Shown in pieces: positions 1 to 64,000 of a DNA stretch of 64,000 nucleotides. The stretch is from Maribacter algarum (ex Zhang et al. 2020) (GTDB lineage Bacteria; Bacteroidota; Bacteroidia; Flavobacteriales; Flavobacteriaceae). How positions within the stretch are numbered: position 1 is the first letter of the stretch; every line of letters begins with the position of its first letter. Position numbers and translations under genes: made by a program. The stretch is from NCBI RefSeq assembly GCF_005885635.1, contig NZ_VATY01000003.1, positions 600,507 through 664,506 of the forward strand, read 5' to 3'. The notes beneath the pieces were generated by a model. It did not search any database and had not been told where the DNA came from. It worked only from the letters and a program-made list of their open reading frames with translations.

Positions 1-605
1 TTTATGATTTGCCAAATACTTTGAAGGTTCCGGGAGAAGATTTGCCCAAAGTTTCACATTACTACAACAACCCTCATTTTTATGCGAGTCAGAAGCTCGC
101 CGTTATCGGTGCTAGTAATTCCGCGATTGATGCTGCATTGGAATGCTACCGAAAAGGTTCAGAAGTCTCTTTGATTATTCGTGGACCCGAAGTTGGTAAG
201 CGCGTAAAATATTGGGTACGTCCTGATATTATTAACCGTATTGAGGAAGGCAGTATAAAGGCCTATTACAATTCCACGGTAAAAGAAATCAAGGAAGATG
301 AAATCATCATTGCATCTCCTAACGGTGAAATGACCCTTGAAAATGATTTTGTTTTGGCTCTAACTGGTTATATGCCCAACTTCGAATTTTTAGAAAAAAT
401 GGGTATTGAACTTTCAGAAGATAAAAAAAAGCTTCCGAATTACAATCCGGACACTATGGAGAGTAATGTTTCCGGACTCTATTTAGCGGGTGTTATTTGC
501 GGTGGAATGGAAACGCATAAATGGTTTATCGAGAACTCTCGTATTCATGCAAAGATTATTGTGAAGCATATCCGAGCAAAACAATCCTGGGAAAAAAGTC
601 CCTAA
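1..605 (+). CDS. YpdA-family FAD/NADPH oxidoreductase, C-terminal part
   Basis: This is the 3' part of a gene that starts before the window; the frame is open from base 3 (Tyr-Asp-Leu-Pro) and ends at the TAA at 603-605. The visible residues carry a second Rossmann nucleotide-binding motif (VIGASNSAID, read about 30 residues in), the expected NADPH site of YpdA-type pyridine nucleotide-disulfide oxidoreductases, and the C-terminal FAD-contact stretch GLYLAGVICGGMETH. In Firmicutes YpdA reduces bacillithiol disulfide; a matching role here is inferred from the family only. Cytosolic. Family assignment fairly sure; substrate unproven. Confidence 0.82.
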   Translation, partial: YDLPNTLKVPGEDLPKVSHYYNNPHFYASQKLAVIGASNSAIDAALECYRKGSEVSLIIRGPEVGKRVKYWVRPDIINRIEEGSIKAYYNSTVKEIKEDEIIIASPNGEMTLENDFVLALTGYMPNFEFLEKMGIELSEDKKKLPNYNPDTMESNVSGLYLAGVICGGMETHKWFIENSRIHAKIIVKHIRAKQSWEKSP

Positions 606-656
606 TTTTAGAATATCACGGTTTTCAGGGGGTGCATATTCACTATTATGTGCGTA

Positions 657-685
657 TTTGCGTTATAGCTAAAAGGCTAATTTTG
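657..685 (+). promoter_or_regulatory. Bacteroidota-type promoter for the sensor kinase operon
   Basis: TTTG at 657-660 and TAATTTTG at 678-685 are separated by 17 bases. Both match the Bacteroidota sigma-A consensus (TTTG, then TAnnTTTG). The box lies about 100 bases before the kinase start at 785. No experimental start site is known. Confidence 0.55.
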
Positions 686-784
686 TACATTGAGAAGAAC
701 TATTAGTTCCTCAATACAAACCAAGTTGATTACCAAACAAAAAAAATACCTCTGAGAAAGGAACCAAATTTTTCATATACTAAA

Positions 785-2728
785 ATGCGTGCTAATAAAA
801 TAGTTATGTTGGGTTGGCTTTGTCTTTTTACGGCCTCTGTCTTCTCTCAAAATACAGAAACTGATACAGTCCAAGAAACAAAGCGCATTACCTTTTCTAC
901 TATTCCGAATACCAAACAAAAATCACTGGAACCCTATTATAAAGAATTGAAGAAAGCTTCATTCGGAGTACAGCGTTTTTCCATTTTTGAACAGTTTGCC
1001 GAGGCGTACATTAAAAAGGGAGAAACTGATTCTATTCTAAAATATGCCAATCTCTATGAAAAGGAATTGGGAAATTGGGATAAAACTGAAGAAGAAAAAA
1101 ACCGCGAATTTGCCAAAGCCCATTATTTCATGGGAGTTGGAAATGCATTCAACGGACTTCTAGAAAACTCAACCAAATGGCATATCAAAGGCGTTCAATC
1201 AGCAAAGGAAGGAAATTTCAGAGCCTACGAATACAAAAATAAGTTAGGTCTCGCTAAGGCGTATTTGGCAAAAGGGGATACAGACAAAGCCATTTCCATA
1301 CTTGAAGAATCCTTACCTCAATTCAGTACTGAGTTTACTAAAACCACCAATCAAGTTCTTGTGGTATTAGGAAATGCCTATTTGAAAAAAGAGGATTACG
1401 ACCAAGCGAGAAACTATTATGATGAGGCCTTAAAAATGTCCATTGATTTTAGTGATTTAGAAATGGAGTTAACCGTAAGCCTTGAACAAGCAAAATTAGC
1501 GGAAGCCAATGATGACCTTGGAAAAGCCTTTACCGATTATGAAGATATTCGCGAACGCGCTTTAAAAGAAGGCTATACCGCCATCTATTTTGAAGGGTCT
1601 TTACTTTTAGGCAAGCTTTATTATAAAGAAGGCATGTATGAAACCGCCAATATCGCCTTGAGTTTTGCCTACATCAACGCCATTGATCGTGAGAATCTTG
1701 AATTTCAAAAAGATGCGCTCAGCGTTCAGGCCCGAAGTTATGCCAGACTTGAGGATTATAAAAATGCCTACGCCGTAATAACACAACTATTTCAAGTGGT
1801 TGGCGCAAAGAATTCCAAGCAGCAAAAGGCCATTATCAAAGAGCTTGAAATTCAATACGAAACCTTAGAAAAAGAAAAAGAAATCGTAGAATTGGAAGAG
1901 GGAAAATTGGTGCGAGAGGCCGAATTAAAAAGACAAAAAACGATTAAAAATGCTTTTCTAATTGGTTTCTTAATTATCCTGATACCAGTTATGGCCTTGC
2001 TATATGTTTACTATCAAAAGATTCAAGCACAGAGTGAATTAGCAAAAAAACAAGAGGAAATCAATACCCAAAAAGTGGAGTCTTTGAAGCAAGAGCAAGA
2101 ACTGAATTTAATCAAAGCTTCTATTGAAGGGCAAGATGAAGAACGCAAACGAATTGCTCAAGAACTACATGATAGTATTGGTGGAAATCTTGCCGGAATT
2201 AAACTGCAGTTCGCCAGTATGGAAGGGGATTCGGAAAAACTAAAGTCCTTAACAGGACAAATTGATGAAACCTATCAGCTAGTACGTGATATTTCACATA
2301 CATTGATTCCTAAGAAATTTAAGGAAAATGCTTTTACCCAATTAATTAAGGAATACATCAAATCCATTTCAAATACAGGAGAATTGGAAGTAGCTTTCCA
2401 TCCGCATCCAGAAAAGGAAATCAATGCTATTGACGAAAAGCATCTGATGGAAATCTATAAGATTATTCAAGAGTTAATGACCAATACCCTAAAACATGCT
2501 GCCGCATCAAGAGTGGATATTCATTTGAGTCTCATCGAGAACGAACTTTCCCTTTTGTTTGAGGATAACGGAAAGGGCTTTAAAACGACAACTTCTTCCG
2601 ATGGCATAGGTTTTCAAAATATAAAAAACAGAATAAAAGAATTATCCGGAATTTTGCATATCGATTCTACGCTAGAACGTGGAACGGTGGTGTCTATAGA
2701 AATTCCCATAAAAACCAAAGAATCATGA
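785..2728 (+). CDS. TPR-containing sensor histidine kinase (HisKA_3 type)
   Basis: Membrane sensor kinase of 647 residues. A signal peptide (1-21, ending VFSQ) is followed by a periplasmic region of tetratricopeptide-like helices (about 60-345), a charged coiled coil (about 345-385), one membrane helix (about 389-411, FLIGFLIILIPVMALLYVYY), a second coiled coil, and a HisKA_3 dimerisation domain with the phospho-acceptor His in QELHDSIGG (about H462). The HATPase domain has the N box NTLKHA (about 565) and the G1 box DNGKGF (about 593). The stop overlaps the next start (ATGA), so it is translationally coupled to the LuxR regulator that it presumably phosphorylates. The stimulus is unknown; the TPR sensor suggests a protein or peptide ligand. 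Confidence 0.93.
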   Translation: MRANKIVMLGWLCLFTASVFSQNTETDTVQETKRITFSTIPNTKQKSLEPYYKELKKASFGVQRFSIFEQFAEAYIKKGETDSILKYANLYEKELGNWDKTEEEKNREFAKAHYFMGVGNAFNGLLENSTKWHIKGVQSAKEGNFRAYEYKNKLGLAKAYLAKGDTDKAISILEESLPQFSTEFTKTTNQVLVVLGNAYLKKEDYDQARNYYDEALKMSIDFSDLEMELTVSLEQAKLAEANDDLGKAFTDYEDIRERALKEGYTAIYFEGSLLLGKLYYKEGMYETANIALSFAYINAIDRENLEFQKDALSVQARSYARLEDYKNAYAVITQLFQVVGAKNSKQQKAIIKELEIQYETLEKEKEIVELEEGKLVREAELKRQKTIKNAFLIGFLIILIPVMALLYVYYQKIQAQSELAKKQEEINTQKVESLKQEQELNLIKASIEGQDEERKRIAQELHDSIGGNLAGIKLQFASMEGDSEKLKSLTGQIDETYQLVRDISHTLIPKKFKENAFTQLIKEYIKSISNTGELEVAFHPHPEKEINAIDEKHLMEIYKIIQELMTNTLKHAAASRVDIHLSLIENELSLLFEDNGKGFKTTTSSDGIGFQNIKNRIKELSGILHIDSTLERGTVVSIEIPIKTKES

Positions 2729-3369
2729 ACTACAATCTAATAATCGCCGACGACCATAAAATGTTTATTGACGGACTCATGAGCATCTTAAAAGATGCAC
2801 CTGAATTCTCGGTAACAACTACCTTCAAAAATGGTGCGCAAGTAGTAAAATACTTAGACATCAACGGAGTTGATGATTTAAACCTTTTAGTTACCGATTT
2901 AACCATGCCAGAAATGGACGGTATTGAATTGAACAAGATTGTCAAAGAGAAATACCCTTCTTTAAAAACCTTGGTGGTAAGTATGCATATTGATGGGCAA
3001 ATGATTGATAAACTCATCCGCAATAATGTCGATGGCTATGTACCAAAAAATGCAGAAAAAGATGAGCTTTTAGATGCCATTCGCACTATCATAAAAGGTG
3101 AAAAATACTTTTCGGCCGAAATCAAAAGAGCCTATACCGACGCCATGTTCGAAAATAAAAAACAAGAAGAGGTAAATCTGACCGAACGCGAAAAAGAAGT
3201 ATTAAAACTTATCGCCGAGGAGAACACCACACAAGAAATCGCAGATACACTTTTCTTGAGCAAGCACACCATCGAAAGCTACCGCAAAAACCTTATCTCA
3301 AAACTACAAGTAAAAAACCTAGCCGGCCTCACCAAACATGCCATCAAAATGGGCCTTTTGGATTCTTAG
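2725..3369 (+). CDS. LuxR/NarL-family response regulator
   Basis: Cytoplasmic DNA-binding response regulator of 214 residues, partner of the preceding kinase (4-base overlap). The receiver has the acidic pair D9-D10, phospho-acceptor D58 in VTDLTMPEMDG and the conserved Lys in VPKNA. The C-terminal LuxR helix-turn-helix runs from about residue 150 (LTEREKEVLKLIAEE) to 195, with the recognition helix SKHTIESYRKNL. All catalytic residues are present, unlike the orphan regulator at 32063. Targets cannot be read from the sequence. Confidence 0.94.
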   Translation: MNYNLIIADDHKMFIDGLMSILKDAPEFSVTTTFKNGAQVVKYLDINGVDDLNLLVTDLTMPEMDGIELNKIVKEKYPSLKTLVVSMHIDGQMIDKLIRNNVDGYVPKNAEKDELLDAIRTIIKGEKYFSAEIKRAYTDAMFENKKQEEVNLTEREKEVLKLIAEENTTQEIADTLFLSKHTIESYRKNLISKLQVKNLAGLTKHAIKMGLLDS

Positions 3370-3403
3370 AACTCCGATTTCTTAAAAATCCACTTTCTTC
3401 AGG

Positions 3404-3445
3404 TCCCCCTTTTTCAAGGAGGGGTGCCCGCAGGGCGGGGTGGTT
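3404..3445. repeat. Palindromic intergenic repeat (flavobacterial type)
   Basis: Two hairpins in a row: a C-rich arm facing AAGGAGGGG (3404-3424), then GCCC-GCA-GGGC (3426-3436), followed by GGGGTGGTT. This GC-rich block in an AT-rich spacer resembles the dispersed repeats seen in many Flavobacteriia. It may also stop transcription after the regulator gene. Confidence 0.5.
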
Positions 3446-3588
3446 ACCCTAGGAACACAAATTTCGAATTATCCTAACTCGGTTAAATCCCCCCTGAAAA
3501 CAGCTAGTCCCATTTCACGTTTTTAAGCCTACTTCTACCTTAGCCTTTACTTCATCTTTGAAGTGTAAAACAATAACACACAACAACT

Positions 3589-3993
3589 ATGAAACTAAAA
3601 GCCCTTTTATTCGCAACTGCAGTTTTTTTTATCTCTTGTAGCAATGATAAAAAGATGACCGAAATTCCAAAACAAGTATCAATTTTAAAGTCAGATGTTC
3701 TTTTGCAAAGTTCTGCCATCAAACCTTTTTCCGGAATGCATCATAGTGATTTAGCCTACCTTACTCTTTCAGGAAAAACTATTTTAGAGAGTACCGCAAC
3801 CATTAAAGTTGTTAATGCCGATGGAGCCGAATTGTATTGCGAAACATTTCCTGCAAAGGAACTAATTCAAACGGAATACAAAACCGCCAATTCCACATTG
3901 CAGGCAGTACATATTCGTGAAGTAGTAGATGGCTTCTTTATAGATGAATTGGACTATCAGAAAATCAAAGATGATACCCTTGCGGGGATATAA
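3589..3993 (+). CDS. Hypothetical lipoprotein
   Basis: Protein of 134 residues with a lipoprotein signal (hydrophobic 4-15, lipobox FFISCSND with Cys17). The remainder is small and mixed charge, with no domain I recognise. It lies alone between the LuxR regulator and the unknown gene at 4014, 20 bases upstream of the latter, so the two may be cotranscribed. Surface or periplasmic lipid-anchored location is inferred from the signal; the function is unknown. Confidence 0.75.
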   Translation: MKLKALLFATAVFFISCSNDKKMTEIPKQVSILKSDVLLQSSAIKPFSGMHHSDLAYLTLSGKTILESTATIKVVNADGAELYCETFPAKELIQTEYKTANSTLQAVHIREVVDGFFIDELDYQKIKDDTLAGI

Positions 3994-4013
3994 ATCCTAA
4001 ACCTCCAATTCCT

Positions 4014-4394
4014 ATGAAAACTCTTTATACGTATTCCCTTTTTACAAATGACCAAGGGCAATCATATATTCAGTTTGATTTAGTAAATGAGCATATCGAA
4101 TTCTTAAAAGATTTACTACAGATTTTAGGAATGTATAATTACCAGGTTATTACAAACCAAAATGTTTGGAAAGATGGAGAACTTCATGCGGAGTTGACAG
4201 CTACCATTGGGAAAATTAGCATTTGTATAGATTCAAGAAAAAGAATATTTCTTAAGTCATATGATAATCAAAAAGATCTCATGAAAGTTGATACAATATT
4301 AGAAAAGTTTTGTGCTTTCAGAAAAATTAGTGAAACACCAACTGAAATAATCAGTCCAATATCTAAACTACCTGAAGACCTTGTCCCTTTCTAA
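4014..4394 (+). CDS. Hypothetical protein
   Basis: Cytoplasmic-looking protein of 126 residues, no signal peptide and no membrane segment. It is rich in Phe, Tyr, Ile and Lys, with no motif I recognise. It starts 20 bases after the lipoprotein gene at 3589 and is more AT-rich than the two-component genes upstream. It could be an immunity-like or accessory protein, but nothing in the sequence shows this. Confidence 0.65.
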   Translation: MKTLYTYSLFTNDQGQSYIQFDLVNEHIEFLKDLLQILGMYNYQVITNQNVWKDGELHAELTATIGKISICIDSRKRIFLKSYDNQKDLMKVDTILEKFCAFRKISETPTEIISPISKLPEDLVPF

Positions 4395-4453
4395 AGAGGC
4401 TTTAGTTGAATTGCAAATAATACGAGTAAATAACCTTTAAAAACCACAAAAAA

Positions 4454-5089
4454 ATGAATGTATTAAAAAAAACTTCTATAACTGTATTCGCCATCCTTTT
4501 TGCCTTAGTAATAACATCTTGTGGCTCTTCAGATTCACAGATAAAAGATGAACAACTGAGCGGTTTTATGCTTGGCGGAATTTATTTCTTTAATGGATAT
4601 GGCGGCGCAGATGAAGTAAAATCTATGATGAGTGATGCAGGCTATACGAGCAATGCTGATTTAGTTAGCGGCTATAAAGAAATTCTAGAATTTCCGTTTG
4701 AAAAATCACAAGCAGCGGGTATCAAAAGTATGTTTAGAGAAATGTGGGACGTAACCAATAAAGCCTCTCTTGTAGAAACAATTCAGGATTTAAAAACCAG
4801 AGAACACGAATTCAAAGCGTGGGATTATGCACGTATCGTAAACAATGCCTGTATGGGTTACGCGGCAGGATATTTAAGTAAAGACGAAGTGATTAGCATG
4901 ACACAAGAAGTTCTGCCTCTTGCAAGAGAAAAATACCCAACTTGGGATGCCTATTATACAGATTTCAACAAAGGAAGAATAGACTGGAATGAAAACGACC
5001 CCGAAGCAGAAGCATTCCAAGCCCTATCAGAAAACATGACCAAAGGCGATGATTCCATTTTCAAAATCATCCCCCTAAACGCAAAATAA
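4454..5089 (+). CDS. Hypothetical lipoprotein
   Basis: Protein of 211 residues with a lipoprotein signal (lipobox VITSCGSS, Cys23). The mature part is largely predicted helix, with a DUF1266-like feel: one block EHEFKAWDYARIVNNACMGY is followed by a conserved-looking AREKYPTWDAYYTDFNKGR. DUF1266 proteins share the idea of AWDxxRxxxxxxxxxxxGy and W-x-x-(Y/F), so that family is a plausible but unverified assignment. A strong hairpin terminator follows directly at 5112-5149. Confidence 0.7.
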   Translation: MNVLKKTSITVFAILFALVITSCGSSDSQIKDEQLSGFMLGGIYFFNGYGGADEVKSMMSDAGYTSNADLVSGYKEILEFPFEKSQAAGIKSMFREMWDVTNKASLVETIQDLKTREHEFKAWDYARIVNNACMGYAAGYLSKDEVISMTQEVLPLAREKYPTWDAYYTDFNKGRIDWNENDPEAEAFQALSENMTKGDDSIFKIIPLNAK

Positions 5090-5111
5090 GAAAACACTTC
5101 TATTTCAAGAG

Positions 5112-5149
5112 TACAAAAAACGGATGGGCTCACCAATCCGTTTTTTGTA
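5112..5149 (+). terminator. Intrinsic terminator after the 4454 lipoprotein gene
   Basis: A 14-base stem (5112-5125 with 5136-5149) built on ACGGAT/ATCCGT has an A-tract on its left arm and a T-tract on its right, with a 10-base loop. The A/T tracts make it able to act on either strand. Confidence 0.8.
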
Positions 5150-5482
5150 TTTAAATATTTTTCAAGTCGCAGTTTCGTCCAGAAAATCCCACAAATGAAG
5201 AACCGCTCCATAGAGCTTGGGGTAGCAAATACTCAATAATCTATTCTTCGAAAAATCCAATAGTCCAACAATCCGACTTCGCGCACCGAGCATCGAGCAT
5301 CGAGCTTCAAGCATCCATCCCACAATCCAACCATCCAACAACCCCTTTCACCCAAACAACCACACACATAATCGATGCTTTCACAACAAAACATCATCAT
5401 TACACAACATTTGTAAGAATTATACTACATAAAAGTAAGTTATTGTCATCTATTAAATTTTTGAAGGAAACCCAAATTTACC
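5150..5482. other. Gene-free stretch with heptad array and low-complexity C-rich sequence
   Basis: This 333-base gap holds no gene I can support. Its middle (about 5255-5350) is repetitive, made of short units such as ATCCAACA and CATCGAG; the ordered part is listed separately at 5284-5318. The last 80 bases are ordinary AT-rich leader sequence for the adhesin gene. Confidence 0.6.
5284..5318. repeat. Degenerate heptanucleotide array
   Basis: Five consecutive 7-base units in phase: CACCGAG, CATCGAG, CATCGAG, CTTCAAG, CATCCAT. The same unit forms the arrays around the four-helix-bundle gene at 24.4-24.9 kb, but no such gene is next to this copy. Confidence 0.7.
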
Positions 5483-6121
5483 ATGATGAAGCAATTTTAC
5501 AAGCTACTAGCAATTATAATTTTTTCACTTTTTTTAGGAAACACATCGCTTTTTGCACAGGCAACAGTAGAAGATATCTCGATAATCGAAGGAAATTCCG
5601 GTAGCTCTAATGCAGTTCTAACGGTAACGCTACCTTCTGCAGCTCCTGTTGGTGGAGTGACCATTCTGTATGATATCACGGCAAATACGGCTACCGAAGG
5701 AACGGACTATATCGTACCCGGAGATCGAATTACTATTCCGCAAGGCAGTACATCAGGTACAATTTCTATTCCAATTATCGGAGATACCACACCTGAAGAT
5801 TTAGAGGATTTCTCGATAAGTGTGTCTGCAGATTTAGCAAATGATGCGGGATTTGACAATGCAACCACATTTTGGACTTCTACTGGAACCTTAGGTTTTG
5901 AAACCGGTCCTGAAACAACGTATGGCGGAACAAATGGAGCAAACAAGGTTTTAGAAGTTGATTTAGGTTCACAAGGATATCAAGATGTTAACACCATAGC
6001 AGGACTTACTTATGATGTTAAATTCAAAGCATCACGTAGAACGATAAATGGACCATCTTCTGCAGATGTTACGGTTGCAGCACGTAACGGAGCTACAACT
6101 TTACCGCTGCTATCAGAATAA
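5483..6121 (+). CDS. Calx-beta adhesin, truncated 5' remnant
   Basis: Secreted protein start: signal peptide (1-26, ending SLFAQA), a Calx-beta domain (about 28-118, with TEGTDYIVPGDRITIPQG and the acidic DTTPEDLEDF), then the beginning of a carbohydrate-binding-like beta domain (about 119-205, TGTLGFETGPETTYGG). Proteins of this kind in Flavobacteriia are usually very long and end in a type IX secretion signal; this one stops after 212 residues with an unrelated tail (TTLPLLSE). The sequence directly after it, in another frame, encodes the end of a PorP/SprF protein, so this looks like the 5' relic of a larger gene cut by a deletion. If expressed it lacks any sorting signal. Confidence 0.75.
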   Translation: MMKQFYKLLAIIIFSLFLGNTSLFAQATVEDISIIEGNSGSSNAVLTVTLPSAAPVGGVTILYDITANTATEGTDYIVPGDRITIPQGSTSGTISIPIIGDTTPEDLEDFSISVSADLANDAGFDNATTFWTSTGTLGFETGPETTYGGTNGANKVLEVDLGSQGYQDVNTIAGLTYDVKFKASRRTINGPSSADVTVAARNGATTLPLLSE

Positions 6122-6297
6122 AAGACCGTATCGAACTAGGAGGGCTCTATAGATTAGACGAAGGCTTTGGAGGGCTATTCCTATTCAATGTAGCCGAGTG
6201 GGTAGATCTAGGCTATGCCTACGAATCGGCATATGACAGCCCTGTACAAGCTGCATCCCAAGGAACACATGAAGTGTTTATAAAATTAAAATTATAG
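6097..6297 (+). pseudogene. PorP/SprF membrane protein, C-terminal fragment
   Basis: An open frame without its own start overlaps the end of the adhesin remnant in a different frame and ends at the TAG at 6295-6297. It reads IKDRIELGGLYRLDEGFGG, then LFNVAEWVDLGYAYE, ending GTHEVFIKLKL: the closing beta strands of PorP/SprF-type type IX secretion-associated membrane proteins (family pattern: ELGxSYR-D, then VGYAYD, then GTHEI). About 60 of the usual 300 or so residues remain. In flavobacterial genomes a porP/sprF-like gene commonly follows a large adhesin gene, so one deletion joining the two explains both fragments. Confidence 0.8.
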
Positions 6298-6365
6298 AAT
6301 TAAAGTATCACCCTTTTGCCAGTAGGATGTCAAAAGGGACGATTTGGTTGTTAATTATTTTGGTT

Positions 6366-6395
6366 AAAAGCCTCCTGGAAATAGGAGGTTTTTTT
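6366..6395 (+). terminator. Intrinsic terminator after the PorP/SprF fragment
   Basis: The stem AAAAGCCTCCT pairs with AGGAGGTTTTT (one G-T pair) and is followed by more T. It is probably the original terminator of the lost porP/sprF-like gene. Confidence 0.75.
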
Positions 6396-6421
6396 GTATA
6401 ACAAAAAGTGCGTCATATTTG

Positions 6422-6445
6422 GTCCTCCCCTGCTAAGGGAAGGAC
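6422..6445. repeat. Short palindromic repeat
   Basis: Near-perfect inverted repeat GTCCTCCC / GGGAAGGAC around a short loop. It resembles the dispersed GC-rich palindromes at 3404 and 12598. Confidence 0.4.
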
Positions 6446-6517
6446 ATTAAGATTAAAAAATTGAGTGAAATCATACCGGCTTCTCAAATTATTAACGTAG
6501 AAAATATACTTGAAATT

Positions 6518-6547
6518 AAAAAAAGGTCTTGCTAAGCAAGACCCTTT
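6518..6547 (-). terminator. Terminator of tRNA-Arg
   Basis: Read leftwards, the stem GGTCTTGC-TTA-GCAAGACC is followed by a run of T. It lies 3-4 bases beyond the 3' end of the tRNA. Confidence 0.8.
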
Positions 6548-6549
6548 TG

Positions 6550-6623
6550 TGACCGCGAAGGGATTCAAACCCCCAACCCTCAGAGCCGAAATCTGATGCG
6601 CTATTCAGTTGCGCCACGCGGCC
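6550..6623 (-). tRNA. tRNA-Arg (anticodon TCG)
   Basis: Cloverleaf on the minus strand, 74 bases: acceptor GGCCGCG pairs with CGCGGTC (one G-T), discriminator A, no encoded CCA. The anticodon arm is TCAGA / TCTGA around loop TTTCGGC, so the anticodon is TCG, reading CGA and near cognates. The T arm has loop TTTGAAT. It lies 6 bases downstream of yqeY and has its own terminator. Confidence 0.93.
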
Positions 6624-6629
6624 GTTTTA

Positions 6630-7079
6630 TTACATCAATTTAATTTTAACAATAGTCGAAATCGTCTTCCCATCAGCTTGTCCAGCTAATTTTTTGGAAA
6701 CGATTCCCATTACTTTTCCCATGTCTTTCATTCCTTCTGCGCCAGTCGAGGCGATTGTTTCAACTACTATTTTTTCTACCTCCTCCTCAGACATCTGTTC
6801 TGGCAAAAACTGCTCAATAACACCTATCTGAGCTAATTCGGGATCGGCTAAATCTTGTCGTCCTTGCTCAATAAAAATGGCTGCACTATCCTTACGTTGT
6901 TTCACCAACTTCTGCACTAACTGTATCTCTGCTTGCTCGCTCATTTCCCCATCAGATCCAGCTTCAGTACTTGCCAGCAACAAAGCGGATTTGATTGCTC
7001 GTAACGATTCTAAAGCCACCTTGTCTTTGGCTTTCATTGCTTCCTTCATCTTTTCCATTACTTGCTGTTGTAAGCCCAT
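6630..7079 (-). CDS. GatB/YqeY domain protein
   Basis: Protein of 149 residues, full family length, with the YqeY pattern: N-terminal MKEAMKAKDKVALESLRAIKSAL, the central KLVKQRKDSAAIFIEQGRQDLA, and the C-terminal FLPEQMSEEEVEKIV and GMKDMGKVMGIVSKKL. YqeY is related to the tail domain of the GatB amidotransferase subunit; the tRNA-related role is inferred from that likeness and has not been defined. The gene lies after the ftsZ terminator and just before tRNA-Arg on the same strand, so it may share a transcript with the tRNA. Confidence 0.92.
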   Translation of the reverse strand: MGLQQQVMEKMKEAMKAKDKVALESLRAIKSALLLASTEAGSDGEMSEQAEIQLVQKLVKQRKDSAAIFIEQGRQDLADPELAQIGVIEQFLPEQMSEEEVEKIVVETIASTGAEGMKDMGKVMGIVSKKLAGQADGKTISTIVKIKLM

Positions 7080-7109
7080 AACTTAATTGTTTTTTCGGAT
7101 TGCGAAGAT

Positions 7110-7147
7110 AAAAAATAAACCCGAAAGTAAAACTTACTTCCGGGTTT
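7110..7147 (-). terminator. Terminator of the dcw cluster, after ftsZ
   Basis: Read leftwards, a 14-base stem (7134-7147 with 7117-7130, one G-T pair) with a 3-base loop is followed by ATTTTTT. It lies 26 bases beyond the ftsZ stop and separates the division cluster from yqeY. Confidence 0.85.
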
Positions 7148-7172
7148 AAGTAGTGGAGTAGCACTAATTGAG

Positions 7173-9101
7173 TTAGTCTACATTGTCATGTAGGAAAGAG
7201 TTATTCGAACGTAATTGAATTTCATCATTGCTATCTTCGCTCAGCGTCGTTCGAGACACCTTTTTTTCAGCAGGTGTATTGTCTAAATCAACACCTTGAC
7301 GCTTATAAGCCGGTTCTTTTTCTATTTCATCAATATTACTCAGACTGTTCTGAAACTTATAGTTGAAGTCCTTTAATTTTCTTCTTCTTTCATCAGCTCT
7401 CTCCTTTAGTAACTCCTCAAGGGGTGTTTCCATTGGGTCGATTTCCTTTACTGTTTCACTTGTTTCCTCAGCAACTACTCTCTTCTCAAAAACCAATTCA
7501 TCTTCAACAATCTTTGGCTCGAACTCCTCAGCTTTAGATTTAGCTCCGGTTAGCTGGTTTTCCAACTCCATATAATCGTCCAAACTATAGCGTGTCTCAC
7601 CTTCCTTATTATACTCTAAAACAGGAATCACCTCAATATGATCATTGACATCCATATCACTCACATCTTCGGATAGGTCGAACATAATAACATTCTCATC
7701 TTCCTTTTCTTCCTCATTAGGCGTTACAATAGGTAATTCAAAACTCATCGCAAATTGGTCTTCTTCAACTTCCTTGCCGCTGGAGACTACTTCATGGTCA
7801 ACGACATCAATATCATGTAACTTAGTTGAGTCGATAATAATGAAATCATCCTCAGACACATTTTCAACTGCTACTTCTTCAACAACTTCTTCATAGAAAA
7901 CATTGAAATTCCGAATATAGTTTGTAGTCGGAATCAAGTCGTATTCATCTAAATCATCGGTTAGGGTATGCTTCAGAATTGGCTCTTGAACAACCTCTTC
8001 TTCCTCAATCAATTGATGAACGATATTTTTTGGAGTCAAATCTTGAACCGCCTTTTGACCTTCTTCAAGGGTATGTATAATTTTCTTTGCTTCACTATTT
8101 ACGATATCATCTTGTTGATCTACATCAAAACCCGTTGCAATAACAGTAACCGCAATTGATTCACCCAAGTCTTCATCCTCACCAACACCCATAATGATGT
8201 TAGCGCCATGACCGGCTTCTGTTTGTATGTGATCATTGATTTCTCCAATCTCGTCAATCGTGATTTCTTGAGAACCTGAAACGATAAGTAATAGTACGTT
8301 CTTTGCTCCGGTAATCTTATTATCATTCAATAATGGAGAATCCAAAGCTTTCATAATAGCTTCGTTTGCTCTTGATGAACCTGTAGCGATTGCAGAGCCC
8401 ATGATAGCAGTACCACTATTCGACAGTACCGTTTTAGCATCACGTAAATCGATGTTTTGTGTATAGTGATGTGTAATAACTTCAGCAATTCCACGAGCAG
8501 CAGTAGCTAAAACCTCATCTGCTTTCGAGAATCCAGCTTTAAAGCCTAGATTTCCGTAAACTTCCCTAAGCTTGTTATTATTGATTACAATTAAAGAATC
8601 CACATTGTTTCGAAGTCTTTCGATACCCAACTGAGCTTGTTGGCATCGCATTTTTCCTTCAAACTGAAATGGCATCGTAACGATTCCCACAGTTAAAATA
8701 TCCATCTCCTTAGCCATTTTAGCAATAACGGGAGCAGCACCAGTACCTGTCCCCCCACCCATTCCGGCAGTTATGAATACCATTTTTGTGGTAACATCCA
8801 ACATTCCTTTGATTTCTTCTGTACTTTCAATCGCCGCCTGCTCTCCAACTTCAGGATTGGCGCCAGCACCAAGTCCTTCCGTAAGGGAAACCCCTAATTG
8901 AATTTTATTAGGTACAGAACTATTTGTCAATGCTTGAGAGTCCGTATTCAAGATTACAAAATCAACACCGTTGATTCCTGCCTGAAACATATGATTAATG
9001 GCATTGCTACCACCACCACCTACTCCGATGACCTTTATTACATTGCTTTGATTTTTGGGCAAATCGAAAGCTATTCCTTCAAATTCCGTGTTGTTGCTCA
9101 T
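7173..9101 (-). CDS. ftsZ: Cell division protein FtsZ
   Basis: Tubulin-like GTPase that polymerises into the division ring. The N-terminal GTPase domain (about 15-330) has GVGGGGSNAINHMF and the tubulin signature GGGTGTGAAPVIA, and the T7 loop NIDLRDAKTVLSNSG. At 642 residues it is far longer than the E. coli protein: from about 340 it carries a long, acidic, presumably disordered linker, typical of Bacteroidota, and ends in the conserved tail IQLRSNNSFLHDNVD, the likely docking peptide for FtsA and other partners. It is the last gene of the cluster, 52 bases after ftsA, and is followed by a strong terminator. Confidence 0.98.
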   Translation of the reverse strand: MSNNTEFEGIAFDLPKNQSNVIKVIGVGGGGSNAINHMFQAGINGVDFVILNTDSQALTNSSVPNKIQLGVSLTEGLGAGANPEVGEQAAIESTEEIKGMLDVTTKMVFITAGMGGGTGTGAAPVIAKMAKEMDILTVGIVTMPFQFEGKMRCQQAQLGIERLRNNVDSLIVINNNKLREVYGNLGFKAGFSKADEVLATAARGIAEVITHHYTQNIDLRDAKTVLSNSGTAIMGSAIATGSSRANEAIMKALDSPLLNDNKITGAKNVLLLIVSGSQEITIDEIGEINDHIQTEAGHGANIIMGVGEDEDLGESIAVTVIATGFDVDQQDDIVNSEAKKIIHTLEEGQKAVQDLTPKNIVHQLIEEEEVVQEPILKHTLTDDLDEYDLIPTTNYIRNFNVFYEEVVEEVAVENVSEDDFIIIDSTKLHDIDVVDHEVVSSGKEVEEDQFAMSFELPIVTPNEEEKEDENVIMFDLSEDVSDMDVNDHIEVIPVLEYNKEGETRYSLDDYMELENQLTGAKSKAEEFEPKIVEDELVFEKRVVAEETSETVKEIDPMETPLEELLKERADERRRKLKDFNYKFQNSLSNIDEIEKEPAYKRQGVDLDNTPAEKKVSRTTLSEDSNDEIQLRSNNSFLHDNVD

Positions 9102-9153
9102 ACTATTTTTATTACTGGTTTATGGGTGAATTCTTTTCTTACTATTAGGACCT

Positions 9154-10485
9154 TTATTCTGCGTTATCTAAAAAGTCTTTCAACTTTTCAGACCATTTAT
9201 CAAATACTGATTTACGTTCTTTTCTAACTTTGGATGCAGTTTGTGTATCACCTTCATGACCTGCAAGTACAGCTTCTTCTTCAGCAAATTCCATTTCTTC
9301 TTCCTCAGTTGTTTGCTCTTTGCCTTCGTTTCGAATAGCATTCATCAAAAGACCAACTGCCGTTGCATACAACGGGCTTGCAACCGCCTCATCTGAATCT
9401 CCGGCCAAATGCTCATTCGGATAACCGATACGAGTATCCATTCCGGTGATGTATTCCACCAACTGCTTGAGGTGCTTTAATTGACTTCCACCACCCGTAA
9501 GGACGATACCTGCAATTAATTTCTTCTTCTGTTCTTCGTGACCGTAATTTTTAATCTCCACATATACTTGCTCGATGATTTCTACAACCCTTGCATGTAT
9601 AATCTTGGAAAGATTCTTCAAAGTGATTTCCTTCGGCTCTCTACCTCTTAAACCAGGTATTGAAACAATCTCATTATCCTTATTCTCTCCTGGCCAGGCA
9701 GAACCGAACTTCATTTTTAAAAGTTCAGCTTGCTTTTCGATAATGGAACACCCTTCTTTAATGTCTTCCGTAATGACTCCTCCGCCAAATGGAATAACTG
9801 CGGTATGTCTAATGATTCCGTCTTTGAAAATTGCTAAATCCGTAGTACCACCTCCTATATCAATCAATGCAACACCGGCTTCCTTCTCTTCTTGACTCAA
9901 TACAGCTTCAGAAGATGCTAGGGGCTCTAGGGTAATGTTTCCTAAATCCAATCCGGCACTTTTAATACAGCGTGCTACATTTTTAATTGAGGATACCTGA
10001 CCAACCACAACATGAAAATTAGCTTCCAATCGTCCACCATACATTCCAATCGGCTGTTTGATTTCTGCTTGGCCATCTACTTTATATTCCTGAGGTAAAA
10101 CATGGATAATTTCTTCCCCTGGAAGCATAACCAACTTATATACTTGATTACACAATTTATCTAAATCATCCTCATTAATAACTTCTTCAGAATCTGCTCG
10201 TGTAATATAGTCACTGTGATGCAAGCTTCTAATATGCTGCCCCGCAATACCGACCACAACAGATCCAATTTTCAATCCAGAATTTACTTCCGCCTCTTCA
10301 ACAGCCTGTTGAATCGACTTAATTGTCTGAGTGATATTGTTCACTACTCCACGGTGAACACCTAAACTTTTCGATTTACCAATACCTAAAACCTCAATTT
10401 TGCCATACTCATTTTCCCTACCGATGATGGCGACGATTTTCGTAGTTCCTATGTCAAGACCGACTGAATATTTTCCCTGTTCCAT
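9154..10485 (-). CDS. ftsA: Cell division protein FtsA
   Basis: Actin-like ATPase that tethers FtsZ to the membrane. The ATPase core has phosphate-1 GLDIGTTKIVAIIG near the N terminus, a 1C domain, phosphate-2 ALIDIGGGTTDLAIF (about 205-219) and the adenosine motif GIVLTGGGSQLK. After an acidic spacer (EEEEMEFAEEEA) the last residues, VFDKWSEKLKDFLDNAE, form an amphipathic helix, the expected membrane-targeting sequence. Length 443. It sits 9 bases after ftsQ and upstream of ftsZ in the standard order. Confidence 0.98.
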   Translation of the reverse strand: MEQGKYSVGLDIGTTKIVAIIGRENEYGKIEVLGIGKSKSLGVHRGVVNNITQTIKSIQQAVEEAEVNSGLKIGSVVVGIAGQHIRSLHHSDYITRADSEEVINEDDLDKLCNQVYKLVMLPGEEIIHVLPQEYKVDGQAEIKQPIGMYGGRLEANFHVVVGQVSSIKNVARCIKSAGLDLGNITLEPLASSEAVLSQEEKEAGVALIDIGGGTTDLAIFKDGIIRHTAVIPFGGGVITEDIKEGCSIIEKQAELLKMKFGSAWPGENKDNEIVSIPGLRGREPKEITLKNLSKIIHARVVEIIEQVYVEIKNYGHEEQKKKLIAGIVLTGGGSQLKHLKQLVEYITGMDTRIGYPNEHLAGDSDEAVASPLYATAVGLLMNAIRNEGKEQTTEEEEMEFAEEEAVLAGHEGDTQTASKVRKERKSVFDKWSEKLKDFLDNAE

Positions 10486-10494
10486 TTGATTGAT

Positions 10495-11214
10495 TTATAT
10501 TTTAGTGCACACTACTTGGTTGTTGAATTCTAAGCTGACGATGTTATAATTGTCTAAAGTTTTATCTCTGTTCGCTTTGGTATAAAAAGCTTTAAAATTG
10601 TTAAACTTTTCTTCCAAACCGTCAATTCCTCCTAAATGGACCGTAAACTGCTCCATTCGAAAACGCAGTTGGTATTTATCCACATCTTCGACATGAATGC
10701 CGATTACATTTTTCCTAAGGAACTGATCCTCATTGATATACTTCAAAATTTCATAGACATCTTCTAAACTTTTACCTGTAACATTACCCGTAATAATGGG
10801 CACTCTTGCCGAATGACTCATAGATAAAGGCATGCGTTTACCATCTTCGTCCAAATAAAATTTACTTTCTCCTTCTATTCTTCCGATTGGCTTACGCTGC
10901 TCAATTCTTGCTTCAAGTTCACCATCAATGGTTAGATAAACTTGTGCATTTTTGACCATTTTATTGGTCTCAATGATTTTTTCGATCTTATTCAAAACTA
11001 ATTTTTCTTTGGGCACATTTTTGAAGCTACCGTAATTTTGTATTAACAATTTATTAACCATAGCTTCAGTTATGTAAAGGTTCTGACTACCAACGAATTC
11101 AATGTTTATTTCATTGATTTTCTTAACATCACTCCTATGATTCGAAAATGCATAAAGCCCCGTTACTACTACCAACAAGGCAATTATCTTTATGTAATTC
11201 CAATTAATTCGCAT
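10495..11214 (-). CDS. ftsQ: Cell division protein FtsQ/DivIB
   Basis: Bitopic divisome protein of 239 residues: short cytoplasmic N terminus, one membrane helix (about 8-22, IIALLVVVTGLYAF), then a POTRA-like region (NEINIEFVGSQNLYITEAMV...) and the FtsQ domain (LVLNKIEKIIETNKMVKNAQVYL and RIEQRKPIGRI). The match to FtsQ is weak in sequence, as usual in Bacteroidota, but its place between murC and ftsA and its topology settle it. Its start overlaps the murC end by 11 bases, implying coupled translation. Confidence 0.92.
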   Translation of the reverse strand: MRINWNYIKIIALLVVVTGLYAFSNHRSDVKKINEINIEFVGSQNLYITEAMVNKLLIQNYGSFKNVPKEKLVLNKIEKIIETNKMVKNAQVYLTIDGELEARIEQRKPIGRIEGESKFYLDEDGKRMPLSMSHSARVPIITGNVTGKSLEDVYEILKYINEDQFLRKNVIGIHVEDVDKYQLRFRMEQFTVHLGGIDGLEEKFNNFKAFYTKANRDKTLDNYNIVSLEFNNQVVCTKI

Positions 11215-12556
11215 ACTCTAATTCTTTTTTTAATTTAGGCACTTCCAATCCTATATCACCAGCGCCCATAGTGACCAGTAATTCAGGATTTTGTCTTTTT
11301 ATTTCTTCAATTAATTCTTCTTTTTGAACTATTTTTTTCTTCGGATTTTCTATTTTTCCCAACAACCATTCAGAAGTGATTCCTTCCATAGGTAATTCTC
11401 TTGCCGGATAGATATCCAATAGGATAATCGCATCGAATTTTGACAGGCTTTCTGCGAAATCATCAGCAAAATCTTTAGTCCTTGAAAACAAATGTGGCTG
11501 AAAAATCGCCAGCACTTTTTTATCGGGATGCATCTCAGAAATTGCATCATAAACTGCATTGATTTCTGTCGGGTGATGCGCATAATCATCAATAAAAACA
11601 AAATCATCATTCTTAATTTTGTACGAAAATCGACGCTGCACCCCTTTAAAAGTTTCTAGTGCTTCAGCTAGGCGGTGAGCGGGGGAATTTGATTCCACCG
11701 CCATCGCAAAAGCTACTAAACCATTCAATAAATTATGCCTTCCAGGTTTATTGAACTTAACTCCTGATAGGGTAGCTTCAGGAGTGTTCAAATCAAATAT
11801 GTAGGTGCCATGTTCAATTCTTAAATTTGTAATACAGTAGTCGGAACCATCTTCTATTCCATAGGTTATGCCCTCTAAAGGCAACCCCTTTCGCACGAAT
11901 AATTTTCCGCCTGGTTTAAGACGGTTAGTAAAATCCCTGAAGGATTTGTGCAATTCCTCACCACTGCCATAGATATCCAAATGATCTGCATCCATTGAGG
12001 TAACACAGGCTACATTTGGCGACAGTCTTAAAAAAGAACGATCAAATTCGTCCGCTTCTACTACTGAAAACTCAGTTCCTTCTAATAAAAAATTGCTGTT
12101 GAAATCCTCTGAAATACCTCCGAGAAATGCCGTCAACGGAGTGCCAGTTTCTTTTAGCAAATGTGCTAGAATACTTGAAGTTGTGGTTTTTCCGTGAGTT
12201 CCTGCAACGGCAAAACAGAAGGTATCCTTAGTGATTAATCCCAGTACTTCCGATCGTTTTTTGATATCGAATCCGGCATTTAAAAAGTATTGATATTCAA
12301 TATGGGTATTGGGGACTGCAGGAGTATACACCACTAAAGTGGTATCTGAATCAAAGTATTCCGGAGAAATCAATTCTACTTTATCATGATAGTGAATATC
12401 GATTCCCAATTTTGTCAATTCCCTTGTTAAGGGAGTTTCCGTTTTATCGTAGCCTGCAACATTCTTTTTTATGAACTTGAAATAGCGGGCTAGAGCAGAC
12501 ATACCGATGCCTCCGATACCTATGAAGTAGACCTTATGTATGCTTTTCAAATTCAT
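11204..12556 (-). CDS. murC: UDP-N-acetylmuramate--L-alanine ligase
   Basis: Cytosolic ligase adding L-Ala to UDP-MurNAc, the first step of the stem peptide. The 450-residue Mur ligase has the N-terminal Rossmann start VYFIGIGGIGMSALARYF, the ATP P-loop AGTHGKTTTSS (about 117-127), the catalytic region SVVEADEFDRSFL, and the C-terminal DDYAHHPTEI. It lies between murG and ftsQ in the cluster; a 77-base spacer with a short palindrome precedes it. Confidence 0.98.
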   Translation of the reverse strand: MNLKSIHKVYFIGIGGIGMSALARYFKFIKKNVAGYDKTETPLTRELTKLGIDIHYHDKVELISPEYFDSDTTLVVYTPAVPNTHIEYQYFLNAGFDIKKRSEVLGLITKDTFCFAVAGTHGKTTTSSILAHLLKETGTPLTAFLGGISEDFNSNFLLEGTEFSVVEADEFDRSFLRLSPNVACVTSMDADHLDIYGSGEELHKSFRDFTNRLKPGGKLFVRKGLPLEGITYGIEDGSDYCITNLRIEHGTYIFDLNTPEATLSGVKFNKPGRHNLLNGLVAFAMAVESNSPAHRLAEALETFKGVQRRFSYKIKNDDFVFIDDYAHHPTEINAVYDAISEMHPDKKVLAIFQPHLFSRTKDFADDFAESLSKFDAIILLDIYPARELPMEGITSEWLLGKIENPKKKIVQKEELIEEIKRQNPELLVTMGAGDIGLEVPKLKKELEYAN

Positions 12557-12597
12557 TTTACAATGTTCTTGTTCTTTAAAGTTAAGTTAGAAGCTAC

Positions 12598-12621
12598 CTT
12601 CCCTTGGGGAGAGGAAGGCGC
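12598..12621. repeat. Short palindrome between murG and murC
   Basis: CCTTCC and GGAAGG face each other across a short purine-rich loop. It resembles the element at 6422 and may be a degraded dispersed repeat in the one wide spacer of this part of the cluster. Confidence 0.35.
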
Positions 12622-12633
12622 ACTAACCTTTGG

Positions 12634-13722
12634 CTAATTCAATAACTTTTCAATTTCGTCAACTATATGTTCTGTGGCTTTTGGTAATGCCATTTTCTTA
12701 AAATTTTCACTCAACTCTTGTTGCCTTTCCTGCGCATCAAAAATTTCACAAAAGACGGTCTCAAAATCATCGTCCAAGTTCTCTTCTTTTAGCATGACAG
12801 CCGCATTCTTATCAACCAAAGCCTGCGCATTTTTGGTCTGATGGTCTTCTGCCACAGTTGGTGAAGGAATAAAAATGGTAGGCTTCCCAACCACGCTGAG
12901 TTCGGAGACCGAGCCCGCTCCTGCCCTTGAAATAATAATATCCGCAGCGGTGTAAGCAAAGTCCATACGGTTTAAAAAGTCCTCCACTTTCACTAAATCG
13001 GAACTATACTTCTTATAGTCATCATAATATAGTTTGCCACATTGCCATATGATCTGAATACCGAACTTCTTGAAGAATGTCAATTCGTCTTCAATCAATT
13101 GATTTATTCTTCGTGCGCCTAAACTGCCCCCCAAAACTAATACTGTTGGCGTTCTGGGGTTCAACATAAAAAAGCCCGCGGCTTGAGATTTATCCACTTT
13201 CATTTCAGCTAAACTTGCTCGAATGGGATTACCCGTCTTTATAATCTTAGCTGCCGGAAAAAACTTCTCCATACCATCATAGGCCACACATACTTTGGCA
13301 ACCTTATTTTTTAAAAGTTTATTGGTCACTCCTGCATATGAGTTTTGTTCTTGCAACAGGCATGGAATACCTCTACCTGAAGCCACCCGTAAAACCGGAC
13401 CACTGGCAAACCCACCTGTGCCAATGACGACATCAGGTTTGAACTCGGAAACGATTTTACCAGCTTTTCTCAAACTTTTTATCACTTTAAAAGGGAATGA
13501 CAAATTCTTTAGGGTCAACTTTCGTTGAAACCCTGAAATTTCCAATCCAATAATTTTATATCCTGCCAAAGGCACTTTCTCCATCTCCATTCTATCCTCA
13601 GCTCCCACAAAAAGAAACTCAGCATCCGGATGCCTCTTTTTCAACTCATTTGCTATCGCAATCGCGGGATAAATATGCCCGCCTGTACCACCTCCAGAAA
13701 GAATAAACCTATAGCTGCCCAC
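12634..13722 (-). CDS. murG: Lipid II synthase MurG (GlcNAc transferase)
   Basis: Peripheral membrane glycosyltransferase (GT28) turning lipid I into lipid II. Motifs: [20 protein letters not shown] at the N terminus, GTGGFASGP, the second domain start [13 protein letters not shown], and the donor-site [11 protein letters not shown]. The 362 residues match the family. The start is a GTG (13720-13722) inside the end of ftsW, a 14-base overlap; no upstream ATG fits the motif. Confidence 0.98.
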
Positions 13723-14902
13723 TTAATATTTCTAAAGGATTGGTTTCATTAATATTCAAATTCGATTTACTCTTTCTATGTTGTTTATTACTTACGCTAA
13801 GAACTATTCCAATAGCAAGACAGGTCATCCATGCGGATGTTCCACCGCTACTGATTAAGGGTAAGTTCTGTCCCGTAACAGGAAACAACTCAACAGCAAC
13901 AGCCATATTTATCATTGCTTGAAATATGATAGGTAAACCCACAGCAAGCGCCAGTAAGGTTCCAAAAGTTGTGGGACTGCCATTGGCAATTACCACGATT
14001 CGAAACAATAGGAACAAGAAAAACAGCATTAACACCACACCTCCAACCAATCCATATTCTTCGACGATAATGGCATAAATAAAATCCGAAGAACTCTGTG
14101 GTAGAAAATTTTTCTGTACACTTTTCCCAGCTCCCTTCCCAACAATTCCACCTGTTGCTATAGCAATCTTTGCTTTTTCGATTTGGTAATCAGCTTCGGT
14201 ATCCTCTCCATTCATGAAATTCTCGAACCTATTTTCCCAAGTATCAACACGGTTTGCAAAAGCATCTGGGAAGGCTTTGGCCACTAGAATAAAGAATGTC
14301 AGTGCTAATAGTCCAGACCCAACAATTCCCATTAGGTATTTAAAAGGATAACCCCCAATAAAACATAGTACAAGAACCATAGTAAATATGATTCCAGCAG
14401 TAGAAAAGTTAGCAGGTAGAATCAAACCAACCACTGCAAATACAGGAAGCCACAAAGGCACAATGCTCTCCTTGAAGTTAATCGCTTCATCTTTGATTTT
14501 TGTAAGATACCGTGCCACATAAATCATAAGCACAACCGCCGCTAAAGTGGATGTCTGAAACTTCACAAAAGGCAAGCGAATCCATCGGCTGGCATTGGTT
14601 CCATCTACGGAAGAACCCTGAAATAAAGTGATTACAAGCAACACGATTACAATTGGCATGGCAATCAATGACAAGCCTTTGAAAAAGTGTGTTGGAATTC
14701 TGTGTATACCATATATAATCCCGAAGCCAAAAATTAAAAAGACGGCATGTTTTACCAAATGACCAATTGGTGTGCCGTTGCCTACAACATATACCAAGTT
14801 GCTACTAGCACTATAAACAGGTAAAAAAGAGAATAGGCCTAATAAGGCAACAACTGCCCAAAGTGCTTTATCTCCGTTTATATTTTTAAATAATGCTAAC
14901 AC
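13709..14902 (-). CDS. ftsW: SEDS glycosyltransferase FtsW
   Basis: Polytopic membrane enzyme of the SEDS family that polymerises septal glycan together with the class B PBP encoded at 18997. The 397 residues hold about ten hydrophobic segments; diagnostic stretches are [29 protein letters not shown]-type sequence before [16 protein letters not shown], then [15 protein letters not shown], and the C-terminal [15 protein letters not shown] start, 3 bases after the murD stop. FtsW rather than RodA is chosen from the position in the dcw cluster. Confidence 0.96.
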
Positions 14903-14905
14903 GTA

Positions 14906-16240
14906 TTATAAATTTTTAATCGCTTCTTTAAATTGATTTCCACGGTCCTCGTAATTATCAAAAAGGTCAAAACTGGCGCAGGCAGGCGACAATAAAACCG
15001 TATCACCGCGTTCTGCAATTTTATAGGCAACCTTAATAGCTTCCTCCATGGCGAAGGTTTCAACCATAAGGTCCACCACATTACCAAAAGCATCTTTTAT
15101 TTTGGAATTATCCATTCCCAAACAAATAATTGCCTTCACTTTTTCACGAACCAATGGCATCAATTCTTTATAATCATTGCCTTTATCGACACCGCCAACA
15201 ATCCAAACTGTGGGGGCACTCATACTATCCAAGGCATAAAATGTGGCATTTACATTTGTGGCCTTTGAATCATTGATATATTGAACATGTCCGATTTTCA
15301 GCACTTTCTCTAATCGATGTGGAGCTCCCTGAAAATTCATGATGCTCTCTCGAATAGTTTCCTTTCGAATACTAACAAGCTTCGCCGCCATTGAAGCTGC
15401 CATTGTATTTTTCAAGTTGTGTTTTCCCTCTAGTGCTAAATGGTCTGTCGTCATTTGAATGCTATCGTTATTAGTTGTTATTATTATGTCGTTGTTCTCG
15501 AGATATGCACCTTCCTCCACTTCTCTTTGGATGGAAAAAGGCATCAATTTGGATTGAACGGGATGGTGTTTTAACCAATTCACAATTACTTCATCATCCG
15601 CATCATAAATCAGATAATCTTCACTTTTCTGATTTTCGGCAATCCTGAATTTAGATGCGATATAGTTTTCAAATTGATACTCATACCGATCTAAATGATC
15701 CGGTGTAATGTTGGTGAGGATTGCTATATGCGGTCTGAAATCCTTTATACCGTCCAATTGAAAACTGCTGATTTCCAAAACGTAGGAATCAAAATCGTTT
15801 TCAGCAACCATTTTCGCATAACTATCACCAATGTTGCCCGCCATACCGACGTTCAATCCACCTTGTTTAAAAATATGATTTGTCAACATCGTTGTAGTGG
15901 TTTTACCATTGCTTCCGGTTATTCCTATGATGGTTGCATCTGTATATCTAGATGCAAATTCAATCTCAGAAATCACTGAAATCCCTTTATTCGTAAGCTG
16001 CACTACTAATGGAACCGTATCAGGAATACCCGGACTCTTCATTACCAAATCGGCATTGAGAATCTTATCTTCTGTATGGGTTTCATCCTCCCAATCAATC
16101 TCAAAATGTTCAAGAACTTTTTTATACTTGTCTTTAATCTTTCCCTTGTCGGATACAAAAACTTCGTATCCTTTCTTTTTCCCTAAAATGGCCGTACCAA
16201 CTCCGCTTTCACCTCCACCAAGCACTACCAATCGCTTCAT
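14906..16240 (-). CDS. murD: UDP-N-acetylmuramoylalanine--D-glutamate ligase
   Basis: Cytosolic Mur ligase that adds D-Glu to UDP-MurNAc-L-Ala. The 444 residues begin with the dinucleotide-like GGGESGVGTAIL, have the P-loop GITGSNGKTTTTML (about 108-121), EISSFQLDGI, the ATP/Mg region NITPDHLDRY, and the C-terminal NDSKATNVNATFYAL and LSPACASFDLFDNYEDRG, which is specific to MurD. It lies 1 base after mraY and 3 bases before ftsW. Confidence 0.98.
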   Translation of the reverse strand: MKRLVVLGGGESGVGTAILGKKKGYEVFVSDKGKIKDKYKKVLEHFEIDWEDETHTEDKILNADLVMKSPGIPDTVPLVVQLTNKGISVISEIEFASRYTDATIIGITGSNGKTTTTMLTNHIFKQGGLNVGMAGNIGDSYAKMVAENDFDSYVLEISSFQLDGIKDFRPHIAILTNITPDHLDRYEYQFENYIASKFRIAENQKSEDYLIYDADDEVIVNWLKHHPVQSKLMPFSIQREVEEGAYLENNDIIITTNNDSIQMTTDHLALEGKHNLKNTMAASMAAKLVSIRKETIRESIMNFQGAPHRLEKVLKIGHVQYINDSKATNVNATFYALDSMSAPTVWIVGGVDKGNDYKELMPLVREKVKAIICLGMDNSKIKDAFGNVVDLMVETFAMEEAIKVAYKIAERGDTVLLSPACASFDLFDNYEDRGNQFKEAIKNL

Positions 16241-16241
16241 A

Positions 16242-17462
16242 CTAGCGGATTTTTAGTGTCACTATAGTCATGATTGCCAAGAAAATACCGACAATCCAGA
16301 AGCGAGTTACTATCTTGCTTTCGTGATATCCTTTCTTCTGAAAATGATGATGTACGGGTGACATTAAAAAAATGCGTCTTCCTTCTCCGAATTTCTTTCG
16401 TGTGTATTTGAAATATCCCACCTGTAACATCACGGAAAGCGACTCGGCAAAAAAGATTCCGCATAACACCGGAATCAGTAATTCTTTTCTCAAGATTATT
16501 GCCAAAACCGCGATAATACCACCAATAGTCAAACTACCCGTATCGCCCATAAATACTTGCGCAGGGAAGGTATTGTACCATAAAAATCCGACTAAGGATC
16601 CTACAAATGCGCTTACGAAAACCAACAGCTCTCCAGAACCGGGTATATACATGACATCTAGATATTCCGAGAAGAAAATATTACCAGAAACTAAGGCAAA
16701 AACACCAAGAGTAAACACGATTATTGCCGAACTTCCAGCGGCAAGTCCATCAATACCGTCTGTTAAATTCGCACCATTAGATACACCTGCGACAATTAGA
16801 ATAATTATGGGAATGAAAATCAACCATGCATATTCCTTAGCTCCATCACCAGCCCAACCAATTAAATCTCCGTAATCAAATTCGTTATTTTTGAAAAAAG
16901 GAACTGTTGTCATGGTGGATTTGATTTCTTGGCCCCTTACTTCTTCAACTGTAAATTGTTCTGTAATTATAGTTTTGCTATGCTCGCGCATAGTCACCTC
17001 GGGATGAAAATAAAGCGTAGCACCAACGATAAGACCGAGACCAATTTGACCTAAAATCTTAAACCGCCCTTTGAGTCCTTCTTTATTTTTACGGAATACC
17101 TTTATATAATCATCTAGAAAGCCAATAACACCCATCCAGACGGTAGCTGCAATTAACAGAATGATATAAATATTATCCAATTTTGTAAAAAGCAACACCG
17201 GAATCAAAGTCGCCAAAATGATAATTAACCCACCCATAGTTGGAGTTCCGGCTTTCTGCTTTTGACCATCAAGGCCTAAATCACGAACGGTCTCTCCAAT
17301 TTGTTTTTTCTGTAAAAAGAGGATAATACGCTTTCCATAAACCGTAGCAATAATCAAAGAAAATAAGATTGCCATAGCCGCACGAAACGTTGTGAACTGG
17401 AACAAACTAGCCCCAGGCACTTGGTATTGTGTTTCTAAATACTCGAATAGATAGTATAGCAT
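16242..17462 (-). CDS. mraY: Phospho-MurNAc-pentapeptide translocase MraY
   Basis: Integral membrane enzyme that makes lipid I. Conserved loops: [27 protein letters not shown] with the catalytic Asp pair, [15 protein letters not shown], and [17 protein letters not shown]. At 406 residues it is about 45 longer than E. coli MraY because of an insertion at about 150-200 ([18 protein letters not shown] and following), a feature I associate with Bacteroidota. It lies upstream of murD in the standard order. Confidence 0.97.
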
Positions 17463-17482
17463 TACTCTCTTTTAGCTTTGTA

Positions 17483-17507
17483 GCCCTTCAACTGCTTCAG
17501 GGTGACA
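17483..17507. repeat. Half copy of the CCCTTCGAC-type palindromic repeat
   Basis: TAGCCCTTCAACTGCTTCAG followed by GGTGACA resembles one arm of the repeat at 59581-59604 (GCCCTTCGACTTCGCTCAGG then GTGACA). It sits in the 74-base spacer between murE and mraY, the widest spacer in the mraZ-ftsW half of the cluster. Confidence 0.45.
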
Positions 17508-17536
17508 TTTTTTATCTTTACTCTCTTTTCTTTATT

Positions 17537-19000
17537 CTACTTATCAAGACTTTTCAAAAAATCTTTTACCATTTTAAAATCATCAAAATCGATACGCTCA
17601 CCGTTCGTCTCTTGATAGGTCTCATGGCCCTTACCTGCCACTAGAATAATATCATTGGCAGAAGCGAGTTGACAAGCAGTTTTAATTGCTTGTTTTCTAT
17701 TTTCTACGGATAGTATTTTTTTTACATTTTGAGGCTCGACACCACCTTCCATCTCCTCGATAATAGTCGCCGGGGACTCTGTACGGGGATTATCTGAGGT
17801 AAAAATTGCCTTGTTGCTCATTTCTGAAGCGATATGACCCATAACCGGCCGCTTAGATCTGTCTCTATCGCCACCACACCCCACAACGGTGATGACGTTT
17901 TCATTTCCAGTTCTCAATGTGTTGATAGTTTCAAGCACATTTTTTAGCGCGTCCGGTGTATGGGCATAATCGACTATTGCTGTAATTTTCTCTTTCGATA
18001 TAAAATATTGGAATCGCCCATCAACGTTTTCCAATTCACTTAACAATCTTAAAATCTCTAATTTTTCCAACCCTAATAAGTCTGCCGTAGCGTAAATCGC
18101 TAACATATTATAGGCATTGAAATGACCAATTAACTTAGACCAAAGTTCGTTGTCATCAATTTTCAACAATTGACCATCAAACTGATTCTCCAATATTTGA
18201 GCACGGTAATCGGCATAATTTTTTAGAGCATAGGTTTTCTTTCTTGCCACTGTGTTCTGCAGCATTATTAAACCATTCTTATCATCAATATTGGTTAAAG
18301 CAAATGCCTTTTTGGAGAGGCTATCGAACAACTGCTTTTTAGTATCCCTATATTCGGCAAAGGTATTATGGTAGTCTAGATGATCGTGAGACAGATTCGT
18401 GAAAATCGCCCCTTCGAAGACTAACCCTTCCGTTCTTTTTTGATGAATACCGTGTGAGCTTACTTCCATAAAACAGAATTCCACCCCTGCCTCGTTCATC
18501 AAACTCAAATGTTTGTTTATAACCAAAGGATCTGGTGTAGTATGACTTGTCTTATATTCTGTATCATCAACCATTATCTTTATGGTTGAAAGCAAACCAA
18601 CCTTGTAACCTGCCTTTTTAAACAACTGATACAACAAACTACTGACGGTTGTTTTTCCATTGGTACCTGTTGTACCTACTAGTCTTAAATTTTTAGATGG
18701 ATTGTCGTAAAAATTGGAAGCCATTATCGCTAAGGCTTGGTTCGAATCATGAACTTCTACATACGTGATTTCATTGACCAGCTGTTCCGGAAGCTCCTCA
18801 CAAACAATAGCTTTTGCCCCAGAGTTGATTGCCTTTTCAATATATTTATGTCCGTCAGTAATCGTTCCGCGAACAGCAATAAAGACATCGTCCATCTTGA
18901 CATTTCGAGAGTCAAAATGAATTTCGTTGACCATGACATTTGTAGAGCCACTTACTGCCCTAAGACCAACTCCATATAATATATCTTTCAGCAACTTCAC
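17537..19000 (-). CDS. murE: UDP-MurNAc-tripeptide synthetase (meso-DAP adding)
   Basis: Mur ligase that adds the third amino acid of the stem peptide. The 487 residues include the P-loop GTTGTNGKTTVSSL (about 108-121), SHDHLDYHNTF, and DNPRTE at about 404. The DNPR motif is the recognised marker for meso-diaminopimelate specificity, so a DAP-type peptidoglycan is expected. GTG start; the frame overlaps the ftsI end by 4 bases. Confidence 0.98.
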   Translation of the reverse strand: MKLLKDILYGVGLRAVSGSTNVMVNEIHFDSRNVKMDDVFIAVRGTITDGHKYIEKAINSGAKAIVCEELPEQLVNEITYVEVHDSNQALAIMASNFYDNPSKNLRLVGTTGTNGKTTVSSLLYQLFKKAGYKVGLLSTIKIMVDDTEYKTSHTTPDPLVINKHLSLMNEAGVEFCFMEVSSHGIHQKRTEGLVFEGAIFTNLSHDHLDYHNTFAEYRDTKKQLFDSLSKKAFALTNIDDKNGLIMLQNTVARKKTYALKNYADYRAQILENQFDGQLLKIDDNELWSKLIGHFNAYNMLAIYATADLLGLEKLEILRLLSELENVDGRFQYFISKEKITAIVDYAHTPDALKNVLETINTLRTGNENVITVVGCGGDRDRSKRPVMGHIASEMSNKAIFTSDNPRTESPATIIEEMEGGVEPQNVKKILSVENRKQAIKTACQLASANDIILVAGKGHETYQETNGERIDFDDFKMVKDFLKSLDK

Positions 19001-21003
19001 GATAATTCGAGCACTATTTTTTTAGATTTTTTAATATCCGTACCATGAGAGACGGATTGTTTTTTGACCTTTCCATTCCCTTTAATCTCTACTTGCAAGC
19101 CCAAGTTTTCTAAAATGGAAACTGCATCCATTCCGCTCATTCCTTTTACATTGGGCACTTTGCTATGTTTCTTTTGTGCTTCTGCAAAATATTCTTGATA
19201 GGCATTATCCAAACCTGCATATTTAGCCTGAAACATATCGACCTCATCAACCAAGGGTGATGTGGCGTATACTTTTTGGGCAATCGATTTAAAAACCGGA
19301 CCAGAAACATCCGCACCATAATAGCCCACACTTTTATCAGGTTCGTGAATCACCACGATACAAGAATACTTAGGCTCATCTGCTGGAAAATATCCGGCAA
19401 ACGTGGAAATATATCCGAATTTATCACTGGTTTTGTCTTGATAGTTTTTCTGAGCAGTACCTGTTTTTCCGGCCATGGAAAAATTAGGAGAATACATACG
19501 ATGACCTGTACCATGCTTTTTCTCAACTACATTCTTTAATAATTGCTGCACTTGCTTAGCCGTTTCCCTAGAACAGACTGAAGGATTGATAATTTCCTTA
19601 TCAAACTTTTGAATAGTCTTGTTCCACTCTTTCACTTCTTTTATCATTCGCGGTTTTACCATTACCCCATCATTTGCAATGGCATTATAAAATGTCAATG
19701 TTTGAAGCGGCGTCATAGATACCTCATAACCATAAGCCATTTGTGCCAAGGAGAGACCTGACCAGCCCTTGTCACCAGGATAACGTATTAGGGGCTTTCC
19801 TTCACCTTTAATGGGGAGGCCGATTTCTTTGCCCAGATTCATGCTCATTAACCGATTCACATATCTTGAAGGTTTCTCTTTATAACCCTCGTGGACCATT
19901 TGAGCAAATGCGACATTGGAAGAAACTTCAAATGCCTTTGCCATTGAAATTTTACCATGACCACCATGTTTTGTGTCTTTTACCCGATGTCTATATATTT
20001 TCCAAGATCCCTTACCCGTATCTTTTACCGAACTCGTATCTATTATCTTATCTTCTAAAGCGGCAACTAGGTTCATTAATTTAAAAGTAGAACCTGGTTC
20101 GTGCGATTCACCTATGGCATAATTTAGGCGCTCATAATATTTCCCCTCTTTCGTAATTCCAAGATTGGAAATCGCTTTGACTTCTCCCGTCTCTCGCTCC
20201 ATTACAATGACAGAACCATGATCTGCCTTGTATTTTTCCAATTGACCGAGCAAAGCATGATGTGCAATATCCTGGATATTGATATCAATTGTTGAAATCA
20301 AATCATAACCATCCTTGGGTTCTACTATATTGTCCCACCCAATAGGCTTCCATTGCCCTTTCGCTATTTTTTGTTTTAGGCGTTTTCCCTCTATCCCGCG
20401 TAGGTATTCTCCAAAAGCGCGTTCAAGACCAACTCCACTATAGTAACCGTTTTCATCAACATTTTCATAACCAACACTTCGCTCAGCGATTTTCCCTAAC
20501 GGATGTTCGCGGACGGTTTTTTGTTCGACGATTAGTCCGCCTTTATATGGCCCTTTATTAAAAAGAGGGAATTTCTTCACTTCCATGTAATCGGAGTAAT
20601 CTAAATTCCGGGCAATTAAGGTGTAGCGATTTTTGTTTGCTTTGGCCTTCCGTAAGATCTGTTGATAATGTGACGTTGGTTTACCCAACAACTCTGATAA
20701 TTTTGCCGAAAGAGGTTTTATGTTTTCTTGAAAATCTTCTTTTTTTACCGTAACCGCATCAAATCGAATAGTATATCGGGAAACGGAGGTTGCCAACAAA
20801 CTACCATCATCTGAAATTAGATTACCTCGATTCGGGGCAATCGTAAACATCTTTGTAGTTCGCTTTTCGGCAAGGTCGCGGTACTTTTCACCATTTACCA
20901 TTTGAATGCTGACCAGCTTAAAAACTACAACGCAGGCAAATAGGAAGAGGCCACCGGCTACCACATACAAACGGGTCAATATTTTTTTATCACTTGCCGC
21001 CAC
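18997..21003 (-). CDS. ftsI: Class B penicillin-binding protein FtsI (PBP3) with PASTA domain
   Basis: Septal peptidoglycan transpeptidase, one N-terminal membrane anchor (about 14-33) and a periplasmic catalytic domain. The active-site motifs are STFK (Ser near 303), SSN (in FEVSSNVAFAQM) and KTGTA (near 511). A C-terminal PASTA domain (about 605-668, SKVPNVKGMSGMDAVSIL) is present, which E. coli FtsI lacks but which is usual in Bacteroidota. GTG start overlapping the ftsL stop by 1 base. It should act with the FtsW at 13709. Confidence 0.97.
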   Translation of the reverse strand: MAASDKKILTRLYVVAGGLFLFACVVVFKLVSIQMVNGEKYRDLAEKRTTKMFTIAPNRGNLISDDGSLLATSVSRYTIRFDAVTVKKEDFQENIKPLSAKLSELLGKPTSHYQQILRKAKANKNRYTLIARNLDYSDYMEVKKFPLFNKGPYKGGLIVEQKTVREHPLGKIAERSVGYENVDENGYYSGVGLERAFGEYLRGIEGKRLKQKIAKGQWKPIGWDNIVEPKDGYDLISTIDINIQDIAHHALLGQLEKYKADHGSVIVMERETGEVKAISNLGITKEGKYYERLNYAIGESHEPGSTFKLMNLVAALEDKIIDTSSVKDTGKGSWKIYRHRVKDTKHGGHGKISMAKAFEVSSNVAFAQMVHEGYKEKPSRYVNRLMSMNLGKEIGLPIKGEGKPLIRYPGDKGWSGLSLAQMAYGYEVSMTPLQTLTFYNAIANDGVMVKPRMIKEVKEWNKTIQKFDKEIINPSVCSRETAKQVQQLLKNVVEKKHGTGHRMYSPNFSMAGKTGTAQKNYQDKTSDKFGYISTFAGYFPADEPKYSCIVVIHEPDKSVGYYGADVSGPVFKSIAQKVYATSPLVDEVDMFQAKYAGLDNAYQEYFAEAQKKHSKVPNVKGMSGMDAVSILENLGLQVEIKGNGKVKKQSVSHGTDIKKSKKIVLELS

Positions 21004-21329
21004 TACTCTATTTTCTTTGCTTTTACTTTAATTTTTTTTGGAGGAGTTTCCGAGGGATACAATTCTTTTTCTTGAAGCACCTCAGTTATTTTTGATTCCA
21101 ACTTTAACTTTTGAACATCGGAGCGCACATCTACGAATTCACTATTCAATTCTTTCACTTCTTCATTTAAAGCTGCAATTTGATGCACCTTTTTATCCGC
21201 ACTATGCGAACTACCAATCATTACCGCAGCTAGAAAGGAGACGAATATGATAAACAGCCAATTTTTGGGAGCATCACCACTCACCAAAAACTTTCCTTTC
21301 AAAATGTCTAAGATTCCTTTTTTAACCAT
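21003..21329 (-). CDS. ftsL: FtsL-like cell division protein
   Basis: Small bitopic protein of 108 residues: a cytoplasmic N terminus, one membrane helix (about 24-42, WLFIIFVSFLAAVMIGSS), then a short heptad-like coiled coil (IAALNEEVKELNSEF through LKLESKITEVL). Sequence alone would not name it; the topology and position between rsmH and ftsI are those of FtsL, which recruits FtsQ/FtsB and activates FtsWI. Ends with a very basic tail (KKIKVKAKKIE). Confidence 0.88.
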   Translation of the reverse strand: MVKKGILDILKGKFLVSGDAPKNWLFIIFVSFLAAVMIGSSHSADKKVHQIAALNEEVKELNSEFVDVRSDVQKLKLESKITEVLQEKELYPSETPPKKIKVKAKKIE

Positions 21330-21331
21330 AA

Positions 21332-22237
21332 TTATATTCGTTCTGCTATGCGCAACTTTGCGCTTCTTGCTCTATTATTGACTTTTATTTCTTCTCTTGA
21401 AGGAACTATCAAGCCTCCTACCTTTTTAAACGGAACATCAATATTTCCGTAGAAATCTTTTTCAGGTTCACCTTCAAATTGACCTGCTCTTATAAACCGT
21501 TTTACTAGACGGTCTTCTAAGGAGTGGTAACTGATAGCACTTAATCTTCCGCCTTGATCTAATAAATCGGGAATTTGCATTAAAAACTCCTCGATAACCG
21601 CAATCTCCTGATTCACCTCAATACGAATGGCTTGGTAGACCTGTGCTAAAATTTTATGCTCTTTTGACTTGGGCAAAAATTGGCGCAACGCTTCTTTCAA
21701 TTGTTCGGTAGTTTGAATAGGACTCTCCTCTCTTTCAGCTAGTATGGCTTTTGCCATTGCTCCACCACTTCTTAAATCACCATATTTGAACAACACATTC
21801 CGTAATTCTTCAAATTCATAGTTGTTGACCACATCATAAGCGGATATTTGGTTCTTCTTACTCATACGCATATCCAAATCCGCATCAAAACGTGTTGAGA
21901 ACCCACGTTCCGCTTTATCAAATTGATGTGATGAAACACCAAAATCGGCTAAGATTCCATCAACCTTCCGAATGCCATAGAACTTTAAAAACTGTTTGAT
22001 GTATCTGAAATTTTCATTGATCAGTGTAAACCGATCATCCTCTAGAGCATTCGCCAAAGCATCTTCATCTTGATCAAAAGCAATCAACTTGCCTTTCTCT
22101 CCGAGCCGTTTCAGAATTTCCTTGGAATGGCCACCGCCACCAAAGGTTACATCAACATATATTCCATCCGTTTTTATTGCTAGTCCATCAACGGACTCCT
22201 TCAATAAAACCGGATTATGATACATCTTCTGAGTCAT
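21332..22237 (-). CDS. rsmH: 16S rRNA (cytosine-1402-N4)-methyltransferase
   Basis: SAM-dependent methyltransferase modifying C1402 of 16S rRNA (formerly MraW). Motifs: MYHNPVLLKESVDGL at the start, the SAM site YVDVTFGGGGHSKEIL, ADFGVSSHQFD, and SYHSLEDRLVKRF. Several start codons lie in a row (GTG 22249, ATG 22246, 22243, 22237, 22225); 22237 is chosen as a compromise because homologues begin a few residues before YHNPVLL. Any of them overlaps the mraZ end, so translation is coupled. Confidence 0.96.
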   Translation of the reverse strand: MTQKMYHNPVLLKESVDGLAIKTDGIYVDVTFGGGGHSKEILKRLGEKGKLIAFDQDEDALANALEDDRFTLINENFRYIKQFLKFYGIRKVDGILADFGVSSHQFDKAERGFSTRFDADLDMRMSKKNQISAYDVVNNYEFEELRNVLFKYGDLRSGGAMAKAILAEREESPIQTTEQLKEALRQFLPKSKEHKILAQVYQAIRIEVNQEIAVIEEFLMQIPDLLDQGGRLSAISYHSLEDRLVKRFIRAGQFEGEPEKDFYGNIDVPFKKVGGLIVPSREEIKVNNRARSAKLRIAERI

Positions 22238-22688
22238 CGCCATCATCACCCATCACTTCCTCTGCTAAACTTGCAAAGTCCTCCGCCGTTTCATCCAATA
22301 CTTTTTCGTAGCTGTCTTTATCCCATATCTCAACAATGTTTATTGCTGAGCTCAAAACCACTTCTTTTGCAATTCCTGCCACCGCAACTAAATTTTTCGG
22401 AATAAGTAACCTTCCGGTAGCATCAATCTCTATCATTTTAACTCCCGCAGAAAAACGTCTGATAAAATCATTGTTCTTCTTTTTGAAGCGGTTCTTCTTG
22501 TTCATCTTCTGCATAAGAAGATTCCATTCCGCCATGGGATATAATTCCAAACAAGGCTGAAAAACGGACCTTTTTATGACAAATCCCTCTTTCAGAACAG
22601 GCGCCATCTGATTTTTTAGGGCAACAGGTAACATTACCCTACCTTTGGCATCGGCTTTGCAGTCGTATGTTCCAATGAAATTGATCAC
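22215..22688 (-). CDS. mraZ: Transcriptional regulator MraZ
   Basis: First gene of the division cluster; MraZ is a SpoVT/AbrB-type DNA-binding protein that represses its own operon in bacteria where it has been tested. The 157 residues carry two tandem AbrB-like units, each with the signature D-(A)-(K/T)-GR: CKADAKGRVMLP near residue 10 and IDATGRLLIPKNL near residue 88. GTG start at 22686-22688. A triple GTGG box lies 47 bases upstream over the promoter. Confidence 0.96.
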   Translation of the reverse strand: MINFIGTYDCKADAKGRVMLPVALKNQMAPVLKEGFVIKRSVFQPCLELYPMAEWNLLMQKMNKKNRFKKKNNDFIRRFSAGVKMIEIDATGRLLIPKNLVAVAGIAKEVVLSSAINIVEIWDKDSYEKVLDETAEDFASLAEEVMGDDGDDSEDVS

Positions 22689-22716
22689 TTAAAAGTTTGG
22701 TTTTCATTTAATAACT

Positions 22717-22724
22717 CAAATATA
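22717..22724 (-). promoter_or_regulatory. Promoter -7 box of the dcw cluster
   Basis: On the minus strand TATATTTG matches the Bacteroidota -7 consensus TAnnTTTG exactly, 28 bases before the mraZ start. The expected -33 region falls inside the MraZ boxes at 22735-22760. Confidence 0.6.
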
Positions 22725-22734
22725 TATATTTTAT

Positions 22735-22760
22735 TACCACATTTTACCACATTTTACCAC
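22735..22760 (-). promoter_or_regulatory. MraZ operator: three GTGGTA boxes at 10-base spacing
   Basis: On the minus strand GTGGTA occurs three times with exactly 10 bases from one to the next (GTGGTAAAAT, GTGGTAAAAT, GTGGTA). Direct GTGG/TGGG repeats of one helical turn upstream of mraZ are the known MraZ binding pattern. They lie just upstream of the -7 box, over the -33 region, so bound MraZ should block the polymerase. Confidence 0.85.
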
Positions 22761-22919
22761 TTTCTTATAAAAAACGACCTTTTTTAGATGAACTGCATCA
22801 AAACATGACCTAAAATTGTCATTCGAAAAATCGATTTTCGAATCACTTTCTTGCATTTCAAAAGAAAACAGCTATCTTTTGCCCCAGCTAACCAAGCCTG
22901 CTTTTAATAAGGGAAATCG

Positions 22920-22927
22920 TATATTTG
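22920..22927 (+). promoter_or_regulatory. Candidate -7 box for the alpha/beta hydrolase gene
   Basis: TATATTTG matches TAnnTTTG and lies 26 bases before the start at 22953. No good TTTG is seen at the usual -33 distance, so this is tentative. Confidence 0.35.
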
Positions 22928-22952
22928 CCTGCAGCGACAGAAGTGCCCCTGA

Positions 22953-23729
22953 ATGGAAGAAAAACTAATTACCGAAGGAAAATTCAAGTATGTTGAAATA
23001 GGGGAAGGAACCCCTATTATCATTTTACATGGTCTTATGGGGGGCTTGAGTAATTTTCATGGAGTCACTGATCACTTTCCAAAGAAGGGATATAAGGTTC
23101 TTATTCCTGAATTGCCGATTTACGATATGCCAATGATGAAAACCAATGTGAAACAATTCGCAAAGTTTTTGGAAAAATTCATCGAGTTCAAGGGGTTGAA
23201 AGATGTAATTCTATTAGGAAATTCGCTGGGCGGACATATTGGTCTTCTACACACCAAACTATACCCTGAAATGGTTAAGGCCCTGGTGATTACCGGAAGT
23301 TCAGGACTGTATGAAAGTGCTATGGGTGATGGATACCCAAGAAGGGGTGACTACGAATTCATTAAGAAAAAGGCACAAAACGTTTTTTACGATCCCGCGG
23401 TAGCGACCAAGGAAATCGTTGATGAAGTTTTTGCCACAGTAAACGATAGAAGTAAAATTGTAAAGACCCTTGCCATTGCTAAAAGTGCCATCAGGCATAA
23501 TATGGCAAAAGACTTGCCTAAAATGAAAACACCTACGTGTATCATATGGGGAGAAAATGATGGGGTTACACCACCTGACGTAGCCGACTTGTTTCACGAA
23601 CTCCTCCCCGATTCTGATTTATTTTGGATGAAAAAATGTGGGCATGCTCCAATGATGGAACATCCTGAAGAATTCAATACTATTTTGGATGCCTGGTTGG
23701 AAAAACGTGGTTTCTTAGGAGAAAAATAG
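22953..23729 (+). CDS. Alpha/beta-fold hydrolase
   Basis: Cytosolic hydrolase of 258 residues, no signal peptide. It shows the oxyanion-region HGLMGGLSNF, the nucleophile elbow GNSLGGH with Ser91, the acid in WGENDGVTPP, and the catalytic His in CGHAPMMEHPEEF. The substrate cannot be predicted from sequence. It starts the rightward transcript divergent from mraZ and lies 32 bases before engB, an arrangement that suggests cotranscription. Confidence 0.9.
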   Translation: MEEKLITEGKFKYVEIGEGTPIIILHGLMGGLSNFHGVTDHFPKKGYKVLIPELPIYDMPMMKTNVKQFAKFLEKFIEFKGLKDVILLGNSLGGHIGLLHTKLYPEMVKALVITGSSGLYESAMGDGYPRRGDYEFIKKKAQNVFYDPAVATKEIVDEVFATVNDRSKIVKTLAIAKSAIRHNMAKDLPKMKTPTCIIWGENDGVTPPDVADLFHELLPDSDLFWMKKCGHAPMMEHPEEFNTILDAWLEKRGFLGEK

Positions 23730-23761
23730 ACTTCTCATCTACTCACAATACAAGCACTGTC

Positions 23762-24379
23762 GTGAAAATCAAATCTGCCAACTTTGTAATGAGTAATTCT
23801 GATGTGACCAAATGTCCTTCAGAAAAATTACCCGAATATGCTTTTATCGGAAGATCTAATGTTGGGAAATCTTCACTAATCAATATGCTGATGGACCGCA
23901 AACATTTAGCCAAAACATCAGGTAGACCAGGTAAAACACAGCTTATTAACCATTTTAAAGTCAATGAAAATTGGTTTTTAGTTGATTTGCCAGGTTATGG
24001 TTATGCGCGGGTTTCGAAAAAAGACAAAAACACTTTCCAAAAATACATCACCAATTATTTTGAACAGCGAAAACAATTGGTCTGTTCCTTTGTTTTGGTA
24101 GATATTCGACATGAGCCCCAAAAGATAGACATGGAATTTATGGAGTGGATGGGCGAAAACAGCATTCCCTTTTGCATCATATTTACCAAGGCGGATAAAC
24201 TAAAACCCAAAGTGATTGAAAGGCAAGTAGACGACTATTTACAAGAGTTAATCGATGGTATTTGGGAGGAAGCTCCACAACACTTCGTCACTTCTTCTTC
24301 CAATGGTACGGGAAGAGATGAATTGCTCAGTTTTATTCAAGAAATTAATCTACAGTTCTTTAAAGAGAAAAAGGGTTGA
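23762..24379 (+). CDS. engB: Ribosome biogenesis GTPase EngB (YsxC/YihA)
   Basis: Essential GTPase for 50S subunit assembly. The 205 residues hold G1 GRSNVGKSSLI, G3 DLPGYGYA, G4 TKADK and the switch sequence TSGRPGKTQLINHF specific to this family. GTG start at 23762; an in-frame ATG 27 bases later is inside the conserved N terminus. The stop codon lies within a heptad array (24375-24402), so the last residues may have been altered by that repeat. Confidence 0.95.
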   Translation: MKIKSANFVMSNSDVTKCPSEKLPEYAFIGRSNVGKSSLINMLMDRKHLAKTSGRPGKTQLINHFKVNENWFLVDLPGYGYARVSKKDKNTFQKYITNYFEQRKQLVCSFVLVDIRHEPQKIDMEFMEWMGENSIPFCIIFTKADKLKPKVIERQVDDYLQELIDGIWEEAPQHFVTSSSNGTGRDELLSFIQEINLQFFKEKKG

Positions 24380-24402
24380 TGTTCTGAGCTCGAAGCTCGA
24401 TG
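24375..24402 (-). repeat. Heptanucleotide array, left of the four-helix-bundle gene
   Basis: Read on the minus strand, four 7-base units in phase: CATCGAG, CTTCGAG, CTCAGAA, CATCAAC. It is inverted relative to the array at 24851-24885 and covers the engB stop codon. Confidence 0.65.
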
Positions 24403-24484
24403 TTTATGAAGGGCGAATAAGGAGTAAAAAAACATTTTATGTTTTTATAGGAAAAATACTACTTTCGTGTTTATGGAAGTTCCT

Positions 24485-24835
24485 ATGAAATTTAAGTTTG
24501 AAAAACTCATCATTTGGCAGGATGCTATGAAAATGGGAGAGGAAATGAATGGTTTGGCTGAAGAGTTTCCAAAGAAAGAAATATATAACCTTTCTTCTCA
24601 AATCCGGAGAGCTGCTGACTCAATAGCCCTAAATATTTCTGAGGGTTCTATTTTACAGTCAAAATCAGAATTTAGAAAATTTATGGGATATGCCATCAGG
24701 TCGTTAGCAGAGGTAGTGACTTGTCTTTATAAAGCTAAAAATAGGGATTACTTAAAATTAAAGGAGTTTAATAAATATTACAATGAAGCCTATAAACTTA
24801 TGAATATGATGGTAGCTTTCAGAAACAAAATCTAA
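24485..24835 (+). CDS. Four-helix-bundle protein (S23/IVP family)
   Basis: Small helical protein of about 117 residues of the 23S rRNA intervening-sequence-protein family (related to Avd of diversity-generating retroelements). Family marks are FEKLIIWQDAMKM at the start, LSSQIRRAADSIALNISEGS in the middle and SLAEVVTCLYKAK. The start at 24485 matches homologues, with GGAAG upstream; GTG 24467 and ATG 24473 are possible. It lies alone between inverted heptanucleotide arrays (24375-24402 and 24851-24885), both starting with AACATCGAGC when read outwards. Family function outside rRNA intervening sequences and retroelements is unknown; nucleic-acid binding is likely from its basic surface. Confidence 0.9.
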   Translation: MKFKFEKLIIWQDAMKMGEEMNGLAEEFPKKEIYNLSSQIRRAADSIALNISEGSILQSKSEFRKFMGYAIRSLAEVVTCLYKAKNRDYLKLKEFNKYYNEAYKLMNMMVAFRNKI

Positions 24836-24850
24836 TAAAAAAATATAAAA

Positions 24851-24885
24851 CATCGAGCATCCAACACCGTGCACCGTGCATCAAA
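24851..24885 (+). repeat. Heptanucleotide array, right of the four-helix-bundle gene
   Basis: Five 7-base units in phase: CATCGAG, CATCCAA, CACCGTG, CACCGTG, CATCAAA. It mirrors the inverted array at 24375-24402 and shares its unit with the array at 5284. Confidence 0.75.
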
Positions 24886-24902
24886 CCTCATTTTAATCAA
24901 CC

Positions 24903-25268
24903 TCAAAAATAGGACCTCACACCAATTAAAGTAATCAAATCCTCAGCACTTTGCATTTCATTCAACTCTTCAGTTCTAACGAACACCTCTAACCCTTTTC
25001 CACTTTCGTTCAATACTATTGGAAAAGTAAACTTGTGCCCAAACTTTGAAGCATAAGCCTTCGCAAATTCATCTTTATGCAAAAACTCCATTTTAATATC
25101 AGTCTCCTTTCTGAATTTTTTCCAAATCGAATTCTCGGTAAAAGCCCCGTAGGTAATATCACAAAGACTGCACTCATAGGTATCAGGACTAAATATTTTA
25201 TGTGCACTATCCATAATCATATTTCGTATTCCTGAATCGGCATTATAGATAAAAATTAGTTTTTGCAA
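24903..25268 (-). CDS. Conserved hypothetical protein with CxxC motif
   Basis: Cytosolic protein of 121 residues, no signal. It opens with a beta-strand-like QKLIFIYNADSG, has a CxxC pair in YECSLCDITYG (about 33-36), and a KKFRKETDIKMEFLHKDEF stretch before FPIVL. The layout (strand, CxxC, strand, helix) recalls thioredoxin-like folds, but the CxxC is not at the usual helix start, so this is only a suggestion; metal binding is as likely. TTG start. It is convergent with the four-helix-bundle gene. Confidence 0.7.
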   Translation of the reverse strand: MQKLIFIYNADSGIRNMIMDSAHKIFSPDTYECSLCDITYGAFTENSIWKKFRKETDIKMEFLHKDEFAKAYASKFGHKFTFPIVLNESGKGLEVFVRTEELNEMQSAEDLITLIGVRSYF

Positions 25269-25348
25269 TTTGGTATCCTTTATTTTTGCAAGGTAAAGCT
25301 ATATATTTATGATAAAGTGGATTAAACCATTTTACTCGATAATTGAGA

Positions 25349-25397
25349 CCCGCCTGCCGGACGGGCAGGTTTAAAATGCTCCGACGCTTGCGTCGAA
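25349..25397. repeat. Two adjacent palindromes
   Basis: CCTGCC (25353-25358) faces GGGCAGG (25363-25369) across a short loop, and CGACGC-TT-GCGTCG follows at 25382-25395. GC-rich palindromes of this kind are frequent between genes in Flavobacteriia. They lie between two divergent genes. Confidence 0.5.
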
Positions 25398-25464
25398 ATC
25401 AAAGTTAATTTTCCTTTTAATGCCTGGCGGGTTTGCCCAGTTATTTACTATTTAAAAACAATTT

Positions 25465-26205
25465 ATGTCTCTTAAAAGCATCAATCTCCTCCTTTTCTTA
25501 ATCCTGTTTCAATTACAGTGTAAGTCACAGAAAACAGACGTAGCTTACACTTCTGAGATTCTAAAAATTATACCTTTATCTGAAAACGTCTTCCGACATG
25601 TTTCCTACCTGGAAACCCAAGATTTTGGTAAGGTAGCCTGCAATGGTCTTATTTTCATAAAAAATAATGAAGCCATAGTGTTTGACACGCCAACCCATAA
25701 TAAGGAATCAGAGGAGCTAATAGCATGGCTGGCTAACGAAAAAAAAGCTACTGCAAAAGCAATTGTAGTCAATCATTTTCATATTGATTGTTTAGGGGGA
25801 CTTGCTGTTTTTCACAATCATAATATTCCTTCTTATGCCAATGAAGAAACCATAGAATTGGCTAAAAAAGATAACGAAACCGTACCACAAGTAGGTTTCA
25901 AAGTTCAAAACGAATTGGAAATAGGTGGCGCTACAATTATTAATAAACATTTTGGGGAAGCCCATACAAAAGACAATATCGTAAGTTACATTCCAAGTGA
26001 GGAACTGATTTATGGGGGTTGCATGGTAAAAACAGTAAATGCTTCAAAAGGAAATCTTGAAGATGCTAATGTTACAGAATGGAGTAATACCATTCAGAAC
26101 ATAAAAAAGAATTACCCCAATTTAAAGATGGTTGTGCCCGGTCATGGTAAGCCTGGCGGAATAGAACTCCTAGATTATACTGAAGAACTCTTTAAAACCA
26201 ATTGA
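25465..26205 (+). CDS. Subclass B1 metallo-beta-lactamase
   Basis: Zinc hydrolase of 246 residues, exported (hydrophobic 5-17, then QLQCKSQ, which may be a lipobox). All six B1 zinc ligands can be placed: H104, H106 and D108 in NHFHIDCLGG, H167 in GEAHTKDN, C186 in YGGCMVK, and H227 in VPGHGKPGG. Further B1 marks are IVFDTP, the YANEETIELAKK helix and GNLEDANVTEW. This predicts hydrolysis of penicillins and carbapenems in the periplasm, as for chromosomal enzymes of other flavobacteria such as ZOG-1 of Zobellia; activity is untested. No mobile element is adjacent, so it is probably an ancestral resident gene. Confidence 0.93.
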   Translation: MSLKSINLLLFLILFQLQCKSQKTDVAYTSEILKIIPLSENVFRHVSYLETQDFGKVACNGLIFIKNNEAIVFDTPTHNKESEELIAWLANEKKATAKAIVVNHFHIDCLGGLAVFHNHNIPSYANEETIELAKKDNETVPQVGFKVQNELEIGGATIINKHFGEAHTKDNIVSYIPSEELIYGGCMVKTVNASKGNLEDANVTEWSNTIQNIKKNYPNLKMVVPGHGKPGGIELLDYTEELFKTN

Positions 26206-26206
26206 T

Positions 26207-27832
26207 ATGAAAAATACACTGAAATGTATTTTGATAGTATTACTAATATTAGGATGTAACGAAAAGGCTGAAAAGCCAAAGGAACAAACCCCACTAGTTA
26301 TAGCTCCTTTTGATAATGTGGATACCTTGGCGATTAATGATTGGTGGAATCGAGCCGACAATCCTATTATCAATTTGAAAGTTGATAGGGATAGTGTAGT
26401 TTCCTTTGGGATTTATACCGTTTCTAACCAAACCTTAAAGCTATCTGCGCAGTTATACCCCTTATACCCAGATGAGTCACGTGAGGTACTTTTGGAAATT
26501 GAGAATTATGGGAATTGGGAGGAAATCCAGAAACAACAAATCAATGATATCGGATGGTCCGCTTTATTTCGAGTTGAAAATTGGGATACTACAAAAGATA
26601 TAAAATATCGGATTCGCCATGGCGAAAAAGCGCAATTTGAAGGATTGATTCGGAAAGACCCCGCAGACAAAGAAACCATATCAATAGCAGCGCTTTCCTG
26701 CAATTCTAACAAGGATCGTGGCATGCGTGAAAATTATGTTCGTAATATCAATTATCAAAACCCCGATTTGATATTCTTTGCGGGAGACCAATCCTACGAC
26801 CATACAGAACATACAGCTGCTTGGTTGAAATTCGGACTCCAGTTTCGCGAAACTTTTCGCAATCGCCCTGCAATCACCATTCCGGATGACCACGATATAG
26901 GACAAGGCAATCTTTGGGGAGAAAATGGAAAATTATCAGTTACCAAGGGTAGTCCCGATGGCGGTTACCGTTATCATACCGCGTATGTAAAAATGGTAGA
27001 ACGTTGTCAAACCGCTCATTTGCCCGACCCGTATGACCCTACTCCCGTTGAGCGGGGCATTGGCGTATACTATACAAATCTGCTTTTAGGCGGAGTTGAC
27101 TTCGCCATTCTCGAAGACCGAAAATTCAAATCAGGACCTGAAGGAAAAATTCCGCAACAAGGTCCGCGACCTGACCACATTCGGAATCCTGAATACGACC
27201 CTGCCTCAATAGATTTACCCGGACTTACTTTATTAGGAGACCGTCAATTGCAATTTTTAGAGCATTGGGCAGATACCAACAAAGAAGCCATCAAAGTAGT
27301 TCTTTCCCAAACTGGTTTTTGTGGAGGCGCCCATATTCATGGAAATCTTGAGAATCGCCTTCATGCCGATTTAGACTCCAACGGCTGGCCTCAGACTGGC
27401 CGCAATAAAGCTTTGACATTGATTCAAAAAGCAAATGCTGTTCATATCGCTGGAGATCAACATTTGGCAACCGTAATCAAACAAGGCATCAATGAATTTG
27501 GTGATGGCCCTTGGGCTTTTGTAGTTCCTGCAATAGTAAATGACTATTACAGCCGCTGGTGGTGGCCCGAAGATGAAAAAGCCGGCGATAACCCCAACCC
27601 AAATACTTCTTTACCTTGGACAGGCGACTATTTAGATGGCTTTAATAACAAAATTAGTATGATGGCTTATGTTAATCCTGAAAGTCCATCAAAAGGTGGT
27701 GGATACGGATTGATACTTTTTGATAAGAAAAAAGAAACGGTGACTTTTGAATGTTGGCCAAGGTATGTTGATGTTACTAAAGAAGATGCTCAGCAGTTTG
27801 AGGGATGGCCGATTACGGTAGGTGTAGACTAG
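26207..27832 (+). CDS. PhoD-like metallophosphatase, lipoprotein
   Basis: Exported phosphatase of 541 residues with a lipoprotein signal (LLILGCNEK, Cys16). An N-terminal PhoD_N-like beta domain is followed by the metallophosphoesterase core: ALSCNSNKD, FAGDQSYDHTEHT, TIPDDHDIGQGN, and the late His-rich HIAGDQHLATVIKQG. PhoD enzymes hydrolyse phosphodiesters and monoesters with Ca/Fe cofactors; the exact substrate is unknown. It starts 1 base after the beta-lactamase stop, so the two share a transcript. Confidence 0.9.
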   Translation: MKNTLKCILIVLLILGCNEKAEKPKEQTPLVIAPFDNVDTLAINDWWNRADNPIINLKVDRDSVVSFGIYTVSNQTLKLSAQLYPLYPDESREVLLEIENYGNWEEIQKQQINDIGWSALFRVENWDTTKDIKYRIRHGEKAQFEGLIRKDPADKETISIAALSCNSNKDRGMRENYVRNINYQNPDLIFFAGDQSYDHTEHTAAWLKFGLQFRETFRNRPAITIPDDHDIGQGNLWGENGKLSVTKGSPDGGYRYHTAYVKMVERCQTAHLPDPYDPTPVERGIGVYYTNLLLGGVDFAILEDRKFKSGPEGKIPQQGPRPDHIRNPEYDPASIDLPGLTLLGDRQLQFLEHWADTNKEAIKVVLSQTGFCGGAHIHGNLENRLHADLDSNGWPQTGRNKALTLIQKANAVHIAGDQHLATVIKQGINEFGDGPWAFVVPAIVNDYYSRWWWPEDEKAGDNPNPNTSLPWTGDYLDGFNNKISMMAYVNPESPSKGGGYGLILFDKKKETVTFECWPRYVDVTKEDAQQFEGWPITVGVD

Positions 27833-27963
27833 CCTTTTTGATTTATTTAAATATTTAAAAACGTTTGTACTTGTTTGTAAGCATTTACACCGCAGTAGTT
27901 ACCGATTTATATTGCTTTTCTATAAAGTTTATGAGATTTTTGAACTATTGCGTTTATACACTA

Positions 27964-27972
27964 GTTGTACAC
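27964..27972 (+). repeat. Left 9-base end of the cassette-like unit
   Basis: GTTGTACAC lies 21 bases before the deiminase start and is the exact inverse of GTGTACAAC at 29507-29515. In an integron cassette model this is the left crossover site, between G27964 and T27965. Confidence 0.55.
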
Positions 27973-27993
27973 AAGCCGAACAAAAGAGAAACT

Positions 27994-29499
27994 ATGAACA
28001 AATTAAATCATCTTAAAATATTAATCCTATTATTTCTCTTTTCCTGTTCAAATAATTCCAAAAAGGATTCAGAAATAGTTGAACCCAATTTTTATTCACA
28101 AGGGCTTAATAATAGAACTGCTGCAGAATGGGAACCAGCTTTAGGCACATTATTTGTTTGGCCATTGAGTATTCCTCATAAATTGGTAATCGAACTAGCG
28201 TATGACAATCATCTATTTACGATGGTGGAAAATGAGGACTCTCGAAAAGAAGCGGAAAAATGGTTTAAAGAATGGCGCATAAATCCAGAAAATGTAACTT
28301 TTATTTATGCAAAACAAGGAGTTGACGCATGGTGGACAAGAGATTGGGGACCAAGTGCAGTTTTCACAAACAAAAAAGAGTACAAATTAGCAGATGGGAA
28401 ATACATTTATTCAACACCTGTAACTGGTTTAGCTTGTAACGATTCATTGCAATTCCTCTATAAAGATGAAAACAATAAAGTAAAACTAACGCAAATTGAT
28501 GATGATGCAACAATTCCCCTTTCAGAACAATTAGGTTTTGAAATTTTGGATTTGCCTATTAACAATACAGGAGGAAGTGTATTGACCGATGGATTGGGAA
28601 CAGCTTTCTCTACTTGCATTATCCTCAATGAAAATAAATATCACGGAATTGACAGTGAAAATTTTCTTAAACTAAATGATTCTTTACTAGGCTTTCAAAA
28701 ATATAATATCATTTCTAACTTTGAAACTTACGGAATTCAGCATATAGATTGCTTACTAAAACTTATAGACGAAGAAACTATTTTAGTCGCAGAACCACCT
28801 AATGACCACGAACTATACGATATCTACAATGAAATTGTCACCAAGGAGCTTTCGATTTTAAAAACACCTTATGATAATCCTTATAAAATATTAAAAATAA
28901 AGACTGAACGATATAAAGAGGAGCGTTTGGCTGCTTATACTAATTCTCTTATTTTAAACAAAACGGTTTATGTTCCGCTTTTTGATATACCACAAGATTC
29001 AATTGCATTAAAAACTTGGAGTGATGTAATGCCAGGATATAAAATCAAAGGGTTCAAATACGCCTTGGATGACGAACCTTTCGTAACAGAAGAATTAAGA
29101 AAGCATTACGGAACTTATGGCTGGAATAATGGAGATGCCCTGCATTGCCGAACAAGAGCAATTTGGAATCCAGAAATGCTTTTTATAAGTGTAAATAAAA
29201 TTTCGCCTGAAGTCGATTCAAATCAAAAGAAAAAAGTATTCGCAACATTAATCGACTATAGTAAAAAGGGTTTAGTTGAGAATAAAAATGAGCTATTATG
29301 GAGAATAGCAGGAGAAACTGAATGGAAAACTATTACGCTTTCACCAACAGATACAGAAAACCTTTTCTCTGCTGAAATTCCGAATTATAATTCTGGTGAA
29401 ACTATAGAATATTATATTTCGGCTGTTTCAAATTCAGGAGAAAAAGAAAGACGACCAATAACAGCACCAATTGCAACATATAAATTTACAAATAATTAA
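27994..29499 (+). CDS. Peptidyl-arginine-deiminase-like (PAD_porph) lipoprotein
   Basis: Predicted amidinotransferase-fold hydrolase of 501 residues. It has a lipoprotein signal (LLFLFSCSNN), the substrate-binding WWTRDWGP (D117), the catalytic His-Asp in GIQHIDCLLK (H250, D252) and the nucleophile Cys in ALHCRTR (C385), all as in Porphyromonas peptidylarginine deiminase and agmatine deiminases. A C-terminal immunoglobulin-like domain (about 415-500) follows, also as in the Porphyromonas enzyme. Citrulline or carbamoyl-putrescine formation is thus possible; the lipid anchor and Ig-like domain favour a protein or peptide substrate. The ATG at 27994 is chosen because an earlier TTG would precede the signal peptide. 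The gene is AT-rich and lies inside a cassette-like unit. Confidence 0.88.
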   Translation: MNKLNHLKILILLFLFSCSNNSKKDSEIVEPNFYSQGLNNRTAAEWEPALGTLFVWPLSIPHKLVIELAYDNHLFTMVENEDSRKEAEKWFKEWRINPENVTFIYAKQGVDAWWTRDWGPSAVFTNKKEYKLADGKYIYSTPVTGLACNDSLQFLYKDENNKVKLTQIDDDATIPLSEQLGFEILDLPINNTGGSVLTDGLGTAFSTCIILNENKYHGIDSENFLKLNDSLLGFQKYNIISNFETYGIQHIDCLLKLIDEETILVAEPPNDHELYDIYNEIVTKELSILKTPYDNPYKILKIKTERYKEERLAAYTNSLILNKTVYVPLFDIPQDSIALKTWSDVMPGYKIKGFKYALDDEPFVTEELRKHYGTYGWNNGDALHCRTRAIWNPEMLFISVNKISPEVDSNQKKKVFATLIDYSKKGLVENKNELLWRIAGETEWKTITLSPTDTENLFSAEIPNYNSGETIEYYISAVSNSGEKERRPITAPIATYKFTNN

Positions 29500-29506
29500 A
29501 AGGCCA

Positions 29507-29635
29507 GTGTACAACAATGGCTATAAGTAATTGCTTGTTCTCGCTTACTTTGGAAATTCCTGCGGAATTCCCAACTCGGTGCGCACTTGCAAAGTTAAAT
29601 GCTAACCGACGCAACTACTCATAGCCAAGACCGTT
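29507..29635 (+). repeat. attC-like imperfect palindrome downstream of the deiminase gene
   Basis: It begins with GTGTACAAC (29507-29515). Two 17-base arms follow, 29518-29534 (TGGCTATAAGTAATTGC) and 29611-29627 (GCAACTACTCATAGCCA), which pair at 15 of 17 positions. Inside, GGAAATTCC and GGAATTCCC form a further hairpin. It ends with GACC-GTT, the GTT touching the gldC stop codon. The outer boxes differ by one base each from the attC consensus RYYYAAC/GTTRRRY. Confidence 0.65.
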
Positions 29636-29966
29636 ACCTCAACTCCAACTTCTCAGCAAAATATGCACAGAAATCTTTCATCTGGGCGGTCATTTTTTCA
29701 TCTTGTGTAGCTTTCATAAAGGTGTCAGAAAGCGATACCAGGGTCTGATGAAAGAAGATTTTCATTTCATCGACAGGCATATCTTTCGTCCATAAATCAA
29801 TTTTCAAAGATTCTTTGTTTTTACTATCCCAAACCGATAAGAGCATTGCTTTTGCCTCTTCATTGTCCACTCCCCCATCCTGAGCGGACCAATTGAGGGT
29901 TTCCGGAACGCGGTTTTCATCCAAACCAACAGTTAAAGTGATTTCTGAAGTATGTAGCTCTGCCAT
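29634..29966 (-). CDS. gldC: Gliding motility protein GldC
   Basis: Small soluble protein of 110 residues matching GldC over its whole length (HTSEITLTVGLDENRVPE, the SAQDGGVDNEEAKAMLLSVWD block, and the C-terminal FCAYFAEKLEL). In Flavobacterium johnsoniae gldC lies next to gldB and its loss reduces gliding. Here it follows gldB on the same strand with an 80-base spacer. Its TAA stop (29634-29636) coincides with the right end of the cassette-like unit. Confidence 0.95.
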   Translation of the reverse strand: MAELHTSEITLTVGLDENRVPETLNWSAQDGGVDNEEAKAMLLSVWDSKNKESLKIDLWTKDMPVDEMKIFFHQTLVSLSDTFMKATQDEKMTAQMKDFCAYFAEKLELR

Positions 29967-30046
29967 AATATTCTGTATTTTTTTTACCCAGGATTATCTA
30001 TTGGGATTTGGAATTTAATTTATTGAAATTTAATATCCGCAGGATA

Positions 30047-31033
30047 TTATTTGGTGGGCTTGTAGTTTGCTTTCTTAAAGATTTCCTCGGCCGGTATATT
30101 TAACAATTGTTGCGGGGTAATCTCATTTTTGTCCATAAAGGCACGTACAATTTGCCATCCTATATATTGGCCTACTCGGCCAGGAGACTCATTATCTATT
30201 AGTTCCAATCCAAATTTTGAAAAAGGCGCTGGTTCTAAAAAGCGCAATCGCAATTCACCATCCGTACTATATAAACGTTCTTGCTCAATAAAGTTTCTCC
30301 AAATGGGTTCTTCGTTAGCAATGGCCCAATCGAGTTGGTCTTGAGTGTATCCTATTTTAATGGTGTCATCTGCCGTTGGCAATAACTTATCCTTTAAGTA
30401 TAAAAGCTTTCCATAGTAAATCATATCAGCTAAAAAAGTTCGGTCTCGTAATCGAGGTACAACTTTGCGCGTAAAATTATCTGCAACATCAGCTGTTATA
30501 TACTTTTTATCCAATCCTTCGGAAATGTAATTTTGAATATCAACGTAAAAATGGTGTTCAGGACCCAAATAATTATCCAATCCTATCAATAATAAAGAAT
30601 CAGCCAAAATAACCCGATAATTATACTGCACTTCATTGGTCAAGGTAATGACTCTAGGCTCCTCGAATTCAGGAAAATAATATTTGATATGTTGAAAGAG
30701 GCTTTTTAGTTCTTTAGATTCATCATCGAAATTTGGAAAGGCCTTCGCTACCTCATCAAAAAGTTCGATTTGTATCGTATCTCGAAGTTTAGCTTCCCAA
30801 ACACTATCGGTGTACTGTGCGGGGAATAAATAAGGATATTTAGCTTTTAACTTTGGAAGGTCTGTTGATTCTGCTGATGCAAACTCCCTATCAAACCTCG
30901 AAACATTTACTTCTATAGGAATTTTGCCAATTTCGGCCTCTACCTTGTCCGTATCATTACATCCAAAAAAAGCAAGTGAGATTAGCAAAACGATAAAAAT
31001 AGGTCTTTTCATAAAAAGTAATTTCCGTATCAT
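30047..31033 (-). CDS. gldB: Gliding motility lipoprotein GldB
   Basis: Lipoprotein of up to 328 residues, needed for gliding in F. johnsoniae. The signal (FIVLLISLAFFGCNDTD) is followed by the GldB domain: VNVSRFDREFA, LKAKYPYLFP and the C-terminal ESPGRVGQYIGWQIVRAFM, a stretch with distant likeness to DUF2268/HSP-type metalloproteases. Two starts are possible, ATG 31033 and ATG 31012; the second gives a standard 18-residue signal. Divergent from nadE. Confidence 0.94.
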   Translation of the reverse strand: MIRKLLFMKRPIFIVLLISLAFFGCNDTDKVEAEIGKIPIEVNVSRFDREFASAESTDLPKLKAKYPYLFPAQYTDSVWEAKLRDTIQIELFDEVAKAFPNFDDESKELKSLFQHIKYYFPEFEEPRVITLTNEVQYNYRVILADSLLLIGLDNYLGPEHHFYVDIQNYISEGLDKKYITADVADNFTRKVVPRLRDRTFLADMIYYGKLLYLKDKLLPTADDTIKIGYTQDQLDWAIANEEPIWRNFIEQERLYSTDGELRLRFLEPAPFSKFGLELIDNESPGRVGQYIGWQIVRAFMDKNEITPQQLLNIPAEEIFKKANYKPTK

Positions 31034-31100
31034 TTTATTATTAGACTAGTTCGGTTTATTTTTAGGCACAAAGTTAATCGATTATATAAACAAGTGATCC

Positions 31101-31889
31101 ATGCAAACTGAAAAAGTAGTAGACCATATTGTCAATTGGCTTAAAGAATATGCAGTAAATGCAAATATCAAAGGTTTTACCATTGGTATTTCTGGAGGTA
31201 TAGATTCTGCAGTAACGTCAACACTCTGTGCCAAAACAGGTCTTGAACTATTGTGCTTAGAAATGCCAATTCATCAAGCTCCAAATCAGGAAACGAGGGC
31301 CGCAAAACATATTGAGTGGTTGCAATTAAATTTCCCCAATGTATCGCGTCAACCTGTAAATCTAACTCCAGTTTTCGACAGTTTTGTTGCGAATATTCCT
31401 ACAGTAAAAAACGAAGAAGACCGCTTTATGTCTTTGGCCAATACACGCGCTCGACTCAGAATGACAACTTTGTACTATTTTGCTGCCTTAAAAGGATACC
31501 TTGTAGCGGGTACTGGAAATAAAGTTGAAGACTTTGGAGTAGGTTTTTACACCAAGTATGGAGATGGCGGGGTTGATTTAAGCCCTATTGCGGACTTATA
31601 TAAATCTCAGGTATATGAAATTGCAAAGTTCTTAGGAATTAACAAGGATATTCAGGAAGCCGCACCCACGGACGGACTTTGGGGTGATGACCGAACTGAT
31701 GAGGACCAAATTGGTGCTTCATATCCGGAATTGGAATGGGCGATGAAAATGGACGACCAAAATAAAAAAATAGATGATTTTGAAGGCAGGGAAAAAGAAG
31801 TGTTTAAAATCTACAAAAGATTTAATTCTTCCAATATGCATAAGATGATTCCTATACCTATTTGTAAGATTCCAAGCACACTAATTTAG
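31101..31889 (+). CDS. nadE: NAD(+) synthase (ammonia type)
   Basis: Cytosolic enzyme converting deamido-NAD to NAD with ATP. The 262 residues contain the PP-loop SGGIDSAVTSTL (about 29-40), TRARLRMTTLYYFA, GTGNKVEDFGVGFYTKYGDGG and the late PTDGLWGDDRTDEDQIG. There is no glutaminase domain, so ammonia is the direct nitrogen donor or is supplied by another protein. Its place beside gldB/gldC is common in Flavobacteriia. Confidence 0.96.
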   Translation: MQTEKVVDHIVNWLKEYAVNANIKGFTIGISGGIDSAVTSTLCAKTGLELLCLEMPIHQAPNQETRAAKHIEWLQLNFPNVSRQPVNLTPVFDSFVANIPTVKNEEDRFMSLANTRARLRMTTLYYFAALKGYLVAGTGNKVEDFGVGFYTKYGDGGVDLSPIADLYKSQVYEIAKFLGINKDIQEAAPTDGLWGDDRTDEDQIGASYPELEWAMKMDDQNKKIDDFEGREKEVFKIYKRFNSSNMHKMIPIPICKIPSTLI

Positions 31890-32062
31890 CGTTTTGACCT
31901 AAATAGTTGTGTTTAAGTCGAATAAAATCACGAAAATTGTGTTTTTTGTAAAAAAAATTCAACTTTTGTTCATGAATATGATAATTAAGCCTTACATTGC
32001 GTGTCAGTAATTATAGACAGACCGAGCAACCAAGGTTTTTTGTCCCAAAAACATAATCAAAA

Positions 32063-32692
32063 ATGATTAAAGTACTAATTGCAGACAACCACCCAATCAT
32101 TAGGATGGGGGTTAAACACGTATTGGATTCCGCAAACGGTTTTCAGGTCGTGGACGCTGTTTCGAACACAGCCGAATTATTTGAGCGTTTGGAAAAAGTA
32201 ACTCCAGATGTAGTAATGTTAGAGATGGATATTCCGGAAATTAATGGAATAGCTACTCTACGAAAAATCAAAAAAGAGTACCCAGACATTAAAGTGTTGA
32301 TGTACAGTGGACAATCGGAAGATGTTTACGCATTGAGCACAATTAGAGCAGGTGCTTTTGGTTACTTATCTAAAGCTTCTGATATTGATTATATCATATC
32401 AGCAGTTAAAAAGGTTAGTGAAGGTAACATGTTCATTACAAATGAACTTGCCCAGCGATTAGCTTTCGATGAAGGCACGCAAAAACCTCGTCGATTCTTC
32501 AGAAAACTCTCTACAAGAGAAGTTGAAGTATTGAAATTGTTAGCCAGCGGAAAACGCAACAAAGATGTTGCCCAAGGCCTTAATTTGAATGAAAAGACTG
32601 TAAGTACGTACAAGGCACGTTTAATGAAGAAATTGAACGTCGACAATATGGTTGACCTCTTACAGCAAGCAAAAGCGTTAGAATTATATTAA
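32063..32692 (+). CDS. Orphan LuxR-family response regulator with atypical receiver
   Basis: Response regulator of 209 residues with no kinase gene beside it. The receiver fold is clear (KVLIADNHPIIRMGVKHVL at the start, YLSKAS with the conserved Lys), but the phospho-acceptor position reads PDVVMLEMDIPEING: Glu54 stands where the family has Asp, and the acidic pair is D8-N9 instead of D-D. The LuxR helix-turn-helix is intact (KLSTREVEVLKLLASGKRNKD from about 150, then NEKTVSTYKARLMKKL). Glu at this site often imitates the phosphorylated state, so a constitutively active, phosphorylation-independent regulator is inferred. Confidence 0.92.
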   Translation: MIKVLIADNHPIIRMGVKHVLDSANGFQVVDAVSNTAELFERLEKVTPDVVMLEMDIPEINGIATLRKIKKEYPDIKVLMYSGQSEDVYALSTIRAGAFGYLSKASDIDYIISAVKKVSEGNMFITNELAQRLAFDEGTQKPRRFFRKLSTREVEVLKLLASGKRNKDVAQGLNLNEKTVSTYKARLMKKLNVDNMVDLLQQAKALELY

Positions 32693-32714
32693 AAATGCTT
32701 GATAAAAGTCTCAT

Positions 32715-32744
32715 AAAAAAGTCCGACGCAAGTTGGGCTTTTTT
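32715..32744 (+). terminator. Terminator with GCAA tetraloop after the orphan regulator
   Basis: A 13-base stem (32715-32727 with 32732-32744, G-T pairs allowed) is closed by the stable GNRA loop GCAA and ends in TTTTTT. Its A-tract allows it to serve dnaG from the other side too. Confidence 0.85.
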
Positions 32745-32771
32745 ATTTACACATCATTTCCAATTTTTTTA

Positions 32772-34751
32772 TTAAGAAAGAACTCTATTTAATTTTCTAT
32801 TCAAAAGAGTGTTCAATTGGAGGTAATTCATAATTTCTTCTAGCGTCTCCCGATTGTCTTCGCTCTTATCTTCTGTATCTTTTTGTAGCGTCTGCATTCT
32901 CTTTTTAATCAAATAGCAACGTAAGGTCAATATGGTCTCGCTCACTAGTTGCGAAATGACGGTTTCCTTTTCCTTCGGGTAAATATCTTTGCGAGCCCAA
33001 TCGTGAAGAACGTACTTCTCTTCTTCCATCATAATTGAAGAAACTTCAGAAACCATTTCCTGATCTAAATCGGCCAAAAAAGTACTTACTGTAAAATCTT
33101 CTTTCTCATTCAATTCAGCGATGAGTTTAAGGTAAATATTTCTAAACTTTTCATTTGTCAGTTCAATTTCATCATCCTGTAAATCCAAGAATATCTTTTC
33201 GTACACCTTTATTTCTAGTGATTCTGGTTCCAAAATCAAATCACCCTCTTCATTTTCCTTTAGTACTAAATCTTCAAATTCTTGTTCTTCCTTTCCGTAT
33301 AGTAATAGAATCTCGATTATTTTACGTTCTAGTTCATATTGAACATCTACCTTTTCAACCGCTACTTCATTCTTTACTACATCAAAGGCTTTTTGCTCTT
33401 GTTTTACTTTTTTAGAAGCATCGGCAATGTCCTTTTTTCCGATTTGAGCGAGGGTACTAAATAAAACTCCCTCAGAAACCTTCATAATATTGGCACATTC
33501 CTGGATATAGATTTCCCGCTTTATTGCATCGGGAATCTTTGCAATACTATTTACAATATCACGAACCGTATCCGCACGCTTAATTGGGTCGTCAGCAGCT
33601 TCTTCAGCTAATAGGTTTGCCTTGAATTGAATAAAGTCCTTTGAATTTGAGTTCAAATATTCTTGAACCTCTTCTAAATCGTTATTCTTGGCAAAGCTAT
33701 CTGGATCTTCTCCTTCAGGAAAGGTACAGACCTTTACATTCATGCCCTGCTCCAAAATCAAATCGATTCCGCGCAAAGAAGCACGCAGTCCCGCAGCATC
33801 ACCATCAAATAGTACCGTAATGTTTTTGGTCAAACGATTTATGAGTCGAATCTGTTCGGGTGTCAAGGCTGTTCCACTAGAGGCGACCACATTTTCAATT
33901 CCTCTTTGGTGAAACTGAATTACATCAGTATAGCCCTCAACTAAATAACAATTGTCCTCTTTGGCAATAGACTGTTTCGCATAATAGATGCCATAGAGCA
34001 CTTTACTTTTATGGTAAATATCGCTTTCTGGGGAGTTTAAATATTTAGCCGCCTTTTTGTCATTGGTCAAAATTCGCCCTCCAAAACCGAGAACTCGCCC
34101 ACTCATGGAATGAATAGGAAACATAACCCGTGCTTTAAAACGGTCAAACTTTTTTGAGTTATTAGGGTTAGAAGTATCTTCCTTGATGATTGTCAACCCT
34201 GTTTTTTCGAGATAGTTGAGCTGATAACCGTTTTCAAGGGCAGCCATGGTAAATCCATCCCATTGATCTAAGCAGTATCCCAAATGAAACTTTTTAATGG
34301 TCTCATCGGTAAAACCTCTTTCCTTGAAATAGCTAAGTCCGATGGCCTTCCCTAACTCGCTTTCCCATAAAATATCTGAAAAATACTGCTGTGCATATTC
34401 AGAAACCAGGTACATACTTTCGCGTTCATTCGCCTCTTGCTTCTGTTCGTCAGTCCGTTCAGTTTCTTCTACTTCAATGTTATATTTCTTTGCGAGGTAT
34501 TTGATGGCTTCCGGATAGGTAAAATGCTCATGTTCCATTAAAAAGGCGACAACATTTCCACCTTTACCACTACTGAAATCCTTCCAAATTTGTTTTACCG
34601 GAGACACCATAAAACTCGGAGAACGTTCATCGGTAAACGGACTCAAACCTTTAAAATTCGATCCGGACTTTTTCAATTGCACAAAATCCCCTATCACCTC
34701 TTCTAGGCGCGCTGTTTCATATACTTGGTCTATGGTGGATTTTGAAATCAA
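32772..34751 (-). CDS. dnaG: DNA primase DnaG
   Basis: Replicative primase of 659 residues. The N-terminal CHC2-type domain is recognisable (FKGLSPFTDERSPSFMVSP and IWKDFSSGKGGNVVAFLM), but all four zinc ligands are replaced: the usual CPFH is SPFT and the C-x-x-C in the second half is D-F-S-S. The catalytic core is normal, with the Toprim motifs YLVEGYTDVIQFH and TVLFDGDAAGLRAS and the RNA polymerase motif RFKARVMFPIHS. A C-terminal helicase-binding domain follows. TTG start, consistent with homologues that begin MISK. Confidence 0.95.
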   Translation of the reverse strand: MISKSTIDQVYETARLEEVIGDFVQLKKSGSNFKGLSPFTDERSPSFMVSPVKQIWKDFSSGKGGNVVAFLMEHEHFTYPEAIKYLAKKYNIEVEETERTDEQKQEANERESMYLVSEYAQQYFSDILWESELGKAIGLSYFKERGFTDETIKKFHLGYCLDQWDGFTMAALENGYQLNYLEKTGLTIIKEDTSNPNNSKKFDRFKARVMFPIHSMSGRVLGFGGRILTNDKKAAKYLNSPESDIYHKSKVLYGIYYAKQSIAKEDNCYLVEGYTDVIQFHQRGIENVVASSGTALTPEQIRLINRLTKNITVLFDGDAAGLRASLRGIDLILEQGMNVKVCTFPEGEDPDSFAKNNDLEEVQEYLNSNSKDFIQFKANLLAEEAADDPIKRADTVRDIVNSIAKIPDAIKREIYIQECANIMKVSEGVLFSTLAQIGKKDIADASKKVKQEQKAFDVVKNEVAVEKVDVQYELERKIIEILLLYGKEEQEFEDLVLKENEEGDLILEPESLEIKVYEKIFLDLQDDEIELTNEKFRNIYLKLIAELNEKEDFTVSTFLADLDQEMVSEVSSIMMEEEKYVLHDWARKDIYPKEKETVISQLVSETILTLRCYLIKKRMQTLQKDTEDKSEDNRETLEEIMNYLQLNTLLNRKLNRVLS

Positions 34752-34944
34752 ATTCGTCCTTTCTTTATTAATGAGTACAATTACCAGTATCGGTAAATAT
34801 AAGATAAATTGATTCCTTGTAAAACCCCACCCCCATTTTCAGGGAGTGCTTTTTCGCTAGCAGAAGGGTAAAATCAGCATCTAAACTGCTGCAACTTTGT
34901 ATCGAAGAATAACAAACCCTTTTAATAACCTTAAAACAAAAATT

Positions 34945-35370
34945 ATGATCTGGGGAATTACATTAATATTATTAAGCATTATCGCAGTACCATCATTGAT
35001 ACTGTCTAAAAAACCAAACGCAAAAGAATTATTAGAAAAAGTAGAACCCTATCAAGGATGGATAGGATTGGTTTTCTGCTTTTGGGGAGTTTGGGGAATT
35101 ATTACCGCAGTCTTAAACCTAAATTGGTTGAGCATCGCTCCAATTTGGTGGGTTACCCTTTTGGTCGGAAATATTGTATCGGCAGCACTTGGGTTTATGT
35201 TAGGCTCAGGATTGATCAATAAATTATTCCTTTCCAAAAATGAAGCTGCGAAAGCAAAAGCTGAAGAATTAAGACAAAAAATAGCTCCTAAACAAGGTAA
35301 ATTAGGCATCGTGGGTATCATCGTAGGCATTTGGATGATTGTCGCCTCATTTATGTGGACGGTGGCATAA
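34945..35370 (+). CDS. Hypothetical membrane protein
   Basis: Protein of 141 residues with about four hydrophobic segments: 3-16, 38-52, 60-80 and 120-138. The two hydrophobic halves each hold a similar GxxGxV pattern after a K-x-L-E-K/V or [10 protein letters not shown] stretch ([15 protein letters not shown] and [15 protein letters not shown]), so the protein looks like an internal duplication. No family is recognised. The ATG at 34945 is chosen over the TTG at 34897. Confidence 0.75.
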
Positions 35371-35473
35371 GTTTATATCAAATAAAACGTTAGAATTTTA
35401 ACTAATAATCTAAACTCCAAACGTTGAAAAGTTTCTGTTTGGAAAATCAAAACAACAATTAAAAATTATCACT

Positions 35474-36079
35474 ATGAAAAAGGTAGTAGCAACTTTAGCA
35501 ATGGTTCTTATAACAATGACAGCAATGGCTCAAAATTATCAAAACAATATAACCGTCAACGGGACCCACTCTTATAGCATAAGTCCTGAGTATTCAAGCA
35601 AAATGATAGTTAGTTTGAACAACGTTTATTACGACTCACAAACCATGAGTATGTCTGAGGTCAAATCGGGCTATTTAGACAAACTGGCCAAAGTAGGTAT
35701 TAGTAGTGATCGTATAACGGAAGATAATTTACACTACGCACTTCTCGGATATGAGAAAGAGGGCACTATCATCGTTTTCAAAACGAATTCTCTAGAGGAA
35801 ATGCAGAAGTTTCTAAATGTGAAGTCAATCGGGGTAACACGTTCAGATACCACCTTAGAGATGGAATTAACAGATGCCCAAATGGCTGAGTTTGCAAAGG
35901 CCGCTTTTGACAATGCAAAAACAAAAGCCAATGCTGTTGCAGCAAAAATTGGTAGAACAATTGGCAAAGCTATTTACCTAAGCGATACGAATACCAAGAA
36001 AATATCAGAATCTATGTACTATGGGAACGCCAAGGACAAAAGGGATTATTATATATCTGTTTCCTTTGAATTGCAATAA
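35474..36079 (+). CDS. Secreted SIMPL-domain (DUF541) protein
   Basis: Exported protein of 201 residues: signal peptide 1-20 (MTAMAQ), then a SIMPL-like fold with NNITVNGTHSYSISPEY, a helical FAKAAFDNAKTKANAVAAKIG and the closing strand DYYISVSFEL. In SIMPL proteins the second half A-x-x-KA-x-x-LA pattern is diagnostic. The biochemical role of the domain is unclear; some are oxidative-stress related. The protein at 36192 is a close paralogue. Confidence 0.8.
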   Translation: MKKVVATLAMVLITMTAMAQNYQNNITVNGTHSYSISPEYSSKMIVSLNNVYYDSQTMSMSEVKSGYLDKLAKVGISSDRITEDNLHYALLGYEKEGTIIVFKTNSLEEMQKFLNVKSIGVTRSDTTLEMELTDAQMAEFAKAAFDNAKTKANAVAAKIGRTIGKAIYLSDTNTKKISESMYYGNAKDKRDYYISVSFELQ

Positions 36080-36102
36080 CGAATTTTAGTTGGTTGTTTA
36101 TT

Positions 36103-36139
36103 GAAAACTCTGCAGGTTAGTATAACTTGTAGGGTTTTC
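36103..36139 (+). terminator. Hairpin between the SIMPL paralogues
   Basis: GAAAACTCTGCA pairs with TGTAGGGTTTTC over 12 positions, two of them G-T. The T-rich 3' arm suggests partial termination between the two paralogues. Confidence 0.45.
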
Positions 36140-36191
36140 ATCAGTTATTCCTCCAAAAAATACACAATAGCATTAACCAGGAAAATTCAAA

Positions 36192-36764
36192 ATGGAACAT
36201 ACAACCGATAAAATTACCGTGACGGGAATTCATGAATATGATTTAAAAGGCACATATTCCACAAAAATGATTGTAAGTCTTCAAAATGTAATTTATGATG
36301 GGTATGAGACTGGTTCAGAGCTTTCACTAAAAGAAATAAAAGACGCCTATGCTGAAAAATTGGTAGATGCTGGCATTGCCGGAACCCAAAAAGGCGAGCT
36401 TAAAGAAGACCTTCTTTCTTATTCCCTATTGGGTTATGAAAAAGAAGGGACAGTGATTTCATATGCTACTGATTCCCTAGATATGGCACAAAAATTCTTG
36501 ATGGTCAAATCAAATGGAGTGATGAAATCGGAATCAACCTTTACTTCTGAATTGACGAAAAAACAGATGACCGATTATGCACATTCTGCTTTTCTTGATG
36601 CACAAGACAAGGCTTCCGCTCTCGCAGAACGCACTGAAAGAAAATTAGGCCGTATTCTTATCATAGATGACCATAATCTTCAAAAAACGATTGATGGGTT
36701 TTACTCTATGGATTACTTAGTTACGCGCGAATACCGCGTCACTATTAGTTTTGAACTTTTATGA
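36192..36764 (+). CDS. SIMPL-domain (DUF541) protein, cytoplasmic paralogue
   Basis: Protein of 190 residues aligned end to end with the mature part of the neighbour at 35474 (shared DKITVTGIHEYDLKGTYSTK-like start, LLSYSLLGYEKEGTVISY, and YRVTISFEL end). It lacks any signal peptide, so one copy appears to work outside and the other inside the cytoplasm. Its stop overlaps the start of the DUF4846 gene by 4 bases, so those two are coupled. Confidence 0.78.
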   Translation: MEHTTDKITVTGIHEYDLKGTYSTKMIVSLQNVIYDGYETGSELSLKEIKDAYAEKLVDAGIAGTQKGELKEDLLSYSLLGYEKEGTVISYATDSLDMAQKFLMVKSNGVMKSESTFTSELTKKQMTDYAHSAFLDAQDKASALAERTERKLGRILIIDDHNLQKTIDGFYSMDYLVTREYRVTISFELL

Positions 36765-37636
36765 ATTCTAAATTTCAAATAATTTTCTTTTTAGGATGTC
36801 TTTGCTGGATGTCTTACACTTGCCGACAAAAAACACCTGAAGGTGAACGGTTAGTATCAAAGGTGGATGTTCCCTTAGAAATCAATACTAATGGAAACAC
36901 TATTATGACAAGGTTTAGTTTACCCAAAGGATATACAAGAATTTCTTCGGATAGTACTTCCTTCTCATTTTACCTTAGAAACCTCCCTTTAAAACCCAAC
37001 GGTTCACTAGTCACTTACTACAACGGTGAGCTTAAACCGAATAGAAATGTTTATGACGCCGTAGTTGATTTACCGATTGGGAAAAGAGATTTACATCAGT
37101 GTGCAGATGCGGTTATGCGCTTGAGGGCCGAATATCTTTTTCAAAATAAGAAGTTCGATAGTATTCATTTCAATTTTACCAACGGATTCAAAGCAGATTA
37201 CGCCAACTGGCGAATGGGAAAACGAATTATTGTAAAGGGAAACCAAGTCGATTGGAAACGAACTTCTCACCATTCCGATTCACCCAAAGACTTCTGGAAA
37301 TATCTCGAAATGGTTTTTAGCTATGCGGGTACCGCATCTTTGGAAAAAGAAATGAAACCCGTTTCCATTGAAGAAATGCAGATTGGTGATGTTTTCATTC
37401 AAGGTGGTTTTCCAGGGCATGCTGTAATAATAGTTGATATAGCCATCAATCAAACTACAAATGAAAAAGTTTTTCTACTGGCTCAAAGCTATATGCCGGC
37501 TCAGGAAATTCAGGTGCTTAAAAACCCCAATAACATAGATTTGAGTCCATGGTATGGGGTTTCTGAAATATTAAAAGAATTACGTACTCCGGAGTGGACG
37601 TTTAAGAAATCCGCTTTAAGGCGTTTTTCAAATTAG
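36761..37636 (+). CDS. DUF4846 domain lipoprotein
   Basis: Exported protein of 291 residues with a hydrophobic start and a probable lipid anchor (WMSYTCRQK). The body fits DUF4846: FSLPKGYTRI, VYDAVVDLPIGKRDLHQCADAVMRLRAEYL, FNFTNGFKADYANWRMGKR, IGDVFIQGGFPGHAVIIVD and FLLAQSYMPAQEIQVLKN. The His and Gln positions in the last blocks recall papain-like/NlpC folds, but that is a guess. Its end overlaps the convergent gene at 37633 by 4 bases. Confidence 0.82.
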   Translation: MNSKFQIIFFLGCLCWMSYTCRQKTPEGERLVSKVDVPLEINTNGNTIMTRFSLPKGYTRISSDSTSFSFYLRNLPLKPNGSLVTYYNGELKPNRNVYDAVVDLPIGKRDLHQCADAVMRLRAEYLFQNKKFDSIHFNFTNGFKADYANWRMGKRIIVKGNQVDWKRTSHHSDSPKDFWKYLEMVFSYAGTASLEKEMKPVSIEEMQIGDVFIQGGFPGHAVIIVDIAINQTTNEKVFLLAQSYMPAQEIQVLKNPNNIDLSPWYGVSEILKELRTPEWTFKKSALRRFSN

Positions 37637-38709
37637 TCCAAATCAAACCTTACCCCTAATGAGATGTTCCTTTGCTCGACTGCAGCGTTTCTGAAAATAG
37701 GATTCAAATCGTATTTGGCATAAAGTTGAACTCCGTCAAAACCTACATATGCACTTAGTCCGTATACAAAACTAGAAGTATCGTAACCACCTTTGAGTTT
37801 ATCTTTTACATTTCGGCCTTCCGCATTTTTATATTTTAGTTTTTGTCTAGACCCTATGTTGAAACCTCCATATCCTCCGATACCCAGTCTAAATTGATTA
37901 CGAATAGAATACCGAATTCTTTTTTCCGTTTTGCTAAATTTTGAAGGTCCAAATTCAAAGTGTACAGGAAACACCAAGTTGTCCATACGAAACTTCGACT
38001 TTCTTAAATCAAACTCAAACTCCTGTAGTTCAGTTTCCCCTTCATCAACAACGAAATACTGATTATTTTTTGGCTTCAAACTATTAAATTGAAAGGAAAC
38101 TCCATAACTCAAGCGAAGTGAATTTGAATTCTTAAATACGCGGGTGCGCCAAGCCCAACCCAATTCGACAAACCTACTTCCTCCTAATTTATATGGAGAA
38201 TCTTCTAAAGATTGTCCCTCAATAATTGCATTGTTAAAGCCAACTGCAATTACGGGGTCAACATAAGTACGACGATCATACTTTATTTCTTTCTTCCAGT
38301 CTTTTGAATTGATAGATACTACACGTTCTCCATTCACATCAATTTTGAACATTCCATCATCATCATACTGGTCCGTTTTTTCGATAGCTATAACATCATC
38401 TTCATTACGTTTCAAAAGGGCAATTTTGTTGTCGACAATAGCGACCTTATTTTCAATATTCAAAGCATGCTTTTTAGCTGCTTCTTCTTTTAAAACCTTG
38501 GCTTGTTCAGCAGTAATATCTTCATTTTCAAGTTGCCCATTTATTGTTTCTACTTCCTCTTTCAAAGCCTTTTTTTCTTGTGCGACTATATCGTCCTTTA
38601 GGTTCTGAAGAACCTCTATTTTCCTTTGATACTGCTCCTCTTGCGCGCTTAGGTTTTGTGACATTAAAGTCAAGATAAGCAGTAAAAAATACCTTGTAAT
38701 CGTTTTCAT
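37633..38709 (-). CDS. Outer-membrane beta-barrel protein with coiled-coil start
   Basis: Exported protein of 358 residues: signal 1-22, a long Lys/Glu coiled coil (about 25-115), then a beta-strand-rich domain (about 150-358) with alternating aromatic strands such as RFVELGWAWRTRVF and LRLSYGVSFQF and a final strand ISLGVRFDLD ending in Asp. This suggests a small outer-membrane barrel. It is the last gene of the leftward block with the sigma factor at 39535 and may be its target or an effector of envelope stress, which is inference from position. Confidence 0.72.
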   Translation of the reverse strand: MKTITRYFLLLILTLMSQNLSAQEEQYQRKIEVLQNLKDDIVAQEKKALKEEVETINGQLENEDITAEQAKVLKEEAAKKHALNIENKVAIVDNKIALLKRNEDDVIAIEKTDQYDDDGMFKIDVNGERVVSINSKDWKKEIKYDRRTYVDPVIAVGFNNAIIEGQSLEDSPYKLGGSRFVELGWAWRTRVFKNSNSLRLSYGVSFQFNSLKPKNNQYFVVDEGETELQEFEFDLRKSKFRMDNLVFPVHFEFGPSKFSKTEKRIRYSIRNQFRLGIGGYGGFNIGSRQKLKYKNAEGRNVKDKLKGGYDTSSFVYGLSAYVGFDGVQLYAKYDLNPIFRNAAVEQRNISLGVRFDLD

Positions 38710-38736
38710 AATAATTTTGATTTAGATGTCTCTTAC

Positions 38737-38761
38737 CACCCCTCTTTATTTAAGAGGAGTG
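38737..38761. repeat. Palindrome between the barrel and anti-sigma-like genes
   Basis: CACCCCTCTT and AAGAGGAGTG pair over ten positions (one G-T). It resembles the C-rich element at 3404 and may attenuate expression of the downstream barrel gene. Confidence 0.45.
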
Positions 38762-38792
38762 TATAGAGACTGAATTAATGATTGATGAATAT

Positions 38793-39548
38793 CTATTTGT
38801 TGCGGTCGGCAACGGCCGTACGTACTTTTAAAAACCCTGTTCTTAAAGATTCGAAGATTTGATCTCTAAAGGATCTGTCCAATTCGTCCTCAACTTCAGT
38901 CAGCAAAGCCATCGCGTCAACTGAACCATTTTGATTAAAAAGCTTGTCTCGAAGTATTTCTTCTTGTGCATTTCGCAGTAAATGGTTTACCTCAGCATCT
39001 GTCAAAGCAGCGTTATTCTGTTCTAAGGAGTCAACAGTAGCGACTATTTCCAATATTTTATCATTGATAATTTCCTCTTTAAAATCGTTTGTTTTGATTG
39101 CTTTTTCGCTAAGTGATCCAACAACCTTATCAACTTTGGCTACTGAAGTAATCTGATTACTTAATTCGGAATTCTCATTACGAATTACCGCTTCCACCTC
39201 TTGACTGGGAACTAGTTCACTTTTTTCATTTTCAACAATTACTTCCTCGGTTTTTCTATCATCAATTGAATCTGAATTTGTTTTAGCTTCTATAGTTTCT
39301 TCATCTGTATCAGCCACTTTTACATCAGGACCATTTAAAGCATTATTTGAATTAAAATAAACAATAGAAATAATCAAAAATCCGATGAAGCTAGCGGCTA
39401 TTCCATACCAGAAATAATTTCTCCTTTTAGATTGTGGAGTAACAGCATCTAGTCTTTCGGACAAGGTCTCCCAGGCATTCGCAGAGGGCTTTATTTCTCG
39501 CTCCTGAAGCTGCTTCTTCATATGTTTTTCAAATTTATTCGGTGCCAT
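38793..39548 (-). CDS. Putative anti-sigma factor
   Basis: Single-pass membrane protein of 251 residues: a cytoplasmic N terminus with the FEKHMKKQLQEREIKPSANAW motif, a membrane helix (about 48-66, GIAASFIGFLIISIVYF) and an acidic periplasmic part. It starts inside the end of the ECF sigma gene (14-base overlap), the normal arrangement for a cognate anti-sigma factor. No known anti-sigma domain is recognised, so the role rests on topology and context. Confidence 0.75.
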   Translation of the reverse strand: MAPNKFEKHMKKQLQEREIKPSANAWETLSERLDAVTPQSKRRNYFWYGIAASFIGFLIISIVYFNSNNALNGPDVKVADTDEETIEAKTNSDSIDDRKTEEVIVENEKSELVPSQEVEAVIRNENSELSNQITSVAKVDKVVGSLSEKAIKTNDFKEEIINDKILEIVATVDSLEQNNAALTDAEVNHLLRNAQEEILRDKLFNQNGSVDAMALLTEVEDELDRSFRDQIFESLRTGFLKVRTAVADRNK

Positions 39549-40098
39549 ACCCTATAATATTTTGTTGCTTTAATTTTTCCTTGAGCATTTTTCTTGATTT
39601 GAATAATTGCGATCTTGATGTCCCTTCAGAAATGCTTAGCATATCTGCTATCTCCGCATGGGAATAGCCTTCAATAGCAAATAGTACAAATACGGCTCTG
39701 TATCCCTCTGGAAGTGCGTCAATCAAATTTTGAATATGCGCTACATCCAATTCCGAAGACGAAGGGCTGCTTTCCAATACCGTTCTATCATAAATACTAT
39801 CATCGTAGACCACAAATTGTCGCTTTCGCAGGTGGCTAATACTTTCTCGAACCATAATCCTGCGTATCCATCCTTCAAAACTTCCATCAAATCGAAAACT
39901 ATCCAGATGTGTAAAAACTTTTACAAAACCGTTGACCATAACATCCTCGGCAAAATGAATATCCTTGATATATTGCCTGCATACACCTAGCATCTTGGGC
40001 GCATACTTTTCGTAAAGATGCTGCTGTGCCTCTCGATTTCCAGATGCTGATTTTTTAATCAGCTGCTTCTCATTTTTATAGAATGGTATAATCTTCAA
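39535..40098 (-). CDS. ECF-type RNA polymerase sigma factor
   Basis: Sigma-70 family regulator of 187 residues. Region 2 spans about 20-85 (AQQHLYEKYAPKMLGVCRQY, HFAEDVMVNGFVKVFTHLDSF, WIRRIMVRESISHLRK) and region 4 about 125-180 (LIDALPEGYRAVFVLFAIEGYSHAEIADMLSISEGTSRSQLFKSR). TTG start, supported by homologues that begin at the same position. It should be held inactive by the overlapping membrane protein. Confidence 0.92.
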   Translation of the reverse strand: MKIIPFYKNEKQLIKKSASGNREAQQHLYEKYAPKMLGVCRQYIKDIHFAEDVMVNGFVKVFTHLDSFRFDGSFEGWIRRIMVRESISHLRKRQFVVYDDSIYDRTVLESSPSSSELDVAHIQNLIDALPEGYRAVFVLFAIEGYSHAEIADMLSISEGTSRSQLFKSRKMLKEKLKQQNIIGYGTE

Positions 40099-40177
40099 AA
40101 CAGTTTTGGTTATCTTCTATTAGCATAGACGCGTAATATTTCAAGTCCGTTGCCCAAGAAGGAAAAAAAGTAGAAAT

Positions 40178-41155
40178 TTATTTTTTTCGGTCAACTACAT
40201 AATTGACCATAAGTTCCAAAGCATCTTTATAATCCGACTTTGGATAGCCCCCTAGTAAGCTTAACGCTTGGTTTTTGTAGGCCAACATTTTTTCAACGGC
40301 GTAGTCTAACCCGCCTTTTTCTTTTACAAAGGCAATAACCTCTTTGACTCTCTTCTTGTCTTTGTTGTAATTCTTTACGGAGTTTATCAGCCATTTCTTT
40401 TCATCCTTAGAACAAATATTCAATACATGAATCAATGGAAGCGTCATTTTTTGTTCTTTGATATCGATACCAGTGGGTTTTCCTATTGCAGTGCTTCCAT
40501 AATCGAAAAGGTCATCTTTTATTTGAAACGCCATACCGCATAGTTCTCCGAATTTTCTAAATGTTTCAACATCTTCAGAGTCGGGTTTTACTGAACAAGC
40601 TCCTAATCCGCAGCAAGCGGCAATTAAAGTTGCTGTTTTCTGGCGGATAATATCATAGTATACCTCTTCTGTAATATCTAATTGTCTTGCTTTTTCAATC
40701 TGTAACAACTCTCCCTCGCTCATCTCACGAACAGCGACAGAAATAATACGTAATAAATCAAAATCTCCATAATCAATGGATAGTAATAGTCCTTTGGAAA
40801 GCAAATAGTCTCCGACTAAAACGGCAATTTTGTTTTTCCACAAGGCATTTATAGAGAAGAATCCGCGACGTTTGTTACTTTCATCAACCACATCATCATG
40901 TACCAAAGTAGCTGTATGAATCAATTCAATTACGGAAGCACCGCGATAGGTACGATCATTTATCTCTCCATTGTTGAGCATTTTTGCAGTAAGAAAAACG
41001 AACATAGGTCGCATCTGCTTCCCCTTCCTATTTACAATGTAATGGGTAATTCGATTGAGAAGTGCAACTTTTGAAGACATCGCCTCTCGAAACTTTGACT
41101 CAAAGAGTTCCATTTCAGGGCGAATCGGATCTTTTATTTGCGATACTATCTTCAA
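40178..41155 (-). CDS. Polyprenyl diphosphate synthase
   Basis: Trans-prenyltransferase building the chain for quinones. It has the first Asp-rich motif DDVVDESNKRRG and the second DDLFDYGS, plus KGKQMRPMFVFLTAKM. The chain-length-limiting residues cannot be read with confidence; an octaprenyl or hexaprenyl product (menaquinone side chain) is the usual inference. A start at the TTG at 41153-41155 gives 325 residues, the usual length; a longer TTG start at 41206 exists. Confidence 0.9.
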   Translation of the reverse strand: MKIVSQIKDPIRPEMELFESKFREAMSSKVALLNRITHYIVNRKGKQMRPMFVFLTAKMLNNGEINDRTYRGASVIELIHTATLVHDDVVDESNKRRGFFSINALWKNKIAVLVGDYLLSKGLLLSIDYGDFDLLRIISVAVREMSEGELLQIEKARQLDITEEVYYDIIRQKTATLIAACCGLGACSVKPDSEDVETFRKFGELCGMAFQIKDDLFDYGSTAIGKPTGIDIKEQKMTLPLIHVLNICSKDEKKWLINSVKNYNKDKKRVKEVIAFVKEKGGLDYAVEKMLAYKNQALSLLGGYPKSDYKDALELMVNYVVDRKK

Positions 41156-41254
41156 ATCATATGCTGTTTTGCCAATACTTTTGTTCGGAAGTATAAAATT
41201 AGGCAAAAGGAGGGAGTAAATAGTCGTTGCACCTTAGTAATTAGTACTAAAACA

Positions 41255-42295
41255 CTAGGTCTTATTAGCTAATTGCCCACAGGCAGCATCTATATCTTTT
41301 CCTCTCGAGCGACGTACGGTTACAATAATGTTGTTTCGCTCCAGAGCATTTACGTACATTTCTATGGCGGTATTCGAGGCTTGCTGAAATTCTCCGTCAT
41401 CAATGGGGTTATACTCAATCAAATTCACTTTTGATGGTGCAAACCGGCAAAAATTCACCAGAGCATCCACATCTTTTTGTCTATCATTGATTCCTTTCCA
41501 AACTACGTACTCGTATGTGATTCTGCTTTTTGTTTTACTATACCAATACGCTAAAGCTTCCCGAAGATCAGCCAAAGTAAACGTTGCATTGAATGGCATA
41601 ATCGAGGTTCGAATATCATCTATTGCCGAATGAAGCGATACGGCAAGATTAAATTTCACTTCTTCATCTGCCATTTTTCGTATCATCTTGGGAACTCCTG
41701 AAGTAGAAACTGTAATTCGTTTCGGAGAAATTCCTAATCCGTCTTTAGAAGTAATCTTGTCAATGGCTTTCAACACATTGTTATAATTCATAAGAGGCTC
41801 TCCCATTCCCATAAAAACGATATTGCTTAACGGGCGGTCAAAATATAATCGGCTTTCATTGTCAATAGCCACTACCTGATCATATATCTCATCAGGGTTC
41901 AAATTGCGCATGCGTTTTAATCTCGCCGTAGCGCAGAACTTGCAATCTAAACTGCAACCTACTTGACTAGAAACGCAAGCCGTTGTTCTTGTTTTGGTAG
42001 GAATCAAAACAGATTCTACAATTAAATCGTCATGTAGGCGTACTGCGTTTTTAATAGTCCCGTCCGTACTGCGCTGCATCACATCAACCTTGATATGATT
42101 GATGACAAAATTAGCTTCCAACATATCCCGCGTTTCCTTAGAAATGTTAGTCATCACGTCAAAAGAATGTGCAGATTTCTGCCAAAGCCATTCATACACT
42201 TGATTCCCTCGAAAAGCCTTATCTCCGTTTTTCACGAAGAAATCACGCAATTGCTCACGGGTTAAAGCACGTATGTCTTTCTTTTTTGTTTCCAC
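41255..42295 (-). CDS. rlmN: Dual-specificity 23S rRNA/tRNA methyltransferase RlmN
   Basis: Radical-SAM enzyme that methylates A2503 of 23S rRNA (and A37 of some tRNAs). The iron-sulfur cluster motif CSLDCKFCATA, the ACVSSQVG lead-in, FMGMGEPLMNYNNV and the C-terminal active-site Cys in DIDAACGQL are all present. Length 346, GTG start. It lies 86 bases downstream of queA, separated by a terminator. Confidence 0.97.
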   Translation of the reverse strand: METKKKDIRALTREQLRDFFVKNGDKAFRGNQVYEWLWQKSAHSFDVMTNISKETRDMLEANFVINHIKVDVMQRSTDGTIKNAVRLHDDLIVESVLIPTKTRTTACVSSQVGCSLDCKFCATARLKRMRNLNPDEIYDQVVAIDNESRLYFDRPLSNIVFMGMGEPLMNYNNVLKAIDKITSKDGLGISPKRITVSTSGVPKMIRKMADEEVKFNLAVSLHSAIDDIRTSIMPFNATFTLADLREALAYWYSKTKSRITYEYVVWKGINDRQKDVDALVNFCRFAPSKVNLIEYNPIDDGEFQQASNTAIEMYVNALERNNIIVTVRRSRGKDIDAACGQLANKT

Positions 42296-42307
42296 TTAGC
42301 GGATAGA

Positions 42308-42353
42308 TAAAAAAATCCCTCTTTATGCTGTTTCCAATGTAAAGAGGGGTTTT
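42308..42353 (-). terminator. Terminator between queA and rlmN
   Basis: Read leftwards, CCCTCTTTA and TAAAGAGGG form a stem around a loop of about 18 bases, followed by ATTTTTTT. It suggests rlmN has its own promoter or is read through at a reduced level. Confidence 0.75.
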
Positions 42354-42381
42354 AAAGATTCCTTCCAAGGAAAGAATATAA

Positions 42382-43431
42382 TTATATTATTAACATCGCA
42401 TCACCATACGAGTAGAATTTATAGCTTTCTAAAATCGCTTCCTTATATGCTTTCTTCATCAGATCATGTCCCATAAATGCAGAAACCATCATTAGTAAGG
42501 TAGACTTAGGTAAGTGGAAATTAGTTACCATGGCATTAGCAATACTAAAATCATAAGGAGGGAAAATGAACTTGTTTGTCCATCCATCATGAGTATTCAA
42601 AGTGTGTTGCGAAGATACAGCACTCTCTAAGCCTCTCATCGCAGTAGTACCCACCGCACAAATTCTTCGTTTATTTGCCTTGGCATTGTTTACAATTTCC
42701 GTCGCTTTTTCATCAATAATCAACTCCTCACTATCCATTTTATGTTTTGAAAGATCTTCAACCTCAACAGGATTAAAGGTACCTAAACCAACATGCAAGG
42801 TAAGCTCCGCAAATTTAACTCCTTTGATTTCTAAACGCTTCAAAAGGTGTTTTGAAAAATGTAGACCAGCTGTTGGTGCTGCAACAGCGCCTTCGTGCTT
42901 GGCATAAATTGTTTGGTAACGTTCTTCATCTTCAGGCTCTACATCCCTTTTAATGTATTTAGGTAATGGTGTTTCACCCAATTCCTTCAATTTTCTTCGG
43001 AAGTCGGTATATGAACCATCATAAAGAAATCGTAATGTTCTACCTCTGGAAGTGGTATTATCAATGACCTCTGCTACCAAAGTCTCATCGTCTCCAAAAT
43101 ACAATTTATTGCCAATACGTATTTTTCTTGCGGGATCTACAAGTACATCCCAAAGTCGTTGTTCTTCATTGAGCTCGCGAAGCAAAAACACTTCAATACG
43201 CGCTCCTGTTTTTTCCTTATTTCCAAACAACCTTGCCGGAAATACTTTTGTATTGTTGATGACCATAATATCATCTTCATCAAAATAGTCAATCATATCC
43301 TTGAACATTCTATGCTCAATTTTTCCAGAATCCCTATGGATTACCATCAATTTGGATTCATCTCTATTTTCTGAAGGATACTCCGCCAACAAGTTATCAG
43401 GAAGCTCAAAATTGAAGTGTGATAATTTCAT
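42382..43431 (-). CDS. queA: S-adenosylmethionine:tRNA ribosyltransferase-isomerase
   Basis: Penultimate enzyme of queuosine synthesis, making epoxyqueuosine in tRNA. The 349 residues show the family marks [58 protein letters not shown] and [15 protein letters not shown]. Cytosolic. It lies between aroA and rlmN on the same strand. Confidence 0.97.
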
Positions 43432-43519
43432 TTACAGTGGTTTAGTTCTATTTTTTTTCGGCTGCAAATATACGACCCGGAGATAGGGGTTGTCAAGTAA
43501 AACAAGGATTAAATACAGA

Positions 43520-44749
43520 TTATAATTCTTTTACAGAAAATTGCAGTTGTTTCAGGTCCTTCCAGTAATCAGGATATGATTTTGAGACAACCTCCGCATC
43601 ATTGACTATAATTGTAGTTTTCATGGCTAAAGGAGCAAAAGCCATAGCCATTCGGTGGTCATTATAGGTGTCAATAGCGACATCGGCAGTTATATTTTCG
43701 GTAGGTTCTAATGTCAACGCCTTATCTGTAACCGAAATACTGGCCCCTAGTTTCGACAATTCAATGTCCAAAGCTTCCAGACGATCTGTTTCTTTTATTT
43801 TAAGGGTATGCAGGCCCGTTAAATGACAACCAATTCCAAGTCCAAAACAAGTGACTGCAATAGTTTGCGCTATGTCAGGTGCATCAGAAAGCTCAAGGTT
43901 TAAGTTGCCGGGTTTCAGGTCAGCTGTTTTGCTCAAAATGATGGTATTTTCTTCAAAAACAGTATAAACTCCTAGTTTCTGATAAATTTCCGAAAGTACA
44001 CTATCACCTTGTAGGCTATTCCTTTTGTATGCTGATAATTTTATTACCGTACCCACGGCGGAAAGTGCCACAATACTATAAAAATAAGATGCGGAACTCC
44101 AATCAGATTCCACGACCAAACTTGTTGGTTCTACAGAAGTTGTTGGAGTTACTATAATCGTATTCCCGTCAAAGGAAGTTTCGACTCCAATCTCATTCAA
44201 AAGTGCCAGTGTCATTTTTATATATGGCACCGAAGTAATTTTACCAATCAAGTTTAATTCTAAGCCCTTTTCTAAACTCGGAGCGATTAGCAGTAGAGAC
44301 GAGATATATTGACTACTAATATCAGCGGGAAGACTCACCGAATGATTTTTAAGTTTCTTTCCTTTGATACGAATTGGTGGATACCCATCATTCTTCTCAT
44401 ATTCAATATCGGCACCTAAGTTTCTTAAAGCATCAACCAAAACTTTAACTGGCCTCTCGGTCATTCGCTGCGAACCTGTCAATACCACTTCTTTGCTCTC
44501 TTGTGAAGCAAAATAACCCGTAAGAAAACGCATGGCAGTACCTGCATGGTGAATATCGACAATACCTTTGGAAATTTTCAAACCTTTTTCCATTACCTCA
44601 GCATCATCAGAATTTGAGATGTTGCTTATGGTAACATTTGAATATAATGCCCGTAACAATAAGGAACGGTTAGATTCACTTTTAGAACCTGTAATTTGAA
44701 TAGCTGCTTTTAGAAGTTTGCTGGACGGGCCAGATAGGTATAAATTCAA
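43520..44749 (-). CDS. aroA: 3-phosphoshikimate 1-carboxyvinyltransferase (EPSP synthase)
   Basis: Shikimate-pathway enzyme transferring enolpyruvyl to shikimate-3-phosphate. At 409 residues it is slightly shorter than the E. coli enzyme. It has GSKSESNRSLLLRAL, the Arg-containing ERPVKVLVDALRNLGA, and KETDRLEALDIELSKLGA near the C terminus. The active-site loop reads HHAGTAMRFL, not the GNAGTAMRPL of classical class I enzymes. TTG start at 44747-44749. It supplies the precursor used by the Phe/Tyr operon at 47-51 kb but is not part of it. Confidence 0.95.
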   Translation of the reverse strand: MNLYLSGPSSKLLKAAIQITGSKSESNRSLLLRALYSNVTISNISNSDDAEVMEKGLKISKGIVDIHHAGTAMRFLTGYFASQESKEVVLTGSQRMTERPVKVLVDALRNLGADIEYEKNDGYPPIRIKGKKLKNHSVSLPADISSQYISSLLLIAPSLEKGLELNLIGKITSVPYIKMTLALLNEIGVETSFDGNTIIVTPTTSVEPTSLVVESDWSSASYFYSIVALSAVGTVIKLSAYKRNSLQGDSVLSEIYQKLGVYTVFEENTIILSKTADLKPGNLNLELSDAPDIAQTIAVTCFGLGIGCHLTGLHTLKIKETDRLEALDIELSKLGASISVTDKALTLEPTENITADVAIDTYNDHRMAMAFAPLAMKTTIIVNDAEVVSKSYPDYWKDLKQLQFSVKEL

Positions 44750-44842
44750 GATTGTGTTCTCTTTTGAAGGTTTCTAAATATCGGGAGTCTGCAAATCAAA
44801 ACAATCCAAAGGACCAACCGAAATTAAGGGGCAAAGATAACA

Positions 44843-45169
44843 CTATTTCAACTTTTTGTTATTGTGGTGCCGGTCGTGGTCACGCTTCGCTTTAAGGTCA
44901 AGTTTCTTATAAAAGGCTTCTTGAAGATCTACTCCGGTTTGATTTGCAAGACATAACACAACAAACAGAACATCAGCAAGTTCTTCACCTAAATCTTTAT
45001 TTTTGTCCGATTCTTTTTCACTTTGCTCACCGTATCTACGGGCAATAATACGAGCTACCTCTCCTACTTCTTCGGTAAGTTGAGCCATGTTGGTGAGCTC
45101 ATTGAAATAGCGAACTCCGTGTTCTTTAATCCAATTGTCTACAGCCTTTTGAGAATCGTGTATATCCAT
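44843..45169 (-). CDS. MazG-like nucleotide pyrophosphohydrolase
   Basis: Small all-alpha NTP pyrophosphohydrolase of 108 residues. Metal-binding acidic residues of the MazG fold are in LTEEVGEVARII (E-x-x-E) and DLGEELADVLFVVLCLAN (E-x-x-D). It probably removes non-standard nucleotides. It lies directly after dtd and rsgA, with no spacing, in one leftward group. Confidence 0.9.
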   Translation of the reverse strand: MDIHDSQKAVDNWIKEHGVRYFNELTNMAQLTEEVGEVARIIARRYGEQSEKESDKNKDLGEELADVLFVVLCLANQTGVDLQEAFYKKLDLKAKRDHDRHHNNKKLK

Positions 45170-45621
45170 TATTGCTTGTTTTTTGTGTCTATTATAATAG
45201 TAACAGGGCCATCATTCAATAAATCTACCTTCATATTCGCACCAAAAATACCGGTCCCAACATTCTTACCTAAATCCGCTTTAAGCTGCTTCACAAAGCT
45301 CTCGTACAGCGGTATAGAAACCTCCGGTTTTGCTGCTTTTAGATAAGAAGGGCGATTCCCTTTTTTGGTCGATGCATGCAAGGTAAACTGGCTCACTACA
45401 ATAGCATCTCCCTTTATTTCAAGAATCGATTTATTCATCACCCCCTCGTGGTCATTAAAAATACGGAGATTGGCGATTTTACGAGAAAGCCATTCTATAT
45501 CTTCTTTGGAGTCTTCATTTTCAATGCCCAAAAGAATAAGTAATCCTGTTTCGATTATTGAAGTGATTTTTCCTTCAACGGTAACACTCGCCCTAGAAAC
45601 TCTTTGAATTACCGCTCTCAC
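45169..45621 (-). CDS. dtd: D-aminoacyl-tRNA deacylase
   Basis: Cytosolic proofreading enzyme removing D-amino acids from tRNA. The 150 residues have MRAVIQRVSRASVTVEG at the start, the central SQFTLHASTKKGNRPSY (active-site SQFTL) and the C-terminal GP-motif NDGPVTIIIDTKN. GTG start overlapping the rsgA stop by 4 bases. Confidence 0.97.
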   Translation of the reverse strand: MRAVIQRVSRASVTVEGKITSIIETGLLILLGIENEDSKEDIEWLSRKIANLRIFNDHEGVMNKSILEIKGDAIVVSQFTLHASTKKGNRPSYLKAAKPEVSIPLYESFVKQLKADLGKNVGTGIFGANMKVDLLNDGPVTIIIDTKNKQ

Positions 45622-46571
45622 TTTTTCTCTCCGTATATGTCCATTCTATAATTCTCTTCTTCACCTGTAATCATTTGCACATAGCTTTTGTATCGACTCC
45701 ATGCCACCTCATCATTATCCAGAGCCTCTTTTACGGCACATTTAGGTTCATCTAAATGAAGGCAATTATTGAACTTGCAATTAATTTTCAATTTAAAGAA
45801 TTCTCGAAAGTAATCTCCGATTTCTTCTTTCTCCATGTCGACAATTCCGAAACCTTTGATCCCTGGCGTATCAATAATCCGGGCATCGAAACTCAAGTCA
45901 TACATTTCGGCGAAAGTGGTTGTATGTTGCCCTTGCAAATGCTGTTCGGAAATTTCCCTTGTTTTGAGTTCTAAGGTTTTCTCTAAGGCATTGACTAAAG
46001 TAGATTTTCCAGCACCCGAATGCCCCGCAAACATGCTCGTTTTTCCTATCATAAGCTCTTTAACCTTATCTACATTTTTTCCCGTTGTTGCCGATATTCC
46101 TATACATTCATAACCTATGCTTCGGTAAAGTGCAGCCAAATATTTTACCTCTAGTAATTCTTCTTCATCGTAGGTATCAACTTTATTAAAAAGTAGGATA
46201 ACAGGAATATCATAGGCTTCGGCAGTAGCTAGAAACCGATCAATAAAGACAGCATACGTCTTCGGATTATTTAATGTAACCAATAAAAAAACTCGGTCTA
46301 GATTTGCTGCTATAATATGTGTTTGCTTAGAGAGATTCACTGACTTACGGATAATATAATTCTTGCGTTCCTCAATTGCAGAAATTGTTCCGACAGTAGC
46401 ATCACCTAATTCTTCAATCTCAAATACCACAACATCGCCCACAGCAATTGGATTGGTACTTTTAATCCCTTGAATACGAAATTTCCCTTTAATACGACAT
46501 TCGTAGAACGTACCATCTTCGATTTTAACAGTGTACCAGCTTCCCGTTGATTTATAGACAACCCCTCGCAT
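45618..46571 (-). CDS. rsgA: Ribosome small subunit-dependent GTPase RsgA
   Basis: GTPase acting in late 30S maturation. The 317 residues show the N-terminal OB fold, the circularly permuted GTPase order with G4 NKVD first, then G1 GHSGAGKSTLVN, G3 DTPGIKGFG, and the zinc-binding C-terminal CKFNNCLHLDEPKCAV. First gene of the group rsgA-dtd-mazG-like. Confidence 0.97.
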   Translation of the reverse strand: MRGVVYKSTGSWYTVKIEDGTFYECRIKGKFRIQGIKSTNPIAVGDVVVFEIEELGDATVGTISAIEERKNYIIRKSVNLSKQTHIIAANLDRVFLLVTLNNPKTYAVFIDRFLATAEAYDIPVILLFNKVDTYDEEELLEVKYLAALYRSIGYECIGISATTGKNVDKVKELMIGKTSMFAGHSGAGKSTLVNALEKTLELKTREISEQHLQGQHTTTFAEMYDLSFDARIIDTPGIKGFGIVDMEKEEIGDYFREFFKLKINCKFNNCLHLDEPKCAVKEALDNDEVAWSRYKSYVQMITGEEENYRMDIYGEKK

Positions 46572-46734
46572 TCATTAGATTTAGTTTACAAAGAAAAGCA
46601 ATACTTTTATATTACTGTCTTTCAGAGGGTAGTAACATCCTGTATATGATTTGTACGACTTCAAAAAGTTGTAATTTGATGCAACCCTTCCACAAACCTA
46701 TTGTCTTTAAATACTAACATATAAATATTAAATC

Positions 46735-47178
46735 ATGAAGAAAATTGTACTTATTGCAAGCTTAGTTTTGCTTGTTAGCCTTGAAGTTAACGCACAACAA
46801 ATCAAAGTAGTCACTAGTGTAGAATCAATTGTGCCCAATGGTTTGGGCCGTTCACGTATTGTCGATGCCCAAGAGGAAAAGAATTTTGGTGAATATACTA
46901 CTACGCAAACCGAAGAGGACAACACAAGAAACAAATCAAAAAGAGGTGATATTCGAGTTAAGAATTTCGAGGAAACCAAGTTGCTTAATTTTTACAACAT
47001 TGCTGGAATCCGTTTTCAGAATATTGCCGCAAACGATGCGGTTATATCATCAAAATTAACTTCCATGATAAAAGATGGATGGGAACTCATATTTGTAACC
47101 AGCGGTGTTGAAGCGGATGCTGGGGGCGACGATGGACAAGGTATTTTTATTACTCGTTATATTTTTAAGAAAGATTGA
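46735..47178 (+). CDS. Secreted hypothetical protein
   Basis: Exported protein of 147 residues: signal 1-20 (VSLEVNAQQ), then a short domain with a conserved-looking KVVTSVESIVPNGLGRSRIV, a charged linker and a C-terminal WELIFVTSGVEADAGGDDGQ followed by a final strand ending YIFKKD. No family is recognised. It stands alone between rsgA (divergent) and the aromatic operon (convergent). Confidence 0.75.
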   Translation: MKKIVLIASLVLLVSLEVNAQQIKVVTSVESIVPNGLGRSRIVDAQEEKNFGEYTTTQTEEDNTRNKSKRGDIRVKNFEETKLLNFYNIAGIRFQNIAANDAVISSKLTSMIKDGWELIFVTSGVEADAGGDDGQGIFITRYIFKKD

Positions 47179-47183
47179 GATAA

Positions 47184-47248
47184 CTGTCACATCGAGTAGA
47201 GTCGAGATACCTCCTAACTAAGGTTCTCGACTCGGCTCGAATCGACAG
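47184..47248. repeat. Long imperfect palindrome between convergent genes
   Basis: CTGTCACATCGAGTAGAGTC (from 47184) and the sequence ending GGCTCGAATCGACAG (to 47248) pair over about 20 of 24 positions around a CCTCC/TAAGG loop. It is of the TCGAG-rich dispersed class found in Flavobacteriia, and may end transcription from both sides. Confidence 0.65.
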
Positions 47249-47258
47249 AGTATTCTAT

Positions 47259-48341
47259 TTATGCTTTTACAATCTTATTCTGGTGGTTAATGGACTCTTG
47301 GTGAATCGCTTTAAACATTTTAAGTACAAACTCTTCGCTCAATCCTTTTGTTTCGCCTTCAAGAATCATCTTTCCTAAAATCTCATTCCAACGGTTGGAC
47401 TGTAATACTGCTACGTTTCGGGTTTTCTTTAATTTACCAATACTGTCTGCAACCTTCATTCGCTTACCCATAGTATCGATTAATTGATTGTCAATAACAT
47501 CAATTTGAGCTCTTAAACCACTCAATTGGCTGTTGTATTCTGCTTCTGGGTCTGATTCTTTTCTGATTTTCAAATCGTTCATAATCTGAACTAATCTATC
47601 CGGAGTTACTTGCTGCGCAGCATCACTCCAAGCATTATCAGGGTCGTGATGTGTTTCAATCATCAATCCGTCAAAATTCAAATCTAATGCAGTTTGCGAA
47701 ACATCAAAAATCATATCGCGCTTTCCAGTAATATGCGATGGGTCATTGATTAATGGCAAATCAGGGAATTTATTCTGAAACTCAATCGCCAATTGCCATT
47801 CTGGAATGTTTCTGTATTTCGACTTTTCGTAGGTTGAAAACCCTCTATGAATCGCTCCTAATTTCTTGATTCCAGCGGTATGCAAACGTTCGATTCCCCC
47901 TAACCAAAGCGCTAAATCAGGATTTACTGGGTTCTTTACCAAAACAATCTTGTCGGTACCAGCCAACGCATCAGCCAGTTCTTGCATGATAAACGGACTC
48001 ACCGTTGAGCGTGCACCAATCCACAACAAATCAATATCATGTTCTAAAGCTAGTTCTACATGAGCACGGTTCGCTACTTCTGTGGCCGTCTTTAAACCTG
48101 TTTCTGTTTTTACTTTTTGGAGCCATTTCAAACCTAAGGCGCCAACACCTTCAAAGTTTCCTGGTCGTGTTCTAGGCTTCCAGATACCTGCGCGGTAGTA
48201 ATTGACATCGGTATCTTTTAGGCTATGCGCAATTCCTAACACCTGTTCTTCGGTTTCAGCACTACATGGCCCTGCTATCACTAGTGGATGGTCTAAACCC
48301 ATATCATCCAACCATGTTCTCATTTCTTTTGTATTCTCCAT
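47259..48341 (-). CDS. DAHP synthase fused to type II chorismate mutase
   Basis: Bifunctional protein of 360 residues. The N-terminal part (about 1-260) is a type I-beta (KDO8P-synthase-like) DAHP synthase with PLVIAGPCSAET, KPRTRPGNFEGVG, LKTATEV and DPSHITGKRD; the C-terminal part (about 270-355) is an AroQ-type chorismate mutase (QLSGLRAQIDVIDNQLIDTMGKRMKVADSIGKLKK). The order synthase-then-mutase is known from Prevotella. It starts and commits the Phe/Tyr branch and may be feedback-controlled through the mutase domain. Last gene of the operon controlled by the leader at 51302. Confidence 0.95.
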   Translation of the reverse strand: MENTKEMRTWLDDMGLDHPLVIAGPCSAETEEQVLGIAHSLKDTDVNYYRAGIWKPRTRPGNFEGVGALGLKWLQKVKTETGLKTATEVANRAHVELALEHDIDLLWIGARSTVSPFIMQELADALAGTDKIVLVKNPVNPDLALWLGGIERLHTAGIKKLGAIHRGFSTYEKSKYRNIPEWQLAIEFQNKFPDLPLINDPSHITGKRDMIFDVSQTALDLNFDGLMIETHHDPDNAWSDAAQQVTPDRLVQIMNDLKIRKESDPEAEYNSQLSGLRAQIDVIDNQLIDTMGKRMKVADSIGKLKKTRNVAVLQSNRWNEILGKMILEGETKGLSEEFVLKMFKAIHQESINHQNKIVKA

Positions 48342-49201
48342 TACTTTTTGTTTAGTGGTATTCCGTTTAATATTTCTTTAATCTTATTCGTGTTATTCAT
48401 TTCATTATAAATGCCTTCAAAGTCGTTTTCTAAAAGCATTTGTTTGAATTCTTCCAAATTTTGAATATACTCCTCGAGTGTTTCTACAACATTCTTTTTA
48501 TTCTGTTCAAAAATAGGCGCCCACATTGCTGGTGAACTTTTTGCCAAACGCACGGTGCTTTCGAAACCAGACCCTGCCATATCAAAAATATCCCGTTCGT
48601 TTTTCTCTTTTTCAATTACTGTTTTCCCTAACATAAATGAACTGATATGCGACAAATGCGACACATAAGCGATATGCTTATCATGTGCCTCAGGATTCAT
48701 ATATCGAATTCGCATTCCCATCTTTTGGAACAACTCTAAGGCCCTTTCCTGCAATTTGAAAGCGGTCTTTTCTACCTCACAAATGATATTCGTCTTTCCT
48801 TCGTACAAACCTTCAATAGCTGCCGACGGGCCGGAAAATTCCGTACCTGCAATTGGGTGTGCTGCTAAATAATTTCTTCGCTTCGGATGATTATCCAACT
48901 GTTTGCAAATCAATTGTTTTGTAGAACCGCCGTCAAAAACGACACAATCATCATTTACAGCATCCAATATTTTGGGAAGCTCTGTTACCAAAACATCTAC
49001 AGGAATAGATACAATCACCATATCGGCTAATCCTAAATCTTCATAGTTTGATTTCACATCAATAAGATTCAAAGTAAAAGCTTCTTCTAAATGGGCATCG
49101 TTGGCATCAATGCCATAAATCTTAGATTCCGGCATAATGCGTTTAATGTCCTTCGCGAAAGACCCTCCTATTAATCCAATACCGATTATAAAAACGTTCA
49201 T
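48341..49201 (-). CDS. tyrA: Prephenate dehydrogenase
   Basis: NAD-dependent enzyme turning prephenate into 4-hydroxyphenylpyruvate for tyrosine. The 286 residues start with the Rossmann motif VFIIGIGLIGGSFAKDI, and have AAHPIAGTEFSGP and YVSHLSHISSFMLG with the catalytic His. No ACT domain. It overlaps the DAHP synthase start by one base. Confidence 0.94.
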   Translation of the reverse strand: MNVFIIGIGLIGGSFAKDIKRIMPESKIYGIDANDAHLEEAFTLNLIDVKSNYEDLGLADMVIVSIPVDVLVTELPKILDAVNDDCVVFDGGSTKQLICKQLDNHPKRRNYLAAHPIAGTEFSGPSAAIEGLYEGKTNIICEVEKTAFKLQERALELFQKMGMRIRYMNPEAHDKHIAYVSHLSHISSFMLGKTVIEKEKNERDIFDMAGSGFESTVRLAKSSPAMWAPIFEQNKKNVVETLEEYIQNLEEFKQMLLENDFEGIYNEMNNTNKIKEILNGIPLNKK

Positions 49202-49202
49202 A

Positions 49203-50348
49203 TCAAAACCTGTCTATTGCTTCTTGAATCTTGTCCTCGGGCACACATAAGGAAAATCGTATATATCCTTCTCCATTGCTTCCGAAAATGGTTCCCGGCG
49301 TAATAAAAATATTTTTGTCATACAGAATATCGTCAATAAACTTTTCTGCGGATGGCACACCGTAAGGTAACTTTGCCCAAATGAACATTCCCACGGAAGT
49401 GGAATCATAAGTACATCCTAATTTTTTCACCAATTGCAACATCAACTCCTTTCGTCCTGAATAGACCTTGTTCAAATTGTCAAACCAATCTTGAGTACTT
49501 CCTAAAGCCGCAATAGCCCCTTTTTGAATTCCGTAGAACATTCCGGAATCCATATTGCTTTTTACTTTCAGAATGGACTTCAAGTTTTTTTCATTCCCAA
49601 GAACCATCCCCACGCGCCATCCGGCCATGTTAAAAGTTTTACTCAGGGAATTCAGTTCTAAAGCAACATCCTTAGCACCATTTATGTTGAGAATGCTTGT
49701 CGGATTGTCATTCAAAACAAAACTGTATGGATTATCATTGATTAATAGGATATTATTCCGTTGTGCAAAAGCTATTAATTTTTCAAACTGCAATTTAGTA
49801 GCCTTTGCCCCTGTTGGCATATGTGGATAGCTCGTCCACATGAGTTTTACTTTGGATAAATCTTCTTTCCCTAACTGCTCCAAATCAGGAAACCAATCTT
49901 TATCTTCAACCAAATCGTAATACTGCGGAACGGCACCAACTAATTTGCTCACAGCGGTATACGTGGGATAACCTGGATTCGGAATCAACACCTCATCTCC
50001 TTCATTCAAAAAAGCCATGCTAATATGCATGATACCTTCTTTGGAACCCATCAACGGAAGAATTTCGGTTGTAGCATCTGCTTCGACGCCAAATTTTGAT
50101 GCATAGAATTTCGCAATCGCTTCCCGTAATTCGGGCAAACCTTGGTAGCTCTGATATTGATGTGCCCCGGAATCATTAACTGCATTCTGAATTGTTTTAA
50201 TCACGGCTGTAGATGGGACTAAATCAGGACTCCCAATACCCATATTGATTATCGGTTTTCCATCGGCCATAAGTCCGCGTACTTCTCGTAACTTTTTAGA
50301 GAAGTAGTATTCCTGAACCGTTTCAAGTCTATCAGCCGTCTGTATCAT
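49203..50348 (-). CDS. PLP-dependent aminotransferase (aromatic pathway)
   Basis: Class I/II aminotransferase of 381 residues. It has PIINMGIGSPDLVPS, the cofactor motif PNPGYPTYTAV, NDNPYSFV, the Schiff-base Lys in LNSLSKTFNMAGWRVGM and the phosphate-binding Arg in GYIRFSL. Its place between pheA and tyrA makes the last transamination of phenylpyruvate and hydroxyphenylpyruvate, or of prephenate, its likely task. It overlaps pheA by 4 bases. Confidence 0.92.
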   Translation of the reverse strand: MIQTADRLETVQEYYFSKKLREVRGLMADGKPIINMGIGSPDLVPSTAVIKTIQNAVNDSGAHQYQSYQGLPELREAIAKFYASKFGVEADATTEILPLMGSKEGIMHISMAFLNEGDEVLIPNPGYPTYTAVSKLVGAVPQYYDLVEDKDWFPDLEQLGKEDLSKVKLMWTSYPHMPTGAKATKLQFEKLIAFAQRNNILLINDNPYSFVLNDNPTSILNINGAKDVALELNSLSKTFNMAGWRVGMVLGNEKNLKSILKVKSNMDSGMFYGIQKGAIAALGSTQDWFDNLNKVYSGRKELMLQLVKKLGCTYDSTSVGMFIWAKLPYGVPSAEKFIDDILYDKNIFITPGTIFGSNGEGYIRFSLCVPEDKIQEAIDRF

Positions 50349-51172
50349 TCTCTGGCATTTTTATATTCACCCAATACTTTAAAATCTTCTGACATGATGT
50401 TCAACAGCGCTTTTGCTTTTTTAAAATTGGCATAACCTTCAAAAGTCACATCAACAAAAAAGGCATATTTCCAAGGGGTCTCAATAATAGGAAGACTTTG
50501 AATTTTCGTCAAGTTCAAATTGCAATCACTCATAACATTAAGCATAGCGGCCAAACTACCGCGTTTGTGGTCAGTTATAAAACGTACGGATGCTTTGTTA
50601 ATAACCTCCTTTGGAAGCTCCTTGTTTTTAGTTTTTACAATGATAAATCGAGTTGAATTATTCTTAATCGTCTGTATGTCGGATGCTACGATGTCCAAAT
50701 CATATAACTCGGCTGCAACCTTAGGCGCAATTGCCGCAACATTTTTCAAACCATGCTTTTGAATTTGCTTGGCAGTCTCAGCGGTATCTACATCTTCAAC
50801 CATTTTTATATGCGGTTTGGTCTTTAGATATTCACGACATTGTAAAAGTGCCATAGGGTGCGAACGAACCTCTTCTATATCTTGTAAATCCTGACCCTTA
50901 TATACCATGAGATGATGATGGATATTCAGATAATGTTCACCGATAATATGCAAACCTTTGTCATATACAAGGGCATAATTGGGAATTATGGAGCCAGCAA
51001 TAGAATTTTCAATTGCCATTATTCCCTTATCAGCCGTGCCATCCAACAATTGATCTACCAAGCCATGAAATGATAAACATTCTACCAATTCAATGTTATC
51101 CCCATAATAGTCCTTTGCCACTTGGTGGTGGTTTGAACCTTGAATTCCTTGTATGGCTACTTTCAATTTCAT
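50345..51172 (-). CDS. pheA: Prephenate dehydratase
   Basis: Converts prephenate to phenylpyruvate. The 275 residues start KVAIQGIQGSNHHQVA, have the catalytic Thr-Arg-Phe motif in NNSTRFIIVKTK (about 176), and a C-terminal ACT domain (about 198-272). In the ACT domain the usual Phe-binding ESRP is QSLP (LTKIQSLPII), and GALV is GSLA. No chorismate mutase domain; that activity is on the DAHP synthase. First structural gene after the attenuator. Confidence 0.96.
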   Translation of the reverse strand: MKLKVAIQGIQGSNHHQVAKDYYGDNIELVECLSFHGLVDQLLDGTADKGIMAIENSIAGSIIPNYALVYDKGLHIIGEHYLNIHHHLMVYKGQDLQDIEEVRSHPMALLQCREYLKTKPHIKMVEDVDTAETAKQIQKHGLKNVAAIAPKVAAELYDLDIVASDIQTIKNNSTRFIIVKTKNKELPKEVINKASVRFITDHKRGSLAAMLNVMSDCNLNLTKIQSLPIIETPWKYAFFVDVTFEGYANFKKAKALLNIMSEDFKVLGEYKNARE

Positions 51173-51202
51173 ACTCTTTAGTTACTCCAGTATTTACAAT
51201 AG

Positions 51203-51248
51203 ACCCTGAAATAAATTCAGGGTTCTCAAATTCAGAGAATTTGAGAAC
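51203..51248. repeat. Two adjoining perfect palindromes before pheA
   Basis: ACCCTGAA-ATAAA-TTCAGGGT (51203-51223, 8-base stem) and GTTCTCAAATTC-AGA-GAATTTGAGAAC (51222-51248, 12-base stem) share two bases. They lie between the attenuator terminator and the pheA start and would form strong hairpins in the 5' end of the read-through mRNA. The first resembles a dispersed repeat of Flavobacteriia. Confidence 0.75.
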
Positions 51249-51276
51249 AAAAAAAGTCCTGCTTTTCGCAGGACTT
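51249..51276 (-). terminator. Attenuator terminator of the Phe/Tyr operon
   Basis: Read leftwards: AAGTCCTGC-GAAAA-GCAGGACTT with a perfect 9-base stem, then a run of T. It sits between the leader peptide and pheA, so it can only act as a conditional stop. The left arm AGTCCTG is also complementary to CAGGACT inside the leader gene (51309-51315). Confidence 0.92.
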
Positions 51277-51301
51277 CTATATTATATCTAACTTGAATAT
51301 A

Positions 51302-51373
51302 CTATAACAGTCCTGTACCTCTCTTAAAAAAGAAGTAAAAAAAGAATCCGTTATAGAAATATTGCTTAGTCAT
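51302..51373 (-). CDS. Phe/Tyr-rich leader peptide of the aromatic operon
   Basis: A 23-codon reading frame between the M20 peptidase gene and pheA encodes MTKQYFYNGFFFYFFFKR-GTGLL: seven Phe and three Tyr, with the run FFFYFFF at codons 10-16. Such a composition cannot be chance in front of a phenylalanine and tyrosine operon. Codons 6-9 (CTATAACGG, 51348-51356) can pair with the end of the gene (CTGTTATAG, 51302-51310); codons 20-22 (CAGGACT) can pair with the terminator arm. This gives the 1:2, 2:3 and 3:4 pairs of a classical ribosome-mediated attenuator: stalling at Phe/Tyr codons would favour 2:3 and read-through. Confidence 0.93.
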   Translation of the reverse strand: MTKQYFYNGFFFYFFFKRGTGLL

Positions 51374-51512
51374 TATACACTTAAACTGCGACTAATGTAT
51401 GAATTAAATTTAAAAATCTCCTTTTTCATCGATTTTTTTTCGATTTGATTACATTTTGTTAAAATATACCGTTGAATCATATTATCTGCGCCACAAGTAT
51501 AGAATTTGGGAG

Positions 51513-53012
51513 TCACAATTTTTCCTTCAAAATCGCAATCATCGTTTTAATTCCTTCTCTATAGTTGCCTAATCGGATATTCTCATTCGGACTATGTTGA
51601 TTGTTATCCCTATTCACGGTTGGAACGGTAACCGCTGGAACTCCCAAAGTTGTAACAAAAGGAGAAATCGGAATGGAACCCCCACTCATACGAATCATAA
51701 TTGCTTCTTCGCCAAAGGCATTTTGTAAAGCACTTCTTAACCAAAGTCCCACCTCAGAGTCAAAATCGGTACGAAACGATTGATAGGATATCTCAGATGT
51801 AAACGTAGCTATCTTGTTGTGTTTTAAGCGTTCTTCCTCGGTTGGCTCTTTGTCAATTACATAATAGCCTTGGTTAGCGACATGATTTTTTATGAGTTCT
51901 AGCAGTCGCTCTGGATCCGATTCCAGAACTAATCGCACATCGATTTCTGCTCTTGCCCAACCAGGAATAATCGTCCGGACTTTCTCGTCGATCCAACCTG
52001 ATTGCATACCGCGAATGTTTAATGAAGGATATTGGATTGCCTCCTGATAATAACTACCCACTTTATCAGCTTCCACAATCCGCAGCCTTTTCTTGATTTG
52101 AGCTTCATCATCAGGTACGGCTCTAAGTATCTTTTCAGTATCTGGATTAATAGTTATTCCATCATAAAAACCTGGGATAATTACTTTACCATCTTCATTT
52201 TTCATTGAAGCTAACAACTTTGAAAGACGTAAGGCTGGGTTGGGTACGTAGTTCCCAAAATGGCCACTGTGTTGTGGTACAGAAGGACCATAAGTAGTTA
52301 ACTGTATGGTCGCAATACCTCTTGCTCCAAATGTCAATGTAGGTCGATTGGTAATATGTCTGGGGCCATCATAAATAATGAGCATATCAGCACTGAGCAA
52401 TTCTGCATTGTTAACCACCGCATCAGGTAACCTTGGAGAACCCATTTCTTCTTCAAAATCCATAATGACTTTGATATTGTAGTTGGGCACTATTTTAGCT
52501 TCGGCAGCAGCATCCAAAGCAGCCAAGAACATCGCAACCGGACCTTTGGCATCGCTGGCCGAACGTGCGAACACACGCCAATCGTCCTCATAATCCTTAA
52601 TCATATCCCAAGCAATGACCTCCCATTTATCTTCTGAGTCCATCTTTTTTAGAACTGGTTTGTACGGACTTTCCTGAAACCAACGAGTACTATCGACAGG
52701 CTGCCCATCGATTTGCAAATAAATTAAAACCGTCTTTTTGGCTTTCTTGTGTATCCGCTCTGCTAAAAGTAAAGGAACTGTGGAAGTTTCAATTCGTTGG
52801 GTACTAAACCCTCTTTGGTTAAAAGCTGATTCACACCAAACCACATTTCGTTCTATTTCATCCGGATAAAAAGCATCGTTTGGAATACTTAACAACTCCT
52901 TAAGAATTGGAAAGGATTTTTTAGCATACTTACTGGAAAGCTTATCTAGCTCAGAATCTTTTTGAGAAGAAAGCAAAAATGGAATACATAAAAAAAGGAC
53001 AAAGTACTTCAT
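51513..53012 (-). CDS. Exported M20-family peptidase
   Basis: Zinc-dependent amidohydrolase/peptidase of 499 residues with a signal peptide (1-16, PFLLSSQ). Family marks: VLIYLQIDGQPVDS (first metal region), ARSASDAKGPVAMFLAALDA (Asp metal ligand), VIMDFEEEMGSPRLP (Glu pair), and HSPNENIRLGNYREGI near the end (His ligand). The dimerisation domain follows HSGHFGNYVPNP. Likely a periplasmic di- or tripeptidase of the CNDP-like group; the substrate is unknown. Confidence 0.92.
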   Translation of the reverse strand: MKYFVLFLCIPFLLSSQKDSELDKLSSKYAKKSFPILKELLSIPNDAFYPDEIERNVVWCESAFNQRGFSTQRIETSTVPLLLAERIHKKAKKTVLIYLQIDGQPVDSTRWFQESPYKPVLKKMDSEDKWEVIAWDMIKDYEDDWRVFARSASDAKGPVAMFLAALDAAAEAKIVPNYNIKVIMDFEEEMGSPRLPDAVVNNAELLSADMLIIYDGPRHITNRPTLTFGARGIATIQLTTYGPSVPQHSGHFGNYVPNPALRLSKLLASMKNEDGKVIIPGFYDGITINPDTEKILRAVPDDEAQIKKRLRIVEADKVGSYYQEAIQYPSLNIRGMQSGWIDEKVRTIIPGWARAEIDVRLVLESDPERLLELIKNHVANQGYYVIDKEPTEEERLKHNKIATFTSEISYQSFRTDFDSEVGLWLRSALQNAFGEEAIMIRMSGGSIPISPFVTTLGVPAVTVPTVNRDNNQHSPNENIRLGNYREGIKTMIAILKEKL

Positions 53013-53014
53013 AG

Positions 53015-53034
53015 TAGTAGTTCTATAACTACTA
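53015..53034. repeat. Hairpin two bases before the M20 peptidase start
   Basis: TAGTAGTT-CTAT-AACTACTA, a perfect 8-base stem, lies immediately before the ATG on the minus strand. It would cover the ribosome binding region. Confidence 0.5.
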
Positions 53035-53085
53035 AAATAGTCTTTATCCTTTTAAGGGGGAAACAGAAAAGTAATTCCTGCGGTC

Positions 53086-53547
53086 TTAGAATTTCAAAGC
53101 CAAACCTAGTCCATTTTCATTGCTGGTAGGCACCAAGTAAAAAGAAGTTTCTTTACCTAAACTATCGTTATACTTTAAGATAGCCATCTTTTTGTTTTTC
53201 ATTGCTGACTGTCCGAAAATAGAACCAATCAAAGCACTTACTCCGAAAGCAATTGCAGGTTCAGTTAATGGTTTATTGTTTACTTCGTTTGATATTGCCC
53301 AAATTCCGGCACCGAAATTAACCGCTCCAAATACCATAGTACCTAAGAGGTTCTTCTTCGATTTTTTCCAATGCATTTCAGAAACTGTATTTCCCATCAT
53401 CAAAGCATCTACTTCTTTCCAATTCAATTTCTTCTGGTCTTGATAGAATTCAGGTCCCCAAGTTCCTGTAAAAACAGTTATCTCCTGAGCTTTCAAACTC
53501 GTTGTGCACATACCTAAAAATAAAATGGCAACTACTAATTTTTTCAT
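53086..53547 (-). CDS. Secreted hypothetical protein
   Basis: Protein of 153 residues with a signal peptide (1-20, TSLKAQE). The body holds a glycine/alanine-rich hydrophobic region (about 65-110, GTMVFGAVNFGAGIWAI and IAFGVSALIGSIFG) that could insert in a membrane. No family is recognised. It lies between the DUF2723 gene and the M20 peptidase, in the same direction. Confidence 0.72.
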   Translation of the reverse strand: MKKLVVAILFLGMCTTSLKAQEITVFTGTWGPEFYQDQKKLNWKEVDALMMGNTVSEMHWKKSKKNLLGTMVFGAVNFGAGIWAISNEVNNKPLTEPAIAFGVSALIGSIFGQSAMKNKKMAILKYNDSLGKETSFYLVPTSNENGLGLALKF

Positions 53548-53600
53548 GTTATAAATTTTTGTTTAAAGATAATTATTATTTGTTAAACAAAAAGTTAAAA

Positions 53601-56600
53601 TCATTCCAAAAATTGCCCAAATCTATTTATATGCTCGTTGAATTCTGAGGTTTCTTTTTCCGCCAATTCCGTATTATCATTTTGCAAAAGAATATCAATG
53701 TTTCTTTGATACCCTCTTATAGCCCCATAAATAGCCTCGAAATTCTTGTATTGTTCATCAAGGGGCATTTCTGAATAATAGAACAATTGTGCTTGGTAAA
53801 CGGTTTTCAATTTGGAATAAACATCTCTAGCCTTCGTTGTTTCACCTACTTTATAATAGCCATCAAAAAAAGGTTCCACATATGTGTAAAATTCGAAGTG
53901 CTCTACGGGAATGTTCGTCATCGCTATTTCAATTACTTCTTTGGCCCTTTCGATTTTCTTTTCTTTCAAGAGTTTTTCTAGTAAGCGCGCTAGGGTTATT
54001 CGGTATGTCACGCCACCTTGCTTTCTGGTTTGAGGGTCGTGATAGATATCGGGACTTCCAGAATTGCCCCATTCCCATTTTTTGACAATATCGTACATCA
54101 ATTCAGAATCAATACGTCCCTTGTCAAAAATGCTTTCCGTTTCAGTTTTGATGGGTACTAATTTGTAAACTAGACCATCTAGTTGCAGATAGTCCGTCAT
54201 CCATATATATTCTTGTTCGTCGAAACTTCCACCGGAAAAATAAATAGGGCGCTCCCAGTCATTATTCGCTATAATATCCAACATTAAAAGACTTGATTTA
54301 CCAATTCCCGATTGTGGTAAATCAATATCAATATAGTCAACGATTTCTGCAGAATCCTTCGCTTTTACCAATCCTGTTTCCAAGACTTTTTTCTTATTCA
54401 CTGGAACACGGATTTTATAGGTAGGATAAAAAACAGCATCCAAATAACTATCGGAGTAGCCGCTAATATCACGCCCCTGTTGCTCCAAAAGACTTTTCAC
54501 CTTCGTTTGAGGAGCATCACTGCTCACCCATTTCATAAAATCTTGAATCGACCAACGTTTGTCAGTAACATGGGCATAATAAATTGCATCTCGAGAACCA
54601 TAGCGATATAAATCATATGTCAACTGTGAGGGAATTGGCTCACTCTCATAGGCTTTGCGTTTCATCTGTTCGATATACCAGTCTGTACCAAAATAAGTAG
54701 TCACTACAACACGTGTATCAGTACGGTACCCTTCTATATCTTGCGCATACCAAAGTGGAAAAGTATCAATATCTCCGATTGTAAATAAGATAGAACCCGC
54801 ATCCTTCTCAGTAGAATCTAAATACGATTTGGCCATTGATAATGCCGTATATCGATTTGAACGGTCATGGTCGTCCCAATTTTGTTGTGCCAAGAGGAAG
54901 GGTACGGCCAAAAAACAAACTACAAGAACAATTGGCAGTATGGTCCTTGGCTTGCCATAATTTTTAAGCTGCTCATACATTCCGTATACACCAAAGCCTA
55001 TCCAAATGGTAAAAATATAAAAAGAGCCTACTAGCGAGTAATCCCTTTCACGAGGTTGGAATATAGGTGGATTCGTATAGAATTGAATTGCCAATCCTGT
55101 AAATAAAAAGAAAACAAAAAGTACCCAAAACTGCTTCCAGTTTTTTTGCAGTTGAAAAACTAATCCTATTAAACCCAATACTAGTGGGAAAAAGAAATAG
55201 GTATTTCTTCCTTTATTTTCCAATACCTCTTTTGGTAAATTTTCTTGGCTACCTAAACGTAAGCTGTCTAAAACTGTTATGCCAGAAATCCATTCGCCAT
55301 TGCCATCAAATCGCCCCTGTTCATCGTTTTGCCTTCCAGTAAAATTCCACATGAAATAGCGCCAGTACATATAGCCGAATTGAAAATGAAAGAGGTATTC
55401 GATGTTCTGCCCGAGCGTGGGTGGGTGCACATCAATATAATCACTGATATCTGTCAAAAACTTGATATATCCAACAACATCGACTTCACCGTCACTCAAC
55501 TTTTGTCGCATATTCTTTACTGCGGACTGCAAATCTTTATTACTACGAAACTGAGGTTTAATAGAGAATTTCAATACCCCATAATAGCGCATGTAGTTCT
55601 CCGCGTTTTGCTCGCTCCACATCCGGGGTAGCCACCCCATATGTTTTTCACTTGAACCTCGCAATGCACCTTTATATTCATTTACAATCGTGTACCTGCC
55701 TATCTTTTCGTCTCTTTCATACTTAGGGCGGTCATCCTTATCGGGATGTTCACTTGCGAATTTGTCAGAGTAATATGCGCCATAAAATGGGCTATCCGTT
55801 GCCGGGTATTGCTCACGATTGAAGTAAGCCAACAGCGAACGTGCATCAGAAGGATCATTTTCGTTAATAACGGTTTTTGCGCTAGCACGTATTGGAAGTG
55901 ATAGCCAAGACGAAAATCCTAAAAACAAAAACAGTACGGAAAGAACTATTAAGTTTGCCTTTTTGTATCCTTTTTTCCTGGTGTAACGAAGTAAAAAGTA
56001 AAAAGAAGCTGCAATGAATAAGCCCATTATAAGACTCCCTGAATTGAAGGGTAATCCGAAGGAATTCACAAAAAAAACTTCGCTCCATCCAAAAAGTTTA
56101 AGTACGTAGGTCAGTGCAAACTTGAAGACGAGCATTAAGATAATTACGGAGACAATATTGGCAACTATAAATTTTGCAGCCGTGACTGTCTTATCCTTTT
56201 TAAAATAGTAGAGCAGCACTATGGAGGGAATCGCCAAAAAGCCCATAAATTGAACTCCAAAAGTAAGACCCACAACAAATGAAATCAGCAGTAACCATTT
56301 ATTGCTCCTGGGAGAATTCAGGTCATCCGTCCATTTCAATCCCAACCATAAAAGCAAAGCCATCAGTAAGCTTGCCGTGGAATAGACTTCGGTCTCTGTA
56401 GCATTGAACCAAAAACTATCGGAAAACGTAAACGCCAACGCACCAATGAAACCACTTCCTAAAATCGCAAGGTCTTTCTCTAAACTTGTCTTTGTTTTTT
56501 TTGTCAAATTTTGGAGCAAATTGGTAATCGTCCAGAAAAGAAATAGAATGGTAAAAGCACTTGAAACCACAGAAACATAATTGACCATTAAGGCTATCTG

Positions 56601-56822
56601 TGATTTATCCGTTGCGAAAAGAGCAAAGAAGGCTCCTAGCATTTGTAAAAGTGGTGCCCCTGGTGGGTGTGCCACCTGAAGCTTTGCAGAGCTGGCGATA
56701 TACTCTCCAGCATCCCAAAAACTAACCGTAGGTTCTACGGTGAGGGCATATACGATAAATGAAATTGCAAAAACGGACCAGCCTAAAAGGATATTCCATC
56801 GCCTAAAATCAAACTTGGTCAT
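53601..56822 (-). CDS. DUF2723 polytopic membrane protein (GT-C-like)
   Basis: Very large membrane protein of 1073 residues. The N-terminal half (about 1-660) holds around a dozen hydrophobic segments and the DUF2723 start: GWSVFAISFIVYALTVEPTVSFWDAGEY, in which the Asp-Glu pair is the likely metal/donor site of GT-C glycosyltransferases, then VAHPPGAPLL. The C-terminal half is soluble, with a periplasmic substrate-like region and repeated helices. Protein O-mannosyltransferase-like activity on exported proteins has been suggested for this group in Bacteroidota; it is not shown here. Confidence 0.9.
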   Translation of the reverse strand: MTKFDFRRWNILLGWSVFAISFIVYALTVEPTVSFWDAGEYIASSAKLQVAHPPGAPLLQMLGAFFALFATDKSQIALMVNYVSVVSSAFTILFLFWTITNLLQNLTKKTKTSLEKDLAILGSGFIGALAFTFSDSFWFNATETEVYSTASLLMALLLWLGLKWTDDLNSPRSNKWLLLISFVVGLTFGVQFMGFLAIPSIVLLYYFKKDKTVTAAKFIVANIVSVIILMLVFKFALTYVLKLFGWSEVFFVNSFGLPFNSGSLIMGLFIAASFYFLLRYTRKKGYKKANLIVLSVLFLFLGFSSWLSLPIRASAKTVINENDPSDARSLLAYFNREQYPATDSPFYGAYYSDKFASEHPDKDDRPKYERDEKIGRYTIVNEYKGALRGSSEKHMGWLPRMWSEQNAENYMRYYGVLKFSIKPQFRSNKDLQSAVKNMRQKLSDGEVDVVGYIKFLTDISDYIDVHPPTLGQNIEYLFHFQFGYMYWRYFMWNFTGRQNDEQGRFDGNGEWISGITVLDSLRLGSQENLPKEVLENKGRNTYFFFPLVLGLIGLVFQLQKNWKQFWVLFVFFLFTGLAIQFYTNPPIFQPRERDYSLVGSFYIFTIWIGFGVYGMYEQLKNYGKPRTILPIVLVVCFLAVPFLLAQQNWDDHDRSNRYTALSMAKSYLDSTEKDAGSILFTIGDIDTFPLWYAQDIEGYRTDTRVVVTTYFGTDWYIEQMKRKAYESEPIPSQLTYDLYRYGSRDAIYYAHVTDKRWSIQDFMKWVSSDAPQTKVKSLLEQQGRDISGYSDSYLDAVFYPTYKIRVPVNKKKVLETGLVKAKDSAEIVDYIDIDLPQSGIGKSSLLMLDIIANNDWERPIYFSGGSFDEQEYIWMTDYLQLDGLVYKLVPIKTETESIFDKGRIDSELMYDIVKKWEWGNSGSPDIYHDPQTRKQGGVTYRITLARLLEKLLKEKKIERAKEVIEIAMTNIPVEHFEFYTYVEPFFDGYYKVGETTKARDVYSKLKTVYQAQLFYYSEMPLDEQYKNFEAIYGAIRGYQRNIDILLQNDNTELAEKETSEFNEHINRFGQFLE

Positions 56823-56904
56823 TCAGAAATTCTTTCTACAAAGAACTCTCAGACCAATTAAAAATGGAACCTTAGGTGGTAGGATTTAGGTACTAGTACC
56901 GGTA

Positions 56905-57891
56905 CTAATTTTTTACTTTTCGAAGTAATTCTTGCCGACTAGATACCTGCAACTTACTATAAATATTGGTAATATGAGTTTTTACCGTACTCAAGCTGAT
57001 AAAGAGTTCACCAGCAATTTCTTTATTGCTCTTACCCTCTACAATAAGACCTTGAATGTTCTTTTCTTGTTTGCTTAAGTCAGCAATCGCCTGCTGGTTT
57101 TTTCTTCGTATCAATCGGAAAACAAAGAATAGCAAACCTGCCACCACCAAGCCTAAGAGAAGAATCACAATCTTGCTGGTCGCGTATTTACTTTCAGCCA
57201 CCTCTGTTGTTAAAAAAGCCAATTTGTTTTCCAAAAACAGATACTCAGATCGTTCGATATGACTTTCCTTGAGTTCTTCTAACAGAGCTATGTAGTAGTC
57301 CGAATTTTTGGCAATATCCTTCTCCAACAAATCCTTATTATCAAGCTGTTTGATGCCTATCAACTTTACCATGAGAATTTCAAGGGAATCCTTTGTATAC
57401 ATTTTCAGACTACCGATATATGCTTCGGAAAGACTGTCTTCTTTTTTTAAATCAGTTTTTCGCAATTGACGTTCAAACCGCAGTAATTTTTGCCATTCTT
57501 TATCAGCCAAACTAGTATTGGTATATTCAGTAAAGGGCATTTTGCTCTTTTTAAAATGGATACTATCCCGATTGGAAAGCAAAAACAATTGACCAACTTG
57601 GATTGTATCCCTCAAGGCTTTTTCGAAACGAGTGATGTGCAGTCGATAGATTGCCTCTTTCTTTGAAATTAGGCTTTTTCTGAACTGGAAATAACCGTTC
57701 TCATCAATAGATGTCGAAGTAATGTATTTCGCTTTATTCGTCTCTGAAATATCTTCTAAAGCAATTTCCGATAAATGAATTTCTGTAGCTAACTCATCAT
57801 TTTCTATGTCAATAAATCCTGATATGCCGTTTTGGGCAAGCAGACCGTAACAGATTAAGAACAGCTGGACAAACAGATAATATTTCTTCAT
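56905..57891 (-). CDS. Membrane-tethered LuxR-type regulator
   Basis: One-component regulator of about 328 residues: signal peptide (YGLLAQN), a periplasmic domain (about 20-235, beginning GISGFIDIENDE as in carboxypeptidase-like beta domains), one membrane helix (about 239-262, IVILLLGLVVAGLLFFVFRL) and a cytoplasmic LuxR helix-turn-helix (NIQGLIVEGKSNKEIAGELF, SLSTVKTHITNIYSKL). It has neither receiver nor kinase domain. The ATG at 57891 is chosen; the longer frame starts with TTG. Direct coupling of an external signal to DNA is inferred. Confidence 0.85.
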   Translation of the reverse strand: MKKYYLFVQLFLICYGLLAQNGISGFIDIENDELATEIHLSEIALEDISETNKAKYITSTSIDENGYFQFRKSLISKKEAIYRLHITRFEKALRDTIQVGQLFLLSNRDSIHFKKSKMPFTEYTNTSLADKEWQKLLRFERQLRKTDLKKEDSLSEAYIGSLKMYTKDSLEILMVKLIGIKQLDNKDLLEKDIAKNSDYYIALLEELKESHIERSEYLFLENKLAFLTTEVAESKYATSKIVILLLGLVVAGLLFFVFRLIRRKNQQAIADLSKQEKNIQGLIVEGKSNKEIAGELFISLSTVKTHITNIYSKLQVSSRQELLRKVKN

Positions 57892-57955
57892 ATAGACCGC
57901 CAATAAGCTTGACTAAAATACGAATTCCCCAATAAAGAAACCTTGGAGTTCTTCA

Positions 57956-59047
57956 CTAATTTAACTTCAAAAAATCAGCAGTGTTCTGATAATAGAACTT
58001 TTTCAAAACCTGCTCAGAGAGCGCCAAACCTCTATTTTTCTGCCCTCGCAACGCCAAGGAATCTGCAGTACTTAAGTAGGTCCATAGCCGACGATAACTT
58101 TCTTCTAGGTTTTGCTCCTCTCCCTTTAATTCACCCGCTGTCTTTTCAGTTTGTGGACTTGAAGTCCCATAGTCCGTTCCGAATAGAATTCGATCTTGGT
58201 ATTTTTCAAAGAAGGCCTTTACCTTATCCGAATCTTGACCAACCAAATCACCGAAGCGCGCTGCAGGTTCCACGTAAATATTTGGGAATTTATCCAAACG
58301 CTTGGCAACCATATCAACATCGTGCGACATACTCCCCAGGTGAGCGCATAAAATCTTTAAACCGGGATTATTCTCAATCCAATTATCACGCGCAGTAATA
58401 ATCATTTCATAGGATGGTATTTCGGGGTGTTGATACGCATGATACTCGGGGTGGTCGGTATAGTAGCCAAAATGGGGGTTATTTGGGTCATCAAGGGGTC
58501 GCCATGCTTGAACAGGTTCTCCAATATGTGCCATTACCGGAATTTTACGTTCTTTTAGAAAATCCCAAATGGGTTGAAGGCGTGAATCATCTATTTGGAT
58601 AAACTTTCCAGATGCATCTTTGGTTACCATTCCGAAGTTCTTCCATACTTTTACCATTCGTGCTCCAGAGCGTATTTCCTGCTCTAATTTTTCAATAGAT
58701 TTTTGTGCAAAATCAGGATTGTCAATGCCTACTCCTATCAATGAAGAACAGAGATAAAACAAGTCTGGTTCGGTTTTTACATGGTCTAGATATTCTTTCC
58801 AACTTCTATTCACACCTACAGAATCCGCAATGGAAACATCAACCAATACACCTTGCATATTCCACTTTTTGAAGAAGTCAGCCAGATAGTCCCGTTCATA
58901 CTTATAGTGCGCATGAACATCTATCTTCTTAATTGCTTGTTGTTCTATGGTAGCCTTTGTAGCATCTTCTGAGGACTTGTGTTTTTTATCAGACTTGCAA
59001 GCCGCAAAACTGATGATGGCGCTTAACAGAACTAGCGAATTTCTCAT
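57956..59047 (-). CDS. Amidohydrolase family lipoprotein
   Basis: Exported metal-dependent hydrolase of 363 residues with a lipoprotein signal (LSAIISFAACKSD). The TIM-barrel metal site shows IDVHAHYKYE (H-x-H), VMAHIGEPVQAW, LCAHLGSMSHD and LFGTDYGTSS with the conserved Asp. It belongs to the amidohydrolase_2 group (decarboxylases and lactonases); the substrate is not evident. Confidence 0.9.
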   Translation of the reverse strand: MRNSLVLLSAIISFAACKSDKKHKSSEDATKATIEQQAIKKIDVHAHYKYERDYLADFFKKWNMQGVLVDVSIADSVGVNRSWKEYLDHVKTEPDLFYLCSSLIGVGIDNPDFAQKSIEKLEQEIRSGARMVKVWKNFGMVTKDASGKFIQIDDSRLQPIWDFLKERKIPVMAHIGEPVQAWRPLDDPNNPHFGYYTDHPEYHAYQHPEIPSYEMIITARDNWIENNPGLKILCAHLGSMSHDVDMVAKRLDKFPNIYVEPAARFGDLVGQDSDKVKAFFEKYQDRILFGTDYGTSSPQTEKTAGELKGEEQNLEESYRRLWTYLSTADSLALRGQKNRGLALSEQVLKKFYYQNTADFLKLN

Positions 59048-59119
59048 TATTCATAAGGTGTTGATGGCAAACAACTTAAATATACCAATAAACTAGAAAA
59101 GAAGATAAAATATCGAAGC

Positions 59120-60244
59120 TTAAGTAAACGCTTCTTCGCTCGTTTCAGACATCAAAACGTCTACTACCTCATCTAATTCCTCTTGCACATTCGGGTTGGT
59201 ACAATTGATTAGAATAGCAAAAACCATCCGCTGTTTCGGATATACAAAAAAGTTGGAATACCCCCCTACTCCATTGCCTACATGCCCATAGTAATTTCTT
59301 CCCTTTTTATCTTTACTTACCTGCCAGCCGAGTCCGTAGTAGGTTTTGTTTCCGTTAATCGTTTCAGAAGTCAAAAATGGGGAAAGTACTTCTTCGTTTA
59401 AGATTTTACCATCCAAATAGGCTTGCCCGAATTTGGCTATATCCTCAGTTGTGGACAGATATCCGCCACCGGCAAGTTTGTAGAAATTATTTACGGGAAT
59501 TGCTTTGCGGAAACCTAGGCGGTTTTTGGAGTAGAAAATTGTCAGGCTGAGCGCAGTCGAAGCCGTTTCTGTGTTCCAAGCCCTTCGACTTCGCTCAGGG
59601 TGACATTCGGCAAATGTATTTACCAGTCCCAAGGGCTTCAAAACCTTTTCTTTCACATATTCTTCAAAAGGAATACCACTGGCTTCCTGCAGGGCCAGAG
59701 AAATCAAAACCCAACCAAAACTATTGTACAAATAGTCCGTTCCTGGTTCGAAAAGTAGGTCATCATCTTTAAAAATTTCGATACTCTCTTTTATGGAATA
59801 TGGTTTATTGAGTCCGTATTCGGTGCCTTGATACCCTCTAACACCTGCAGTGTGACTTGCCAATTGACGAATCGTAAAGTCCCATTGTTTTTTTGGGTAG
59901 TAAGGCACATATTCGTAAAAGGAAGCATCCAAATCTATTAAACCATCAAGCACTATATAAGCCAGAGCTGTTGCTGCAATTGGTTTGGAAACACTTGCAA
60001 TTCTAAAAATGGTTTCCTTAGGAATTATCGGAGTTTTATGCTCTAAATCTTCATAGCCATATCCTTTCTGAAGTACAGCCATTCCATCTTTCAAAACTGT
60101 AATGCCTAATCCCGGCACTTTACTTGCATTAACCAAATTGTTAAGTAAAGCATCAGCCTTCAATAAGCCTTGAAGTTCTGTTGTATCACCTATTACTCTC
60201 TTTCGAGCAAAAAGATTTTTTAAATATTTGGTTATCGGATTCAA
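59120..60244 (-). CDS. Serine hydrolase (beta-lactamase class C-like) with inserted repeat
   Basis: Penicillin-binding-like hydrolase of 374 residues: SxxK motif SVSK (about 89-92), Tyr-Asn in YLYNSFGW, and H-x-G in YGHVGNGVGGYS. No signal peptide. Between the second and third motifs the protein reads CHPERSRRAWNTETASTALS, which is a translated palindromic repeat (59541-59604) and not a family sequence. The frame remains open through it, so the protein may still fold with a loop of about 21 residues. TTG start. Function unknown; many such proteins are peptidases or esterases. Confidence 0.85.
   Translation of the reverse strand: MNPITKYLKNLFARKRVIGDTTELQGLLKADALLNNLVNASKVPGLGITVLKDGMAVLQKGYGYEDLEHKTPIIPKETIFRIASVSKPIAATALAYIVLDGLIDLDASFYEYVPYYPKKQWDFTIRQLASHTAGVRGYQGTEYGLNKPYSIKESIEIFKDDDLLFEPGTDYLYNSFGWVLISLALQEASGIPFEEYVKEKVLKPLGLVNTFAECHPERSRRAWNTETASTALSLTIFYSKNRLGFRKAIPVNNFYKLAGGGYLSTTEDIAKFGQAYLDGKILNEEVLSPFLTSETINGNKTYYGLGWQVSKDKKGRNYYGHVGNGVGGYSNFFVYPKQRMVFAILINCTNPNVQEELDEVVDVLMSETSEEAFT
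59541..59604. repeat. Palindromic repeat inserted in a coding sequence
   Basis: The arms GTCAGGCTGAGCGCAGTCGA (from 59541) and the inverse of GACTTCGCTCAGGGTGAC (to 59604) match at about 19 of 24 positions. The arm CCCTTCGACTTCGCTCAGGG is a well-known dispersed motif of Bacteroidota genomes. A related half copy is at 17483. Confidence 0.8.
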
Positions 60245-60266
60245 AATAAAAGCAACTTGAATATGA

Positions 60267-61031
60267 TTAATCTTTGAAAATCAACTTTCCTTTGAAAAGT
60301 TCCTCAACCTGGATTAGAAAAGGCTCATTAAAACTGATTACGTCACCCGTACCACGAATTTCACCTTTAATTCCCTGTTGCGGATTTACAAGAATATCAT
60401 TTGATCCACGATGATCGACATCTACTAAATTAGCTCTTAAGTTCTGTGCCTCTATTCGGGAATCACCGGCCGCTATGGTGGCACCAAAAAATTCGGTTCT
60501 TCCACGAAGCCTGAAATAGGCAATTCCATTTACTAGTGCCGTGACGTCATCAGTATCCAGTTCAAGGTCAAACTCGCCATCTGTGGTTTCGCTTTCTGGA
60601 TTATTAAAACTTTCTGATATCAACCTTAAAATCGGATAGGCAAGTACACCATCACTTTCTATTTTAAGACCTGTACTACTTCGTATTTCCCCAATATTAG
60701 GCGCTGTAACATAGATTTTAGTTAAACCATACTCACGGAAGTAATTGCAATCGTTTGTATTACGCAAAAGTAGACGACCATCTTCTACCGTCACCTCAAC
60801 TTCATTGCGCAAATTTTCCCCTGTCTCTATCTCAACTTTGATTTCGGGTCCTTGCTTTAATACTAGGCCTACGTTTTCGAAAACCGTGATTTTATTAAAA
60901 TCAGCAACTGAAACTTCTTCTCGAACGAGGTCTCCAGCACTTTGGAAGCAGTCTGGAGCGGATTCAGAATTGCATGAGGTCAAGAAAAGACATAGCAGCG
61001 GTAATAACCGTCTTACATGCCGCAATAACAT
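60267..61031 (-). CDS. DUF2807 (head GIN domain) lipoprotein
   Basis: Exported protein of about 254 residues from the ATG at 61031: lipoprotein signal [16 protein letters not shown], then a DUF2807 auto-transporter-like beta-solenoid domain (from [20 protein letters not shown] to [22 protein letters not shown]). A longer frame from 61091 starts 5 bases after the upstream stop, but its extra 20 residues are encoded by a palindromic repeat (61031-61058) and would spoil the signal peptide. Role unknown, surface location likely. Confidence 0.82.
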
Positions 61032-61058
61032 CCCCTTTAATCCCGCTTCAAAAGGGGA
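61031..61058. repeat. Palindrome at the DUF2807 start
   Basis: TCCCCTTT (61031-61038) faces AAAGGGGA (61051-61058), a perfect 8-base stem ending at the start codon used here. On the minus strand the AAAGGGG arm could serve as part of the ribosome binding region. Confidence 0.55.
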
Positions 61059-61096
61059 ATACCAGAAATTCAATTTTGAATATAAACTCATAACTT

Positions 61097-62191
61097 TTAC
61101 AATCTAATTCCTACTCCAAACTCAACGGCTTCAGCCGCTGCTCCATGGGACTTCAAGCTTACCGCTCCAAAAAACTTGTCTCCGAAATACCTTTTTAAAC
61201 TGAAGCGGTTATATACTTTCCCTTCAAAATCAAACGGATAATATACGTAATAACCCAATTGAGTTTCAATGGATAATTTATTGATAAACAGTTCGTGACC
61301 GACAAAAACACCGACCCGTTTATAATCTGTATCTGCAGCAACGTTATTCTCAGGGAATGAGGTCGACTGAAACCGAATCAAATCCTTTAAAAAATTACTG
61401 AAAAACACATCGGTTCCCAATTGAAATGCACTTTTTCTTCCAACACGTTTATCAGCATAAGCGGAAACAATATAGAACGGAAACTGGCCTGAGCCAATAA
61501 CATCACTCTCGTTAATACCCGATCGGAAAACAAAATTATATTTAAAGGGCTCAGTGATTTTTGTCTTTTCTCGTTTGATATAATTTGGCTCGTCTTGTTT
61601 TAAGGTATAGGTCAATCCGGCATTGAACGCTAAAGTATTTGTTGATGTATTTGGTGCTTTTACATTGGCATTTGAATAATGCACAACAGAGATTCCTGCT
61701 TTAAAACCCAAACCTTCAAAAATATTTTCCTTATGATAATTCAACATTAGAAAAGTGGAGCTTAATAATCTGGACCCGTAGGCATTATTTCTAAAATTTT
61801 TAACTCTGTCATACGGGTTCGTAGCATAAGAAATCCCTTGCCCTATTCGAAGTTGAACATTACGATTTAAAAAATAGAAATTGAAATGGGCGTACAATCC
61901 TAAATTATCGCCTAAAGTGGGATTGTTCGACCTTTGAAAAATAAATGAAGCTCCCAAGTCTGGGTAGTTGTACCACTGCTCCCAATCTTCCGAACCATAG
62001 GTTTTTCGATTATAGGCAAAAATCAAACCTTCAGGATGCTTGGTAATCAAATGATTAATATCTGGATTATGCAATATGATAGAACCGTAAAACGCGTTCG
62101 CGTCAAAGGTGTAGTTGGATAGCTTATTGTCATTCTGCCCAAAGCAAAATCCTGTAAAGCATATGATAAGTAGGAATACCCTTAGGTTCAT
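61097..62191 (-). CDS. PagL-like lipid A deacylase / acyloxyacyl hydrolase family protein
   Basis: Outer-membrane-type protein of 364 residues: signal 1-18 (TGFCFGQ), then many beta strands ending in the barrel closing strand [10 protein letters not shown]. The sequence [18 protein letters not shown] has the His-x-Ser-Asn pattern of the PagL active site. Family length is larger than in Gram-negative PagL proteins because Bacteroidota members carry extra strands. Removal of a lipid A acyl chain is possible but unproven. The ATG at 62191 replaces a longer TTG start. Confidence 0.75.
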
Positions 62192-62207
62192 GGAAATCAA
62201 AGGTAAG

Positions 62208-62242
62208 TACGAAGTTCGAAATACGAGGTACGAAGTTTGAAA
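62208..62242. repeat. Third heptanucleotide array
   Basis: Five 7-base units in phase: TACGAAG, TTCGAAA, TACGAGG, TACGAAG, TTTGAAA. The period equals that of the arrays at 5284 and 24.4-24.9 kb, but the unit differs. It lies between metF and the PagL-like gene. Confidence 0.7.
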
Positions 62243-62264
62243 ACTTTATACTCTTGGTAAGGGT

Positions 62265-63218
62265 CTAAAATAGACTTTTCGCAATCGCCTGAATGTTGTC
62301 TGATTTTCCCATGGAATAATAATGTAACACCGGAACACCTGCCTCTTTCAATTCTTTTGACTGTTGAATTGCCCATTCAATGCCTACTTGACGAACCGAT
62401 TTGTTATTCTCACAATCATCTACTGCATCAATCAAATCTTGCGGTAAATCTATTCGAAACACCTGGGGTAAAAGTTGTAAATGTCGTTTTACAGCAATTG
62501 GTTTGATTCCCGGAATGATAGGAACATTGATTCCTGCATCTTTTGCCGCATCAACAAATTCAAAGTATTTCTGATTATCAAAGAACATTTGCGTTACTAC
62601 GTAATCGGCACCGGCGTCAACCTTTTCTTTGAGTCGCTTCAAATCTGATTTCAAGGATGGTGCTTCCAAATGTTTCTCTGGGTATCCGGCCACGCCGATA
62701 CAGAAATCTGCACAATCATCCGTTTCTATAACTTCATGCAAGTACTTTCCACAGTTTAGGTTTTGAATCTGTTCCACTAAATTGATTGCAAAAGGATGAC
62801 CACCTTTGGTTGGCTCAAAATATTTTTCTTCTCGCATGGCATCTCCTCGTAAAGCCATTACATTTTCGATTCCCAAATAGTGGCAATCAACAAGTAAATA
62901 TTCTGTTTCCTCTTTGGTAAATCCACCGCACAGAACATGAGGAACGGTATCTACATTATACTTGTGCTTAATCGATGCACAGATACCTACCGTCCCTGGG
63001 CGCATACGTGTCAATTTTTTGTCTAAAAGCCCTGAGCGGTCTATATATACGTACTCTTCACGAGAAGTAGTGACATCAATAAATGGAGGGTTATACTCCA
63101 TCAAAGGGTCGATATTATCGTATAATTCTTGAATATTTCGACCTTTGACCGGTGGAATAATCTCGAAGGAAAACAACGTTTTTCCTTTGGCTGCTTCTAT
63201 ATGTTCAGTAACCTTCAT
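62265..63218 (-). CDS. metF: Methylenetetrahydrofolate reductase
   Basis: FAD enzyme giving 5-methyltetrahydrofolate for methionine synthesis. The 317 residues show FSFEIIPPVKGRNIQ, the active-site FIDVTTSREEY, MALRGDAMREEKYF, GADYVVTQMFFDNQKYFEF and PGIKPI. It is directly downstream (21 bases) of metH, whose product uses the methyl group it makes; the pair forms an operon. Confidence 0.96.
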   Translation of the reverse strand: MKVTEHIEAAKGKTLFSFEIIPPVKGRNIQELYDNIDPLMEYNPPFIDVTTSREEYVYIDRSGLLDKKLTRMRPGTVGICASIKHKYNVDTVPHVLCGGFTKEETEYLLVDCHYLGIENVMALRGDAMREEKYFEPTKGGHPFAINLVEQIQNLNCGKYLHEVIETDDCADFCIGVAGYPEKHLEAPSLKSDLKRLKEKVDAGADYVVTQMFFDNQKYFEFVDAAKDAGINVPIIPGIKPIAVKRHLQLLPQVFRIDLPQDLIDAVDDCENNKSVRQVGIEWAIQQSKELKEAGVPVLHYYSMGKSDNIQAIAKSLF

Positions 63219-63239
63219 GTATACTTTTTCTAAATTCTA

Positions 63240-64000
63240 TTAATCATCTGCAATATTAGGAGCCAACCATTTTGTGGCTTCAGCAATTGGTATTCCTTTT
63301 CTATTCGCAAAATCAGCTACCTGGTCTTCTTTTATTTTTCCAAGTCCGAAATAACGAGCATCCAGATTACCAAAATAGTACCCTGAAACGGATGCTGCTG
63401 GCCACATCGCTAAACTTTCAGTCAGTTTTACTCCTATTTTCTTTTCTACTTGAAGTATTTCCCAAATCGTCAATTTCTCCAAATGGTCAGGACAAGCTGG
63501 ATAACCTGGTGCTGGGCGAATTCCCTTATACGATTCCTGTATTAAATCTTCATTGCTTAAATCTTCGTTTACAGCATAACCCCAATGTTTGGTGCGTACT
63601 TCTTTGTGTAAATACTCTGCGAACGCTTCCGCTAAACGGTCTGCTAATGCTTTTATCATTATGGAACTGTAATCGTCCAGCTCTTTTTCATAAACTGCCG
63701 CTAGTTCTGCCGTTCCAAATCCCGTGGACACACAGAAACAACCCATATAATCTTGTTTCTTTCTTTCTTTGGGAGCTATAAAGTCTGCCAAAGCATAATC
63801 AGGCACACCTTCTCTTCTTTGTAATTGTTGACGTAGTGTTCGGAAGACAAATCTTTCGTTACTTTCTGTGTTCTCGACGCCGTTCGAACTGACAGAAAGA
63901 GGGCCTACTTCGATATCATCGTCATTGATTGTATTCGCTGGGAATAATCCGAATATAGCTTTTGCCTTTAGTTTCTTTTCCGATAAAACTTCTTTCAACA
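63240..64000 (-). CDS. metH: Methionine synthase MetH, activation domain (partial)
   Basis: The gene continues past the right end of the window. The 253 visible residues are the C-terminal SAM-binding reactivation domain of cobalamin-dependent methionine synthase, with RPAPGYPACPDHLEK, LTESLAMWPAASVSGYYF and YFGLGKIKEDQVADFA. Only the last quarter of the full protein is in view. It is followed by metF. Confidence 0.95.
   Translation of the reverse strand, partial: LKEVLSEKKLKAKAIFGLFPANTINDDDIEVGPLSVSSNGVENTESNERFVFRTLRQQLQRREGVPDYALADFIAPKERKKQDYMGCFCVSTGFGTAELAAVYEKELDDYSSIMIKALADRLAEAFAEYLHKEVRTKHWGYAVNEDLSNEDLIQESYKGIRPAPGYPACPDHLEKLTIWEILQVEKKIGVKLTESLAMWPAASVSGYYFGNLDARYFGLGKIKEDQVADFANRKGIPIAEATKWLAPNIADD

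What the first reader, a model, noticed from the sequence alone, without database searches (positions are those of the whole stretch)
51249..51373. Complete Phe/Tyr ribosome-mediated attenuator before the aromatic operon
Seen: a 23-codon frame with 7 Phe and 3 Tyr (FFFYFFF at codons 10-16), then a perfect 9-base terminator hairpin with a T run, then pheA-aminotransferase-tyrA-DAHP synthase/mutase. Three mutually exclusive pairs can be drawn: 1:2 CTATAACGG (51348-51356) with CTGTTATAG (51302-51310); 2:3 CAGGACT (51309-51315) with AGTCCTG (51269-51275); 3:4 the terminator. Segments 1 and 2 both lie inside the leader gene, as in trp and phe leaders of enteric bacteria. Known: this logic is classical in Proteobacteria. 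Inference: one leader senses both Phe and Tyr charging, and controls the whole branch from DAHP synthase. I do not know a described example in Flavobacteriia.
Basis: partly seen in the sequence, partly recalled or inferred. Interest (0 to 1): 0.85.

Follow-up and report, generated by a model that had tools for sequence, protein, structure and literature searches.

The report
Aromatic amino-acid leader-peptide attenuator in Bacteroidia
A short gene packed with phenylalanine and tyrosine codons, followed by an RNA stop signal, sits before the operon that makes these amino acids and very probably switches it on when they run short; the same arrangement recurs in nearly all relatives examined, and a published study appears to have noticed it in outline.

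Summary
It is not chance: of 177 distinct family upstream regions, 176 have leader, terminator and 2:3 complementarity within 400 nt, and the last has its element 457 nt upstream; 0 of 3540 shuffles have leader plus terminator. The three stems covary. Folding favours the antiterminator for stalls at all seven codons tested and the terminator with the ribosome at the stop. Selection looks amino-acid-like in Phe codons 6, 10, 12 and RNA-like in codon 20, inside segment 2. Best reading: ribosome-mediated attenuation by Phe and Tyr charging. 110 of 177 leaders also carry Trp; in this genus 1 of 11. The element occurs in other families of the class (18 of 45 loci) and in 0 of 28 loci of other classes. 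It is ordinary in kind, and PMC9723704 (2021) already reported a structured 5' element upstream of pheA conserved in Flavobacteriaceae. The starvation response is untested.

The parts
51392..51399 (-). likely -7 promoter box TACATTAG
   Evidence: TAnnTTAG lies within 60 nt upstream of the leader ATG in 87 of 99 family loci; resemblance to the Bacteroidota promoter type is recalled, not tested
51302..51373 (-). leader ORF MTKQYFYNGFFFYFFFKRGTGLL* (7 Phe, 3 Tyr)
   Evidence: a leader of this kind in 99 of 99 usable family loci and in the 80 of 80 closest named loci
51348..51356 (-). segment 1 (CTATAACGG), last base of codon 6 to second base of codon 9
   Evidence: pairs with 51302-51310; 91.8% of cells paired in 64 sequences, 34 cells with changes on both sides
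51302..51315 (-). segment 2 (CAGGACTGTTATAG), end of the leader ORF
   Evidence: CAGGACT pairs with segment 3, 94.6% of cells paired, 5 of 7 pairs with changes on both sides; CTGTTATAG pairs with segment 1
51268..51276 (-). segment 3, 5' arm of terminator
51254..51262 (-). segment 4, 3' arm of terminator
   Evidence: 6 of 9 pairs with changes on both sides, 94.4% of cells paired
51249..51255 (-). terminator T run
   Evidence: hairpin with T run in 99 of 99 usable family loci
50345..51172 (-). pheA, prephenate dehydratase
   Evidence: PF00800 E 3.1e-58, over cut-off; NCBIfam prephenate dehydratase models match below their cut-offs
49203..50348 (-). PLP-dependent aminotransferase, probably aromatic
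   Evidence: 69 NCBIfam models match, none of the 25 shown over its cut-off; substrate inferred from context
48341..49201 (-). tyrA, prephenate dehydrogenase
   Evidence: NF006307 394.7 bits, over cut-off 295
47259..48341 (-). DAHP synthase fused to chorismate mutase
   Evidence: NF009239 and chorismate mutase models match below their cut-offs

Best explanation
It is a classical ribosome-mediated transcription attenuator. Shown from sequence: a conserved leader ORF rich in Phe/Tyr codons, a terminator, and conserved, covarying alternative stems. Inferred: transcription starts just upstream of the leader and the leading ribosome translates it. When Phe-tRNA or Tyr-tRNA is scarce the ribosome stalls at codons 5-16, keeps segment 1 from pairing, leaves segment 2 free, and segment 2 pairs with segment 3 (18-bp interrupted antiterminator) before segment 4 is made, so RNA polymerase reads into pheA-aminotransferase-tyrA-DAHP synthase. 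When charging is sufficient the ribosome reaches the stop codon, which lies in segment 2, and the 3:4 terminator forms. Without translation, 1:2 forms and the terminator also forms. In most relatives a Trp codon would add Trp sensing; this genus has mostly replaced it.
For: Leader, terminator and 2:3 complementarity in 176 of 177 distinct family upstreams, 0 of 3540 shuffles with leader plus terminator. Covariation above the shuffles in all three stems: 0 of 500 shuffles as high on 3 of 5 measures for 1:2, 5 of 5 for 2:3, 4 of 5 for 3:4; every slid version is lower in pairing and covariation score. Swapping segments between 98 loci lowers complementarity: 2:3 17.9 to 15.5, 1:2 16.9 to 13.6, 0 of 500 swaps as good. 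Folding: up to the end of segment 3 the best structure contains the antiterminator for a stall at each of the 7 codons tested (total -15.4 to -23.5 kcal/mol, the larger values with a further hairpin); with the ribosome at the stop, the terminator (-17.0); without ribosome, 1:2 plus terminator (-41.0). Codon-position signature in 93 distinct 23-codon leaders: codons 6, 10, 12 vary chiefly T/C at base 3, codon 20 varies at bases 1 and 2 with base 3 almost fixed. The operon is the cognate pathway. The covariance model finds one strong copy in this genome, 145 bits against 39.9 for the next, with 150 of 5184 first-look candidates scored.
Against: No experiment. With segment 4 present the terminator is again the most stable fold even for a stall at codon 10, so the switch must be kinetic. 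Synonymous recoding shows only moderate per-locus excess: 2:3 p<=0.05 in 41 of 98 loci, 1:2 in 33 of 98; loci are related, so these are not independent. For 1:2, 97 of 500 shuffles reach the observed number of pairs with a change on both sides, and in 31 of 99 loci the best helix found starts in or near the Phe run rather than at segment 1. In 4 of 99 loci the best 2:3 helix found is an A/T-rich one, not segment 2 (L039, L057, L059, L066). In L009, L072, L075, L079 and L094 the leader ends at or just before segment 2, and also in L066. Base 3 is also nearly fixed in Phe codons 14 and 15, so the coding signature is not uniform. Coupling of ribosome and polymerase in Bacteroidota was not examined.
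Confidence: 0.91

Rival explanations
1. The leader peptide itself is the active part: a nascent chain that arrests the ribosome in response to a free aromatic amino acid, or a small protein acting in trans; the hairpin is a plain terminator.
For: The peptide is strongly conserved.
Against: Its C-terminal end differs between clades (GLL/GLF, NETLYV, DCAMVI) while complementarity to the terminator arm is kept; codon 20 varies in amino acid but hardly in third base; some loci stop early and lose the C-terminal residues but keep the RNA segment (L009 and L066 in the alignment).
Confidence: 0.04
2. A riboswitch, T-box or protein-bound RNA that happens to contain a short ORF controls the terminator.
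For: There is a terminator/antiterminator pair, which such systems also have.
Against: No Rfam family reaches its gathering score in this region; most of the RNA upstream of the terminator is the ORF, whose Phe/Tyr codons are conserved at the amino-acid level.
Confidence: 0.03
3. The leader senses translation speed in general rather than aromatic amino acids, or is a constitutive partial terminator.
For: No induction data were available.
Against: All 177 family leaders examined have Phe and Tyr codons; the own genome has a His-rich leader before hisG and a Trp-rich one before trpE, so the residue follows the pathway.
Confidence: 0.02

Closest known systems
Enterobacterial pheA attenuator (Phe_leader, Rfam RF01859)
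   Same: Phe-rich leader, terminator and alternative antiterminator before pheA (recalled); sub-threshold similarity 22.3 bits, E 0.14
   Different: Below the family's gathering score of 55; here Tyr (and in 110 of 177 family leaders Trp) codons are included and the operon covers aminotransferase, tyrA and DAHP synthase; that the enteric leader is Phe-only is recalled
Structured 5' element upstream of pheA in Flavobacterium psychrophilum (PMC9723704, 2021)
   Same: Same gene and bacterial family, reported as present in other genera and without Rfam match; leader-peptide attenuation suggested for amino-acid operons (passages and the whole of section 19 read)
   Different: The passages I read give no leader sequence, stems or amino-acid specificity for pheA; its Table S7 and appendix were not available to me, so identity of the two elements is likely but not checked
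trp, his, thr and ilv leader-peptide attenuators of Proteobacteria (recalled)
   Same: Four-segment logic with a leader gene carrying the regulatory codons
   Different: Other amino acids; sensing of more than one amino acid is known there for thr and ilv (recalled)

Membership tests
Ribosome-mediated leader-peptide attenuator | short leader ORF with codons of the amino acids made by the operon | tested here: met
Ribosome-mediated leader-peptide attenuator | intrinsic terminator between leader and first gene | tested here: met
   99 of 99 usable family loci; covariation
Ribosome-mediated leader-peptide attenuator | antiterminator that excludes the terminator and includes the end of the leader ORF | tested here: met
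   G-rich segment 2 is the best partner in 95 of 99 loci
Ribosome-mediated leader-peptide attenuator | 1:2 hairpin that sequesters segment 2 when the leader is not blocked | tested here: met
   paired and covarying in clade A and by swap test; weaker case than 2:3 and 3:4, best helix starts elsewhere in 31 of 99 loci
Ribosome-mediated leader-peptide attenuator | leader is translated | tested here: inconclusive
   amino-acid level conservation and in-frame length changes in the Phe run; no ribosome profiling
Ribosome-mediated leader-peptide attenuator | readthrough rises on starvation for the cognate amino acid | not testable with these tools
   needs RNA or reporter assay
Rfam Phe_leader RF01859 | score at or above gathering threshold | tested here: not met
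   22.3 against 55 bits
T-box or riboswitch | match to a described family at gathering score | tested here: not met
   the only such match in the whole window is a tRNA at 6550-6623

The most novel reading that the evidence does not exclude
One leader peptide, dating to the early history of class Bacteroidia, reads the charging of all three aromatic tRNAs (Phe, Tyr, Trp) and gates the whole branch from DAHP synthase down; lineages then tune which amino acids count by swapping single leader codons, with the 1:2 stem re-paired each time (for example Trp TGG facing C, Tyr TAT facing A or G).
Probability: 0.5. Interest if true: 0.6.

Novelty: new member of a known kind. Interest (0 to 1): 0.45.

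Why it matters
Leader-peptide attenuation is best documented in Proteobacteria, with cases in Actinobacteria and Firmicutes (passages of PMC2965389). An element found in nearly all Flavobacteriaceae examined and part of the class, with covarying stems, gives a directly testable case in a phylum with unusual promoters and translation starts (stated in PMC9723704), and bears on whether RNA polymerase and ribosome are coupled there: without coupling this element could not work. It also offers natural experiments in sensor specificity, since the Trp codon differs between relatives. No Rfam model reached threshold on this copy.

Tried and rejected
Peptide as effector, riboswitch/T-box and general translation sensor: see rivals. 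A link to a known Rfam family: only sub-threshold matches, several of them unrelated small RNAs of similar score. A second copy of the element in this genome: the next best match has 39.9 bits, within the 36-42 bits that matches elsewhere reach in relatives (only 150 of 5184 first-look candidates of this genome were scored). Use of the covariance model beyond clade A: held-out clade B and some loci of other families score about 40-61 bits and others 28-39, so for distant loci I rely on leader content. The first scan left minus-strand loci in the wrong orientation; its misses are void and one search replaces it. My notebook entry after says 97 loci; the right number is 99 usable loci (L002-L102 without L012, cut off inside pheA, and L014, a repeat of L013). 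An Ile/Leu/Val leader before ilvD: none evident.

Full report
Observation. On the minus strand, 51373-51302 reads MTKQYFYNGFFFYFFFKRGTGLL*, with 7 Phe and 3 Tyr. A 9-bp hairpin (51276-51268 with 51262-51254) runs into seven T (51255-51249). The start codon of pheA follows after 76 nt. The four genes pheA, aminotransferase, tyrA and DAHP synthase/chorismate mutase overlap or are 1 nt apart. The leader folds 5.4 standard deviations better than shuffles.

Survey. A search with the window's pheA found matches in 12 of 14 genomes of the genus and 278 of 299 genomes of the family (the family is taken to be Flavobacteriaceae from the record titles). I examined the upstream DNA of 99 usable loci from these: 99 of 99 have an ATG leader dense in Phe, Tyr and often Trp, and 99 of 99 a hairpin with T run after it. 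Dropped: L012 (cut inside pheA), L014 (repeat of L013), L001 (repeat of the window). These loci come from the better-scoring matches that one search lists; the more divergent pheA genes of the family were barely sampled (L129, L146-L148: 4 of 4 have the element). The 80 closest relatives with record titles (the best 80 of 558, so biased to close kin such as Maribacter, Zobellia, Eudoraea, Muriicola, Flagellimonas) show the pair in 80 of 80. Pooled, repeats removed, there are 177 distinct upstream regions (99 + 17 + 4 + 57). Within 400 nt, 176 have a leader with at least 7 of 10 residues F/Y/W, a terminator and 2:3 complementarity; the exception L056 has its element 457 nt upstream. Of 3540 dinucleotide shuffles, 13 had such a leader and none leader plus terminator. 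Among 636 tiles of the window on both strands, 4 had such a leader and only the two tiles of this locus also a terminator.

Structure. On an alignment of 64 clade-A sequences, stem 1:2 is paired in 91.8% of cells with 34 cells changed on both sides (shuffle mean 18.9); but 97 of 500 shuffles reach its 3 pairs with a change on both sides and 47 its 13 further pair types. Stem 2:3: 94.6% paired (shuffle mean 93.4), 5 of 7 pairs with changes on both sides against 1.2 in shuffles. Stem 3:4: 94.4%, 6 of 9 pairs, 28 cells against 5.0. Sliding a partner by 1-3 columns drops pairing to 7.5-58.3%. Exchanging segments between 98 distinct loci lowers complementarity for both 2:3 and 1:2, 0 of 500 exchanges as good, also within clade A alone (79 loci). 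Relatedness inflates all these controls. Clades differ in sequence but keep the logic, for example CGGGACT with AGTCCCG in clade A and CGAGAC with GTCTCG in clade B. In the window CAGGACT/AGTCCTG/CAGGACT carries the same substitution in segments 2, 3 and 4 relative to the clade-A consensus.

Two kinds of selection. In 93 distinct 23-codon leaders, codons 6, 10 and 12 are Phe (93, 87 and 93 of 93) with T/C variation at base 3, as expected of a coding sequence. Codon 20, at the start of segment 2, is the reverse: chiefly Thr, Ala, Met or Lys, with base 3 nearly always G. So amino acids are conserved where a ribosome should stall and RNA bases where pairing is needed. The picture is not uniform: Phe codons 14 and 15 are nearly fixed at base 3 too, possibly because they pair in the 1:2 hairpin. 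Synonymous recoding of whole leaders gives lower complementarity on average (2:3 13.9 against 18.4; 1:2 13.7 against 18.1), at p<=0.05 in 41 and 33 of 98 loci; the other loci are individually inconclusive.

Mechanism. Folding the RNA left free by a ribosome stalled at codons 5, 7, 10, 12, 13, 14 or 16 (3' edge taken as 13 nt past the first base of the A-site codon, my assumption), up to the end of segment 3, gives the antiterminator each time; with the ribosome on the stop codon the terminator forms. Once segment 4 is present the terminator is more stable even with a stall at codon 10, so the decision must be made during transcription. Tyr and Phe codons lie in the same window, so both should count. 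Charging, stalling and readthrough are inferred.

Trp. All 177 leaders have Phe and Tyr; 110 have Trp; in this genus 1 of 11. Trp is codon 7 in 53 of the 93 distinct 23-codon leaders; among the 99 surveyed loci 63 have Trp, 33 of them first at codon 7. In the 23-codon leaders codon 7 lies in segment 1, and for its third base the pair takes the forms G-C, U-G, U-A, G-U and C-G, with 15 of 64 sequences unpaired there. Since DAHP synthase feeds all three aromatic amino acids, Trp sensing would make sense.

Range. Outside the family but in the class I examined 45 loci: 22 with such a leader, 20 of them with terminator, 18 with 2:3 complementarity of 14 or more. One of the 22 (L138, no terminator) is probably chance. 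No leader plus terminator was found in 9 loci of one other family of the order (f4, eight of them with a pheA only 30-34% identical), 2 of a small-genome family (f14), 5 of f24 and 2 of 3 of f27 in the class. In 28 loci of other classes of the phylum: 0, two of them without any ORF to score. In each case only part of the matches was fetched: 30 of 47 listed places, and 28 of the 76 matching genomes of other classes.

Known or not. Rfam: no family reaches threshold in this region; Phe_leader 22.3 against 55 bits. Ten paper searches were made, nine of them on attenuation or leader peptides with Bacteroidetes, Flavobacteria or Phe/Tyr. They gave one paper to the point: PMC9723704 (passages and all of section 19 read), which reports strong clues for leader-peptide attenuation upstream of amino-acid operons in F. 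psychrophilum and a structured element upstream of pheA present in other genera. PMC4833913 and PMC1262725 (passages) did not describe such a case in the passages seen. From memory, Vitreschak et al. 2004 mention attenuators in Bacteroidetes/Chlorobi; that paper and Lopatovskaya et al. 2010 are not held. [quoted passage not shown]

Verdict. A real, well-supported attenuator of a known kind. The stems, covariation, aromatic codon make-up and range given here go beyond the passages of the earlier paper that I read, but the phenomenon does not. Interest 0.45.

Noticed in passing
L259 (own genome, C12), minus strand about 2270-2150: His leader MRNKNTHHHLVTGCQAR* and hairpin AAACCCGTTTGAGCAATCAAGCGGGTTT directly before hisG: a second attenuator of the same design.
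   Followed up: partly
L260 (own genome, C14) about 1309-1440: Trp leader with WWW (MISIFGPMKKRNRNTWWWNNSRQIS*, with a second in-frame ATG) and a hairpin AAGGCTTGTC-ATCAC-GACAAGCCTT before trpE, with only a weak T run.
   Followed up: partly
L266 (own genome, C14) 549-638: Thr-rich small ORF MLDMRFDIATNFSITNGFTYTTAATTPMG* just upstream of the probable aspartokinase/homoserine dehydrogenase gene, a possible Thr/Ile leader.
   Followed up: no
window 51203-51248: Between terminator and pheA two further perfect hairpins (12 bp and 8 bp). A CTGAATTTATTTCAG hairpin also occurs there in L007 and L045, while many relatives have only a short spacer; it looks like an inserted dispersed repeat.
   Followed up: partly
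L056, about 337 nt between terminator and pheA: The attenuator is separated from pheA by an unusually long spacer.
   Followed up: no
window 43520-46571: Downstream of the operon lie rsgA, D-aminoacyl-tRNA deacylase, a MazG-like protein and aroA, after a small ORF on the opposite strand (46735-47178); aroA may belong to the same regulatory neighbourhood in other species.
   Followed up: no
L127 and L128, upstream of pheA: In one other family of the order the leader is eroded (MNRLENTFNSFYFIYDR, 5 of 10 aromatic) but the terminator remains and the covariance model still scores 44-45 bits.
   Followed up: no
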